A DNA stretch of 64,000 nt from Pilasporangium apinafurcum (taxonomy: Eukaryota > Oomycota > Peronosporomycetes > Pythiales > Pythiaceae). Both the position numbers and the translations under genes were made by a program. Under the pieces are notes generated by a model. It had not been told where the DNA came from and ran no database searches. It was given only the letters and a program-made list of their open reading frames with translations. Positions 1 to 64,000 of the stretch are shown here, piece by piece; positions within the stretch are counted from its first letter, which is position 1, and each line of letters opens with the position of its first letter. The stretch lies in NCBI GenBank assembly GCA_001600495.1, contig BCKE01000047.1:226499-290498 (forward strand), in the 5' to 3' direction.

Positions 1-1695
1 CTGTTGCGTGATCCGCTCCTGTCGAACGCGCTCACGTCGCTCCTTCTCTTTCTCCTTCTCAGCCTTGGCAACATATTCCTCCGGCATCTGCTCAATGGCG
101 CTGAGTAGATCTTCCAAACGAGCTTCGAGATCCGTCAGCATGTATAGTGTCGATGAGTTCGTTTCTGCGTCAAAACCACAGCGCTTATAGACTTCGAGTA
201 CTCGATCCTGCAGCTCCTTGAGCATACGTTCCTGTGCATTTTCACCCGTACCACCCAATGATCGCTGCCGCAATTGGTTCGCTTTACCCTCTTCATGACC
301 AATTTGTTGCTGTAGGTCGTTGATGTTTGCCTTTAACGTTTGAGTTTTGCGATCCATCGTCTTTTTCGTTTCTCGAAAGGATTGCTTCAGCTCCTCAAGT
401 GTTTGCTCCGTTTCTTGACTGTTCTGAATCAAAAAAAGATTGCTTTCTTCCAGGGCTGTAAAGATATCGAGAAGCTGCTGTGGTTGCTGAAAATGCATCG
501 GAATTTCCTCTCCGCTACTTGTCAGCTGCATATGATCGAGATTTGGCATTGGCGGCACCACAATATCCTTGCTCTTGGTCGTTTTCTCGTTGGGCTTCTT
601 CTTCGATTTGCTGTCTTTTTCTGGTCGCTCTCTTTCCAATCTCTCTCGCTCTTCAATCTCCGCCAACGCTTTGGCTTTCTGGATTTCCCACTCAGCAAGA
701 ATTTTATCTTTTCGCTTCTGTAAGCGCTCCTGTTGTCTCCGTCGCTTCTTTTCTAGCTCTTCAATTTCGTACTCCTGCGGCGTCAGTTCATCCAAAAACG
801 CTTTGTATTGCAAGCAGTCGTGCAGCTGCTCACTAAGCTTCGACATATCGCTTTGCACCAACTGAATCTGTTGATTGAGTTTCTTGATCTCTTGTACCTT
901 GTCAGCCTTTGCTTTGGTTTCTTTCTCCGCGCGTTTGATGGCCTCGTGGGCTTTCTTATCGTTTTCTTTCAAAAACGTATCAAACCGAACAGCATCCTCC
1001 TCGAGCATGAGTTCACTCTTCTTCAGTGCCTCTTCCTTCAATTGCGCCTTCTCCTCCAGTTTCCGGATCTCTTCGCGCTTCGTATCTAGGGACATTTGTA
1101 CTAAAAACATCTCGCGCTTCTTTGTGATGAAGTCAGCCATGTTTTCTCGCTCGCGTAGGCGATCATTCGAGATAGCAGCGGTGGCGGCAGCCACGAGACC
1201 GCGTGTTTGCCGTGTTTGAGACGAAGAATACGTCTCAAGATCTGCCGGCTATGAAAACAATCGGAAAGCTAAATGTTAAAATGACAGAATCTAGAGACAG
1301 CAGACAGGAATGCGCCCTACAAGGTCATTTGAGCGGAATCGACGAATGTTGCCAATTTTCGAAGACATTGTAGGTTTCTCGTAGATTTTCAGGCCAGAGC
1401 TCCTCCATTTTTCCTGCAGGCAATTCGCAAGTGTCGTTTATCAGATATTGAGAATTATAAGCAGTATGAAACAACAACCAACCTCGTCCTTCCGCTGCTT
1501 CTCAGTCTCTCGCATTCGGAAAACTTCTTCATCGGACGGGAGAGTAAACGGATTTGGCTCCGCAGTCAAATGCTCTACAGAAATGATATATACAAACGTT
1601 AAGCAACATGTACGCCGATCAGAACGCGACCGCAAATGACAAACTTCAATATCCTTCTAGGCAAACGAACCTGAGAGCGTCCGATTCTTCTGCAT
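1..1695 (-). CDS. CFAP100: Cilia/flagella-associated protein 100 (CFAP100/CCDC37-like), 3' end outside the window
   Basis: Axonemal coiled-coil protein expected in the flagellum. I reconstruct four exons on the minus strand: 1671-1695, 1483-1574, 1321-1413 and 1-1249, the last running off the window. Phases join exactly (25+92 nt = 39 codons, then 31 codons). The N-terminal part reads NPFTLPSDEEVFRMRE.. then KIYEKPTMSSK, which matches the conserved N-terminus I know from CFAP100 (NPF..P.D..., then an EKTT-like motif). Next comes a long charged coiled coil starting MADFITKKREMFLVQMSLD, typical of the DUF4200 region, then K/E-rich helices to the window edge. The start ATG at 1695 is chosen because the eight-codon first exon ends in a GTTCGT donor and keeps the frame. 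About 190 bp separates it from the divergent gene at 1883, so the promoter is probably shared. Identity is from motif memory, not a search. Confidence 0.8.
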
Positions 1696-1882
1696 CTTGG
1701 GCGATAAAGAGCTACTTGACAAGGTTGGTAGGTGTCGGCCTCGTTATGTCTATTTCCAGCTACATCAAGCACTTGCGCTGACCCACTAGGTGAAACGACA
1801 CTGCGTTATTGGTACCAAACGGGTAGATTATACATAGACTCTGGTGTTTGGAGCCAAGTGGTTGACCATACTACAAAAAACG

Positions 1883-3021
1883 ATGCTGGAGCCCATGAAT
1901 GAAGTCGTTGTGACACAAGAACTGACCAAAAGTGAAGAGAATGTGGCAAACAGGAGCGAGGAACAAGAGATGATCTTTTATCGACGCCCAGATATCAGCA
2001 CTCGCCAGTTATTTTTCCAGCGACGACATGGGGAAAGCAATGGCGCTCAGTCCACTCCCATTCAGTTCCTGACTGTGGATGGCAACATGCAATTTGGACT
2101 CCCCGTTGTGCGATCTTCCTCCAAAAGTAGCTGTGACATTCCCAACTTGTCATCATCATCATCATCGTTTAATACTTCCACTGCTACTTCCCAAGACGAG
2201 AAACCAGCGAGAGTAAGTCATCCGTAATTTTAGTTGAGCTTTGAGCTGTTGTGTTTATCAAGTTGTCTTTTGACGCAGCTGCTTGTGACAACAAATCAAG
2301 TCGATGATACAGCAAGTAGGCGCCGAATCCGCCATCTACAGGTGAGTCAAGAAGCCAGCCTGTACTGCATATCAAAGGCTGTGTGCCTCACCTAAGTCTG
2401 CTTATCGATTCGACAGATAACGTTTCTTATCGCGATTGGGATCAGTTTGTTCCTCACGATCATTCTTCTGGTACCCAATGAAAGCGGTAAGATCTGCTTG
2501 TCCTTGATATCCTGTTACAGTCACGCGCATGGTAAGTCCACCGCTGTGATGTAGGTGCTTGGTACAACACAGACGCATTTGGGTCTTCCTTGGCTCCAAT
2601 AAACGCACAACGCCTCCGATATGTCTGCCCTTTTTTGCTTGCGATAGCGTTGCTGACGAGTATGCTGGGAATTGGCGCCGTATACTCGAAAAACGCAGAT
2701 CTATTCACCATATACATCTTCGGTAACGTTTCTATAGTCAGACGCGACTGCAAAAGGGGATGGTGATGATGAACTGACATACATGATAGTTACTATCATT
2801 TTGAATATGTGGTCCATGCTGCTTCTGCTACCTCATGCATTTTTCTTTCTTCGCTTCGTGTTTGACATCCTTCTCATCGTACTGGCAGTGGAAGTACGAT
2901 CTAATTTGGTAAGAACCTATCTTTCATGTATCTCTTCAACCAAAGCTTTGAGCATTCAAATCATTATGTGTCGTAGGAACAAGTGTGGTTCGTGGCAAAT
3001 TTCCACCGTCTTCGTTACTGA
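1883..3021 (+). CDS. Small multi-pass membrane protein, function unknown
   Basis: Six exons: 1883-2212, 2279-2341, 2417-2486, 2555-2722, 2790-2908 and 2977-3021. They sum to 795 nt (264 aa plus stop) with every phase consistent and GT..AG introns of 66-75 bp. The first ~130 residues are soluble, Ser/Glu-rich, with a Ser run near the end of exon 1. Exon 3 encodes one hydrophobic helix (ITFLIAIGISLFLTIILLV), exon 4 a second, and exon 5 a long hydrophobic stretch that could form one or two more. This predicts a 3-4 TM protein with a cytosolic N-terminus. I do not recognise a family. The 1883 ATG is used because the frame upstream offers only a GTG at 1844. Confidence 0.7.
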
Positions 3022-3317
3022 GCCTTAGGGTTTGTGACCAAACAAGCAATCCATTGGCTCGATTGTCTGATCAACGGACGATTTGATCGTTGCTGTATCA
3101 CGCAGATCAAAGCGTTCTTCTCTCCATCCATATTGGGTGAGTCTAAGTTTAATGACCACATGAAAAGGTAAATGACTTTCAAACTGTCCGAGAGTCTTTG
3201 ACCGAGCAGGCAGTCGTAAAGAACCTTAAGAACAACATCAAGGTAGTTAAGTTAGATGATATTCATTGCGCTTGCCATAAAATGAACTGACCTCCAGGTT
3301 GAGAAGATGTAAAACAA

Positions 3318-4542
3318 TCAGTATGGGTTTTCGTTGCTGCGCCAACCTGACCACAAAGAAAGACAATCAATGATGAGGATGCCCTAAAGACAAAAAATAA
3401 GCATGAACAAAATAAAAAAGATTAGACAAGAGATGATACTTGCTTACCGGAACTAAATTGCCAAGAGATTCGCCGTCATAAACGCGGTAATTAAATGGAT
3501 CTCTCGTAAAATCCGCTTGCCACGCACTTATGGACATGTTTGCATAATTCCTGCAATCACATATAATCGTGAAGACTTGGCTAGCACCGAGATTGCAATG
3601 ATGATATTTATCTAATAAAAACCGTACCCGAGTCAGCATTGCTGAGTGCACTCATTGGAGCGTCGTTTATTTCCATTGGTATAATCACTTGTAACGCTCG
3701 CCGTGCCGTGCTAACGATATTGATATCGATTCAGATTAATAACATTGCGCCAGAATTTCATCATAATGTGAATTGTCCAATTTCTTACCTGACGTACTCG
3801 CGAATGTCTTTTGATGACGCTGTACCGGCATTTATAGCTGCAAGGTCGTTTAAAAGCACTTTTTTCAGCCGTCGAGCACACTGCCCACTGAGTCCGCTGA
3901 GTTTTGCTGCTGCTGAGTTACCAAGAAGATCTTTGGTAGAGAGTGACTGGGTCACGCTCCAATTGTCCAGGACGGCAAAGGTAAATCGGATATTCGTTGT
4001 GCAGGGACAAAATTAACATGATATCGACAAATTCGCTTACATAGCTATCTGCATTACATGAAAGGATCAGGAACGTTCACGAGAAATGGGACCAACACGT
4101 GTACCATGATGCCATAAATCCGTTTGCAGATCAATTTGTACTGCATACTGACCAGTTTGATGTAAATAAGCTCATCATCAATGCTTTCATAAACACTCCT
4201 ACTTCTCAATTCGCTCCTTGTGTTAATATAACATGACAAAGAGAATGTAAACATCCTGTTTGACGTATGTGGTCACAGAATCACGGGTAATATACGCACC
4301 GTAGGTCGACCATAAGAGTGAGAAACAGAGATACAAATCAGAGGGGAACTCTGCTCGCATAAGCAGAGGGAATTCGTGATCTTGTGCGAAAAATTGCGAG
4401 CGTCAGGTAAATAAGGTATAGCAGATCCCAACGCCTTGTAATAGAGATTATATGCAACTGCATACCTCACTGGCAAGTCGAACAGCACCAGTATCACCCG
4501 TTCGTCACTAAAGACCACCTTCCCGCTCGCTTTCACCTCCAT
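3318..4542 (-). CDS. Spliced gene of unknown function (exon set partly resolved)
   Basis: Several coding pieces on the minus strand join in compatible phases. Exon 4466-4542 starts MEVKASGKVVFSDERVILVL. A short exon near 4156-4200 reads SVYESIDDELIYIKL. An exon ending at 3789 includes STKDLLGNSAAAKLSGLSG. An exon around 3600-3700 reads ALQVIIPMEINDAP. Exon 3448-3550 carries WQADFTRDPFNYRVYDGESL, and terminal exon 3318-3383 reads GILIIDCLSLWSG before a TGA. The phase between the pieces near 3600-3700 and 3550 is not solved, and introns of 200-260 bp in the 5' half may hide a small exon. Codon content looks genuine and one motif (DPFNYRVYDGESLGNL) looks conserved, but I cannot name the family. 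Confidence 0.5.
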
Positions 4543-5075
4543 CGTCGCCTTCAACTCGAAACTTCAGGATCTACTCAAACAGTTCCGCACTTAAGATCGG
4601 ATTATCAGATGACCGTTAGGTACGTTTTATGGGGTTTACCCACCAAAATCAAGGTACATCTTCAGGTTTCAGTGTTATGATTAGCGACAGTATTGAGAAT
4701 TTGGGGGGGGGGGATATGAAGTGTAGAAAGAGAGAAGTGTACATGAAATGGAAACGCGGTGGAGGGCGTCTTTCTCTTTCACCATCGATCGTGAGTATTA
4801 TGTGTGTGCTGTTGTAATTCTACATTGGTAGCAATGTGGGATGCCACACTCGCAGATCTGGACAACTGTGCATACGAGGTTGCATGAAGGTCGTCCCTCA
4901 GAGGCAGAGGATGGCAATGAATGAAGTGTTTTTATTGGTTGAAATTCAGTTTTTTGTGGTTAGGTTTCATCGGTGGAGTGAGTTCCGGAAGGAAGAACCG
5001 CATAGTTGAGTGAGTCGCTCTCTCTCTCTCTAAAGGTAAAACGCACTTGGAAAGGAAGGCAGGAAGCAGGGAGGA
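4543..5075. other. Intergenic region with simple sequence
   Basis: Lies between two divergent genes. It contains a run of ten G at about 4703-4712 and a CT-dinucleotide tract near 5020-5032. Short open frames are present but have no coding character that I can see. It is likely the shared 5' flank of the genes at 4542 (minus) and 5076 (plus). Confidence 0.5.
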
Positions 5076-7937
5076 ATGTTCGCGCCTTCTGGTCATCATG
5101 AGGAAGCACACACGATGACCCACGAGGAGTTGCTGGCACATCAACTCGATCTACACCAGAAGATCCAGCAGCAAATGCAGCTCCAGATGGAAATGAGTCT
5201 GCAGTTCAGCCAGCGCCAGTCGCTCACGGCTTCATTAGCAAAGGTCGAGCCAGACTTGGGTGATAACGTCTTTGATATGCTTGACGATCTCATTATGATC
5301 CCGTCTGGTGCCGTTGCCCCCGAGCGCAACTCCCTTTCGAAACAAGCACTCGATGTTAATGATGACTCGGCAGGTGGCCGCGATAGTTTGGCCGACATTC
5401 TTGAATCACTCGATATGGACCTGGATGACTTTGGTGACGATGGTCGCTACACGGATAGTACGCGATCGTTCAGCTCCTCTTCCTCTACGACCATGGACGC
5501 CAACCGCGACTCTTACGATGACGACGACTTGGATCTTGACGATCTTGACGACGATTTGGATCTTAACGGCGATGTAGACGATCATGGTGTCGACGACGAC
5601 GATGACACTGGAGACAGTGACAAGGCAGATACTCGCCTATCTGATCCGGATGCGCACGCTGTGCCTGATGAGGAGGACTTTGTGCATCTCCGTCGCTCGT
5701 CACTCGACATGCTCGCATCGGTTGTGGGTAGCTCGAGCAGCGTTTCGTTGAGTGGCAACGGCAATCTCTGCACATTGGTCTGGGAGGGCGGTTTACTCGG
5801 ACTGCGACTGCGGATGTCACAATCGCGAATGCTGCCGGCCGTATCGAAAGTGACGGGAAAAAGTTCCATTGTAGGCATTCATTTAGTGGAAGTGGGCGAT
5901 TTGGTTATCCAAATCGGCTCGCGGATGACGAAAGACATGGAGTTCATCGAAGCGATCAATTATCTGAAGGAAGTAGAGAAGCCGTGTAAATTGATCTTCC
6001 GTCGCTCGCATGCAGATCCAATGGCCGTGAAGCCGATTCAGCCACAGGTGAAAAGTGCAATTGGCTTGAAACTAGCAAAGAAATTCGAAGAGCTGACAAA
6101 CGCGGAGAACGAAAAGTTTCCAGCTGCACCGGCGGTGAAATTGGACGCCAAATACGAAGTGAAATGGCTCGATGGTCCACTAGGTATCAGTCTTATTGCC
6201 AGTAAAGATGTCCCATACCCGTTAGTGACACGAATCACTGGAAAGAATCGCTCTCCTCAAGTTCAGGACGTGCAGCCTGGTCATTATCTCGTGCAAATTG
6301 GAAATTATAACACGGCAGATGGTAATTTCAACACCGCGATCAAGTTCTTACAAAAGGTAACGAAGCCAGTATCGCTGTTTTTCTGTCCAGGCAACAAGAA
6401 AGTGTCACTCCGACCGGAACCAACAGCAGACGAGTATGACCACGTGTGGGAAAAGAAACAAGCACTCTGTTTCACGGTACGGCCTAATGATCAAGGTCGC
6501 ATGATTGTCGCAGACCTTGGAAGTGCTAAATCGATCAAAGTAAAAGTGAAAGGTGCCCCGAATGTAGGTGCATCAATTAACTCAGGCGACCAGATTCTCT
6601 GGATTAATGACGACAATACGGAGGAGCTCACCTTCCACGAGGCTCTGCTGAAACTCCGTACGGCAAAGCGACCACTAGTAATTCGGTTCAGGAAAGCACC
6701 ACCGGAAACACCTGCAGAGCAACGGCTTCCACCACCTCCTCCAGTGACGAATCCTGAAGTTTCACCAAGTACTACGGCGACGAAATCAGTCTCACATGGT
6801 TTTAATCCGCTGCGGAAGATCACATCACTAAGCCCTTACAGTAAGGAGAAGGAGAATGCAAGTAGCACAGCAAATGCACGAGGAAATGACGTTAAAAAAG
6901 GCTCACAGTCGCCCCCAGATGTGCATCAAGCAAAGAAAAGTGTGTTACGGCAATCCGATCTTGAGGTAAAAAAATCAAACCAGGATCCAAATCATTCTCA
7001 GTCAGCAAAAGTTACTTCAAGCATTTCAGGTACTGTGTCAACGAAAGAAGCATCTGCATCTGAGAATACTGAGAACGGCACCAATGCTACGGAATCACGA
7101 CGAGCCACCGACTCGCAAGCGAAGATTCTTAATCTCGATGTACTGAATAGCTTCCGAAAAGCTCCACTACAGAAGGCGTCTAGTGATCCAGTTGTGACGG
7201 ATAAAGAGAAAGCTCTGGCGTCATCCACATCATTAAAACCGTTATCTCGAGGTTCTGCGAATCCAGCAGCTCAACATACACACGATTCTCATTCGACAAC
7301 CAGTGATCGAAACATCCCACCTTCGTCTTCAAAATCATTAGAGGACGAAGGGGACGTGTACGAAGTCGTTTGGCCCGAAGGAACTGCTCTTGGACTAACT
7401 TTGAAGGTGCATCCAACGACTCGATTCCCTGTTGTTGCACGTGTGACTGGAACAAGTAACCTGAAGAATATCGAGCACGTTTCTCCGGGCGACATTCTTT
7501 TCGCTGCTAACAACGCGAACATTATCCCCCAACCAAAATTCAAGCAGACACTAGAAAACCTTTCGAAGCTGCCGAAACCTGCGGTGCTGCGATTCAGACG
7601 GGCTCCGTCTGTGACGACAGCACCTCCTCCACAAGTGCTCAACAACGACCACGCGCTGCCGCGTGGTCCGCCAATGAAGGAGCATGAGTACGAATTGATA
7701 TGGCGAGAGAACGCGAATCTGGGGCTCGTGTTCAGTTCGGACGGAGATGTGCCCAAGGTAACAAAGGTAGACATTGAGTCTGGTGGTCCCATGCTACACA
7801 AGGTCACAGTGGGTGATACACTATCATGTATTGGACCCTTGGGTATCAGTGGGTCTTCGTTTCACACGTCCATGGCCACACTGCGAGCGATCAAACGACC
7901 GGTGGTACTGCGTTTTCAGAGACGCTCGCATGGCTAA
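5076..7937 (+). CDS. Five-PDZ-domain scaffold-like protein
   Basis: Single-exon 953-aa protein. Residues 1-60 are Gln/Met-rich and probably helical; about 140-185 is strongly acidic (Asp runs). I see five PDZ-like repeats at roughly 230-310, 358-438, 453-545, 761-842 and 870-950. Most open with a Y-x-x-x-W/VW signature followed by an LGL-type carboxylate-binding loop (for example LVWEGGLLGLRLRM, YEVKWLDGPLGISL, YEVVWPEGTALGLTL), and all end in a basic FRR/FRKA-like segment. The linker 545-760 is Ser/Thr/Pro-rich and likely disordered. PDZ domains bind C-terminal peptides, so a scaffold at membrane or cytoskeleton is plausible; that is inference. The third repeat has the weakest loop. A second in-frame Met at 5115 is an alternative start. 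Confidence 0.8.
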   Translation: MFAPSGHHEEAHTMTHEELLAHQLDLHQKIQQQMQLQMEMSLQFSQRQSLTASLAKVEPDLGDNVFDMLDDLIMIPSGAVAPERNSLSKQALDVNDDSAGGRDSLADILESLDMDLDDFGDDGRYTDSTRSFSSSSSTTMDANRDSYDDDDLDLDDLDDDLDLNGDVDDHGVDDDDDTGDSDKADTRLSDPDAHAVPDEEDFVHLRRSSLDMLASVVGSSSSVSLSGNGNLCTLVWEGGLLGLRLRMSQSRMLPAVSKVTGKSSIVGIHLVEVGDLVIQIGSRMTKDMEFIEAINYLKEVEKPCKLIFRRSHADPMAVKPIQPQVKSAIGLKLAKKFEELTNAENEKFPAAPAVKLDAKYEVKWLDGPLGISLIASKDVPYPLVTRITGKNRSPQVQDVQPGHYLVQIGNYNTADGNFNTAIKFLQKVTKPVSLFFCPGNKKVSLRPEPTADEYDHVWEKKQALCFTVRPNDQGRMIVADLGSAKSIKVKVKGAPNVGASINSGDQILWINDDNTEELTFHEALLKLRTAKRPLVIRFRKAPPETPAEQRLPPPPPVTNPEVSPSTTATKSVSHGFNPLRKITSLSPYSKEKENASSTANARGNDVKKGSQSPPDVHQAKKSVLRQSDLEVKKSNQDPNHSQSAKVTSSISGTVSTKEASASENTENGTNATESRRATDSQAKILNLDVLNSFRKAPLQKASSDPVVTDKEKALASSTSLKPLSRGSANPAAQHTHDSHSTTSDRNIPPSSSKSLEDEGDVYEVVWPEGTALGLTLKVHPTTRFPVVARVTGTSNLKNIEHVSPGDILFAANNANIIPQPKFKQTLENLSKLPKPAVLRFRRAPSVTTAPPPQVLNNDHALPRGPPMKEHEYELIWRENANLGLVFSSDGDVPKVTKVDIESGGPMLHKVTVGDTLSCIGPLGISGSSFHTSMATLRAIKRPVVLRFQRRSHG

Positions 7938-8239
7938 GCGCAAAAGTAACAGGATGTACACTGGTTGGGTTGGTTTGGTGTTGTTTGATATTTTATAGAA
8001 AGAGTCTCGCTATCCGCATTGTCACCATGTCACTTGTGCTATGTCTACTAACTAATCCAACCAATTCATCCATTGCGCTCAGAAACTGCCAATACAAGGA
8101 TACCAACGATTCCAATCATTACGCGTGTACTAAGAATTGCTGCCGTTTAACCAAAAAGAAATATATATAGGAGAGCCAACGTGTCGAGTATAATACATGC
8201 GCTCTGATTGTCTGGACATCCACTCCCTACTAAGGGAAC
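7938..8239. other. Convergent intergenic region, nothing recognised
   Basis: Space between two genes whose 3' ends face each other. AT-rich with ATATATATAG near 8161; presumably 3' UTRs and polyadenylation signals. No coding or RNA feature recognised. Confidence 0.4.
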
Positions 8240-9274
8240 CTAGAACATGCCTTCTCGCGGAGACGAGTTGAGCCGCTCGAATTGAGCTGCAAGCGCTTGT
8301 TTCTTAGTGAGAATCTCATTACGCGAGTTTCTCAAATCCTCTGACACGTCTGTGACATTGATAGCGTCCATAAAGTTGGCGAGCAGCGGCGCCTTGACAT
8401 TAGATGATGGGATGTTTCCCTCTGCTGCTGGGACCAAGAAGTCTTCGATCGCGAACGCGTAGTGGTGCGCCACTGCAAACCCCAACATTTCCACACAAAT
8501 AATGAAGTCGTTCATAGCCGATGCGATCTTCTGTGCATCCCAGCAATTTGGACAGCCGATGTTCCATTTCTCGGAGATGACACCAACCGTTTCCAACAGA
8601 CTGATTAGTAGCGATTGCCAGTACGTGAAGAAGATGATGGCTTTGATCGCTAAGAACTTGGGAAACGGATGCACCGGTGCAAGTTCTTCCTTTGTACCCA
8701 AGAAGAACATAATCAGACAATATAGCGCCCACGTTTGGGAGATAGTCAACACAAAAGAGACATAGCCGAACGTCACGAACGGATTCAGGAAGTCGCCTTC
8801 GCCATAGACACCCGCCAAACTGGAAAAGAGGATGACAACAGACGTCAGCAGCTTCACTGGGATATACTGCAGAATCCCGATTGTCGTCAGACGCACAAAT
8901 TTGCCGCCCATGGCCCACGGTTTCATGCAGCAGAAGGGTGCGGCGTGCATCATCTGCGGCTTCGAGCGCAACGTGCTCGCAAGCACCGACTGGCCCCCTA
9001 AATACTCGACGAGGAAGCAATGAAAGGAGTAAAGTGCGAAGGCTTCGTAGCAATCGCGACAGGTCTCAAAAAGCAGTTTCTGTTCGTTAAACACGAGCGC
9101 CAGGTAGGACGTGAGTCCGTAGATGGGCACCATCATTAAAATTCGGATGACGTGCTTGCGGATGCCTGCGGCGGGGTTATAAAGCAGGTGGGTCCAGATG
9201 AGCCATCCTGACTGAATAATCGCCAGCAGCGTGAAGGCGCCGGAGATGGCGTAGGCCAGCGTCTCTATCTGCAT
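8240..9274 (-). CDS. TMEM184 / organic solute transporter-alpha family membrane protein
   Basis: Intronless 344-aa protein with about seven hydrophobic helices. It matches the Solute_trans_a (DUF300/TMEM184) family as I know it: an N-terminal TM, a segment like RKHVIRILMMVPIYGLTSYL after the first loop, a conserved YEAFALYSFHCFLVEYLGG segment, and later KFLAIKAIIFFTYWQS. Family members are multi-pass proteins of plasma or endosomal membranes; some (OST-alpha) form part of a steroid/bile-acid transporter, but most TMEM184 proteins have no settled substrate. The C-terminal ~70 residues are hydrophilic and cytosolic in related proteins. Length is somewhat shorter than the ~400-aa animal proteins. 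Start ATG at 9274 places the first helix directly after the N-terminus. Confidence 0.85.
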   Translation of the reverse strand: MQIETLAYAISGAFTLLAIIQSGWLIWTHLLYNPAAGIRKHVIRILMMVPIYGLTSYLALVFNEQKLLFETCRDCYEAFALYSFHCFLVEYLGGQSVLASTLRSKPQMMHAAPFCCMKPWAMGGKFVRLTTIGILQYIPVKLLTSVVILFSSLAGVYGEGDFLNPFVTFGYVSFVLTISQTWALYCLIMFFLGTKEELAPVHPFPKFLAIKAIIFFTYWQSLLISLLETVGVISEKWNIGCPNCWDAQKIASAMNDFIICVEMLGFAVAHHYAFAIEDFLVPAAEGNIPSSNVKAPLLANFMDAINVTDVSEDLRNSRNEILTKKQALAAQFERLNSSPREGMF

Positions 9275-9465
9275 TTCTGGTGAGCGAGTGAGTCACAGCA
9301 GCACCACCTGAGTCTGATATCTTAAAGCCTTCCCTTCCTCTGCCGTTCTCTCTCTTGGCCAAAGAACCCAATTACCAACCCACAGGCCAGTATTACAAAT
9401 TAGTACGGTAAATATAACAGTCAATATGTAACATAACCGAAGGCTAACTATTAACAGCAGGTTAA

Positions 9466-12400
9466 TTAACGCCGTTTTCCTCCATTACTGCTCGACTTCT
9501 TCTTCTTTGAGCGCCGATAATCTTCATCGTCGTCGTCATCATCCCCACGCCCACGTTTCTCACTGGCACGTAATCGGTCCGCTGCCTGAGCTTCTTTTTC
9601 TAGTTCATCCCACGTCGGTGCGTCTTCTTCGTCTTCCGATGGTTCCTCCGATGATTCTTCGTCTACAATAGAAGCCCAGTCCGACTCGTCCGATCCACTC
9701 GAATCATCACTTCCCGAGTCATCATCATCATCAGATCCACCGGATTCTGAATAGTTGCTGTCTTCTGCTTCTTCCTCATCCTCATCTTCGTCATCCGACC
9801 CTTCCATCTAAGATAACGGAACCACAACAGCATCAAAGTTAATGACCTGATCATCAACCTATACCAACTATCTACAGCAAAACTCACCTTTAAAAACTCC
9901 CAACCAGCAGGTTTAGGGACGCCATCATCATCCGTATCCAAGTAGAAACGGTTATCTGACTTGATCGTAGCCATGATACTCTTCCAATTCAGATTGGCGG
10001 TACCCGTTGTGAAGCATATATCAATGTCATCAAGCCATTCCTTAATGCGCTCTAACTCATTCATGGATACCGCGCTGATACGAATCGGAGCAATGTCAAA
10101 ATTCTTGAACACAAACACGACATCGAAGTTTTTCGATGAGAACATCACACGTTCAAAGTGTACATGCTCCACTTCATCCAACGTGATAATGAAGAACGGC
10201 ATGTCCGTCAAACTCACAAGACAATGCACTGACGGCTGCAAGAGCACCATTTCTTTAAACGGCGTACCCATGAAACCTAGTTCACGATAGGGAATATCAA
10301 ACACCACTGCCTTGCCGTACCTCTCAGAGACAGCTTCCATCTTGTGACAAAATTCTTTAAATGTGGTATTTAGCTTCTCACGAAGAGCACGTTCTCTGTT
10401 TTCTTCATCCAATTCGTCCGGATCGTACATGGATCGGCGGCGATTGTCCAGATTCTGTGAGCCTTCAATCACTTCCGTGTAAAACTGAACATCGTTCTGC
10501 TTCTTCTTCCCAATCATGATATGGTTCTTCAAGTGGAAGTGGATGAGAACTACAAGTTCTTTGTCACACGGTTGGAAAATGGCGTGCTTAATGTTGGAAT
10601 ATAAAATGTCCAATTTCTGGTTCTTGTTTGTCATAAACCGAATACCGTTGTTATGCGCTTCTAGAGTCCCGTGAGTCTTTCTTCCAGTCAAATGGGGTCG
10701 CGCAGATAAATCAATCAGGCGAGGCACTCGACGATCACGTGTCAAAATCAAATCTTCTTGAACAACAAGGTCTGATTCTTCTTGTTCACGTTGCTCACGC
10801 TGCTTTACACGCTTCTGGAGCTCTTTGATCAATCGAAACTGATTGTTCAAATTGTGAGCGTCTGATGAACGAAATCCTAGTTCCTTAATAAACATCTTGT
10901 TCGGAAACTTTGTGATAACATTTTGCATTGCTGGCAGCACGTCTCGACCCAACGAGGTGCCAGGCACGTAAAAGTTGATTCGCAAATATGTCGCCTTGTC
11001 TTCTTCAGACTTGCTGACATTTTTTATCGTTGAGATGTGGAAGGGTACAGGAACGCCATTGATTGGGAGAATAACAGCCTCGGCACGCATATCCACCATC
11101 ACCTGACGTTCTCGGAGCTCCGATGGGTAGCCCTGAGGCCCTGGATACGCCAAAATTGTCTTTTCTTTTCGCCGATCTTCAGATCTTTCACTGTTTTGTT
11201 CTTCCAAGCGTCTCATCGCTTCCTCTCGTTTACGACGCATCAATTCAGCTTGATGTCGATCTCGTCGTTCTTGGTCTGTCTCTTTCCCTTCAAGCTGTCG
11301 CTGTTGGTCGCGCAATCGTGATTGCAGCACTTGATTCCGGGTCCCAGACAAGGACGTGTCGACAGGAGGGTGGATCGATTTCCCGTCTTTTTTCTTCTTA
11401 TCAGAACTCGATTTCTTTTTGGGAGAATCGTCTTCATCTTCATCGGCTGCATCATCAATATCGTACCGGACTTTGCTCCAAGCTTTGGATACTTTGGTAT
11501 AGTATTTGGTTTCATCCTTTAGGACCACTACCGTGTCCGCCAAGAACACTGAATAGTTGTCCAGTTTTTTCTTCTTTCGCTGTGATTCAGGAAGAGGAAT
11601 ATTTTGGAAACCAATAGCAACGTTAAAGGCCATGCCTTCAACAATCACCGTGGTATTCTTTGGTGTGAGCAAGTTACATGCCTCACGAAATTCCAGTCCA
11701 ATACCGAAACCGAAGTTCTTGGTGAGTTTTTCGTAAAGGCTGGAGCTGCGTGATTGAACAAACTTACGGACTTTTTCAACAACCTTCCCAATTGTTTTGC
11801 CAGGCTGCAGTTCCTTCACCAGCATCTCCTGTGCTTCAAGTAGAAGTTCATATGATTTTTCCATGGAGCTGGAGGGATCGATGAAAAATGTCCGGCCAAT
11901 ATTTGAGCAGTAGCCTTTGTATCGTGCGCCTAACGAACAGACGATCACGTCGTACTTCATTGCATCGGTGTTGCTTTGTGCGCTTGGCTTCAAATCGTAT
12001 TTCCCACCTGACTGGATAATCGGTGGGTAGCACGGCTCAATATCTGCTGGATCAATCGAGACCTTGATTTTGCTGGGATCTTCAAAGACCTCCTCGATAT
12101 CTGTCGAGATTTTCTCGTGGCTGACCTTCTTTTCATCGTCAATAATCATTTCCATGTCTTCCATGAACTTAAGCTTAAAAATTTTACTTGATAATGCACC
12201 TGCCCATCGAATATTCTCAATTTCCTCCGGTTCTTTCACAGACAGTGCAATCTCGATTCCTTTGTTCACATCCACTTGTTCCACATCCGTGGCAGCAAGT
12301 GCTTTCTGAAATGAAGCCACAAAGTCTCCCTGAGGATTTTCCTTTGTTAAAACACCGACCTTTGCTCCGCTATTCTTGATCGCTTCTGTCAAAATTCTGT

Positions 12401-12990
12401 AATTCTCGGCATTATTATCCGCTTTGTTACGCTTCAACAACTCCAGTTTGATCTCAGATGTTTCATTGCCATTTAGAATGGCCTCCAACATGGAATCTGC
12501 ACAAATCCACAAACCAAACGAATCAGCGTGTTCCTCCATAATTAGTATTTCACATTTTGCATCCTCCACACGTACATTTCTTCCCACTCGTGAGCACATA
12601 GAGCTTTTGCGGCGTAAAAATCATTAGTGTTTCTGGAAACTCTAAAAATCCCAGCAAATAAATCTGCAGCACCGCTGATTTCCGATATCCTGACTCCTCC
12701 TGCTGCGCTTTCCCAGCTAAGACACAGAATGAGTCTGCTTCTCCCCAAGCGGGACTTTGTTTGTTATCCTGTCGTAAAATCCACCCATCGATTCTATTAG
12801 ATCACAATCAACCGCCATAGTGGTCAATCCATCGATTGTATATAGTCCCTACCTTCCATGAGATGTAGAGATTCCGAAGCCGACGGAAGAACATTTCTCC
12901 ATTTAACTGTGGCGCGACACTCTTGCCGTTGGTAGTGGCAGCGACGGCGGGGACGCCATTTTCGTTCTTGATCTTTGGCTCCTCTGTCAT
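9466..12990 (-). CDS. SPT16: FACT complex subunit SPT16
   Basis: Histone chaperone large subunit that reorganises nucleosomes with SSRP1/POB3 during transcription and replication. Four exons: 12853-12990, 12576-12768, 9888-12496 and 9466-9807. They sum to 3282 nt, giving 1093 aa, close to the 1030-1050 aa usual for the family. The 12575-12497 intron (GTACGT donor, TACTAAT branch-like site, TGCAG acceptor) joins ..VLTSGKK to YSMLEAIL.. and removes a tempting in-frame Met at 12599. Visible parts are an N-terminal aminopeptidase-like lobe, charged coiled segments near 470-560, a Rtt106/PH-like middle domain (..GTLEAHNNGIRF, ..HVHFERVMFSSKNFDVVFVF), and an acidic tail of more than 60 D/E/S residues in the last exon, ending in a basic KKKKSSSNGGKRR. 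Start 12990 (MTEEPKIKNENG) is preferred; an upstream in-frame Met at 13080 exists. Confidence 0.95.
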
Positions 12991-13170
12991 CTCCGCTCCG
13001 TCCGCGCGCGCCAAATTGACTCTGGCGAATAAAGGAGAAGAGCGAAGGGTGGACGGCGGCAAGCGAAAAACCTCGTTCATGAGGTTAAATATGTTTCCGT
13101 TGCCGCCATTTTTGTTTTGGGTAGTTGGAGTTTTGTTTTGGGTTTTTACTGCTCACCCTCATCATTGACA

Positions 13171-14052
13171 ATGAGCAAGAAGCGTGCGGTGCAGCGCACC
13201 ATCATGCTCTTCGCGAGCGAAGTGCCCGTGATCAGCGCCGTGAATCCGTACCGAAAGATCGATGACATCTTCTTCGACGTTTGGAAACGTACTAATCCCA
13301 CGCAGATCTCCACGTTGCAGCAGGAGCTACAGCTATTGCTGCCTACTCCCGAAGAGAAACTCCAGTCACTCGTGCGTGACCTTGGCGCGGAACCGGCCAT
13401 CACAGCGCTGCTGGAAGAGGCAAAAGCGGCAGATACGACTGATCAAGTGGTGTCAGCAGCTGCTAAGATCGTAACGACACTACCCCGCTCCACGCCCGCA
13501 GCATTACAGCAAGAGGTAGTGCAAGCCGTGGCATCGGAGATGCACAAGAGCTTCGGCATCAAGCAAGAGGCGCCGGCGATCGCCCAGTACCAGCAGCAGC
13601 AGCAGACGGTCGTGAAGGAGCGCAATCTCGTCTTTTCTAAGAAGAAACTCGCTAGTGTTGATAACTACAACGTCTACGTGGGTGGCAAAATTGACGGCAA
13701 AGCCGATGGCAAAGTGATTGAGGTGAAGAACCGCCTCAAGAGGTTTTTGACGCCACTACCCAAATACGATGTTGTGCAGCTGCAGACCTACCTCTTCATT
13801 CTTGGTGTGTCGCGTGGGGAGCTCGTTGAGCACCTACGCGCCGATGTCACCCAGACCCGACTTACCAATGTGGATTGGGACCCAAAGTTGTGGGAGAACG
13901 AGGTGGCGCCGTTTCTGATGCGTTTTAGTAGTGCACTGACGCACTTTATGAAGGACGAGAACGCGCAGATGGACTATCTGCGAGGCGAAACGGATGAAAG
14001 GAAAGAGATTATTCGGGCTAATTGGATCAAAGATGTGCATGTGACTGGGTGA
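13171..14052 (+). CDS. PD-(D/E)XK nuclease-superfamily-like protein
   Basis: Intronless 293-aa protein, start ATG at 13171 (the open frame upstream has no ATG). The N-terminal ~150 residues are helical, with a Q5 run near residue 147. The second half has the arrangement of a PD-(D/E)XK fold: GGKIDGKADGKVIEVKNR supplies an acidic residue then E-x-K on the next strand, followed about 20 residues later by a VVQLQTYLFI helix with a Q, as in YqaJ/RecB-type nucleases. The C-terminal third (LTHFMKDENAQMDYLR) is helical. DNA cleavage is inferred from motif spacing only; partner and substrate are unknown. The gene is divergent from SPT16 (180 bp between start codons), so both probably share a promoter region. 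Confidence 0.6.
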   Translation: MSKKRAVQRTIMLFASEVPVISAVNPYRKIDDIFFDVWKRTNPTQISTLQQELQLLLPTPEEKLQSLVRDLGAEPAITALLEEAKAADTTDQVVSAAAKIVTTLPRSTPAALQQEVVQAVASEMHKSFGIKQEAPAIAQYQQQQQTVVKERNLVFSKKKLASVDNYNVYVGGKIDGKADGKVIEVKNRLKRFLTPLPKYDVVQLQTYLFILGVSRGELVEHLRADVTQTRLTNVDWDPKLWENEVAPFLMRFSSALTHFMKDENAQMDYLRGETDERKEIIRANWIKDVHVTG

Positions 14053-14201
14053 TGGTAAACTTGTAAAAAAAAAAATGAGTTTGGTAGTTTTTGTAATTCA
14101 ATAATGCGCAACGACACTGAGTTTGCTTGTGTAAGCAAGTCCAAACAGTTATAACTGGCGGCTGACTGTTCATTTCTGGATACAAGAATATCCTACGTAT
14201 C

Positions 14202-16487
14202 ATGCCTGGCAATCGGGATGACCAGGAGCTCCAGAATTCTGTTCGGGCTGCTTTTGCACGGTATGACGAAGATGCGAGCGGCGGTATCGACGCGAAGGAG
14301 CTGAAGCATTTGGTGGAAGACCTCGGCGATGTTCTTACTGCTCAGGAACTCCATTCCGCTCTGCAAGTGCTAGATCGCGATGGTAATGGCGTTATCGATC
14401 AAAACGAATTTCTCGGATGGTGGATGCAGCGATCGAGCGACCTGGATGGCGATGGTGTCGTCAGTGGTTTGGAGAAGACTCTCAGTCGACTGAAGGAGCT
14501 CGGCCGCGAGCGCTTCCACGTTGATATTCACACAGCTGCCTGGAACGCCTTCGATGACGTGATCACTCGCCTGCTTGAGGATGATGCGGAGCTGGTCCAG
14601 GAAAAGGACACGACGGAATACGGCGTACGGCTAGAAAATGCAGCTTTGAGCAGATCCACTCACCGATAACGTACGCTGTTGTGTTTGTGGTACTATAGAA
14701 CCTGAACACTGCGCTTCATTACGCAGCGTATCAAAATAACATTGTGGTTGCACGAGTTTTGGTTAGTGCAGCTCCATAGTGATGAGACGACGTAATGATA
14801 ACAATACTACATAGTTTCATGGTCGTAGATCGACAACGGAGCGAATGTCAACGCTGTCAACGCATCAGGTTGTACGCCAATCTTCTATGCAGCTCAGCAA
14901 TCGCATGCTCCAATGGTTGAATTGCTTTTACAGGTCAGCTTCTATCGCTAGGTTTTCATAAATGGTTCGATCAACTCACGTTTCCCTTATGTGCAGAAAG
15001 GAGCGGATTTGAAGCTTCAAGAACACACGGTAGTCCTTTCTTGTTTCTCTATAATGGGCTACTCGACACCTTAACATTTGTGCTGATGCACACCATCAAT
15101 GCGATAGCATCACCTTACGCCAGTAGATGTCTGCACAGCAGATGTCATTCTCCAGCTATTGAAGAACAATTCTGGCAGCTGTAAGTATGTGTCTTGGCTT
15201 ATGGGAATGACGTTGCTTGGCAATTCGTACGTAATTCCCTGCGTGTATAACAGGTCCCTCGATCCCTGCTGCACCAAAGTTGCAAGCGTCGGGTAGTCGG
15301 CAATTGATTGTAACATGGTGAGGAGTTTGTGCTAGTGGACGCTCGATCTGGTGCAGGTGATGATGATTCAACAATTTTATTCGTGCAGGTCTGCTCCGAA
15401 ATCTAATTTGAATCAAATTACGCCCATTTCTGCGTACAAGATCAAGCTTGTATCCAAAAACGCACCGCCTCGTTCAGTGGTTGTCGCTGCTATTCCGACA
15501 GAAACTCTAATCGATCAACTCTGCCCAGACACTGAATACGTTGCACAAATTGCAGCAATTAATCTGAATGGTGCGAGTGAGCTAAGCGAAACTTCAGCTC
15601 CCATGACGACAATAGCAGGTTGTATTTGCATTATGATTTGGTGTTAACGGGTAAGCACTCTCGTCTTTGTTCTTATTGATAAATGGATCTGCAGCAAAAC
15701 CATCCGCTCCCGTATTGAGAAGTACGCATGTGGAGTCTCAGAGCGTGACGTTGAGTTGGGAATTAGTTGAAAACGAAAAATCAACTCACTGCGTCCTATA
15801 CCAGTCAATAGCGGGAGCAGATGAACTCTGGATGCCAGTGGCGAAGCTAGATGCCTCAGTTACGTACGTTTTCTTTTCGTTCATACGTAATTCTAGAGAC
15901 ATGAATCCCCAATACCAATATGTTGCTGGTGGTGCTCAGGGCCATGACAGTGAACGACTTGTTCTCGAATCGGAAGTATCTCTTTCGTATCGCAGCCATC
16001 AATTTGTCTGGTCGAGGAGAATTCTCCGATACCTTGACAGTCCGAACAGCTTCGAAAACTACTTATCCAACCACAAAAAGCGCTTACGTGATGAAGGCAG
16101 TGCATGCATTTGGTCAGATAATTCATCAACAGTGCTTTCGAGTGCTCATCCCTGTATTGACTATTTCTTTTTATTTGTGCAGCAAGCTCCGCAACAACGA
16201 AAGAAATCAGCAAATTAGTTCCAGAGGCACAAGATAACAAATATATCGGTGATCCAAATGAACAAATCGTGAATGACGATGAACAAGACTCAAACCCTCA
16301 ACCTGAGCAAAGGCTCTATCAGGCTGCAGCAAAATTCGCGTCACTTAGACATACAAAGGAGGAATTGAAAAGTCAGAGCAGTACTTTTTCCGAGAGGTCC
16401 GCCGTTAAGACTGCCAAAATGTCTGATGACGAAGAAGATTACCTCTATTACTCATCTGATTCGTCCGATGGCGCACAAGTAAGTTAA
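14202..16487 (+). CDS. EF-hand / ankyrin-repeat / fibronectin-III fusion protein
   Basis: Ten exons: 14202-14624, 14699-14761, 14829-14933, 14997-15029, 15108-15180, 15254-15317, 15389-15618, 15695-15863, 15940-16112 and 16183-16487. They total 1638 nt (545 aa) with all phases consistent. Residues 1-110 carry EF-hand loops (YDEDASGGIDAKEL, DRDGNGVIDQNEF, and a third, DLDGDGVVSGLE), so Ca2+ binding is expected. Exons 2-4 are ankyrin repeats (NTALHYAAYQNNIVVARVL, GCTPIFYAAQQSHAPMVELL). Exons 6-9 form two fibronectin-III domains (QLIVTW.., DTEYVAQIAAINLNGASELS; VTLSWELVENE.., YLFRIAAINLSGRGEFS). The tail is acidic, Ser/Tyr-rich. If the exon-1 donor at 14625 were not used, translation would stop at 14669 as a 155-aa EF-hand protein, so an alternative short isoform is possible. 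Confidence 0.75.
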
Positions 16488-16535
16488 TAAACTCCATTGC
16501 ATTACATATCTACCGGCTAATCGAAACTATGCCTT

Positions 16536-19598
<3,063 letters not shown>

Positions 19599-19631
19599 GC
19601 AATTCTTCTCAAATCTAGTCTGTGTATAAGA

Positions 19632-20948
19632 CTAATAGTCTCCTTCCTCTGACCAATGCAAGCACCACTGCTTGTGCGTCCCAACAAAAAACTGCTGCCT
19701 TAGGAACGTATTAACCATTTTTAAACTCCGACTGCGATGATTTGAAACGGTTTCCACAAGTGACGTTGTCAACAACCGGTTCGTTACTGAAACTACATTA
19801 ACACGTTGGTTCCCGTGATTCGGAAGACGCGCACATGCTTCCACTACAGCCTTTAGCATATTTGTGAGATCATTACTTAGCCCTGTTGGAGCTCTCAATC
19901 GAGATTCTGCTGGGTCGGATCGCCTAGCTACTGAAAAAAACCGTGTTCATACAAACGACGCCGCAATGTTGATGACGATTGCGGCTCGAGCACAGATACG
20001 CAGTGCTCAATGGGTGTGTACGTACGAGCAAGAATGTCTAATTAACCATACCTGCAATAGAAGCAAGGTATAACACTAATCGTCACATACACATGCATCT
20101 TTCCGCATTGAGACTGGAGTCTTTACGATCGAATTGTGCTGGTCAGCTGAACAGCCCGGTTTCTTCCCGTGCCGACTAGTGAGAGCGTCAACAAATACTC
20201 TCCCTCCAGCTTGGCCTCAAAGAAAAACTGGGTTTAGAACATCAGTACAGTCATTGCAGCATTTCAATCCAATAGCATCAGTATCTGAAGTAGATGTGGC
20301 TGCTAACCGGTGATATATGGTGGGTGTAACAACCAACTGCTGGGCGTGATACAAGGAGACACCACCGCTGCTCGCAAGTACCAATTGTGATAAGGACAGA
20401 GAACTTGTTTCTACATAGAACGAAGAGTTCGTTCTGCTTCGGTGTGTCCTTTGATTGATTCGTGATGACATTCTGAAACACAAAGTTTTTGCTGCTGGGG
20501 ATACGTCGTTTAACGCCTTAAGATTGCCCAAGGAAGTTGTGCTGCTTCCAATGTGCGGCAAGTGCATCTGTCGCATCTTCTTCTAGACGCTCGAGACCTG
20601 CGCGAACTGGACTTCCTCTCTCAGTGTTGAGCGAAAATACTACTGGGTGTGGAGAACTTGGGCTGTGACTACGTGATATAAAAAATCTATCTTTTACAAG
20701 TGCACATGAGGACCGTGAGTGAAGCGCAGTGATGAAGGCAGATGGCTCACTACATCTGCAACTCGCGTACTTTGTCTTGTAATTTCTGCAGTGTTTGTGA
20801 GATCTACGAGCCGATCGTTTTCATTATACTCACAACCAATCTCTCTTGAAGCGTTAGGAATGAATGCGAAGGAGGACGGATGATAGCGCACACGCCGCTA
20901 AATCCACACCTTTAGCGTAACAAGATGACTATGAAATGGAACAAACAT
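19632..20948 (-). CDS. Probable spliced gene of unknown function
   Basis: Coding-looking pieces line up on the minus strand. A possible start exon at 20948 reads MFVPFHSHLVTLK before a GTGTGG donor. Around 20580-20690 lies NTERGSPVRAGLERLEEDA. 20217-20480 holds a Ser/Thr-rich frame (SSFYVETSSLSLSQLVLASS). Around 20110-20220 reads KLEGEYLLTLSLVGTGRNRA. The 3' part, 19632 to about 19945, reads GLSNDLTNMLKAVVEAC and ends at a TAG. I could not connect all phases, so exon borders, start and even the number of genes are uncertain. No domain is recognised. The gene would end about 30 bp upstream of the PI 4-kinase start on the same strand. Confidence 0.35.
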
Positions 20949-21148
20949 ACAGCTGAGAGTAATGACTTCAAATGTTCTCAACTCAGACGATTTGCTTTTT
21001 CTAAAGCCGCAGTAACTCTTTCCTATAACAGTATATCAGCCCGTTCTGTCATCCGTGCAAAAGGCGACTACATAGATGTATTTGTGCATCTTCTTCCCAG
21101 ATCGAGTCCGGAGTACAAAGAGTCGCCTTCTTTAGGCGGTTTGTCAAA

Positions 21149-22251
21149 ATGCGCCAAACGAGGAGAACTGTAATTGGATACTCGTTGTTGCTCTTTATAG
21201 CTGCGCTTTTCACCACAATAGTGGCCATGTCGATCATCCGGGATGATTTGAGAGCCATCGTCACACAATCATCTGCTACACCCATTAGCACTGCTTCGCT
21301 GCAGACAATTCTCAACGGCGTCCAAGCGGATCAGCCGGAGGCACTTTACCTCTGGGCCATGATGAAATACTACGGTAGCGGAATCGAGGCAGATGTTGGC
21401 GCTGCGGTGCAATCACTACGAAAAGCAGCTGCAAAAGGTCATCGGGACGCTGAGTTTGCTCTTGGTGTGCTGCATGCCACTGGAAGTGGTGAGTGAGACG
21501 CTTTTAGCGAAACGCGTTTTGTGTCTCAAGTTCGGTATAATATGTAGGTGTTGCACAAAACGACCGGTCGAGTGCCGCGTGGCTTGCATCAGCCGCGAAT
21601 CGTGGTCACATCGATGCCAAATGGATGCTAGCTGTGTAAGCGGTCTGGTACACTTCGTTCGTCATTGCTCAATGAGTTTGCTTGACTCTATTTTTTTACA
21701 GTCGCTACAATGAAGGGCGAGGCGTGAAGGAGAACGTTTCTCGTGCAGTGGAGTTGCTGCAGGAGGCGGCGCAGGCGCAGAATTCTCATGCATGTTTCCA
21801 CTTGGGCATCCTCTACGAATACGGACGTGGAGTACCACAGAACTTTACGAAAGCGGCTCAGCTCTACCAATTCGCTAGTGTTAACCACGTGGCTGACGCC
21901 GCGTACTACCTCGGACTCCTGTATACACAGGGCCGAGGAATTTTACAGAACCTCCAACATGCTTTCGAGTGTTTTCAGCGAGCCGCCGATCTGGGCTCTG
22001 CACAAGGGATGTACGCCCTCGGTCAGAGCTATCTGCATGGCCACGGCACAGGTGTCATTGATTACGCACAGGCACTTTTTTGGCTAAAGAAAGCGGTTGC
22101 ATCGGGAGATGTGCGGGTAGAAAACGTGGGTCGTGTGGTGGTAACTGAGTTGGAGGGATTAATAAACCAAGTAGAAGAGCGAGTCAAGCAGCAGGAGGTG
22201 GTATTAGGGGTTCCCATTCGTGTACAGATTAGAACAATTGAGGGTCAGTAA
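21149..22251 (+). CDS. SEL1-repeat (TPR-like) protein with N-terminal membrane anchor
   Basis: Three exons: 21149-21488, 21548-21635 and 21702-22251, totalling 978 nt (325 aa). Residues 9-28 (GYSLLLFIAALFTTIVAMSI) form a signal anchor. At least six SEL1-like repeats follow, with the usual A...LG..Y..G.GV..N...A...Y..AA pattern, for example AYYLGLLYTQGRGILQN and MYALGQSYLHGHGTGV. SEL1 proteins are adaptors, for example in ER-associated degradation, but these repeats alone do not fix a role. The C-terminal ~45 residues (VVVTELEGLINQVEERV..) look like a short coiled coil rather than a TM, unlike true SEL1L/HRD3. Confidence 0.85.
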
Positions 22252-22336
22252 TGTGCCAAACGAATGACATTGGTTGTGTATAAACTTAAGCAATCTATGA
22301 GTGATGCAACACTTTGAGATATTTATTTTATTATAT

Positions 22337-23560
22337 CTAAGCATGCTTTGGTTCAGCGGCCAGTGCTCGCTCCAGATCCGCTATGATGTCTGGTAGACCT
22401 TCAATACCGACGGACAATCGGATCAAATTATCCGTAATACCAACCAGTTCACGATGCTCCTTTGGCACTGATGCGTGCGTCATGATGGCAGGCGACTCGG
22501 CAAGCGACTCTACGGCGCCAAGGCTTTCCGCAAGCGTGAAGATCTCGACTGTTTCCAGGAATGCACGCGCCTTCTCCAGTCCGCCCTTAATGTAGAACGT
22601 GATCATACCACCAAAGCCCGAGGCCTGCTTCTTGGCGATGGCATGTTGTGGGTGCGACGCCAGACCTGGGTAGTACACCTTCTCTACGTTCGGATGCGCT
22701 TCCAAGTACTCTGCCACAGCTTGTGCATTCTTGGCGTGCGCGGCCATGCGGATGTGCAGCGTCTTAAGCCCACGCAGCGCCATGTACGCATCAAAGGGAG
22801 AAGGCACCGCACCAATCCCGTTCTGCACGAAACGCAGCTTGGTATTGATGTCTTCGCTGTTGGTGATGGCCACACCCATGACCACGTCACTGTGACCATT
22901 GATGTACTTGGTGATGCTGTGGATGACAATGTCTGCTCCAAGATCCAGCGGATTCTGGAAGTACGGCGACATGAACGTATTGTCTACCACAAGCAGCAGG
23001 TTGTGTTTCTTTGTAATGGCTGCTACTGCGGCAATGTCCGTAACCTTCAACGTTGGATTCGTGGGGCTCTCGATCCATACCATCTTGGTTTGCGGGCGAA
23101 TATACGCCTCAATCTTGGATGGGTCGGTCATGTCCACAAAATCAAAATTGATACCGTAGGTTGGATTCACCGTTTGGCGAAAGTAGCGCTGCGTGCCGCC
23201 ATAGACATCGTCGATGCTGATGACGTGGTCACCCTGCTTCAACAAGTGCACGGCCGCTGTGGTGGCAGCCATCCCAGACGAATACGCGACGGCAAACTTG
23301 CCATGCTCGCAAGCAGCGATGGCGCGTTCAAAGGCACCGCGAGTGGGGTTGCCCGTACGCGAGTACTCCCAGCCTTTGCCAAAGCTGTTAGGCTGATCCT
23401 TGCCGTAGACTACACCTGGCGAAGCCTGTGCAAAGGTGCTGGCAAGACTGATAGGGACCGCGACGGCACCGGTGTGTGCGTCTGGGTGTTGTCCGGCGTG
23501 GATGGCAGTGGTGCCGAAGCCGCGGTGTTCGTCGGTGTACTGTTCTCGGATGGTGCTCAT
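22337..23560 (-). CDS. Cystathionine gamma-lyase (PLP-dependent trans-sulfuration enzyme)
   Basis: Intronless 407-aa Cys/Met-metabolism PLP enzyme, full length for the family (~390-405 aa). It would cleave cystathionine to cysteine, 2-oxobutyrate and ammonia in the cytosol. Visible motifs: YSRTGNPTR at 67-75 (PLP phosphate and substrate contacts), VDNTFMSPY around 192-200 with the PLP-ring Asp, and SITKYINGHSDVVMG with the Schiff-base lysine at 218. The C-terminus has SLGAVESLAESPAIMTHAS then IRLSVGIEGLPDIIADL. Cystathionine gamma-synthase is closely related; the sequence favours lyase, but substrate cannot be settled by eye. GC-rich and clean; no sign of transfer that I can see. Confidence 0.9.
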   Translation of the reverse strand: MSTIREQYTDEHRGFGTTAIHAGQHPDAHTGAVAVPISLASTFAQASPGVVYGKDQPNSFGKGWEYSRTGNPTRGAFERAIAACEHGKFAVAYSSGMAATTAAVHLLKQGDHVISIDDVYGGTQRYFRQTVNPTYGINFDFVDMTDPSKIEAYIRPQTKMVWIESPTNPTLKVTDIAAVAAITKKHNLLLVVDNTFMSPYFQNPLDLGADIVIHSITKYINGHSDVVMGVAITNSEDINTKLRFVQNGIGAVPSPFDAYMALRGLKTLHIRMAAHAKNAQAVAEYLEAHPNVEKVYYPGLASHPQHAIAKKQASGFGGMITFYIKGGLEKARAFLETVEIFTLAESLGAVESLAESPAIMTHASVPKEHRELVGITDNLIRLSVGIEGLPDIIADLERALAAEPKHA

Positions 23561-23844
23561 GTCCTACTGGTCTGGAGGAGGAAGAATTGCGAAATGAGCT
23601 TCTCACCTGCGAACGAATGATTGATTGCGTGAGAAACGGATTCATTCGCTCACACATGTCACCCACTGGCGTCGATGATTAGATGAAATTGCGATTACTA
23701 TCTTCGATTCAGCGGTTTCATTGGCTAAAATATAAAAATAACACCTACTCGCTCTTGCTCTCACTGATCCAATCATCGAAGATCTAACGGATGAGTGGCC
23801 ACCGACTCCAACTTCAAGCTCCACTCTTCTTCCACTGGCGTGCT

Positions 23845-24975
23845 CTACATGCCCTTACCTGGATAATAGTATTCGTAAAAGAGATCCATGAGTGGAGGCT
23901 TGATGTAGTGGAAACTAATCGAGTCCGGTGCACAGCAGTCTTTGCCATTTTTCCATCCTATCCCGACATGGTCTGAAAACCAATTGTTTTCATCGTAGAT
24001 GGATTTGAAGACACTGTGATCGTATGCTGTCTCATCATACGGTTTAAAAAACAGGTCATTCGGGTCGTACTGGTGGAATCGTTCGCGTTGCTGTGCGTCG
24101 CGCGTATCGCGTGGAAAGACGCCGTGGTAGTACATGCAAAAGGAGATGGCCCAGTCATCCGGCACCACCTCAGTGGGCAAACAGTAGCTTTCGTCAAACG
24201 ATGCCTCTAGGAGCTTCAAATAGGCCCAATTTAATACATAGCCACCGCCGCCCGGTGTGTAGATCAGTCCGCCCTTGGCTTTCGTTTCGGCCTTGATCTT
24301 GAACATTTGTTGCAGCTGATCAGGATCGTGTTCATCATAAGGGTTAAATGGGCGTTCCATTTCCCACCTGCATATCGATGAAACAAGGCAAATAGTAAGC
24401 ATCGTGCTCATAACACAGTTAGGTCAGAATCATTACCATTGCAATGTCATTCGGTGCCCAAGCAGCGTTGGTTCGGATGTTGGAATCGCCTTGATTTCTG
24501 GTGAGAGCAAATATTTCTTCAAATTTTCCATTATCAAAAACGTGTCGTCATCGCATTTAAACACCCAGTCAAACTCATCTTCGCCATACTCTCGAAGAAT
24601 GAGCCGCACAATCTCGCGGTGTTTCTGCCATAATGTTTCATGTAACGGCGGGGCCATAATCCGAACGGTGGGGATATCCACGTCCTCCACGTCACTCATG
24701 AAAAGAATTTTGTCGCACTTCTTCCCCCAGGTATTTTTGATGGAAAGGATGCGGTCCGCGTGATTCTTGTGGTATGTGTTCACCCAACAGAGCACACGCA
24801 CGCTGTCCATTTCCTCCTGAGTAATCGGCTGTACTTGTACCAGATTCATCGCATGGACGTTTGTGCCTAGCCTCTCCAGTAGATCGCCCTCTCGCGCGTC
24901 AAATGCTTGGACGCCATCCTTCCTCCATCCCGCCAGGGTGCACACAAGCAGCCCCACACGCAATAGCAATCCCAT
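23845..24975 (-). CDS. Core-1 beta-1,3-galactosyltransferase-like (GT31 / C1GALT1 family)
   Basis: Two exons, 24437-24975 and 23845-24367, totalling 1062 nt (353 aa). The N-terminus MGLLLRVGLLVCTLAG is a signal peptide or short signal anchor, pointing to the secretory pathway. Family motifs: RVLCWVNTYHKNHADRI, IKNTWGKKCDKILFMSD, DWVFKCDDDTFLIMENL (the DDD metal/nucleotide-sugar motif), and GGGGYVLNWAYLKLL followed by VPDDWAISFCM. The C-terminal half has several Cys and a DSISFHYIKP segment as in C1GALT1. GT31 enzymes use UDP-sugar; acceptor specificity in this organism is unknown. Start ATG 24975 is used because the codon at 24981 is TTG. Confidence 0.85.
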
Positions 24976-25227
24976 TTCCAAACCTCCAAATACGTCACAC
25001 TTTTGAAGGACATAAAATAACTCATGGTTTACCTACTAATTACTTGTCTAAGTACTGTTTTAACTAAATTTTAGACGAAAAACGAACGCAAAACAAATGT
25101 AAAAAAACGCTACGATCTGGCACGTTTAACCTTTATTCCGCACGTGTTTTGTACCATGCATGATACAATGAGAAAATAGTTACACTCATCTGTTTCCAAA
25201 ATCATAGCAATGAGGACTTTTATCACC

Positions 25228-26142
25228 TCAGTTTTTGATTTCGAGTACCAATTCATTCTTTTTCCTCGTGAACACCTCGAGTCTCTTCTTTTTCTTCACT
25301 TGGTCGATGAATAGTCTCAAAATGTTGATTGCAGTGTTGATGTCACGGTTCCACAATGTGNGATGACATTCACTATTTTTGCAGTGTCNCACACCATAAA
25401 GACCGTCACTGACAATTTTTCCGTCAAGGACAAACCCCTTCATCTTCTTATGACAAGCACAACACANCNTGCTCGTCCTGAACTCGTCCACATCAACAAC
25501 ACNACACCTGGAACCAATTTTCTTCNGTAGNNTCGTTGTNGGAACAGCAATGTTGCCTTTAGCTGAGCTTGTGAAACTTGTATCTCCATACGCGATAACG
25601 GTTCGTTTATCTCCACCTGTAAGGTTCTTGACTACCTTCTCGTACGTCTGTTGTCGACGGATGTAGGTCGACCATCGTAGCTTCTTCATCTTCTTTGATG
25701 AATACACATCAAGAAGACGATCCAAGTGCAGGAAACAAAATCTCACCCGTTCCAAATAGGAGATAAGGTCTGGAACTTTTGCCGAAGGAACGTTTTCATT
25801 GAAGGTTTTGATGTCAGGCTCAGTATCAATCCACTCTTTNGTCAACTTTGTTCGTCTATGGTAGCCGCACTCTCTGTAGAAATGGCCCTTAGACCAGTGG
25901 ATGACTTCATGTTTCACGTTTTCTCCTTTCGGCTTTTGCAGCGTAGCCATGCTTTCTTCTTTGTAGACAACAGCAGTAAAGATCTTCTTTCTTCCCGGGT
26001 CCAAACCGATGATCCGGTCTTCAAGAGAAAATGTCTCTTTTTTCTCTCTCGCGGGAAGCTTTGGATGGGAAATCGCCACACCAACTGACATATCGTCGGT
26101 CGAGATGAAGTGCTCAAGCTCCTTTCGCTGAACTTTGGTCAC
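25228..26142 (-). CDS. Fanzor-type (eukaryotic TnpB-like) nuclease, C-terminal nuclease half
   Basis: 304-codon open frame with RuvC and zinc-ribbon features of Fanzor proteins, the eukaryotic RNA-guided TnpB relatives. RIIGLDPGRKK (Asp48) is RuvC-I. RTVIAYGDTSF has Asp187 where TnpB has its RuvC-II region. VVDVDEFRTS holds Glu220, the position I recall as the rearranged RuvC-II glutamate of Fanzor1 proteins. CCAC (227-230) with HCKNSEC (253-259) forms the zinc ribbon. TLWNRDINTAINIL supplies RuvC-III Asp267. So all three acidic positions and the ribbon cysteines are present. Ten N bases (25361-25840) give ambiguous residues only inside this frame. The first codon is GTG and the frame continues upstream to a TGA at 26167-26169, so this is the C-terminal part of a longer protein. 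Not seen: accompanying transposase or element ends. Confidence 0.8.
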   Translation of the reverse strand: MTKVQRKELEHFISTDDMSVGVAISHPKLPAREKKETFSLEDRIIGLDPGRKKIFTAVVYKEESMATLQKPKGENVKHEVIHWSKGHFYRECGYHRRTKLXKEWIDTEPDIKTFNENVPSAKVPDLISYLERVRFCFLHLDRLLDVYSSKKMKKLRWSTYIRRQQTYEKVVKNLTGGDKRTVIAYGDTSFTSSAKGNIAVXTTXLXKKIGSRCXVVDVDEFRTSXXCCACHKKMKGFVLDGKIVSDGLYGVXHCKNSECHXTLWNRDINTAINILRLFIDQVKKKKRLEVFTRKKNELVLEIKN

Positions 26143-26621
26143 AAGACCTATATTGAAGTACGTGCATCATAACTCAGCTTTGGCGGCATAAAGCTCAACA
26201 GGGTCACCCAAAGCCTTAGCAAGTTCCTTCAGGACGGTGGAGTTGATCTTGATGAAAATGGGTTTGAACTATTTCTGTGGAAGCAGAGAGCAGACTCGGC
26301 AACCTTCATTCCATCATCCATGTGAGCTTGTATGTCTATCAGCATTGTGTGGAGAAAGGGCATGTGACGTTCTGGTGATTTGTTCAAGTCGAGTGGCAGC
26401 GGTCCGATCTCGTTTCTCACTCTATCCGATAATTCCTGCATCCAAACAATATTCTCAGTAGGGATGGGATACTTCTTGAACCTGAAGTACGCAGGCATCA
26501 GGTTGGATAAGCTATCCTGAGTTTGGGTGCTTGCACAGACCAGCAGTGAAATAGCACTCTTGATTATCTTGCCTTGGTGCTTTTCAAAATAGTCACTGTC
26601 ATGAACGAGAGTTGCAAGCAT
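26143..26621 (-). pseudogene. N-terminal half of the same Fanzor-like gene, out of frame
   Basis: Upstream of the nuclease half. The frame that continues from it reads KINSTVLKELAKALGDPVEL (about 26200-26265) and is separated from it by one TGA (26167-26169). Further upstream, coding character shifts to another frame: 26229-26621 encodes LMPAYFRFKKYPIPTENIVW and further helical, charged sequence. One frameshift near 26275 plus one nonsense codon would therefore separate a once continuous protein of roughly 440-450 aa. An intron at the shift cannot be excluded (CTTCCACAG lies there), and sequence error is possible given the N bases nearby. Role as the N-terminal wedge/REC-like part is inference from position. 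Confidence 0.55.
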
Positions 26622-27064
26622 AGTGTGAGAAGGTAGGTTCCAGAAGCGCGCATTTGGTCAGAACACTGTTAACGGTTCAAAAAAGATCGAGACCTCTGGA
26701 CCATCAAGTTAAATTGATAGAAGGAATGCTCAGCAATAAGAATGCATAGCTGTTTACAAATGGATAATCAGTAGGTAGTTAAAACCAGAAACACGATCAC
26801 TTTCCAATTGCCTACCTACCTTACGATCTCCACACGTCAATATCGTCAGAACTACTTGTCGCCCTGCAGAAAATGAAATAGTGGAAGAATCCTCAGAATC
26901 TACTCTTTTATGCCAAGTGGAGTGATCGTTGCTAAATCCAGTAGAAACAAACTTACACTGTAAAAGAGGATGCACTTCATATAGTACAACTCTACTTCCA
27001 CTAGTACACTTGAGGAAAAAAGGCTAAACTCCAAAGTCAATAATACCGGAATTAGTGTATCCAC
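26622..27064. other. Intergenic region, nothing recognised
   Basis: Between the Fanzor-like gene and the divergent RGS/DENN gene. A 73-codon frame at 26754-26975 shows no recognisable domain. Probably holds the promoter of the gene at 27065 and possibly the left end of the Fanzor-carrying element, which I could not delimit. Confidence 0.35.
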
Positions 27065-30000
27065 ATGGCTCACCCGCATGCAGCAGATGTAGCAGATGAG
27101 CTACTCGTCTGTGTGACGCTGGAAGATGTGGCGAAGGACGCGATGCGGCGGCAGATCTTTCTCTCCGCATTCGGCGATGAGCAAGAGACGCTGCAGCTTT
27201 CCTTTTCGTTCCTCAACCATGTCCACAGGTATAAGCAGCTTACCGGACAGAAGGAGCTGCTTCTCAACAGTGTACAACCATTGTGTCTAGACTTGTCATG
27301 GTGCAATTGCTAGAATCGCTTCGTGTATCTTATGTCTTTTATGTTAATACAGGCGCGTGACATCGTTTTGACGTATTTACGTGACTCATCTGCCCAGCTT
27401 TGTGTACATCTGCAGACGACACCAATGCAGCAATTGTTGCACCGCATCCATGTGGTACTAGACGCCGGGACAGCGCCGTTGGATCTCTTCTGTGGTATCG
27501 AGGAGCATGTCAAGGGCTGCCTGGCGAACGAGAAATTCCCGCTTTTCCTCCGCAGTCCACAATACCAGGAGCTCTGTGATGCTATTCGCAACCACCGCGA
27601 TCTACCACTGGGGGAGATTTTGGTCGATCATCGACGCACAGATTTTTTAGAACGATTCTTGCAACAGAGCGACCCAATGGCCGTTGGTAATCTGCGCTTC
27701 TGGGTGGACGTCCAGACAACATTTTTACCGCTCATCCAGACGAATCTCTTCTCGGTGGCGCTTTTTGAAGAGATTCACACCACGGTACGAAAAATTTTCA
27801 ACGTCTATCTCACGGAAAGCTCCAGCACCTTCGCGACACGCATCTCTGAGGCAATCCGCAAAGAAACACTGCAGAAGATCCTACAATTGCAGGGTGAGCC
27901 GTTCTCACCACCACGCTATGCGAATCTCTTTCGCGCTGCACAGGACGCCGTATGGCGATGGCTACAGAACGACGTCTACACGCGGTTCAAGGCCTCGCCG
28001 TTCTATGTATTGCTGGTCGTGGAGATCGAAAACCTGGAGTCCGACCACCGCTTGCGACGCTTAAGTGAGCATGTGCAGAGAGAGAAGACACATCCAACTA
28101 AGTCCAGTGCCATTGTCATTCCAATCCACACGAAAGAGCAACAGCAAAAAGCAACAGCAATGTGTAATATTGGCGAAGTTCAGCAATTTAAGCGCACAAT
28201 CGCACTAGAAGAGCTCAAGATGCACCAAGTAGAAAGCATTGCTGTCTATTCCGTCGTATGCAGCGCTGCTAGCACAACCACAATGAGCTATGACTTTTTT
28301 TGTGGAAAAGAATCGGCAACGTCTAACTGTCACATGACGTATCTGGTACGGATGTGCTAAGACACTTTGATTGTGATATCGCAAACGTGTAACTCATAGT
28401 ATGCGCTTTTATAGGACTACTGTTGGAACAAGCAATCAATCTTCACATCTCCTGCTATGTTTTCACCCTCTCAAAGATCTCAACAACCAAGTACGTCCGT
28501 CGTTGCCCTACTTTTCGTTAATAATTTAACCGTTATTCTTCGATTCGTAGCACCAAAGTCTGTCCTACATGACTTTGTCTTACCGAACGGAAAGGAGCAC
28601 CTATACGGGGTTTGTTTAACCGTCTGGTATCAGATCGACGTGTGCAATGATCCCACGCTCAGTGGTCTATGTAATGACGACACGAACTACGCGACGAATG
28701 CAGCATCCATTCGGTGGTTGCCGCGGTTTCTCTTAGTGACTTCTCATGCACCAATTCATACTAAAGGCAGATTTCTGCTGCAACAGTTGATGTCTGATCC
28801 TCTGGTACTCCTTAGGTACAAGCGATGGAGGCAAATTGCTTGATAGTAACTCACGTTCATTCCAATGTGATAATAGGATTCCATGACGGGCGAACGGATA
28901 CTCGAAATTCTTGAGTCAATACCCTGCAATATGTCGCCACATCCGACCATTCTTCAAGCGCAATACGCAGGATTTTATCTGCAGAGTTGCCTGGATTGCG
29001 TTGATATGCCATTACATTGGATTGCTAAACTTTTGAGCACACAGGTTTGTACATTTATATCTTCGTCATCTAAGTAATAACTTATCATTACCACTAATCA
29101 TACTTCTGTAGACAATTGTTAGTCTTGTGGCTTTGCTCCTTGCAGAAAAGTCGCTGATTCTAGTATCACAACGCCCAACAGCGCTCGTTGTGGTCGGCGA
29201 GGCATTAAAGGAACTCTTGCGACCGTTTCAATGGCAGGTAAACAGTCTGTAAGCATCACACTGACGGATTGCATGTTCATTTGTATCCTGTCTACCTATT
29301 ATAGCACTTTTATCTCCCGTTTTGCCCCATCGGTATTGCTGCTGAGCTATCAAAGCAGCAGTTTTTTTCGACTACGTTACCGTTTATCATTGGCTTTGAA
29401 GAAACTCTTGTCCCACAAAAGCAGAAAGACTCGGGAACCGACCAGCGTTATCGAATCAGTGGGTATTTGTACACATCCTTAAGGCTGCTGTATGAATAAC
29501 GTCTCTTATTATCGCTATTTGATGTGTCAACAGGGAATAGCTTATATAACGTGCATAAAGTCCCTTTGCAGCTTCAGTTGCCTCCTTTGGGTCCTCACTT
29601 TGAGGTGAGTGGTTCGACTTCGTCCTATCCACCCGAGATTTTGCAGACATCTGCTATAATTCTGGACATCGATGCTGATGATATCTACGTCCCAAATGGG
29701 GTTGAAGTTCCGGAGTTACCACGTACATCTGGCTCTGTAGCTGTTATTGGATCAATCCATTTCCCTTAAACGTTTTGTTTGTGCTCTATAGACTCAGTTG
29801 TACGAGTATTTGAAGGCGTATTGAAGAAAGCATTACTGCATCCTGAAATTACAAATGCAGATTCGCATTTGTTCAACACGGAGAAAGGCTCCACTCTTCT
29901 GGATCAAATGCTGCTAACAGTAATACCAAGAAACAGCCAACATTCCGCGACGGGCTGGCCCTTCGATATTGGCGTGCGACTGGCACTACTCTGGTTCTTG

Positions 30001-30341
30001 GACGCACTATTTGGCGACGTTATATACCACTTTTGCTCATTCCCCAAGGCTATCCAACCGCCAACTGATTTCATCGTGCCGGACAGTGGAGAAGGCTATA
30101 TTATCTTTGAAGCGGACTCATTTCTAGATGCTCACATTGAGCTCGGATGTCGCGATTTCTTTCGCCAATGCTTTCAAACCGAGGTAAGACAAGATGATTC
30201 AAGTTTTGGGTATAAAAGCTTTTGTATACATCCCAATATTTCGCTAAACGATGTTGTTGTAATGTACATCAGCTTTTTCGAGACTTTCTCCGCCGCCAGC
30301 ACCTGCAATTCACCGTGTTCGACAGTGACACTGCGAGTTAA
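27065..30341 (+). CDS. RGS-RGS-DENN domain protein
   Basis: Ten exons: 27065-27271, 27353-28345, 28415-28490, 28551-28804, 28877-29044, 29112-29237, 29305-29458, 29534-29722, 29792-30183 and 30273-30341. They sum to 2628 nt (875 aa) with all phases consistent. The first ~360 residues contain two regulator-of-G-protein-signalling-like helical domains, one around LLNSARDIVLTYLRDSS..FPLFLRSPQYQELC, the second around DFLERFLQQSDPMAVGNLRFW..ASPFYVLLVVEI. The rest is a DENN module: uDENN (GVCLTVWYQI), central DENN (TIVSLVALLLAEKSLILVSQ.., PFQWQHFYLPFCP) and dDENN with the signature ILDIDADDIYVPNGVEVPEL. DENN proteins are usually GDP/GTP exchange factors for Rab GTPases; RGS domains accelerate Galpha GTPases. 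The fusion suggests coupling of G-protein signalling to membrane traffic (inference). Confidence 0.88.
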
Positions 30342-30440
30342 GCAGAGAAGGCTTTCTTGGTTTAGTGTAGTAATACAGATTAACAAACCATGACAGCATT
30401 GTGAAAACACCAATGCATTAAACTTACTCAGCGACACTGT

Positions 30441-31352
30441 CTACGATTGGTTCTGATGAAATGTTAATTCTTCCAAACTCACAAATTTAAAGTCTTTTAC
30501 GAGCTTCGGAAGCGCTCGCTTCAAAACTCCGATGGTCCATGGGCGATCGTGTACAATGATCACAGATCCATTGCGCGTGAGTGATCGCAAGTAGAACGAA
30601 TTGAGGACTTCCGAGTGAATCTGTGCATCGTGTGGGTAGACACTGCCCATGCAGATCCGATAGCCATTGCGCTCCACGATCTGTCGCATGGACGTCGTGA
30701 ACCATCCAGACGCTGGTCGCAGCCATTTCATTCCTTTCGCTGATCTACCACCTAAGAGGTATACGTTTGCATCGTCCTCGTCATTGTTATTGTCCCCTTC
30801 GGTCGTACCAGTGGACGGCAGTTCCTGTTGGAAACGACTGATGGCAGTATCACATTCTAGCAGCTTCTGCTCAAACACGTGCAAGTCATCGAGGATACTA
30901 GCACGGTCTTCGGTGAGATGGTTGCCCAGTACGTGTCCCTCGCGCACGATCCGACGCATAACATCCTCGCGACCAGCGATGTGGCTGGAGATGATAAAGA
31001 ACGTCGCTTTGATATTGTGTGCCAATAGAATATCCAGAATCTGCGCAGTATTGTCCGACGGCGCATCATCGATCGTCAATGAGCAGATGTGAGAAGACGT
31101 TTCCACGCGCCACAGCACAGATGGGTGGGAATTCCAGACGATCAGGCGTATAAACCACCTCGGCAGAGTGTAAACCAGCGCGAGTAAACCCAGTACTAGC
31201 GCGAAAAAGTAGGCGCCCCACATGACCACACCATTTGTGACTGCGACAGGCAGCACTGTCGGAGTGGTGTCGTCCAGTTGCTGCGCAGCAATAATTTCAA
31301 GCGAGAGAATTAGCACCATCAGCAGCGATCCAATAGTTGCTGGAGCACGCAT
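30441..31352 (-). CDS. Polysaccharide (chitin-type) deacetylase, NodB fold, secreted or membrane-anchored
   Basis: Intronless 303-aa CE4-family protein. Start ATG 31352 gives MRAPATIGSLLMVLILSLEIIAA, a signal peptide; a second hydrophobic stretch (WGAYFFALVLGLLALVYTLP, about 47-66) may anchor it. NodB motifs: TIDDAPSDN (motif 1, two Asp), ATFFIIS, GNHLTED (motif 2), WLRPASGWF (motif 3) and VIIVHDRPW (motif 4). In motif 2 the canonical H-S/T-x-x-H is H-L-T-E-D, so one metal-binding His appears replaced. An acidic loop (NNDEDD) is inserted between motifs 2 and 3. These enzymes remove acetyl groups from chitin-like polymers; with the altered motif, activity and substrate are uncertain. Confidence 0.82.
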   Translation of the reverse strand: MRAPATIGSLLMVLILSLEIIAAQQLDDTTPTVLPVAVTNGVVMWGAYFFALVLGLLALVYTLPRWFIRLIVWNSHPSVLWRVETSSHICSLTIDDAPSDNTAQILDILLAHNIKATFFIISSHIAGREDVMRRIVREGHVLGNHLTEDRASILDDLHVFEQKLLECDTAISRFQQELPSTGTTEGDNNNDEDDANVYLLGGRSAKGMKWLRPASGWFTTSMRQIVERNGYRICMGSVYPHDAQIHSEVLNSFYLRSLTRNGSVIIVHDRPWTIGVLKRALPKLVKDFKFVSLEELTFHQNQS

Positions 31353-32673
31353 GATCACTCGGTCTCACCGACTGAGACGATGGCTTTCTTTTTTGGAAAG
31401 AAATTCCAAATCAAGCAGAGGTAAGCGCCAGCAAAGGCAGCAGCCATGCTAAGTTCTTAGAATTACCAACCCATATAGTGGTAACGATTGTATTAACGCC
31501 CGGGATGATATACCACAATTAGTCATAAAAAAAATTAATGATGCTCTCATTTATTTTAGCTCCATTTTTTTAACTCTACACTATTATTAGTCATAGCATG
31601 ACTAAATAGGATGAATGGGTGCACGAATTTTCGGCTTTAGATTTTTCTTACATCGTACTTAGTAGATCTATAATGGTTTGATACATGGAAATACTGCTTT
31701 GGTTTGCAATTTCCTTACTTTGCATACTCATATAGATCTTCCAACACCCAGAAGCAAAAACGCTATGATGCGTCCTCTGAATTGGATCTAAGGTCATTTC
31801 TGGTAAGCTTAGAAGCGGAATAAAAAATGGAGATTTCTTGTCGTGAGAAGTAAAACAAAGTATGCCATTCTGTATCATTGTGTGCATCCAATAAGAATTG
31901 TACACCTGGAATGCGCATATTGGAAGAGAACGGAGAGTTCTTACAAGTATCGACACTAAAGTTATATTCTGGTTCGCAATAGCAATAGCTAACAAACTTT
32001 TTAGCGTTCGTTTGTTCATGGAGTTAAATGTCGCAGACCTGCTTGATGAACAGTATTGCGTGAGTGGTGGTGAAATTTGCTGTTCCTTAATTTTTATTCC
32101 CCCATTTCTCCCACCGGTGGGATATACTTTGACGTGTTTTTTCTCCCTATCGATAGAAACTTGTTTCCAATTCTCCGCAATGAGATCTTTTCTCCACTAT
32201 CCTTCTTTTCAAGAAAGGATGCGAAGTGATGACAGTGCATGCCCGAGGAGATCGAGTGCGTAGAGAATCAAAGTGACCAGAAAACATGACACGGTAGTAT
32301 CGGTGTGGAAAGGAGACACAGATACGAGATTATATGGGACAGCGGGAGTCTTGCGTGCGTCCATGCTCATGGTATTATCGCTGATGCATCGTTGAGTCGT
32401 ACATAGGCATTTAGTAAACTAGTGTTCACCGCTATCATTAGAGGGTGGCATCTTCAAACTGAGAATTGGTGGCAGCTATTTTATGAAACCTTCAGGCAAA
32501 CACTATTGTACGATCTGTGGCAAGCAACCTGTCGCTCCAACCCTAACAAGCAACGACGCCACTTGAATAATACCATACGGCGAATCTTCATTCCTAGTAC
32601 GTTACTCCACATATCATCTATAGCTGTACACTTTCAAGTGCAGCCTGGTGGCTAACTGCCTTCCATCTCGCTT
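31353..32673. other. Gene-poor region
   Basis: No gene I can support in 1.3 kb. Medium open frames occur at 31648-32019 (minus), 31898-32263 (plus) and 32422-32655 (plus), without recognised domains. A C-x-x-C piece (HYCTICGKQ) near 32498-32524 could be part of decayed element sequence leading into the Fanzor-type remnant that follows, but that is weak. Confidence 0.4.
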
Positions 32674-33288
32674 GTGAGTTTGCTACCAAGCCACGACATT
32701 GATTTCAGTCGAAAGAGATGGCCAAGTATAGATCCTTTGCCAAAGTTAGAGAGATATTTGGTATCCATCCTGAAACCATTAGAGGATGAGAACTTCCAGA
32801 TTTGGTTAACGCCAGAGCTATCTCAAGCAGTAGCGGGCACAGAATGTGGTTGTGAGATCTTGAATCGATTGGGACAAGGAATGGATATCATCTCATCCTT
32901 GTTGGACAACTACCATGAAGTCCTTCTTCCAACTTTTGGTACATCAGAGCTGACGTCCAAGCAAAAAAGGATATCAAGCAAGGTACCAAGAAAAATGATC
33001 GCATGGTCTCATTATAAGTTCAAGAAGCTACTTAGTTACAAAATGGAAAGATCAGGCGGATGCGTGATCGACTGTGGGGAGCATTATACAACAAAGCCTT
33101 ATTCTCAGTATGGGAGAATCAACCACACGATCGAGCACCAGAATATCTTTCAGCACCCTCACTGTAAGCTCGTTTTCGATAGGGATGTCAATGCTGCGAG
33201 GGACATCTTTCTGAAGAATGAACACCTACTCTCCTGGACTCATCGACTCCAGATGTCGGAGACGCCTACTCTGCAGTGTTTAGTCTAA
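32674..33288 (+). pseudogene. Fanzor/TnpB-like remnant, second family, copy 1 (C-terminal part)
   Basis: The frame from about 32900 reads LLDNYHEVLLPTFGTSEL, KVPRKMIAWSHYKFKKLL, then DCGEHYTTKPYSQYGRINH and CKLVFDRDVNAARDIFLKN. This is the TnpB/Fanzor C-terminus: RuvC-II E-x-Y-T-T/S-K, zinc ribbon, RuvC-III DRD-x-NAAR. The ribbon is broken: the C-x-x-C after TTK is PYSQY, and the first Cys of the second pair is His (HPHC). No RuvC-I GIDPG motif was found upstream, and the frame begins without an ATG, so it is truncated. It differs from the family at 25.2 kb (different ribbon and RuvC-II context) but matches the copy at 40.8-41.1 kb closely. Confidence 0.75.
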
Positions 33289-33322
33289 GCTAGCTTTTGT
33301 TAGTTAAGTCGGACCCATACAA
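33289..33322 (+). other. Conserved 3' tail past the Fanzor-type stop codon (copy 1)
   Basis: Immediately after the stop, CTAGCTTTTGTTAGTTAAG then TCGGACCCATACAA is shared, with about four base differences, with the sequence past the other copy at 40875-40907 (minus). Similarity stops at about 33322. A short conserved non-coding tail ending abruptly is what the right end, or the guide-RNA scaffold, of a TnpB-type element would look like. Confidence 0.5.
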
Positions 33323-33599
33323 TAACGGTTAATACTGTGGTATGTTTACACCTCGCAAGTTTCATCTACAGCTTGGAACGTTGTAAAAACAATGTCGTCA
33401 TTTTACTGAAAAATGCTTCGCTGAGTTCGTACGCAGTGGAGTTTCTGGTGTCAAGTGTTTGGCTTCAACAAGTTATTAAAAGTAATCAGATTGTGTCAAG
33501 TTGTGTGTATTATGCTACCTCTCAGTGGCACTAGTCAAAAAGTGGGGAAAATAGTATCTTCTTTCATCTTATTTTCGCAAGCTGTCCGTCCGTACGGAA

Positions 33600-33948
33600 A
33601 ACGTATGAGATTCCATTTTGTCCGTCTGGCCAAACCTGTCATACTGACTAGAAAACCTGACAAACGAATTACCTCGAAATCTTATTTTCAGTATAACCAA
33701 CTGTAAGTGTCTCTTTGCAACCAGTATGGGAAATCTTTTTACTGGTATGTCATTCGACAATTCATCACCAAATGGTCAACGGCGTTCCCGATGGCACAAT
33801 TGAATTTCGATCCGTTTTGCACAGTGAAAGCAAGACGTTTTGGAATCGCGACGTGAACGCTTCGCTGAATATTATGCGCGTGACGACAGAACTTTTCAAC
33901 AATCGAGCAAGACCAGAGTACTTGCAACGAGAATCAAGTGAGTCGTAG
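33600..33948 (+). pseudogene. Fanzor-type remnant, first family (C-terminal zinc ribbon and RuvC-III)
   Basis: Two frames: the first ends ..KRITSKSYFQYNQL before a TAA at 33704; the second (33715-33948) carries KTFWNRDVNASLNIMRVTTE. Together they correspond to the EFRTS..C..C ... LWNRDINTAINIL order seen at 25.2 kb, with both first-pair cysteines now Tyr, a nonsense codon and a frameshift. It ends RARPEYLQR..., like the basic tail of the 25.2 kb protein. Clearly inactive. Confidence 0.65.
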
Positions 33949-34010
33949 AAGCGCAAAAAAAGCGTGAGCTCGGGGTCTTCGGACTTGAACCAGCTCACAC
34001 AGTACAGCCC

Positions 34011-34072
34011 GTATTCTAGGTGTAGCCAGTTGGTAGGCGCAACTCGCGAAGCGAGTTGGAGTAACCTAGTCT
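34011..34072 (+). other. Structured, tRNA-like element without a T arm
   Basis: TCTAGGT (34014-34020) pairs with ACCTAG (34063-34068), enclosing a D-arm-like TAGCCAGTTGGTAGGC (34023-34038) and a perfect hairpin AACTCGCGAAGCGAGTT (34041-34057) whose 7-nt loop would put GAA at the anticodon. No T arm follows, and position 33 would be C, so it is not an ordinary tRNA. On the other strand a B-box-like GGTTCAAGTCC lies at 33981-33991. It is about 60 bp downstream of the preceding Fanzor-type remnant. It could be a decayed tRNA, a SINE piece, or an element end. Confidence 0.4.
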
Positions 34073-34437
34073 CCACTTTATTTACCACCTCTTCAACCAA
34101 ACCTCTCTATTGTGACAAATTAACATAAAAGAGTGACAGTGACATTTGCTTCATAGAACTGCGCTACGTTTGACTACCCAGTAGTCACGAATTCAGGTAT
34201 TCTTGCCACAAGAAGATGGGTGCGTCAGGACAGAGCAATGATACTTTTTTTTTTTTGTCAAACTTTGGTGAAGATATTGCACCGAACAAGAAAGAAGAAC
34301 ACAAGACAGGGTCGAAATGCAAAAATTTGAGATTATGTAGGGCAATCCATTACTGCTTGTCCAGTAGTATTTCGTTGCCAACAGAAGCAAGCAAAGGTGG
34401 AAAATCTACTACCATCAAACCAATGTAATCAAGGCGT

Positions 34438-35032
34438 CTACAGGAACTTAGCAACACCGTCTTCAATGGATTCACGGGCCAATTCCGAAGCATCGGTGGC
34501 AGTAAGATGAATGCCAACACCCATCAAGACACGCTTGATGGCTTCCTTCGAAGAAGCGTAAAGCATCTTGGACTTCACACGCGACGTGTCAGGGGACCTA
34601 CGCAAGGAAAAGCATACAATAAGTATACAACACACAGGAAGATATGGTTGGGACAATATTATAAAATACAGTATCATACCAGGACAAGAAGACAAGCTTG
34701 CTAGTCGGACGGCCATCCTTGGTAGTGACATCCAAATCAATCAAACCATATCGGCAGTCATCAGTGACCTTGGACAGCTTGGCAGCAAAGTCTTCATAGG
34801 TTTCCGTGCTGGGGCCAGTCGATTCGATGACAATTTCCGAGTCATCAACGATCTTGTAGATGAAGTAGCGGAAATCATACGGCGCACGCTTCAGCTTAAA
34901 GTCGTTGAATTGGGTGATAACATCATCATGGACACCGACACCGGAAGACTAGAGAGCAAGTGCATGAGTAAGTTTTTCTAGGAGAAGGAAATGATCGTAT
35001 TGAAGGGGAGGAAGCGTTTGGTTGCCTACCAT
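34438..35032 (-). CDS. ADF/cofilin actin-depolymerising factor
   Basis: Binds and severs actin filaments and binds G-actin in the cytoplasm. Three exons, 35030-35032 (the start codon only), 34680-34948 and 34438-34597, total 432 nt (143 aa), the usual ADF size. The first exon is just ATG followed by GTAGGC; the next starts SSGVGVHDDVITQFNDFK, keeping the regulatory N-terminal Ser right after Met. Further ADF motifs: RAPYDFRYFIYKIVDD, DDCRYGLIDLDV, KLVFLSWSPDTSRVKSKMLY (the actin-binding long helix begins here) and EAIKRVLMGVGIHLTATDASEL. An intron directly after the ATG also occurs in plant ADF genes, which supports the model. The upstream 5' UTR is pyrimidine-rich on this strand. Confidence 0.95.
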
Positions 35033-35348
35033 TTTTGTACGTAGAGGAGGGGGGAGAGGACGGAAGGGTTTCTTTTTCTCTGGGGGGACTGCTGGCGCGG
35101 CAAAAACACAACTGAATCAGTCTTTCCCCTCTACGGCAACTGGTGCAACAGCAGGCAGCCAGCATGACTGGATTAAAGTATACAAATAAGATTTCGCCCC
35201 TCCCGTCAATGACTTCCCCTTGCTTGTCGGCACATCAACCTACTGTAAAGGACTTCTAATCGAGTGTTACATGGTATTATATATGCTCTGTCTTTGAAGA
35301 TAGGTGGATTGATGATATGCTAACTCTTCCAGTAGCTACCAAAGTATC
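35033..35348. other. Intergenic region, nothing recognised
   Basis: Between the ADF start and the 3' end of the RSPH14-like gene, both on the minus strand. It contains the pyrimidine-rich leader of ADF (near 35040-35100) and no other feature that I recognise. Confidence 0.4.
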
Positions 35349-36467
35349 TCATGCCTTCCACTGCACAGTCTGCAATGCGATCTTGGCACTGCGGGCGAGC
35401 AGCTGGTCTGGGTCGCTCATGAGTGTACGAAGATGGTATTCTGTCGAGGACACATCCAGTAGTTGTCTCGCGGGCGGAAACGCCGCTATCACCGCTACAA
35501 ACTTGACAGTGTTGAGCTGCACGAGCAATTTGGACGACTGTAGCAGCTGATTAATCGGTACTAGTCCATCCGCAGCCACGATAGCACGTTTGGCATCGTC
35601 ATTGATAGCAATACACATCAATGCACCTGCGCTAGCCGCCGTCACCTGCCAGTTAGCATCCGTCAGCAAATGACAGAGTGTCGGGACCACCCCTTTTTCT
35701 ACGGCTGCGCGTTTTCCTTTCTCCACGCACGCTAGCGCAGCAATGGCGTCACAGGCGGCTACACGAATTTCATATTGATCGTTGAAGAGGTGCTTCATGC
35801 AAAGATCCATGCTCTCCAGTTCAATTGCCCGGTAGACCGTAGATTCCTGCCCATCGTTTAAGATGTTTTTCAACAGCTGAAGCACACGCAAGCACAGGTT
35901 TCGGCTGAGTTTTTGCTTGAGATGATCCAGGACGATGTCCAGATATCCATTCTTCGACAACCGCTCGCCGCCTATAAAGGACCGAGAAATACGTATGAAC
36001 GCATCGTAGAGCGAGGCGCATGCTTTGCCTTTGTCCACACCAGCGAACACATCCTTCAATCGTGCGAGAGTCTCCCCATTGATGATCTCCGACTGGCCGC
36101 ATGGTGATTCGGCCATCACACTAAGTACCAAGGCAGAGAGTTCACGGATTTCGTTGTCGTCTTCCACAATCCCATTCTCAATCAGTTCTAGCACACCGAA
36201 TTTGAGGCACATAACCAAGTTTTGGGGTAGTTTAAACACGCTTGAGAGCGCCATTAGCACTCGCTTTTTCAGTACGTCATCGCCCTCTGCTAGCATATGC
36301 ACAAGGTGCGGATAGTTTTCAGTACCAAAGGCCTCAGTAACGCGGTCGTATGGGACCTCTTCCACGTCCTTCTTGGCGGACACAAGAGTCAGGTGTTGTG
36401 TGGTGTTGCGCTTATATAGGAACGCTCCGTGCGCACGTAGGTGCTTGATCCCGGAACTCTGTACCAT
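35349..36467 (-). CDS. Armadillo-repeat protein, radial spoke head 14 (RSPH14)-like
   Basis: Intronless 372-aa protein starting MVQSSGIKHLRAHG (ATG 36467; the codon at 36503 is TTG). It is built of armadillo/HEAT-type helices, for example VPYDRVTEAFGTENYPHLVHM, LKKRVLMALSSVFKLPQNL, EIRVAACDAIAALACVEKGK and QVTAASAGALMCIAINDDAK. The last two repeats resemble the C-terminal repeats I recall from RSPH14/RTDR1, and length is close to that family (~350 aa). RSPH14 is an axonemal radial-spoke protein, which fits a zoosporic organism and the CFAP100 gene earlier. A generic armadillo protein is the alternative. Confidence 0.65.
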   Translation of the reverse strand: MVQSSGIKHLRAHGAFLYKRNTTQHLTLVSAKKDVEEVPYDRVTEAFGTENYPHLVHMLAEGDDVLKKRVLMALSSVFKLPQNLVMCLKFGVLELIENGIVEDDNEIRELSALVLSVMAESPCGQSEIINGETLARLKDVFAGVDKGKACASLYDAFIRISRSFIGGERLSKNGYLDIVLDHLKQKLSRNLCLRVLQLLKNILNDGQESTVYRAIELESMDLCMKHLFNDQYEIRVAACDAIAALACVEKGKRAAVEKGVVPTLCHLLTDANWQVTAASAGALMCIAINDDAKRAIVAADGLVPINQLLQSSKLLVQLNTVKFVAVIAAFPPARQLLDVSSTEYHLRTLMSDPDQLLARSAKIALQTVQWKA

Positions 36468-36549
36468 ATGTGTCCTGGTGTTTATGTCCTCGTGTCTCTT
36501 CAAGTCAATGACCGCATGAAACGAATCAACTAACCAGTCGCAATCAAAA

Positions 36550-39500
36550 TTAAATCTGATCTGATACTCCTGTAGTTACACCATTGGTTCCTGTGCTGGT
36601 GCAAGTTATCGGTGCGAATGGTGTCCGCATTTTCTCGTACATAGCTGGCGGTTTGAATGGCACGGATGTTACCACTTGCTTTATTACACATGAGGAGTTC
36701 TTGGTTATTGGTTCATCGAGCAACGAGACGTTGGGAATTATAGGCTCAATTGTGCGCACTTCGATATGGTTCGCTGCTTGGGTGAATTCAACTGCATATC
36801 CTGGAAATACCGTCAGGTAAGGTGTATGCCGCAACGTCGGCAGTTTATTCTGGGAGAGTACGTGTGCTTTGGAAAGCGAAGCCGTTGAAAGCCCTTCATC
36901 ATTTTGGCAGTCATCTCTGCGTTCTAGAAACGTCCGATCATTCTGCCACACAAGCCTGTCGTTCGGTGTGCTCTCTCCTCTTTCCATCAACTGATAGAGA
37001 ACGGAAGACACGCGGCTCTCTCTCGGGTCATCCGCACGAGCAAATTCTGCCAACGTTGAAAGCAAATCCACGCACATGTTCTCAAAAACATGGTCAGTCG
37101 AGGTGGCACAGTCTTCCACACGCTCGATAATCAACGAAAGCACGCCATATGAGGAAAGAATGGTCGGAACACCTGGTTTCTGAGATAGAAGGCAGAAGGT
37201 GGCGACGCAATTCCATTTAACGTACGTGGATGAAGGATGCTGCATGAGCAAAACCAACTGGCTAATAATTCCACCATCTACAAGTGTCTGAATGTTTCCT
37301 GGGGCGATGGCGAGCTTCCTTAGTGCAGCAGAGCACATTGCACGGGTGTCTGCCCTTGGATTACCGCAGAGCCATAGGATGAGAGGTAAGACCGATCGTG
37401 AAAGCAGAAAATGTGAGTTGATCTTTCCAAGGAGAAGATTGCAAGTGCAGATGGCGAGGTCTTCTTTACAAATCTCACTTTCAACATCGAAGAGACCAGT
37501 GAGAAGCATCGAGGCTGTATCGGTCATGAGTTCATTATGGCAGGATGCCTGGCAGGAAAAGTTGCGAAGGATGGCAGCAGTCAATATGCTAATCTCGCTT
37601 GGCGAATGATAGTATTTTTGAACCACCACCGCCAGCGATGGTACTATATCTCTAACGGGGATCAATGGTAGCAGCGTGACATCGCAAGTAATATTGTATA
37701 TGCAGCGAATGAGCAGTGTATCTGTTTCTTGCGAGGCATGAAGAAGTAGTTGCGACAAAGCATCCACGATCTCCTTTTTCTGAACCAATTTTGCTCGTGT
37801 CTGTTCATGCATGGACATGAGCAATAAGAGCATTGCACAACTCCTTTCGCACTCGCTTTCCCGTTCTCCATGGAGAAGTTCAGCGATCGCTTTAATCACG
37901 ATATCTTGAGAGAACCCTGCCTCCGCCTCGGGACAGCTTTGAAACAGCAGCATCAAAATCTGTGTTATCAACGATCGGATCTCAAGATCTTGATGCGATT
38001 GTTCATGGATGACTGGAATGAGATGCGCCAATATGTTCAGTTGAATCAGTTGATACCCAATCGAAGGATCGCAGAGAAGATTGGAGATTCCTTTCAGCAC
38101 CTTCACCTTCGTGGAATTCGGTGTCACAGGAGATGTGAGAATGCGAAAGAAAGCATTTAATATAGGCGCCTTGACGATGTCTTTACGCGTCGCCGGATAG
38201 AATGCCAATGTGCAGAATGCATCAGCAATGATGTCGTAGTCCTTCAACTCCATAGCGCTCGTGAAAATGCCGAATGCCCAAAGCAGTCCGTCCTGACACA
38301 TTTGTGCGAGGTTCGCTGGCAGGCGAAGAAGATTCATCACCCCTTTCATGCATATGCGTCGGGTTTCGGGTTCGTTTGACTTGACACAGGAAATTACGAG
38401 TAATGCACGAAGGGCACCATATTTCACAAGAGCTGCAATGTTTTCTTCGGCGGTCGACAGGTTACAAAGAGTCATAGCGCATTCACGACGCACAGCCTCT
38501 TCGGGAGCAGCGGCGAGATACGTGAGGGACTTGATGATCCCGTTGTGAATGAGTGTGGAGCAGATCTGCGGATCGTGAGAGAGAAAAGAATAGGTGTGCA
38601 CGCAAAGACGAAGCGTTTGAGCATCTTCTTCGCCTGCGAGGATTGCCAACGATCCGATTAATCCATGCTGGACCATGAAGAGCCGACACTCTTCAATCAT
38701 GGCAAATCGCGTAAAGCAGGCCGCACATGCGGCGCGAAGACTAGCGTTTCCTGTCGAACAAATTGCCTCCAGAACAGGGAACATCTTCATAACCAGCTCC
38801 ACTAAGTACTCCCGCATCAATTTCCTTCCATCGAAGGCAATACAAACGACTTCTAGGCATGTGCATTGTGTCTCTGTCTCGCAGTGGCGAGCCATTCGTT
38901 CGAGTAATTGGATCGTGTCCGTATTGAATAAGATCGGGTGCACGTCATACTCTTGGCTTAAGCTGAAAAGAATGCCACATAGTAAGACAAGGATCTGAAT
39001 GCTATGGGCCGTTTTTCCGATCTCGTGCAGCCGCTGCCATGCCAAATTGGCGACGTCAACTTTGTTGTATCGGAAAGATAAGTTGTAGAGAAGCAGCATC
39101 TGCAAATAAACTTCCCTGGAGTCCAGCACAAATTCTGGATACACCACGTGTGTGTAGATCTGGTTCAAATGCCCGGGGTCATCCAAAAGGCTATCCAAAT
39201 GCAGTAATTTCTCCTCTTTCAGCGATGGAGTGGCATCAGGCATATTCGCTTCCACAAGGTAGCGATCTTCTTGGTCGTTCCATGATAGAATACTCGCCAA
39301 GGCAAAGAGAACGTATCGAGAAATCACATCTTGCTCCTCCAAATCATGCCGAAACGAGAGTAAAAAATAGAAAAACGAATCACTCACGTACGGAAGACAC
39401 GCCGATGCTGATAGTATCACGGCCATGAGACGATACGAGACCAAACGTATGATATCCTGAGCTGCCCGCTGACTTAACGCAGCCAATGCATCCAACGCTT

Positions 39501-40698
39501 TACCAAACCCCATAAGTTCTCTCCCCATTGGTTCACGTGACAGGTTCGATAAGATGGAGAGGGCACACATAAGATGTTTTTCATCATTGCAGTTCACAAG
39601 TTGATCCACGAGCAGTCGAATACATTCAGGACGAATCATGGCTCGGCGGCAGGTGGCACTCTCGGCTAAATGCCACAGCGCAGCTAGTGCATTGAGGCAA
39701 ACAGGATCGGAATGGTTCGTTACAGCGAGAAGATTAAGCATCATAATGCTCTCGGGATCAATGAGTTTGGGTTGGTTCATTCTCGTGCACGAAAGGTTGT
39801 AAAACGCTCGACTAAGTATCTCTCTATCCTGCCCCTCTTTGCCGTGCTCGATGAGCCCATGGATGACATCATCCACCCGCGGGTACGAATATGCTGGACA
39901 TGTGAGATTGAAAAGGGCAAACGTGCAGAAGCGACCCCCCAGCTCATATGTCTTTCTGTTTTTCACGAGGCTCTCGAGGCCTTTTTCTTTAATAAAAGTG
40001 CTTTCAAGCGTGTCTTCGATCGTGAGATTAGCGAGCGTGGCTAAGGCATTGGCCACCAGCCACTTGTCCTGCGAAGCGATTTCGACAGCATTTACCAGAA
40101 GAGCGAGTGCGTTGTGGTTGATGATGGACTCTCGACCCGCAGCTTCACACGACAAATAGCAAAGTGTTGTCACACATGATGCCAAAGTCGCGATGTCTTT
40201 CGTTCGGCAGAGCGCGAGGATACTAGGAATCACGTTCTCACTTAAGAGATTGGCGTGCAGGTTGGGATTGGCAGCCATGGCTTCAATTGCAAGTGCATAT
40301 TGGAGTTTCCGGCCTGATTTACTACTGGAAATGGACTGCAGTTTCGCACTTAAAGCCGTTGTGACGGTCGGCTGCTGAGGCATGGGCGCTAATCTGACCT
40401 GCATTTTGTAATTTGCTCCTGCTTTATGGCGCAGCGTCGAGGTCTTACGTGTCTGTGGGAGGCGGGACATGTACAGACTCGCATCTGCGTAGTTCCCACG
40501 TTGTGCGAAGACATCACCTTTGTACTGGAACTTCAGTTGATGTTCGAAATGTTTTGGTGCAATGAGGTCTTCATCGGCGATAAAATAGTGCTGTTGTCCC
40601 CGTTGGAGGGTGAGTGGTTTACGTGGAGAGGTTTTCGGATCTCGCTGGTCAGATGGAGGGACATAGACACCTATAGAACTGCGTTTATTCTCACTCAT
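36550..40698 (-). CDS. Large armadillo-repeat protein (1382 aa)
   Basis: Intronless frame; start MSENKRSSIG at 40698 chosen because the 38 upstream codons lie in sequence related to a mobile-element remnant. Residues 1-130 are basic with ..HYFIADEDLIAPKHFEHQL. From about 140 to 1270 nearly everything is armadillo-like helix pairs, for example WLVANALATLANLTIEDTL, VCLNALAALWHLAESATCR, LMCALSILSNLSREPMGREL and VRRECAMTLCNLSTAEENI. The C-terminal ~110 residues lack repeats (..PYLTVFPGYAVEFTQAANH). Such long ARM solenoids serve as adaptors; some oomycete and ciliate ones are ciliary, but nothing here fixes that. It ends about 80 bp upstream of the RSPH14-like gene on the same strand. Confidence 0.8.
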   Translation of the reverse strand: MSENKRSSIGVYVPPSDQRDPKTSPRKPLTLQRGQQHYFIADEDLIAPKHFEHQLKFQYKGDVFAQRGNYADASLYMSRLPQTRKTSTLRHKAGANYKMQVRLAPMPQQPTVTTALSAKLQSISSSKSGRKLQYALAIEAMAANPNLHANLLSENVIPSILALCRTKDIATLASCVTTLCYLSCEAAGRESIINHNALALLVNAVEIASQDKWLVANALATLANLTIEDTLESTFIKEKGLESLVKNRKTYELGGRFCTFALFNLTCPAYSYPRVDDVIHGLIEHGKEGQDREILSRAFYNLSCTRMNQPKLIDPESIMMLNLLAVTNHSDPVCLNALAALWHLAESATCRRAMIRPECIRLLVDQLVNCNDEKHLMCALSILSNLSREPMGRELMGFGKALDALAALSQRAAQDIIRLVSYRLMAVILSASACLPYVSDSFFYFLLSFRHDLEEQDVISRYVLFALASILSWNDQEDRYLVEANMPDATPSLKEEKLLHLDSLLDDPGHLNQIYTHVVYPEFVLDSREVYLQMLLLYNLSFRYNKVDVANLAWQRLHEIGKTAHSIQILVLLCGILFSLSQEYDVHPILFNTDTIQLLERMARHCETETQCTCLEVVCIAFDGRKLMREYLVELVMKMFPVLEAICSTGNASLRAACAACFTRFAMIEECRLFMVQHGLIGSLAILAGEEDAQTLRLCVHTYSFLSHDPQICSTLIHNGIIKSLTYLAAAPEEAVRRECAMTLCNLSTAEENIAALVKYGALRALLVISCVKSNEPETRRICMKGVMNLLRLPANLAQMCQDGLLWAFGIFTSAMELKDYDIIADAFCTLAFYPATRKDIVKAPILNAFFRILTSPVTPNSTKVKVLKGISNLLCDPSIGYQLIQLNILAHLIPVIHEQSHQDLEIRSLITQILMLLFQSCPEAEAGFSQDIVIKAIAELLHGERESECERSCAMLLLLMSMHEQTRAKLVQKKEIVDALSQLLLHASQETDTLLIRCIYNITCDVTLLPLIPVRDIVPSLAVVVQKYYHSPSEISILTAAILRNFSCQASCHNELMTDTASMLLTGLFDVESEICKEDLAICTCNLLLGKINSHFLLSRSVLPLILWLCGNPRADTRAMCSAALRKLAIAPGNIQTLVDGGIISQLVLLMQHPSSTYVKWNCVATFCLLSQKPGVPTILSSYGVLSLIIERVEDCATSTDHVFENMCVDLLSTLAEFARADDPRESRVSSVLYQLMERGESTPNDRLVWQNDRTFLERRDDCQNDEGLSTASLSKAHVLSQNKLPTLRHTPYLTVFPGYAVEFTQAANHIEVRTIEPIIPNVSLLDEPITKNSSCVIKQVVTSVPFKPPAMYEKMRTPFAPITCTSTGTNGVTTGVSDQI

Positions 40699-40811
40699 CT
40701 TGCCACTCCCTCCTATGACACTGCGCACGGCCGCATGCGCAGCACAATCAGTGAGAAGGACAGAAATAGATTCAACAAACGAATACGAATTGATGGGCAA
40801 ACAGAAATACA

Positions 40812-41117
40812 TTATCTCAACCTCGAAAGATCATATGAGATACCAAAGTACCTCAGAGAGGAGCTCTTACTTTTTGTTTGAGTCCGACTTGACTGACAAA
40901 AGCTAGACAACCGCGGAGTACGCGTCTCTAAAATATGGACCCATCGAGTCCAGGAGAATAAGTGTTCATTCTTGAGAAAGTTGTACCTGGTAGCATTGAC
41001 ATCTCTATCAAAGACGAAGTTGTAGTGAGGACATTCCAAGACTTTATGGTGCTTCATCGCGTGGTTGATTCTCCTAGAGTGAGAACAAGTCTTTATTGTA
41101 TAGTGTTCCTCACAGTC
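40812..41117 (-). pseudogene. Fanzor/TnpB-like remnant, second family, copy 2 (C-terminal fragment)
   Basis: Reads DCEEHYTIKTCSHSRRINH, then LECPHYNFVFDRDVNATRYN and FLKNEHLFSW, aligning residue for residue with the copy at 32.7-33.3 kb. This copy keeps the RuvC-II E-x-Y-T-x-K-T-C and the first Cys of the second pair but has lost the second Cys of each pair (Ser and Tyr). Upstream of 41117 similar DNA continues one base out of frame to about 41185. The frame runs past the conserved stop position, so only a fragment remains. It ends about 110 bp from the start of the armadillo gene on the same strand. Confidence 0.75.
40875..40907 (-). other. Conserved 3' tail of the Fanzor-type element (copy 2)
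   Basis: Minus strand reads CTAGCTTTTGTCAGTCAAG then TCGGACTCAAACAA, matching the tail after copy 1 (33289-33322). Homology ends here in both. See the matching entry. Confidence 0.5.
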
Positions 41118-41428
41118 GTATGTGTGATCTTGGCCTTCCTTTCACACCCATACCACCATGCCACGCTTTCTGGACAATCACTTTAACTTAATTATCAGCT
41201 AAATTTCCTCAGGTATGCATTATCATCACCTCACATCCGTTCTTGAAAAGAAGAATGACATTGAAAAGAGCTCATTGCGGAGAATTGGAGACAAGTTTCT
41301 ATTGATATGGATTGTTCGCTTTAAAAAAACATGTCAAAGTGTATGCCACCGATAGGAGAAGTGATGAATAGAAATATATAAATGTCTTACTATAAATGGT
41401 AGAGCTCTAGATCTGCCAAAGTACAGTC
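41118..41428. other. AT-rich region, nothing else recognised
   Basis: Between the Fanzor-type fragment and the 3' end of the C2-domain gene. Apart from about 70 bp of out-of-frame element-like sequence (41118-41185) nothing is recognised. Confidence 0.35.
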
Positions 41429-42323
41429 CTAGTCAAACAGAGCTTCTCCGAGCAGCATGCCTCCTAACACACCAGCACCAACGCCAAGCGCAGCTTCACC
41501 AGTACTGACACCTCCTCCACGACCGTGGTGACCTCCATGATGATGGCGATGATGTGATGGATAGTAACCTGGTGGTCCATATGACGGTCCACTCGTGTAC
41601 ACCATTGTGGGTGGGCCAGCGGGGGCTAAAATGATCGGAGGGGCGCCCACTACTTGCGGTGGCGGAGGAGGTGGGGGATACGGATATTGTTGTGGTTGCC
41701 AGTGGTGATGGTGATGAGCATAGGGATCTGGGTACGGCTGGGGTGGCGGATAATACTGCTGTGGTGGCGGCGGGTACGCTGTGGCGGACGGAGCGGCGAC
41801 TGCGGCCGCTACAGCTACAGGCTGTTGCACATACGTTTGCCGCGGTTGAGAGACAGCGGGGGTAACAGGGGCAGTAGCATTGGCTCCCGCTCCGAGAAAT
41901 TGCACACGGAGATTAATTTCTCCGGCGCGATGGGAGCCGTTGTTCAGTGGGTACCACTGATCTACGACTGACCCGCTGAGAAACATGTTCACCGGCAGGC
42001 GACATTCACCAATCAGCACGCTAGCAGTGAAATTCTTGTCCTTGACTTGAATTACCAATTGGTCCAACTGTGGGTCGAATACTTGAAATGTAAAGCGTTC
42101 GTTCCATACTGGCACACGTCCTACTCAACCAAATCCATTCACGCTGGTCAGATTATTACATTTGCAGTCGTTCTTTCAAAATTCCTGTCTTACCTCCGTT
42201 ATCGTGCACGCGGGTCTTGTAGGTCTTGCCGCGCAGGCTGAGTTTGCAGTAGGGATCTTGTTTTCCAAAGGTCTGCTTGTCTAGCAGGTTTCGTGCCGAC
42301 ACAGCACGCACGTGTAGCTCCAT
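41429..42323 (-). CDS. C2-domain protein with Pro/Tyr/His-rich tail
   Basis: Two exons, 42194-42323 and 41429-42120, giving 822 nt (273 aa). Residues 1-~120 are a C2 domain: MELHVRAVSARNLLDKQTFG, KQDPYCKLSLRGKTYKT, then VPVWNERFTFQVFDPQLDQL and LIGECRLPVNMFL. Acidic residues expected for Ca2+ are partly kept. The tail is low complexity (PPPPQQYYPPPQPYPDPY, then HHHHH and HHRHHHGGHHGRGGG) and ends in a small hydrophobic Gly-rich segment (GVGAGVLGGMLLGEALFD). This layout resembles plant SRC2-like C2 proteins: Ca2+-dependent membrane association is likely, function unknown. Confidence 0.85.
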
Positions 42324-42538
42324 CGCTCTCTGTTTCTTGCTTCTTCTTCTGATGTGATGTGATGATTAATCGCGAGGGAGCACGGGAGGGAGAGAGGATG
42401 CAGATTGTTCTACTGTCATACACACAGCTGGATTTTTTTCTCAGAATACCGTAATCAACAGGACACAATAAACTTCAAGATTTCATTCATCCCTGTTTTG
42501 AAATATTATAAATTATCTCACCTACTTTTCAAAGCGTC

Positions 42539-43641
42539 ATGAGATGGAAATCTACAGTGGTGATGATGGCGTCATTGCTCATTTGGACAAACAACGTAGA
42601 AAAAAAACAAGAAGACGGAGAAATGGTGCTCAACATCCAGCCTTCGACGGTAGAAGTGGGACAAGCGGTCGGCAAACTGGTGCACGACGTTAGCAAACAG
42701 GCCACGGCTGCCAATGGACGGTTCACGCTCGCGCTCTCGGGTGGATCGTTGCCTGCAGTGAGTGGCGCGGATGCGTCATGGCTGATCTTTAACCAGCCGA
42801 AACTGATTGATCTTCTGTTTCTAATCTTTGCTGCTAGATCTTGAACAAGGGCTTGTCTGAAATCAAAGATGACCTGGATTTCTCTAAATGGCATGTGTTC
42901 TTCGCTGATGAGCGCTGTGTCCCTCATGACAGTGCTGACAGCAACTACAAGGCCTGCAAGGAAGCGCTCTTCGACCATGTACGTATATATCTTTGCATTA
43001 GTTATGCTGCAGCCCATTAAGCATCAGTGAGGCATCCTATCAGGTTTCTATTCCATCAAATCAAATCTATACAATCGATGCGTCACTCAGTCCAGAAGCT
43101 GCCGCTGTGGATTACACGAAGAAGCTTGCCACTGTGTGGAATGATGAGGTAAGAAACAATGGTCAGTTCGGATGTATTCATGCATTAATCAATGGAATAT
43201 TTATCTGTTAGCTTCCTCGATTCGATTTGATTCTTCTTGGAATGGGTCCGGATGGCCACACGTGCTCGCTTTTCCCTGGTCATCCGCTTCTCACAGAGGA
43301 AAAACTGATCGTGGCCTCCATTGAAGACTCTCCCAAACCGCCTCCTCAGCGCATCACTCTGACGTACCCAGTTGTGAACAATGCCGCTAATGTAATTTGT
43401 TTAGTCCTATTGACAAAGCATCATCCCAGAAATAATCACTGACGCTAAACTTTGTGTGTTCTAGGTTGCCTTTGTTGCTACCGGCGCAGGGAAGGCTGAC
43501 TTGATGCCTCATATGATCGGTGTTGAAGAGCGTAACCCTCCACTTCCTGCAGCACGCGTGAAGCCCACAAACGGCGTTCTTTACTGGTACATTGATCAAC
43601 CTGCTGCGGCTAAGTTGTCAACCGAAGATGCCAAGATCTAA
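42539..43641 (+). CDS. 6-phosphogluconolactonase
   Basis: Second step of the oxidative pentose-phosphate pathway, hydrolysing 6-phosphogluconolactone. Five exons: 42539-42757, 42838-42978, 43044-43148, 43212-43391 and 43465-43641, totalling 822 nt (273 aa). Family motifs: [32 protein letters not shown] and [24 protein letters not shown] (43212-43283, shown in part), the phosphate and catalytic regions including the His. The N-terminal 28 residues before MVLNIQPS are an extra hydrophobic/charged extension; ATG 42623 would give a 245-aa cytosolic enzyme of normal size and is an equally good start. Confidence 0.93.
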
Positions 43642-43865
43642 ATATCCGATAATGGTACCCGCACACATTAATTTGGACAATAGGCTGATGACGCATCATC
43701 TTGTTTGACGTTAATTGGCTCAAACATGGCGTCATGATGGTCTCATTGGCTTAATTTGGATAAAATTCGTATATGATTGGCTAAAATATTAGAACAATTT
43801 TCCACCGCTCGATTGGTCTCAGTCTTTGTTTCTTCAATCAGTCATCAAACAGCGAACTTGACACC

Positions 43866-46363
43866 ATGAGCACCAGCAACAGCGCCGTACAGAAGAAGAA
43901 AACTGCCCTTGTGGTGGTCGCCTGTGTCGCTGCGGCTGCTGGGCTCAGCGTATGGGCACGCAACATTCAGCGACAAAAGCTTAAGAAGCAGCGCAAGGAG
44001 CTCACGAACCTTCGTTTTGACTTAACTGTCGACGAAATCGCGGCGGAAACGGAAGCTATCATTGCGCGCATGCAGCAAGTCGATGATGGAATTGCTGCAT
44101 TGTCTACTTCTGCCATCACTTTTGAAAATACGGCGCAGAAGCTCATCGACCTGGATGCAGAAATGCTGAGTCGAGTGACCAATGTCACGTTCTTGGGTCA
44201 CGTATCGGCCGACAAGGAGATTCGTGATGCGTGCACCAAAGCGGATGAAGCTATTGAAGATTACTCGGTGAAAAGAGGTATGCGAGCGGATGTCTACAAA
44301 GTCATACATCACCTGGCCTCAAGTGCCGCTTTTAAGGTAAAATACTTGCATGTAGTGACGTCATGCCACGTGGTACATGTCACTATGCTTTCTAACACGT
44401 TTTCGCCATGAACACAGAACTTAGACGATGTGAGCAAGCGCTACATTAACCGACTCGTCCAAGACTTTGAGCGCAATGGTCTACAGTTGGATGAAGCGAA
44501 ACAACAAGATATTCAAAAATGGAAGCAAAAACTATCCAAATTGGGCATTCAGTACCACCAAAATCTTACGGAAGAAACGACCGAACTGACGTTCTCTCTG
44601 GAAGAGCTCAAGGGTCTCAGCGAGGATTTTATCGCTGCACTTGAAAAGGGAGATGATGGCAAGTACAAGGTAAATCAATTTACTGGTTTACATATCATAT
44701 TTTGTAACCACAAAATTAGACTGAGCAATGACGATATTTTTCTTAGATTGCGCTCTCGTATCCAACGGTTTTCCCTATTCTCAACACGTGTACGGTGCCA
44801 TCGACTCGTAAAGCTGTCGAGAGTGCATTCAACCGTCGATGTATCGACAAGAACGTGGCGATATTGGAAGAAATGCTGGAACTGCGCCATAGTGTCGCTG
44901 TGACGCTGGGATATGAAAACCATGCCGCGTACATTCTCGAGCAAAGGTAAACTGCTTTACTTGATTGTAATGAATGCATGTGATAATGAGAAGTTTCTGA
45001 TTTTATTCTTGTTAGAATGGCGGAAAATCCCACGAAGGTGAAGAACTTCCTTGCAGAGCTGGACAACAAACTCATTCCGCTGGCAAAGAAGGATCTCGAC
45101 GTGCTATTAAAGCTCAAAGAGGAAGACTGCGAACACAATCAATTGAAATTTGATGGGAAAATCAACATGTGGGATTTCCGCTTCTACATGGATCAATACG
45201 TGAAGAAGCACTGCTCCATTGACGCTGAAAAGATCCGCGAATACTTCCCGTTGGATCATGTCACTCGCGAATTGTTGGCCATGTATCAAGAAATTCTCAG
45301 TCTCAAATTTACTGAGATTTCACATCCGCATGTCTGGCATAAGGAGGTGCGCATGTTCGCTGTTCATGATGCTCGTCCACAGCATCTAGGGCGCCTGGTC
45401 GGATACTTCTACCTCGACTTGTTCCCGCGTCAGGGCAAGTACGGGCATGCTGCTTGCTTTACTCTTCAGCAATCCTGCGTAAACTCTGCGAACGTGCGTC
45501 AGGTGAGAGACGAAAAAATGATTCGTTGCTTTATAGCATTAGCACTTACTCAATTTCCTCTTTGCACTCTAATGAAATAGCTTCCCGCTGCCGCAATGGT
45601 TGCCAACTTCAATGCCCCGACGAAAACGAAACCCTCTCTCCTGAGTCACAGCGAAGTCGTGACGTACTTCCACGAGTTTGGCCATGTGATGCATTGCTTG
45701 TGCTCGGAGGTGGACATCCCTCGCTTCGCTGGAACGCGTGTAGAACGCGATTTCGTGGAAGCGCCAAGCCAAATGCTCGAGAACTGGTGCTGGGAGAAGG
45801 GTCCGTTGCAACGCTTGTCGTCTCACTATACCGACAAAACGGTATGTCTTCACTTTATAATGGATGACTTCCAGTTTGTCTTTACCAATTCGTCATGTAT
45901 GTAGAAACTCTCGGACGAGCTTATTGAACGTTTAATCTCGACCAAAAACGCCAACACGGGTCTTCTCAATAAGCGACAGCTACTCTTTGCGACTTTCGAC
46001 CAACATATCCACTCCAAGCCCAAGTCGGACACTGCACAAGTCTTAAAGCAATTGCAGAGTGAGATTATGCTGATCGACATGACGCCTGGAACGAATTTTG
46101 CGGCCTCATTCGGCCACTTGGCAGGTGGTTACGACGCTCAGTACTATGGCTACATGTGGAGCGAAGTGTTTTCCATGGATATGTTTGTCTCTCGCTTCAA
46201 AAAGGAGGGGCTGATGAATCCGAAAACCGGCCTTGCCTACCGAGAGCTCATTCTGGCTAGAGGTGGATCGGTGGATGCCAGCATCATGTTGCGAGAATTT
46301 TTGGGCCGAGAACCAAACCAGAATGCCTTTTTGCTCAGCAAAGGTCTAGATATCGTAGACTAG
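43866..46363 (+). CDS. M3-family oligopeptidase (thimet oligopeptidase/neurolysin-like) with N-terminal membrane anchor
   Basis: Zinc metallopeptidase degrading short peptides. Six exons: 43866-44336, 44418-44669, 44747-44946, 45016-45502, 45581-45841 and 45905-46363, totalling 2130 nt (709 aa), near the ~690 aa of thimet oligopeptidase. The zinc motif HEFGH is at about 501-505 ([16 protein letters not shown]), with the third ligand in [16 protein letters not shown]. The substrate-loop region [21 protein letters not shown] is intact. Residues 14-30 ([17 protein letters not shown]) form a hydrophobic segment after a basic N-terminus, so it is probably anchored, unlike the cytosolic animal enzyme; a mitochondrial presequence is an alternative. 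No sign of damage. Confidence 0.93.
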
Positions 46364-46855
46364 GAGTTCAGTATTGTCATGCTTTGCTGATTACAGAGAA
46401 ATCCGATGTTTCGCTTTTGTTTTGATCATTTTCGCTCACGAGTTCGTGATTTAAGCAATATAAGATTTCTATATACTATGATTTCCCTCGAGGTGTTGTA
46501 ATTTGTACTAGCTTGCTAGTGGAGAACGATTGACGCTTTGATTGTTTGGAAGAAACTCAAAGTAAACAAAGGTCATCTCTGAGTTACCATTTAGTAACTC
46601 ATATGATCTTTTTCGAATATTTACCATATTTAGCATATGTTGGATATTATATAGTGAGGCGGATCTTGAAGTAGTTTCAAAGTTTTTGATTTGGAAGATT
46701 TTTATTGGCTGATAATCTCAGATCTCTTTGTCATTGGGTATATATAAATAAATGGTTTTTTATAGGAAGAAAGTCAGGAGGGGGCATTCAACTGCAACGC
46801 ATTTCTTCAGAGGACAAAGTCGCAACAGTAGCAGATCAAGGACAAACTAACCAAG
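46364..46855. other. Intergenic region, AT-rich
   Basis: About 490 bp between the M3 peptidase and NSF genes. AT-rich; a TATATAAATAAATGG stretch lies near 46740-46754, about 100 bp upstream of the NSF start. No coding feature recognised. Confidence 0.4.
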
Positions 46856-49312
46856 ATGGCATTCGAAGTGGCCGTCGTGGGCCTTCCGTCAAACTCCCTC
46901 GCGTTTACCAACTGCGTCTATGTCAACTTCGATGATTTCATGGAACTGGTGAAGCAGACCCCTCCCGGCGTCACATCGAAGGAAGATCTGAAGGAGCATG
47001 GCTTGAATATCTGGATCAATAAACATTCCAACAAACCATTCGTGTTCGCCGCCAAGCCGCAAAAGCAGATTCAGAGGGGAACCATTGCCGTGGGGACCAT
47101 GCAACGAATGTGTGCTGGCCTTCCGCTTAGCCAAGCGTGCCAGATCTCGCCTTATGTCCCCTCGACCTCGAAAAGTATTCTCAGTACCGTCACGTTTGAG
47201 ATCCAACAGGTCCTCACCCGCGGTCAAACTAATGACCTCCGTGTGATTGACTGTAATCTACTCAAAGCAGCTTTCGAGTCGGACTATGTCAACCAAGTGT
47301 TTACAGTCGGACAGCTAATGGCTGTGAGTTGTGATGGGCTTCCATTACGCTTGCAATGCGTGGCGCTTGACACTGTGGATGGGGGTAATACGAATAGCTC
47401 TTCATCGTTTACTCCACAAGCAGGAGCATTCATCAAGGGTGCGATTCTTAATTTTACTAAGGTAAAGGACGCCCCTGTCCGTCTGACAAACCAGTCGAAT
47501 GGACAGACACGCAGTGTGTTCAAACCTGATTTTGATTTTTCCAAGTTGGGGATTGGTGGGCTGGATAAAGAGTTTAACGACATCTTTCGACGAGCGTTTG
47601 CCTCGCGTCTCTTTCCCACTGATGTTATCCAGAAGCTCGGGATTATGCATGTTCGTGGAATGCTGCTCTACGGTCCACCAGGGTGCGGGAAAACGCTAAT
47701 CGCGAGAAAAATCTCGCAAGCGCTGACTGCGAAAGAGCCAAAAATCGTGAATGGACCGGAAATTTTGGATCGATACGTTGGTGAGTCAGAGCGAAAGATC
47801 CGAGACCTTTTCGCTGACGCGCGACACGATCAACAGGAGCTCGGAGACGAAAGCGATGTCCATATTATCATCTTTGATGAAATTGACGCCATCTGTAAAG
47901 CACGCGGTAGTAGTCGCGACGGTACTGGTGTTGGTGATAGTGTCGTCAATCAGCTCCTCACGCAGATCGATGGTGTAGACAGTCTCAATAACGTCCTCGT
48001 GATCGGGATGACGAATAGAAAGGTACGAATTTGGTTAACTTCATCGAATGGGGATTATGTACTGACGGGATTGTGTGTTATAGGATATGTTGGATGAGGC
48101 GTTGATGCGTCCTGGTCGTTTAGAAGTGCAAATCGAAATCAATCTTCCAGATGCAAAGGGCCGTGCCCAGATCCTCAAGATCCACACCAGTCGAGCGCGT
48201 GAAAACGGAGTGTTGCATCCAGATGTAATCGCGGATTTGGATTCGTGCGAGGATCCATCCAAACTGGTGAATAATGATCCTGAGTATCGTAATTTGGTTC
48301 AGCGAACAAAGAACTTTTCCGGTGCCGAGATCGAAGGTTTGGTGCGCGCAGCTAATGCCCACGCTCTATCCCGAGGGACGGATGGGAAAACCTTTCACGC
48401 TATTCCAAACTTTACCCCTCAGATCACGATGGAAGACTTTGCGTTGGCATTAAATGAGGTGAAACCAAAGTTTGGTGCTGCAAATGATCAACTATCACTT
48501 TACTATCAGAACGGATTGATTCCATATGGAAAATCTTTCACGGACGTCCGGGACGCACTCGTGCGCACGATCGAGCAAGTCCGATCAAACGATAAGACTC
48601 CATTAATGTCGGTACTCTTACATGGCGAGCGTGGATCAGGAAAGACGGCTCTGGCGACTTACTGCGCTGTGGCCAGTGAATTTCCGTTAGTTCGACTGAT
48701 CAAAGCATCGGATCTCATTGCGCGAACAGAGAGTGCAAAATGCTCATACATTTATAATGTATTCGAAGAAGCGTATCGGTCTCCGCTCAGTATCATTATC
48801 TTGGATGATATCGAACGCCTGATGGATTATGTTGGTATGACTTGCTCACAACGATATAATGTCGTTATTTGGTGTCTTTATTGTTGACTGATCTTCTGTA
48901 TTGCGTCTATGTTGTAGGACTTGGCCCGCGTTTCTCAAATTTGGTCTTGCAAGCTTTAATGGTGCTAGTTCGGAATCCTGTATCCGTGGCTGGGCGAAAG
49001 CTGGTGGTTATCGGCATTTCGTCCAACATTGACGCCATGCGAGCGTTGGAATTATCCGACGTGTTTGATCTTTGTCTTGAAGTGCCTCAGCTTCGCACTG
49101 CGGAGGAACTGGATGCTGTGCTCACCCATTCGAATCTTCCAGTGGACGACCATGAAAAGACTCGTATTCTGGAAATGATGGCCAATCAGCCAATTTCCGT
49201 AAAGAAATTGCTACTCATTACTGAAATGGCCAAGGAAGAGTTGTCGAATTTAGGGGAGGACATGATTACCTGTGCTCGCTTCATCGATTGTGCCTACAAG
49301 TTCACCATGTAA
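46856..49312 (+). CDS. NSF: N-ethylmaleimide-sensitive factor (NSF/Sec18), AAA ATPase
   Basis: Disassembles SNARE complexes with alpha-SNAP in vesicle traffic. Three exons, 46856-48022, 48084-48834 and 48918-49312, give 2313 nt (770 aa), matching the family (~745-760). The N domain (1-~225) begins FEVAVVGLPSNSLAFTN. D1 ATPase: Walker A GPPGCGKT near 273-280, Walker B IIIFDEIDAI near 338, and an Arg-rich sensor segment DEALMRPGRLE. D2: Walker A GERGSGKT near 569-576 and Walker B IIILDDIERL; the first two positions of its P-loop differ from the usual GPPHSGKT but the GKT is kept. The gene is intact; splice phases are consistent. Confidence 0.95.
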
Positions 49313-49558
49313 TCGCAGCATAACAAAGTTATCCACATTGACTATAATTTTGTTTCTTTAGCCCTCTAATTAGGTAGATAAGGGTACTTGTTGAATGCAC
49401 AGAAATATCGGATCAATCAGAATTCGAAATCCAGAACCGCAGAGCACAAGGAAGCCACAAAGCGGGTATCGCCACAGCAGAAGCAAAGTAGTGGCAGCTA
49501 AAGACAGGGAAGCATAGGGCAACAAGCGAGCGTAGAAGGCATAGCTGAGGAGGACGAG

Positions 49559-51158
49559 ATGGCGCGAAAAAAACACGGTAGCAACAAAGGGAGCGCCCCA
49601 AACTCGCCCGCAGTGACGTCTCAGCAGGCAGATCCGTCCGTCGAACCGACTTCATCCTCCCCAGTGAAGAAGAAGGCGGCGAGTCCAAACAAGAAGGTTG
49701 AAACGACGGAGACTGCAGAGCAACCGACGTCGATTCGGGAGACTTCAGGTACCTCATGTGGAAATTATGGGATCTACACATGTGAATGGTGTTTGTTGTT
49801 GAAGTTGAGCAACCAACATCTTTTTCAATTGTTGTTTTCCTTCGGAATAGAGAAAATTGATCACGCGTTGAAACGTCGAAAATCACTGGAGGAAATCCAT
49901 GATGCGGGCATTTTAAGTGAGTTATATTTTTTCGTGTTGGCGGTTGTTTGTTCAGATACTAACTATTATGAATACAGAAACGGAAGAGGATGTGGAGAAG
50001 ATGGCTAACATCACGGAACAAATGGCAGAGAAAATTGACTCACGACCCAGCCAGGATGAAATGCTCAGGCAAAATGAGCATATTGTCAATCCAACAGGTG
50101 GATAGTATCTGTTACAGCAAGCACTCATCATTTTCTAAATGGACAAATATTTTCTTTATTCGTTAGGAGCAAGCCGGCGCTTGTCTGGATCATTGGCGTC
50201 TACAGCCAAGGAGCTGGAGAAGCATATCACATCTGACAAGATTGATCGTCATCTTGCCGTCCGACCTGATGTCGAATCGCTGGAAAAGAGCCATGTGATT
50301 AATACCCATGTGGCACCTCAGCTGCAAAGTGTCCAGAAGAAACTTCAGCGTCAAATGAGTTCCGATGAGTTATCGCACCGTCTTGACGCTCGTCCCGATG
50401 TACAAGAGCTTCGCGATCACGGAATTGTTCTTGGTGGTACGATTTGTTAATGACAACCGCCACTTATTTCAGTATTTAAATTCAGATATTTGTTGCATAC
50501 AGATGGGGTTGCACCGAGTCTTACGGCCACTGCAAAAAAGCTAGAGCGCAATCTAGTTCAAAACCAGGTTTCTCACCTACTGGAATCTCGTCCACAAAAA
50601 GATGAGCTGGTAACCCATCACATCCTTGAAGGTAGGAAGTACTTACCGTTTATTGACCCGTCTACGAGATTGTGACTTATGCATTGCAATAGGTCCCGAT
50701 GCGGCAGTTGCGCCGATGTTACAAGGGCCAAAGCACCAATTGGAGAGGCAGTTGAAGGCTGATACAATTGCTCGCCAGCTACGGAAGCGACCATCCATTT
50801 CAGAGCTTGAAAAGAAGGGAATCATTGACGGTAAGGTTATTGGTACTATGCTGCATAAGATCACGAATGCAAATTCATTCATATGAGTGCTATTTTATTC
50901 GTAAAAGAGGGTGAAATTGGCGATACTCAAGCTGCTACGAAACTATCACTATCGCGACGTGCACGATACACGCTCGCATTGAAAGCCGCCACTCGCATTG
51001 CTGCTGACAACCTCATCACTCCAGTGGAGAAGTCACGACTCAAGGATTTGATTCTAAGCGACGACGAGAAGGTCTTGGCAGCCATTGAGTGCTATGAAAT
51101 GGATCAGGACATTGAAGAAATGCTGGACACGTTGTACCGTGTCGCAAAATTAGCATAA
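49559..51158 (+). CDS. RPEL-repeat (actin-binding) protein
   Basis: Seven exons: 49559-49748, 49851-49916, 49978-50097, 50167-50433, 50503-50631, 50693-50830 and 50908-51158, totalling 1161 nt (386 aa). After a Ser/Lys-rich start, six RPEL-like units follow with the R-P/K-x-x-x-E-L pattern: KRRKSLEEIHDAGIL, SRPSQDEMLRQNEHIV, VRPDVESLEKSHVI, ARPDVQELRDHGIVL, SRPQKDELVTHHIL and KRPSISELEKKGII. Introns fall at the end of most units, one repeat per exon in places, suggesting growth by exon duplication. RPEL motifs bind G-actin; the C-terminal ~80 residues are helical without known domain. Role as an actin sensor or buffer is inferred from other RPEL proteins. Confidence 0.85.
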
Positions 51159-51333
51159 CTTGATGACTGAAGATTTTCGTGGTTGTGAAAGCATATACAT
51201 AGTGTGGCGTGATTGCCTTCCCATACATAATTTGCCATGAAGTCGGCTAATAGTTGGGCCAGTAACAACAAATGTCCAATGACTATTGCGTTTATTTTGT
51301 GGTTATCGTCAAAAACTCGATCATTGCTCTCGT

Positions 51334-52670
51334 TTATCGAGATGATGATTGCGCCTCCATAAACGCATCTACAGCATCACGAAGCGACCTATACGATGAA
51401 CAGCATCCATCACAGTATCATTAAAGAGCATGGGTGAAGGACTCTCATGTATTGTCAGACTTACCCAATTTGAAGCAACGAATCCACAACTCCATAGAAG
51501 CTTCGCTCTTCGAGAGGCGTCGATTGGGTGGCAGGTGGCTCAGGATGCTGCAACCATGTCGATAACAGCAAGAGATGACCGTTTCGCGCAACAAATTCAT
51601 TTTGAAGCTCTTTGAAATGCACACTGGTATGTGGCAATGACTGCAAGTGACCCACGTAGACGCGTTAGACATTAATTGCAAATTTTGTGACAAATGCAGC
51701 TGGAAATATCGCTCTTACATCGACCAAAGTGTAGCTTGATCGTGGGAAGCTATCTTTGTCGCGCGTCCTACAGAAGAACAGGATATATTATCACCAGACA
51801 AGGGCCACACGATACTTTTTCCTGCCACATACCAACATTCTTCATCCATAAGGAGACCATAGAGAGCCAAGGCAGCATCATATAGAGCTTTTTGCTTGTC
51901 TTTCGACTCCTGAGAGAATCCACACGCGTGTGATATACAAGGATTGCATCAGGTATAGGTTGGATCGAGTACTCATACCGATTCGAATTCGACGTTAAAG
52001 AACCATCCTGGTAGTTCTTCTTCCGACATTTGCAACGACGATGCAACTCCTACAATCGTTGGTGATGTTGAATGCTTTGTAGTTGCAGACCAGGAAAGTG
52101 TTTCAAGTATTTTGGCCATTCTAAAGCAATATAGTCGTCCATCCGTTAGCTAGTAAACACTTTTGGATAAGTAATGGTGTCGTAGTACACTCACTGAGTC
52201 ATTGATGCGGTGATACTGGTATCTCTCTGTGTTATACTTCGGAATGTCGAGATCACGAAACATTCGGACTTGTGATGCTTCCACGCCTTCACTTGGCACT
52301 CACGGTTGCAGAACAAAGCGGCCTGACAGCTTGAGCATTTCTAACACCATCATCACAATTCAATCAGAGCGTCTTTCATACACCCAAGTGAGCGATCTGT
52401 GATCAGGAACTATTGCCCATTTCGCTCACCTTTAAGGTCGTGATGTCATCGACTATTTTTTTGCAACTTTGGCAACCGGTTCCGATTGTCCAGACCTCTC
52501 CGCCGAATTCTTTCTAACATACGCGCGCACACACGCATTAATTTCTTCCAATCACTTCTAGCACGATGGTTACTACATCGCTAATGTAAAAAATTGCATA
52601 CAAAGTGGTCGATCAGACGCATTTCCGCTGCACTCGTGGCGTCAGCGCACAATTCATCATAGCTTTTCAT
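51334..52670 (-). CDS. MYND-type zinc-finger protein
   Basis: Eight exons: 52602-52670, 52430-52513, 52195-52340, 51979-52120, 51833-51909, 51719-51767, 51465-51640 and 51334-51388. They sum to 798 nt (265 aa) with every phase matching. The MYND finger spans exons 2-3: GCQSCKKIVDD, then KCSSCQAALFCNRECQVKA and WKHHKSEC, giving the C-x2-C / C-x2-C / C-x3-C / H-x3-C pattern. Downstream is mostly helical with no SET or other domain. MYND fingers bind proline-rich peptides in partner proteins. It starts 80 bp after the SET-domain gene ends on the same strand, an interesting pairing because SMYD methyltransferases combine the two domains. Confidence 0.8.
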
Positions 52671-52750
52671 TGTTGTCACAAATTTAACGAATGGCTCAAC
52701 GACCTAACTACCGTGCAATTACCGTAAACACTAAAATACAGATCCTTCGT

Positions 52751-53683
52751 CTACAGTGATGTATCAAAAGGCAGAAAGAGTCGACACTGACGAGCTTCAC
52801 AGTAGCACGGATGGAGAGCTTCATCGTCTGTGGTCTCCAAAGAAGGCGGCGTCACTATTGACTCTGATGTGTCTCCGTAGTCAAATGTGAGCTCTTCCCC
52901 ACACGTCACATCTCTCTTCGCGAAGAATACGAGACGAGGCACATATCGATCCACTCGCAAACCTGCCACTTCCAAATTCGGTTCGCAGCAATGATTAAAG
53001 AACCGCGTAAAGTTACCGCAGTGTGTGCCATCCACATTCGTTCGCACAACGTCGAAGCTGCATTCAGCGTCTTCTGCTGGTCGCGCAACACGCTCACGCA
53101 ACACTAGGACGTAGTTGATGTGTTGGCGATCATATGTAGCAGCATAACGGCGTCTCATTTCCTGCGTCGACACGAGTTCCCCTGTGTACTCGCCAAGATA
53201 CTCTCTTCGTCGTATATTTTGCGCAGCGTACACACCCCATCCCTTTTTTTCATGCTTCTTAAGGCAAACTTGGACCTGGCGACCATCTTGAATTCGTCGA
53301 TATCGCTCGTCCTCCTTCAACAAACGCATCCTCAGACTCTCAGGCAACGCGTGACTGGTGATAGTTAACGCTGGACTTTGCACTGTTATGCTGTATCGGA
53401 AATCCAGCAAGTGTATTAGATCATCCAGACGAGTATGGTGGGAATTTCCTCTGACATATACGGGGATCGCTAAGGCTTCCTTCCCGCGCGAGATATCTCT
53501 GCTCAGCTGATCCAACCACTGTGAGATCAGCTGATGAGTTGATTTGCACAAGCAATATAAGCTTTTCGTACTATCCACATCAAAAACTGTCCACATGTCC
53601 TCAGTTGAATGTATCACTCCAAGTATTGTAGGAAAGCGAATAGCTACAACCTCTATGGAGGTATCACTACACAACCTCTTCAT
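52751..53683 (-). CDS. SET-domain protein (putative lysine methyltransferase)
   Basis: Intronless 310-aa protein. The N-terminal ~140 residues have no recognised domain. The SET domain covers about 140-280: VCLKKHEKKGWGVYAAQNIR, REYLGEYTGELVS, then NFTRFFNHCCEPNLEV (the N-H-x-C SAM/active-site motif) and CGEELTFDYGDTSES (the D-Y-G motif with catalytic Tyr). A Cys-rich post-SET (HPCYCEARQCRLFLP) closes it. So it has the full set of canonical SET motifs plus post-SET, as in histone H3 methyltransferases. No pre-SET, AWS or targeting domain is visible; substrate unknown. Confidence 0.88.
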   Translation of the reverse strand: MKRLCSDTSIEVVAIRFPTILGVIHSTEDMWTVFDVDSTKSLYCLCKSTHQLISQWLDQLSRDISRGKEALAIPVYVRGNSHHTRLDDLIHLLDFRYSITVQSPALTITSHALPESLRMRLLKEDERYRRIQDGRQVQVCLKKHEKKGWGVYAAQNIRRREYLGEYTGELVSTQEMRRRYAATYDRQHINYVLVLRERVARPAEDAECSFDVVRTNVDGTHCGNFTRFFNHCCEPNLEVAGLRVDRYVPRLVFFAKRDVTCGEELTFDYGDTSESIVTPPSLETTDDEALHPCYCEARQCRLFLPFDTSL

Positions 53684-53880
53684 GCTTTATTTGGCTCTGG
53701 TACCATGTATTTGAACAAACAGCCAATTACCTCCACAACAAGACTGCCCTTCCTTAAATCTCCCCCAAAATAAGCACATTATAAACTCAAGAATGTGACT
53801 CCTGCTATACGAACAAGCCACCTTTCAAAAAATACATACTACCCCCCTTGATTGTTTTTAGGGATTATAAAAAAAGCGGT

Positions 53881-53960
53881 GATACAAAAAATATACATTT
53901 TCTAAACAAAAATACAAAAAATATACATGTGAAAAGATAAATACAAAAAATACGTTTTTT
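53881..53960. repeat. AT-rich degenerate direct repeat
   Basis: ATACAAAAAATATAC-type units recur three times in 80 bp (53882, 53922 and 53941), followed by an inverted partner TTTTTTGTATTAT at 53955. Looks like simple-sequence or element-derived DNA at the entrance to the transposon region. Confidence 0.5.
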
Positions 53961-54081
53961 GTATTATAATATTTCATTTTTATTGTCGATTTATGTAATT
54001 TTCAAGTAAATTCGCATGACGTCATGAAAAATACCATGGCATTTCGTCAAAATACGACACTCATCGTTTCATGTGGATCAT

Positions 54082-54151
54082 GTTCCTATAGCTTAGTGGT
54101 AAAGCCCTGTGTTCGTACTCAGGTGTTGTGAGTTCAACTCCCTCTAGGAAC
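54082..54151 (+). tRNA. tRNA-like gene or tRNA pseudogene
   Basis: 70 nt with a perfect 7-bp acceptor stem (GTTCCTA / TAGGAAC), a 4-bp D stem (GCTT/AAGC) containing the A box TAGCTTAGTGG, and a B box GAGTTCAACTCC. The anticodon stem CCTG/CAGG closes an oversized loop (TGTTCGTACT) and the T stem pairs poorly, so the anticodon is not certain. No CCA is encoded. Either a degenerate tRNA gene or a tRNA-derived repeat head. Confidence 0.55.
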
Positions 54152-54291
54152 GTGCTATCTGGATTCATTTTACTTCCTTTCCACACAATATAGAGCTGTC
54201 AAAGGCGACCAACCATCTTATTAGCATTGCAACTAACATCTGTTGACTGCTATTTCTTCTGTAAATTACCGAGTTTATTTCATGAATGTAT

Positions 54292-54300
54292 TTTTTTGTA
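54292..54300. repeat. MULE target-site duplication, left copy
   Basis: TTTTTTGTA directly before the left inverted repeat; identical to 56829-56837 after the right one. Nine bp is the size typical of Mutator-like elements. Confidence 0.8.
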
Positions 54301-54451
54301 GGGAAAATTTCAAAAGGTGCCACAAAAAAATATTTGAGCAAAAGGTGCTACAAATTGTTTTAAACATTTAGGATGGGAGTTTTATTACGATACGACTGGA
54401 CAGTCCGTAAACTACAGAGCCTTAGTGAGACAGGTTAAGTGATTAAAAATA
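54301..54451. repeat. MULE left terminal inverted repeat
   Basis: Begins GGGAAAATTTCAAAAGGTGC and ends near GATTAAAAATA; reverse complement found at 56678-56828 with one mismatch. Confidence 0.92.
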
Positions 54452-54751
54452 TAGATTTGGGTACATTTCACACTATAATTTTAGTATGCACCATGGTGGA
54501 GATGAAAGCTATGGCCTATGGTCGCTCGGAGGAGACGAATGGGATTACTCCCTACACATGCTCTCGGTTGGCGAGTTGAACACGTCAAATTAAGTATCTG
54601 ATACATTGATGCTCCGATCTTTGTATTGGGTTATCAATTCAATAAATACAAACTGTAAGGACTGGATCTGAACACTAAAGCTTCAGTTTTCGTTTTGTAT
54701 TATTAATTCAATCAATACAAAATGCAAGTCATAGAGAGTCGTATGCTATCA

Positions 54752-56595
54752 TTAAACATTTGTGTGGCATGTACCACTGTTGTGACCGTCTGCTTTCCCA
54801 CACTTTCCGCATCTATAAACTCTACGCACTCTGGCCAAGCTTGTACCTTCTCCCCGAGACCGAATTCGACGTTTTCGGGGGCGTCCCGCCTGGCGATGAT
54901 ATTTCGCAGGCAGAAGAGCAGCATCTTTCTCCAATATTTGGTCAGGTGGAAGTTCTATTGGTACCAACGCTTGGTGATATTTCTTGACAGTGTAGCAGTC
55001 ATCTATCAGGGTCAGCGCAGTTTCGAGTAACCTTTGCTCGTGTTTCACCGTCAAAATGTGGCGACACGGAATCCTGTGCTGAACCCATATGTTGCATGGA
55101 CAATGCATATGCTCCAGGTCTACCCGGCGCTGTTTCAATGGGTAATCGCAGTGAGGAACATAAGCTACTCTGTCAGAACTAAACGCTGCTGTATAATCAG
55201 CGATTTGTCAAAGCCCATTCTGAAACTTGGATTCTGCGCGAGGGGTAACAACGCGTCCAGAGTCAATCCATTTCTGCGCTTGCTGCATCCGCTTGTACGC
55301 TTCTGTCATCATTATCATCGAGTATGCGCGAAAGTACTCATATGGAAGCATCAATCTTGGCCTCAATTTCAGCGACTTTGCTTGCTCACTTTCGACGAAG
55401 TTTGTAGTCCTCCACCCATAAAGTGGAATTACGTTGTAATGTGGATACAATGCTCACTTTTCTGGTTGTATATCCTTGAGATATGTAGCAGCTGGTACAT
55501 TCACATTTTCCAGGTAGGTGAGGAAGGTGTCGAACTCTTTTTTGGTCTCTGCCGCTTGTGCGCTCCACACCAACCCTTCATGGTGCACGGAAAGTTTAAT
55601 GTTTTTGTCACCCTCCATGTTACCTGTTATACACACAATGTTACAAATCCGATTCAATAGTGATATTAAAACTCAAACTTACCTATGATATGGCGCACGC
55701 AGAACATGTTGAACACATTGAGTACGCTTGTTCCCGATACAATGCCATTGTGTCGATCCGTAACAACTGGGATCTGAGCTAACGGGAATCCATGGTCAAT
55801 TAGACGACCAAAGAACCACAGGTAATTATCACGGTTTTCTAATGGTGCAAGAGCAACGGCAGCAACGCGATTTTGTAGATTGCCGTCCCGAGCGACCAAA
55901 ACAATCTGTACACCGTTATACATTTGATGCTTCATGTGGGCTGCATCGACACCAAATATCTTTTGCCCATTCTTGAACCAAGCCGGGTCAAGAATTATAA
56001 TTGCTCGCCGAAAATGCCCGTTGATGTCGTGTTGGACCTCTGTGAAGATACCGGGATTATACTCTTGAAACAAAGCTAGGTAGCTAGGGAGATATGCGAT
56101 CGACTCAAGGTTGTCTGAGACTGCGTCGGAAAGGATATCCTGCTTTGCTCGGTACACCATGCTGCAGCTACAAATCATGTGGGCTTGGTTCTGAAGTTGA
56201 TAAACAAGGGCTGGGGCGGAAACATCCATGTTCGCCATCACAGCGGAGCGCAAAACGCTGTTAGCAACAAGCTGTTTCTTGGTGGGCTTGATAAGACTTG
56301 TACAGTTCATATGTGACAGCTTGGCATTGGAAACATACCAGTAATTTGGTAGATTCTTCCGACGAGAGAGAGTAATGTTGACAAACCAGTCACATTGAGG
56401 GCCGCCATCGCAACGAAAATTCCTGTAATGACCTCCTTTTCTAATGATGACAGCATTCGTACCCTGCGAGAGCGCCAAATCTTTAATCGCAGCGACAGCT
56501 TGTCTCCCGGTTTCCCACTTCTTTGCTTTCAGACGCTGGACGCCTTGAACTTCCTGCATGTCTTGAGCTTCCAGTACTTCTTGAGTGTGCTCCAT
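54752..56595 (-). pseudogene. MULE transposase (MULE domain + SWIM finger), two in-frame stops
   Basis: Two exons, 55683-56595 and 54752-55623, summing to 595 codons. The N-terminal part resembles a FAR1/FLYWCH-like DNA-binding region (GHYRNFRCDGGPQCDWFVNI). The MULE transposase core follows with FGVDAAHMKHQMYNGVQIVL (first Asp) and VVTDRHNGI (second Asp); FDTFLTYLENVNV could supply the helical region with the third acidic residue. The C-terminus has a SWIM finger, CPCNIWVQHRIPCRH, and a zinc knuckle CGKCGKADGHNSGTC. In-frame TGA codons at 55454-55456 (between QPEK and ALYPHYN) and 55208-55210 (after NGL) interrupt the reading. Mobilisation would need a transposase from another copy. Confidence 0.85.
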
Positions 56596-56677
56596 TATTT
56601 TGAATTCATGCAGAGCGAATACACAAACACAGATTCTAATCTAATAAAAAACCGGACTTTGACAGGTCCGATCTTTT

Positions 56678-56828
56678 TATTTTTAATCACTTAACCTGTC
56701 TCACTAAGGCTCTGTAGTTTACGGACTGTCCAGTCGTATCGTAATAAAACTCTCATCCTAAATGTTTAAAACAATTTGTAGCACCTTTTGCTCAAATATT
56801 TTTTTGTGGCACCTTTTGAAATTTTCCC
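56678..56828. repeat. MULE right terminal inverted repeat
   Basis: Inverted copy of 54301-54451; followed by TTTTTTGTA (56829-56837), the second target-site copy. Confidence 0.92.
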
Positions 56829-56841
56829 TTTTTTGTATTTA

Positions 56842-58736
56842 CAGTGGGGGACACCATGTAGGGGGGAAAGCTAAAACACACTTCTTCTTGTTTCATGTGA
56901 AAGAGCAAGTTTTAAAACGAAAAACAAGGGTAAATTCGGTATATTTTGCAAATCGTGTCATTATATAAAGCTGAAAATAACGCACATACAAATCTCCATA
57001 TATTATTGGTCAGACAAATACACAGATGCCTCACTGTCTATATCATCGTCACTATCGTTGCATTCCTCACCTGTCGAGTCGTCTTCCATCGCGATGGCAT
57101 GGTCATGCAGTTCGTAGAGTTTTGTGTTTGTCTTCTCGATGCATCGTTGTACTGTGTGCGAAGTGAGTGCGTCAAATGCGTCGCTCAATCGTCGCCGTAC
57201 GTCGCTGAGTGTCGTTTCTGTTGTATATTGTCTCTCAACCTCACCTTTTACTACAGCCCAGACCAACTCGATGGGTTGTAGATTGGAGTGATGAGGTGGA
57301 GTGTACACGACTTCGTGGTCATCATTCTTTGCCATTGTACAGACAACAGGTTCGACATTGTGTTGTATGTACTCATGCAACCGATTCCATAATGTTACGC
57401 GCAGCTCATGGGAATGGAATGGAATCTGTAGTCATGTGCACGCATCCTGCAGTTGTTGTTTCTTCATGTTTCCACGAGGAGTGTCAGGAGGGAGTGTCTT
57501 GTGGTAGCGGGCATTATCCATGACAATCAATGCATTTTGAATACCGCGTGCGCGAAGTGCAGCGAGTAGCCTTTGCATCCATAGCATGAAGTACTTGCCA
57601 TCGAACATTTCATGATAGTCTTTTGTTTGTACTTTTCCGCCCTCAAACACATCGATAGTGTCTTTCATCAAATGTGCATGCTGCCATGCAATCCGCTCAG
57701 ATTCAGGAACGGTCATATCTGCGCCAACAATCGCAGCGATAAAGCACAAACGTCGCCCTTTGTGTGCCACCGTAACCTCTAGATCTTGCTCGCCGTTTGA
57801 GTCAAAGAGACTGTCATCATGGCGATGGTAGTTCTGGTGAATGTAGCTCTCGTCGAGGTAGACGACACGCCGACAGTGTGATCGGATCTCTCTTGTCATC
57901 TTCGACACGTATTCATCCCTTATTCGTGTCAAATTAGCTTTCATTTTGTATGTAAGAGATTGTTTTCTCCTGCCGCGAGAATACCCGAGATAGTTGGGAT
58001 ATTGTCGCACTGATCGAAGAGCAGATTCCATGCTTGCTTTGGTGTCACAATTTACATATATGTAGCCCATACTTTTGAGCAGCATCATGACATCCTTTGC
58101 CACAGTACGCTCTTTTCGTTGCCGTCGCTCTCTTACAAACAACTGGACACATGACGCCGCGACTTTTACATGAGGGACACGTGTCGACTTGCTTTCATAG
58201 TTACCTTTTGGTTTCGCAACTTCCATTTCATTTCCGTTCCAATAATCTGCCCACACTGCGCCAACAAGCTCTTTCTTTCTGTTCAATAGCGAGGCAACGC
58301 GATCTGTCGCGCGTGCATTCTTCACGGTACGTCCGCGCGTAATTTCTCGTTACTGATGGAAGTGTTCGTTGCGAATTTTTGCTTGTAAAAGAAGTATGTC
58401 AAGCTCCTCGCCGATTGACACTATGTTTCCTCACTGCTGCTTGACATAGCGGACGACATCCTGCAGTGTGATGTCATCCACCACTGTCATTCTTTTCCTT
58501 TTCTCTCTCCCATCTCGTTCGCTCGCTTTATACTTGGTTTTTGTATATTTGGGAACAGCATCTGCGGAGTTGTCATGAACATCCGACCGTAGCTCCGCCA
58601 TTTTTTTGCTTATGGCGGGGAAAAAATATCAGCGGAAAGCGCACACAAAATGCAAGCATTTATTGCAATTTAACACAATAAAACGAAAAATTTACAAAAT
58701 AATAGACGTTTCCCCCCTACATGCTGTCCGGTATTG
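56842..58736 (-). mobile_element. Tc1/mariner-superfamily element with imperfect 28-bp inverted ends
   Basis: Left end CAGTGGGGGACACCATGTAG.. and the reversed right end CAATACCGGACAGCATGTAG.. agree at 23 of 28 positions and share GGGGGGAAA after that. The left end is preceded by TA; the right flank reads TT where a second TA is expected, so the duplication is eroded or the right end is a base or two off. One transposase gene lies inside. The MULE insertion lies four bases to the left of this element. Confidence 0.75.
57003..58601 (-). pseudogene. Tc1/mariner-like DDE transposase with three in-frame stops
   Basis: From ATG 58601 (MAELRSDVHDNSADAVPK) to 57003 one frame of 533 codons is continuous except for stops at 58431-58433 (TGA), 58350-58352 (TAA) and 57432-57434 (TGA). 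It contains a helix-turn-helix-like start (TRGRTVKNARATDRVASLLN), then the DDE core: VVYLDESYIHQNYH (first Asp), ALIVMDNARYHKTLP (second Asp) and YTPPHHSNLQPIELVWAVVK (third acidic, Glu). Order and local motifs match the IS630/Tc1/mariner superfamily. The C-terminus is acidic. Inactive as read. Confidence 0.85.
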
Positions 58737-58981
58737 TTAACACCCTATTTCTGAGTCAATTGGTACTGAACTGGTGATATTTCAGAAAATTACAAAATTC
58801 GGATTTTGATTAGAGATGTTGATATTGATAATGTGAATAGGGATGTAAATTGCAATTATAATGAGGGGCTGAACGTTGAAAGAAGGTTCGTACTTCAATA
58901 GATATAGCTACTTGATCACATCGACTCCGACCATTTTCTTCCACGAGAAGGCCAAGTGGTAGGACCGCTTGTAGTATTAAA

Positions 58982-59668
58982 TTGCTCATCATGTCATCTA
59001 ATTATTATGTCATATACGGTGGATCACGATCGTGGGTACTTTATGGCCCGTTCAAACTATATGTCGATACTAATTGCTGTCATTTCCTGAGTAAGCGTGA
59101 CTTTTGCATGGATTCTATCCCGACAATTACCTGTACGTGTAAAGCGGCACGCTGCGCGATGTGCCTCGTGTGCAGTAAATGCGGATGCGATCATGATGGT
59201 CGATTCGTGGAAGACAAACTAGCACGGAAGCGTGGCCAACACGGGCCAGCCAAGAAAAACAGCGGTGGGAAGCGACCGCAAAGGCAAGTAAATGCATATC
59301 GAGACGGTGCTCTTGGGGAATCCCCTAACATACCGTTGAAAAAAAGAAACACAAAGATCTAAAACGAAATTCGGAGACTACTCCGAGCTATTGGCGAATC
59401 GTCGACGCAATTGGTTCCAGGTTCATCTCCATCTCTTGCACTCCGAAATCCCCCTGACATTCTACGAGCGTTAGGCCACGGTGCCACCGTTGACACTTTC
59501 TACGCTCACATACCTTCGCAAGAAAACCACCACCAGCCTCAGACCTGGTCCAAGCGCGACGACCCAGCTATCAAGCGCATTTTTTTTGATCTACAAAAAG
59601 ATAGTTTTTCGCATTGCGTCCACCTTCTGCGGTATGTCACGAGAAGCGACGGACGTTTTTTGGTCTGA
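58982..59668 (+). pseudogene. Cys-rich N-terminal part of a transposase-like gene, broken
   Basis: One frame, interrupted by a TAA at 59360-59362. The first part has a cysteine cluster, TCTCKAARCAMCLVCSKCGC, with several C-x2-C/C-x-C steps suggesting a zinc-binding domain, then basic KKNSGGKRPQRQVNAY. After the stop it continues ..DDPAIKRIFFDLQKDSF and so on until 59668. Coding sense passes to another frame near 59630, where the large ORF's credible part begins. I read this as the N-terminus of the same protein, separated by one nonsense codon and one frameshift; an intron over either point cannot be ruled out. Confidence 0.5.
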
Positions 59669-61769
59669 ATTTTTGTCGGAACAACACCTGTATAATGAAC
59701 AACCCGTGACCAGTGACATTCTTAAGATTTTAGCCAGTTATCCCAACAAAAGTAAGCGCGGAAATATCGGAAAACGAGTCATACGAGCAATTTTATGCAA
59801 GCTTACCCCACTGAGCAAGATTGACGCAAAGCGTCAATCGGTACCAGGATTCATCATGTCAAGAACCAGTTTTTCCAAAGGGAAAAGCGACTTTGCTTTC
59901 TTGGCTGATGGTATTTGTTTGGAGCGCGTTCCTCGATCGATTCAGCGCTTTGCCACCATTAACGTTGAGTCAGCAATAGCGTTTATTTTATCCCCTGAAT
60001 ATGTAGCGTACTTCTCCTGGGGTACAAAAAAGCTTTGGGTTGATGGGAAAACACACATATTCCCTGCCATTATGCGCAAGAAAGCCAAAAAGCACATTTA
60101 CGATGGATACGTGGAAAAATCGTCATCACATATTGAGAATATTCAGTTGCTTTCGCGACCCACATTCTATCGTATTATGGCAACCCTGACTGTTGGAGGT
60201 GCAAAGACAAGAAAAGCAGTGGATTATGTCACCTGTTTTTTAGTGAACGATTCATTTGCCGTGATCTCTCAAATTATCGTGACAACTAACTTGAACGATG
60301 AGCTTAGGCAACTCCTCCTCAAAGAAATGGAAAGTGTTCGAGCTTACTTGAAATACGGTTTTGATGCCCAAGTGAAAAATTTCCCCGCTGATTGTCTCCT
60401 GCATCAGCTCCACTATGGGTTGACTTCTACCAACAGCGATGTTAGCAGCAATCTTTCACCATGCGCGGCATGCGAGCGACCGTTCCGATTTTTTGATGAC
60501 CTAATTGAAGCTTTGGGCCATTCTGGATCGCATGTATCTACTATTGAAGTGGTTAAGAACTGTGCATCAAAAGCAAAGCCCTACCTTGGCCACCGTTTGC
60601 GAGTAGTGAACCAGCAATTGGCAATCGCTCAAATTTCATCGGATTTGCGCCAGAAATGTATGGCTGAAGGTGGGCCAACTGAAGCCCTGATAATAATTGA
60701 CTTCAAAATGAAGCTTGAGCCCATGCATTACCGTGAAAAAACTGTCGAACACTACGGAAAGCGAGGAATAAGCTGGCATGGAGCAATGGCCCAGTACTTT
60801 ACGTTGGAGACCGATGAGAATTCGCCGGACACCCCGCCAATTCCAGTCGATCGAAGATTATATTTTGATCACTTATCTGATGGTGACAATCGACAAGATC
60901 GCGAAGCTGCTATTTCTATGATTGAAGCTATACTGATGAGACTTCGTAAAGATCTACCTGATATTAACACTATCATCCTCCAAAGCGACAATGCAACATG
61001 CTACCAGAATGCAATGATTGCTTTGGTACTGCCCTATATTTCAGCTGCACACAATATCAATATCTTGCGTTTTATTCACACTGAGACCCAAGATGGTAAA
61101 TCGGCAATAGATGCACATTTTGCTCGTTCTATGCGAGTGTTGAAGATATGGGTAGAGGAAGGGAACAACTGTGTTACGCCAACTCAGGCAGTGATGGGGT
61201 TAAAGAGCCATGGTGGACTACCAAATTGTGTTGTTGAACTAGTAGAGCATGATCGTGACCGCCTACAACAACTTTCACAGGAACTACAACACATGGAGGC
61301 AACTTACAAGCGCTTTATACCACGTGCAAACGGAATCATGATCGAATTTACAGAATCACAGTTGTTGGGCCAGAACAATAGAAGCGTTTCTGACATACGA
61401 AGGTATCGTTGCTGTCCAGATTTCAGGATCACTGTATTTGATTACTCAGGCATAGGTCAAGGCCGCACCATTCTCGTTAAACCCTCGAAGGGCATGTGTA
61501 TCAACGAATCCGATGTGATAGAACCTCTAGACACTAATGAAAATGATGACGAAGGTTTTGGATTTGAAGAAATTGCTGGATCTTTTGGTGACGACGAGGA
61601 CATGCGTGTTCTAAGTGGTGATGGTGTTGTCGGTGTTGGTGATTGTGGCGATGTGACAGATGAAGACGTCAACGCTGACGCAGAACAAGATGTATACGTA
61701 GAAGTGGAAACTGTGATATTACGGATGAAAACATCAATGTGGAAAGAGGGAACCTCACGTTGTGAATAA
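59481..61769 (+). CDS. Large transposase-like protein of unrecognised family
   Basis: Long frame of 762 codons; credible protein starts near MSREATDVFWSEFL (about 59634), because upstream codons overlap the other frame. Possible RNase H-like acidic residues: ALIIIDFKMKLEPMHYREKT, later INTIILQSDNATCYQNAMI, and HTETQDGKSAIDAHFARSMR, a spacing suggesting a DDE-type catalytic core. A small C-x2-C (SPCAACERPF) sits near residues 327-336. The C-terminus is acidic (..GFGFEEIAGSFGDDEDM). A related broken copy lies at 63.1-63.5 kb, so it is repetitive. I do not recognise the superfamily; domestication, a new DNA transposon, or a nuclease of another kind are possible. Confidence 0.6.
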   Translation: MPPLTLSTLTYLRKKTTTSLRPGPSATTQLSSAFFLIYKKIVFRIASTFCGMSREATDVFWSEFLSEQHLYNEQPVTSDILKILASYPNKSKRGNIGKRVIRAILCKLTPLSKIDAKRQSVPGFIMSRTSFSKGKSDFAFLADGICLERVPRSIQRFATINVESAIAFILSPEYVAYFSWGTKKLWVDGKTHIFPAIMRKKAKKHIYDGYVEKSSSHIENIQLLSRPTFYRIMATLTVGGAKTRKAVDYVTCFLVNDSFAVISQIIVTTNLNDELRQLLLKEMESVRAYLKYGFDAQVKNFPADCLLHQLHYGLTSTNSDVSSNLSPCAACERPFRFFDDLIEALGHSGSHVSTIEVVKNCASKAKPYLGHRLRVVNQQLAIAQISSDLRQKCMAEGGPTEALIIIDFKMKLEPMHYREKTVEHYGKRGISWHGAMAQYFTLETDENSPDTPPIPVDRRLYFDHLSDGDNRQDREAAISMIEAILMRLRKDLPDINTIILQSDNATCYQNAMIALVLPYISAAHNINILRFIHTETQDGKSAIDAHFARSMRVLKIWVEEGNNCVTPTQAVMGLKSHGGLPNCVVELVEHDRDRLQQLSQELQHMEATYKRFIPRANGIMIEFTESQLLGQNNRSVSDIRRYRCCPDFRITVFDYSGIGQGRTILVKPSKGMCINESDVIEPLDTNENDDEGFGFEEIAGSFGDDEDMRVLSGDGVVGVGDCGDVTDEDVNADAEQDVYVEVETVILRMKTSMWKEGTSRCE

Positions 61770-62990
61770 GGTCGCTCAGATTTCTCCAAGCACCTCCCTC
61801 AGCCCTTTTAGTCACCCGACCATCAGTATGTTCCACACTAAGGGTCCATACAATGGCGTCATGCAATCACACCTCAAATGGTTATATAAAATATAAATAA
61901 ACATCACATTAACTAGGCGAGCCCACATTATAAATATACAACATAAAACACATATATTCGACAAGAATGAATTTCCTCCACGACCCATTCTCTCAAACCT
62001 TGCCACCCAACAATTCACCCATCATATGAGGTCAGTTAACCATTAGCCATTGATCAACTGCCCTCGACATACAATTCCATACATTGCCATCCACATAAAC
62101 CAAACAAACCACTCCACATTTTGTCGAATGTGGTCAAACGTTCATCAGGGCTGCTGGCGTTCCCTCACAGCCCTTCTGAAAACGATACATGGGGTACCCA
62201 TATTCGTTCGTCACGCGTTTCGCGCCGCACTTATTCGCACCACTATTCCCTGGTGGGTTACCCGACCAGCTCCGAACATGGTATATGAATAGCATCGAAT
62301 AAATGACTCTATTACAATACATTATATAAATAGCCCTCTTCCTAGCGCCTTCTTGCCCCTAAGATCTCTCACGACACATGCCATTGGTTATAGCATATTC
62401 GTGGTTCTAGTCAATAGGGATGAAATAACTAGGCAATTTCTCAACAGCTCTCCTCGAATGGTTGTGAGGTATTCGGATCACAGAATATGAGAATATACAA
62501 GCCATTCATATACATATCACTAAGAACCCTCATCATGTTCATAAACGAACACTCAGACTCCGATTACTTCTATAACTTCACATGCACCGGAGCCCACTTA
62601 CTAAACGTCGACATTCAGACCGACTCCTACCTTGAGAGGGGCTTGGAGCCTTGCGCTGCGGTTCTGAAGTCGACTTGGGTGTTTAGGGGGAAAAAGTAGA
62701 CTGATATTAAAATAGTTAGGTTATAATGTAACAATAAACAATCGAGCTGGATCCTTAACTACGTGGCTTGATCTGATTGGCTGAAAATCTGAACTTAGCA
62801 AATGCGAACTTTGTTGTTGTCACAAAATCGGATTTAACCATAAATCCAAATAATTCCATTATATCACAGAAGCGCGTGTATATCATGTAAGGATTGAAGA
62901 CTTTTTATATCTTGACGTCCCTGGTTCAAATCTCACAAGTTCATAATTTTGCATATCAAGCTACATATCTGATATTGTTATGATTATTTC
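61770..62990. other. AT-rich region without recognised genes
   Basis: No gene supported. Short frames only. A B-box-like GGTTCAAATCTC near 62933-62944 could be a tRNA or SINE relic but lacks a convincing A box. Confidence 0.4.
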
Positions 62991-63055
62991 ATTTACGAAA
63001 GCGTAATTACTATATTTACGAAAACGTAATTACTAATTTACGAAAGCGTAATTAC
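62991..63055. repeat. Three tandem palindromic 20-bp units
   Basis: ATTTACGAAARCGTAATTAC occurs at 62991-63010, 63014-63033 and 63036-63055 (R is G, A, G). Each contains the inverted repeat TTACG..CGTAA, so each can form a hairpin or bind a dimeric protein. They end about 20 bp before the transposase-related fragment at 63076. Confidence 0.75.
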
Positions 63056-63075
63056 GAGGTAACCATTGCATATTT

Positions 63076-63560
63076 ATGTGTAAGGAAGAATGGTTGGTTC
63101 TTAGGCCAATAAGAAATGAATGGTTAGAAAGAAAGAGAGTAGTGCAAGCTAAAACAATAATCTCACTTTTTAATTTACCTTCAAACACTCAAGTTCCTTA
63201 CATATCAAGTCATACACGTGGAGAGTTGAAGCAGCTCAGTAATGAGCTGTCAGGATTTTCACTATCGTGTGACAGTTTTACCGTGACACATCAGGATTCG
63301 AGCGCACTGAAAGAGGGCTGCCTCGTCAAAAAAAATAATCGAAGCATCCAGCGGTTTTACACAAAAGCCGTTGAGTATGCTGTTGCCTATATTCTCTCAC
63401 CCGATAATATCTTTTTTTTGTTATGGGGAACAAAACGGCTTCAAGTGGATGGGAAAATATAACTATTTCCTGCATTAATTCGACCCCGATCCAGAACGCA
63501 CATATACAAAACGTACATTGTGACGATTACTGAGTTTAAACGACGCTGATTGGAGGAAAA
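63076..63560 (+). pseudogene. Diverged, broken relative of the 59.5-61.8 kb transposase-like ORF
   Basis: NNRSIQRFYTKAVEYAVAYI, then LSPDNIFFLLWGTKRLQVDG, aligns with PRSIQRFATINVESAIAFIL, then SPEYVAYFSWGTKKLWVDGK of the large ORF. After a TAA at 63460 the same frame continues LFPALIRPRSRTHIYKTYIV, matching HIFPAIMRKKAKKHIYDGYV, then ends. So a 5' fragment (about 150 residues) with a nonsense codon; the remainder is missing. The low identity shows an old divergence, not a recent duplicate. Confidence 0.7.
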
Positions 63561-64000
63561 TCGGATTTGCGAGTTCCGAATGGTCGAAATACGACGAACT
63601 TGGAGGACGTTGGTGGGCGGAGGTGGTAACTTGAACGCAAAATGAAAAGTGAATTAGATGGAGGACTTAGTTCGTTAGCGCTTCATCTAAGCTCCCGTTG
63701 AATGCATGTTTTTCTAATCTGATTACGATCATCTTTCTACTTTCTTCCTTTACACATGTATTTATTGTAATGGGACTGACACAACAATCCCAAAACACGA
63801 CACACACGCTTGTGCGATAGAGGAAGCGATACTCTCCTGACTTGGAAGGAGAGAGGGAAGGCGACTTGAGTGGTTTAGAGAAAATTTGCAACTGAATTAA
63901 ATGTTAATGATTCCTAAAATATAAAACCACTAGGAGCCTATGGGGCTAAATGCAATGAACCTACTAAAGTGATATAAAACCTATGAATCTGATACATATA
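63561..64000. other. No feature recognised
   Basis: Short frames only (for example 63667-63891, minus). Nothing supported. Confidence 0.35.

Follow-up and report, generated by a model that had tools for sequence, protein, structure and literature searches.

Fanzor1 genes in oomycetes, TA-inserting elements and elements that encode only a Fanzor are already published (PMC3627910; PMC10432273). In Pythium ultimum, the Fanzor1 families PUl-1 and PUl-4 reside in Tc/mariner elements with Mariner ends and TA duplications (PMC3627910, Bao & Jurka 2013). For Spizellomyces punctatus, 42 Fz loci and 134 ghosts were reported (PMC10432273). The published Fanzor signature consists of a glutamate six residues ahead of the zinc finger and DPG at RuvC-I (PMC10711439). 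Fanzor1 guide RNAs span the terminal repeat and the duplication and continue for about 15 nt past it (PMC10711439, PMC10432273). TTAAN is the TAM of GtFz1 (PMC10432273); one sentence of PMC11423790 swaps the TAMs of GtFz1 and SpuFz1, and another passage of that paper, together with PMC10432273, gives TTAA for GtFz1. The benefit that Fanzors bring to their elements is named as an open question in the Discussion of PMC10432273. In the literature on Fanzors in oomycetes or with inverted repeats, judged by titles and the openings of abstracts, the family presented here was not described.

The window, the whole 64,000-nucleotide stretch of Pilasporangium apinafurcum DNA analysed here, carries one member of this family. 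Its features are given below in window coordinates; copy types and alignment A2 are described further on.

25129..27024, minus strand: Fanzor1-carrying element, A-type, 1,896 bp, from the 5' tip at 27024 to the 3' tip at 25129 (copy comparison and tip sequence)
27025..27026, no strand: TA, target-site duplication next to the 5' tip (sequence; comparison of element ends)
26606..27024, minus strand: A-type 5' region up to the 5' tip, replacing the B-type N-terminal coding part and 5' end (B-type matching ends at 26597-26605)
26229..26621, minus strand: upstream Fanzor1 frame, 130 aa (a stop and a frameshift intervene before the C-terminal frame)
25228..26142, minus strand: C-terminal Fanzor1 frame, RuvC-I to end, 304 aa (frame translation, profile and protein matches)
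25999..26001, minus strand: RuvC-I aspartate D48 of GLDPG (invariant alignment column; aligned with SpuFz1 DPN)
25483..25485, minus strand: alternative RuvC-II glutamate E220 of DEFRTS (invariant column; aligned with SpuFz1 DEYKTS)
25366..25464, minus strand: zinc ribbon C227, C230, C254, C259 (translation; PF07282 and SpuFz1 matches)
25342..25344, minus strand: RuvC-III aspartate D267 of WNRD (aligned with SpuFz1 WNRD; at least 90% in alignment A2)
25183..25240, minus strand: 3' untranslated stretch and frame end with short predicted stems, putative part of the guide-RNA scaffold
25127..25182, minus strand: 3' terminal palindrome, decayed here; predicted last guide-RNA stem (end comparison; covariation in other copies)
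25127..25128, no strand: TA, target-site duplication next to the 3' tip (sequence; both tips flanked by TA in 18 of 19 rows)
25108..25126, minus strand: flanking DNA just outside the 3' tip and TA, putative guide of the window copy (analogy with PMC10432273 and PMC10711439)

The C-terminal frame retains the three RuvC acidic positions and the zinc ribbon that an earlier note had read in it: D48, E220, D267 and the cysteines all lie in frame, and the C4 ribbon (C227/C230, C254/C259) is followed by NRD. Several X residues of the translation correspond to ambiguous bases (n). E220 stands six residues ahead of C227 (E-x6-C), and the displaced RuvC-II glutamate suspected in DEFRTS matches the definition in PMC10711439. 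RuvC-I reads DPG in the window copy, DLG in copy L007 and DSG in copy L013. The family's TDG motif of the WED domain reads TDD in the window copy and TDR in L007, and is present in L013 and most relatives.

Taken singly, the window frame scored below the curated cut-offs of both profiles used, PF07282 (E 2.2e-5, 25.0 bits against a cut-off of 26.3 bits) and NF040570 (E 1.9e-5, 24.1 bits against 100 bits). With phmmer it matched SpuFz1 (8gkh; E 3.1e-5) and, weakly, GtFz1 (E 0.25). It is 63% identical to the metagenome protein P0003 across 304 residues. Despite the sub-cut-off scores, the likeness of the copy to Fanzor1 exceeds chance by these comparisons, because the SpuFz1 match and the identity to P0003 are joined by the 133 matches in the genome and by matches of the family profile to solved Fanzor1s. 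For this profile, a protein search was carried out with the A-type frame of L013 (P0001), and 4,698 candidates were reduced to 21 proteins. These include P0003 (69% identical to P0001, 378 aa), P0004 (40%, 680 aa) and P0008 (32%, Trebouxia). Alignment A2 contains 20 rows, the open 404-aa frame of L007 as lead and 19 of the 21 proteins, P0011 and P0019 being omitted. In A2 the RuvC-I aspartate and DEFRT, including the RuvC-II glutamate, are invariant, the RuvC-III aspartate is conserved in at least 90%, and in DPG the D and G are invariant and P reaches at least 90%. The family triad aligned with DPN, DEYKTS and WNRD of SpuFz1. Searched against PDB sequences, the A2 profile found SpuFz1 (E 2.9e-48), PpFz1 (1.7e-41) and GtFz1 (6.3e-32), and at E 0.01 no match beyond these three solved Fanzor1s, neither a TnpB nor a Fanzor2. 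The earlier assignment to a Fanzor-type gene is supported by these matches; the profile match expected for it was obtained with the family profile and not, above the cut-offs, with the single copy. Since the published glutamate and DPG signature is present and the A2 profile finds only solved Fanzor1s, the window gene is, by homology and motifs, a Fanzor1 pseudogene. The oomycete-like character of the genome, also proposed earlier, agrees with one neighbouring gene, a cystathionine gamma-lyase at 22337-23560, for which identity is 90% with Pythium insidiosum, 88% with Lagenidium giganteum and 78% with Albugo laibachii. Judged by this single gene the host is Pythium/Lagenidium-like, and Albugo was set aside for its lower identity.

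The genome searched comprises 36.5 Mb in 136 contigs. The window frame has at least 133 protein matches in it, itself included (130 of 582 first-look candidates scored; a single copy may account for two matches). Their identity to it ranges over 63-93%, leaving aside the frame itself and a few weak pieces. Comparison of loci L009-L038, L009 being the window copy, and of later loci revealed three architectures, A-, B- and C-type, which have the 3' part in common. The window copy is A-type, with its 5' limit at about 27024-27028. C-type copies share sequence up to 26812-26818. B-type copies share it up to 26597-26605, then continue into a longer N-terminal coding part, and measure about 2.48 kb in total. 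For the N-terminal frame of B-type (P0002, 284 aa), at least 138 genome matches were obtained (137 of 284 candidates scored), and by eye the 130-aa frame at 26229..26621 resembles the end of P0002. The upstream half of the gene, which had been taken as present, is therein only partly found: the 130-aa frame indeed lies past a stop and a frameshift, and about the first 175 residues of the whole half are replaced in A-type. The element is a decayed copy in which these roughly 175 N-terminal residues are missing.

Decay extends to the other copies examined. None of 30 distinct copies (29 other loci and the window copy) has an uninterrupted full-length frame, and the active paralogue that the earlier note had thought quite possible was not encountered among these family members. 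The longest motif-bearing frame among the 29 other copies is that of the A-type copy L013 (493 aa). Among the P0002 matches listed, 12 span residue 1 to at least 268 without a stop; 11 of the 12 have a listed C-terminal match adjoining, and by eye a stop, truncation or frame change intervenes in all of them. An intact full-length copy may exist elsewhere in the genome, because these long N-terminal matches were compared by eye and among the matches listed.

An intact 3' end of the element forms a palindrome some 64 bp long (TA-R-CCTTTATTCCCC... with its complement). The B-type 5' end is a similar palindrome with a different centre, the outer arm of which is often shortened. A 17-base tip sequence has 142 exact matches in the genome (reversed control, 0). 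When as many as 3 mismatches are allowed, a 25-base motif of the 3' end occurs 222 times (none in the control). Ends were compared in 24 rows. Five were dropped where the fuzzy A pattern met the palindrome backwards or its inner arm (L057 twice, L058, L060, L066), and the 19 rows kept represent 18 elements, L016 having two 5' tips and L036 the least clear 5' tip. Of the 19 kept rows, 18 have TA flanking both tips, 16 have TTTA ahead of the 5' tip and 16 have TAA past the 3' tip. In the loci examined, Fanzor1 is carried by a eukaryotic non-IS607 element with inverted ends and TA insertion. Insertion in TTAA-like sequence and tips that start with CC after TTA(A/G) could also suggest a piggyBac-type element with TTAA duplications. 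Against this, the fourth base, A or G, belongs to the palindrome, and none of the 24 rows has a target-site duplication of 3 bp or more, which makes such an element most improbable.

A transposase with the ends of the family was not found in the loci examined, by PF01498 search and in the neighbourhoods of tips. PF01498 gave 19 genome matches. Five Tc1-like copies were inspected (L046, L048, L051, L052, L053); they begin with TACAG, unlike the family ends, and on these five copies a Tc1/mariner partner was rejected. The Tc1 copy in L053 adjoins a stretch common to the 5' region of the family, which we read as a chance insertion. Beside one family tip on contig C11 (L072:805 to L076) lies a 715-aa frame that resembles a tyrosine recombinase and by eye is Crypton-like. 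It occurs in six near-identical copies in the genome and has no convincing Pfam match. Four of the five other copies (two on C1, one each on C7 and C12) have no exact tip adjoining, exact tips being the only ones considered; the fifth (C124) lies beyond the 100 tips listed of the 142, and the 3' side of the C11 copy is an assembly gap. With listed copies elsewhere lacking an exact tip, this recombinase is disfavoured as a partner but may still be one.

Our preferred reading, to which we assign a probability of roughly 0.78, is that the window gene is a dead Fanzor1 copy in a non-autonomous, cut-and-paste, TA-inserting element, that guided cutting of donor sites took place in master copies and that the transposase acted in trans. 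While the masters were active, their Fanzor1 probably associated with a guide RNA composed of the frame end, the short stems and the terminal palindrome, with flanking host DNA as the guide sequence of that RNA. A transposase supplied in trans would have moved the element by cut-and-paste at TA. After excision, the Fanzor1 RNP would cut the resealed empty donor site at a TTTA- or TTAA-like motif, and repair from the sister copy would then restore the element at the donor site. A cut site of this kind fits because the GtFz1 TAM, TTAAN, resembles the TTTA..TAA insertion context.

If the Fanzor protein served the element in this way, its sequence would be expected to bear on the choice between this reading and one in which the frames are passengers without benefit to a TA-inserting element that owes its copy number to the transposase alone. 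Across 30 copies of the 304-codon frame, mean dN was 0.074 and dS 0.152, a ratio of 0.489 (bootstrap 0.401-0.588). Strong constraint cannot be read from this raw value, which is only modestly below the 0.653 (sd 0.053, 15 runs) obtained by simulating neutral change under the observed mutation spectrum. The other two frames gave 0.756 and 0.677. At codon positions 1, 2 and 3, singleton variants numbered 79, 89 and 82. Variants in 2-3 copies (60, 42, 51) and in 4-7 copies (22, 34, 33) showed no third-position excess, and those in at least 8 copies numbered 8, 7 and 18. Third positions accounted for 18 of 33 of these commonest variants versus 82 of 250 singletons (Fisher p 0.019, uncorrected and with classes of our own choosing). 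Because the commonest variants favour third positions and the in-frame ratio is the lowest of the three, the protein of the masters was probably constrained, and present copies drift. Both effects are modest. The nearly flat distribution of all variants present in two or more copies (96, 86, 105) is what passengers would leave, as are the many copies without RuvC-I or the N-terminus and the absence of a whole copy among 30. On balance we hold the passenger explanation to be rather unlikely.

Selection was also considered for a recurrent deletion form, in which about residue 208-216 is joined to the RuvC-II region. Of the 138 P0002 matches, 53 stop at residue 213-217, reflecting a common internal deletion that removes RuvC-I, and in 15 of the 53 the matched stretch is free of stops. 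Locus L061 has an open frame of 333 aa, and across 12 such derivatives dN/dS was 0.474 (bootstrap 0.393-0.561), no higher than in the full form. These findings could be explained by a nuclease-dead regulator that is retained because it has a function. However, variants private to the derivatives lack a third-position excess (singletons 32, 27, 27 and 14, 14, 9; shared variants 7, 3, 7 and 5, 1, 3), small as these numbers are, and 11 of the 12 derivatives carry a stop or indel relative to L061. Selection on the deleted form was rejected on the missing private excess, even though full and deleted forms are equal in dN/dS, and a retained regulator appears very improbable.

The preferred reading, guided cutting of donor sites by master copies, assigns a role to the 3' end, and this region was examined for signs of pairing. 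For covariation, 16 distinct whole 74-base 3' palindromes were used out of 39 found (37 distinct); copies with indels were omitted, which favours pairing. In these, 95.2% of cells pair, and 13 both-side changes were counted versus 5.8 in shuffles, none of 500 shuffles being as high. Selection on an RNA hairpin, selection on a DNA hairpin and hairpin repair could each have maintained the complementarity of the arms. Upstream of the palindrome, in stems that we chose ourselves, 96.6% of cells were paired in 23 of 30 copies, the rest being without a clean 103-base alignment. Both-side changes numbered 5 versus 2.2 in shuffles (11 of 500 as high), and further pair types were no more frequent than in shuffles (227 of 500). 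The covariation of these stems is suggestive, not strong. An unconstrained consensus fold kept two upstream stems and added another further upstream. In the less decayed copy L031, the fold of the 3' end is far superior to that of shuffles (z -8.97), largely via the palindrome. That of the window copy, which is decayed, is no better than shuffles (z -0.59), and in Rfam the stretch 24900-27200 had only two matches, both below threshold. By analogy with the described systems, we infer that a guide RNA would arise from the 3' end of the element, and the flank at 25108-25126 would then be the guide of the window copy.

Fanzor-like genes are not confined to this family. A first look with PF07282 gave 852 loose candidates in the genome; the 150 that were scored lie at 47.8-82.4 bits, higher than the window family. 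L081 (G000:C32:112900-114420) represents a second group; 506 residues were read of a reported 724-aa frame with ambiguous bases inside. It carries HTH_OrfB_IS605, DPG, E-x6-CxxC and a CxxC...CxxC ribbon, and among solved proteins it is closest to the TnpB-like L79 (E 7.7e-12), a mimivirus Fanzor2. Because of these marks, the L081 family appears Fanzor2-like. At least 117 matches to it occur in the genome, of which many are fragmentary (85 of 576 candidates scored). Several stop-free frames of about 500-800 aa were seen in this family, some lengths probably being inflated by N runs.

Further fragments were noticed in the window and beside family members. At 32674-33288 (plus strand) lies a second Fanzor/TnpB-type fragment (PF07282, E 1.3e-13, 51.3 bits) with ribbon cysteines changed to tyrosine; its 37% identity to L081 over 133 columns marks a diverged relative, not a close copy. 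A short frame at 33715-33948 (plus strand), ending WNRDVNASLNIMR...RPEYLQR, has no Pfam match and resembles the C-terminal end of P0003 at 32% identity (E 8e-11 in a single comparison); by this similarity it is the end of a further Fanzor1-like gene. Beside a B-type copy, L040:1053-2283 (minus strand) is another Fanzor-like gene, split over two frames that match HTH_OrfB_IS605 and PF07282. Its N-terminal half has at least 158 genome matches (150 of 458 candidates scored) and, beyond the HTH, little likeness to L081. The 5' flank of an A-type copy, L021:3390-3665 (plus strand), contains a 276-bp repeat. An empty site sought via this repeat was not found, the repeat adjoining many PF07282 copies; inspection by eye put 14 of its occurrences no more than about 2.2 kb from a PF07282 match, and it may be the 5' region of that family.

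A bolder view would treat the ends as a dispersed guide-RNA library, in which at least 222 guide-flanked ends, with no working protein where examined, were served in trans by a few intact Fanzor1s, with the Fanzor2-like system in parallel. A few intact copies would then keep the whole element population at its sites, and the palindromic 3' end would double as transposase site and guide-RNA stem. We regard this as distinctly unlikely. The window copy itself is ordinary. The genome around it, with hundreds of possible guide-bearing ends, decayed proteins and a second family with open frames, offers a natural setting in which guides acting in trans can be tested, and suits the question of whether empty donor sites are refilled.

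Among the described systems, the family shares several traits with Spu-1: elements that carry only a Fanzor, inverted repeats, a putative guide-RNA region from the stop codon to the 3' repeat, numerous copies with ends preserved and the protein lost (ghost loci), and a transposase not found (PMC10432273). For Spu-1, expression and cleavage were demonstrated (PMC10432273); unlike in Spu-1, the copies examined here are decayed and the ends are long palindromes (at the 5' end in B-type only). With PUl-1 and PUl-4 it has in common the oomycete host, Fanzor1 and TA duplications, and those elements, too, may encode the Fanzor only (PMC3627910). PUl-1 and PUl-4 are said to have ends identical to Mariner; in contrast, no such Mariner was found in the loci examined here and the Tc1 copies inspected end differently, a comparison made with the published description of the ends (PMC3627910). 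GtFz1 is likewise a Fanzor1, and its TAM TTAA resembles the insertion context seen here (PMC10432273, PMC11423790). Unlike GtFz1, which is reported without inverted repeats and with Asn as the third member of the triad, the family described here has inverted ends and Asp at this position (PMC10432273, PMC11423790).
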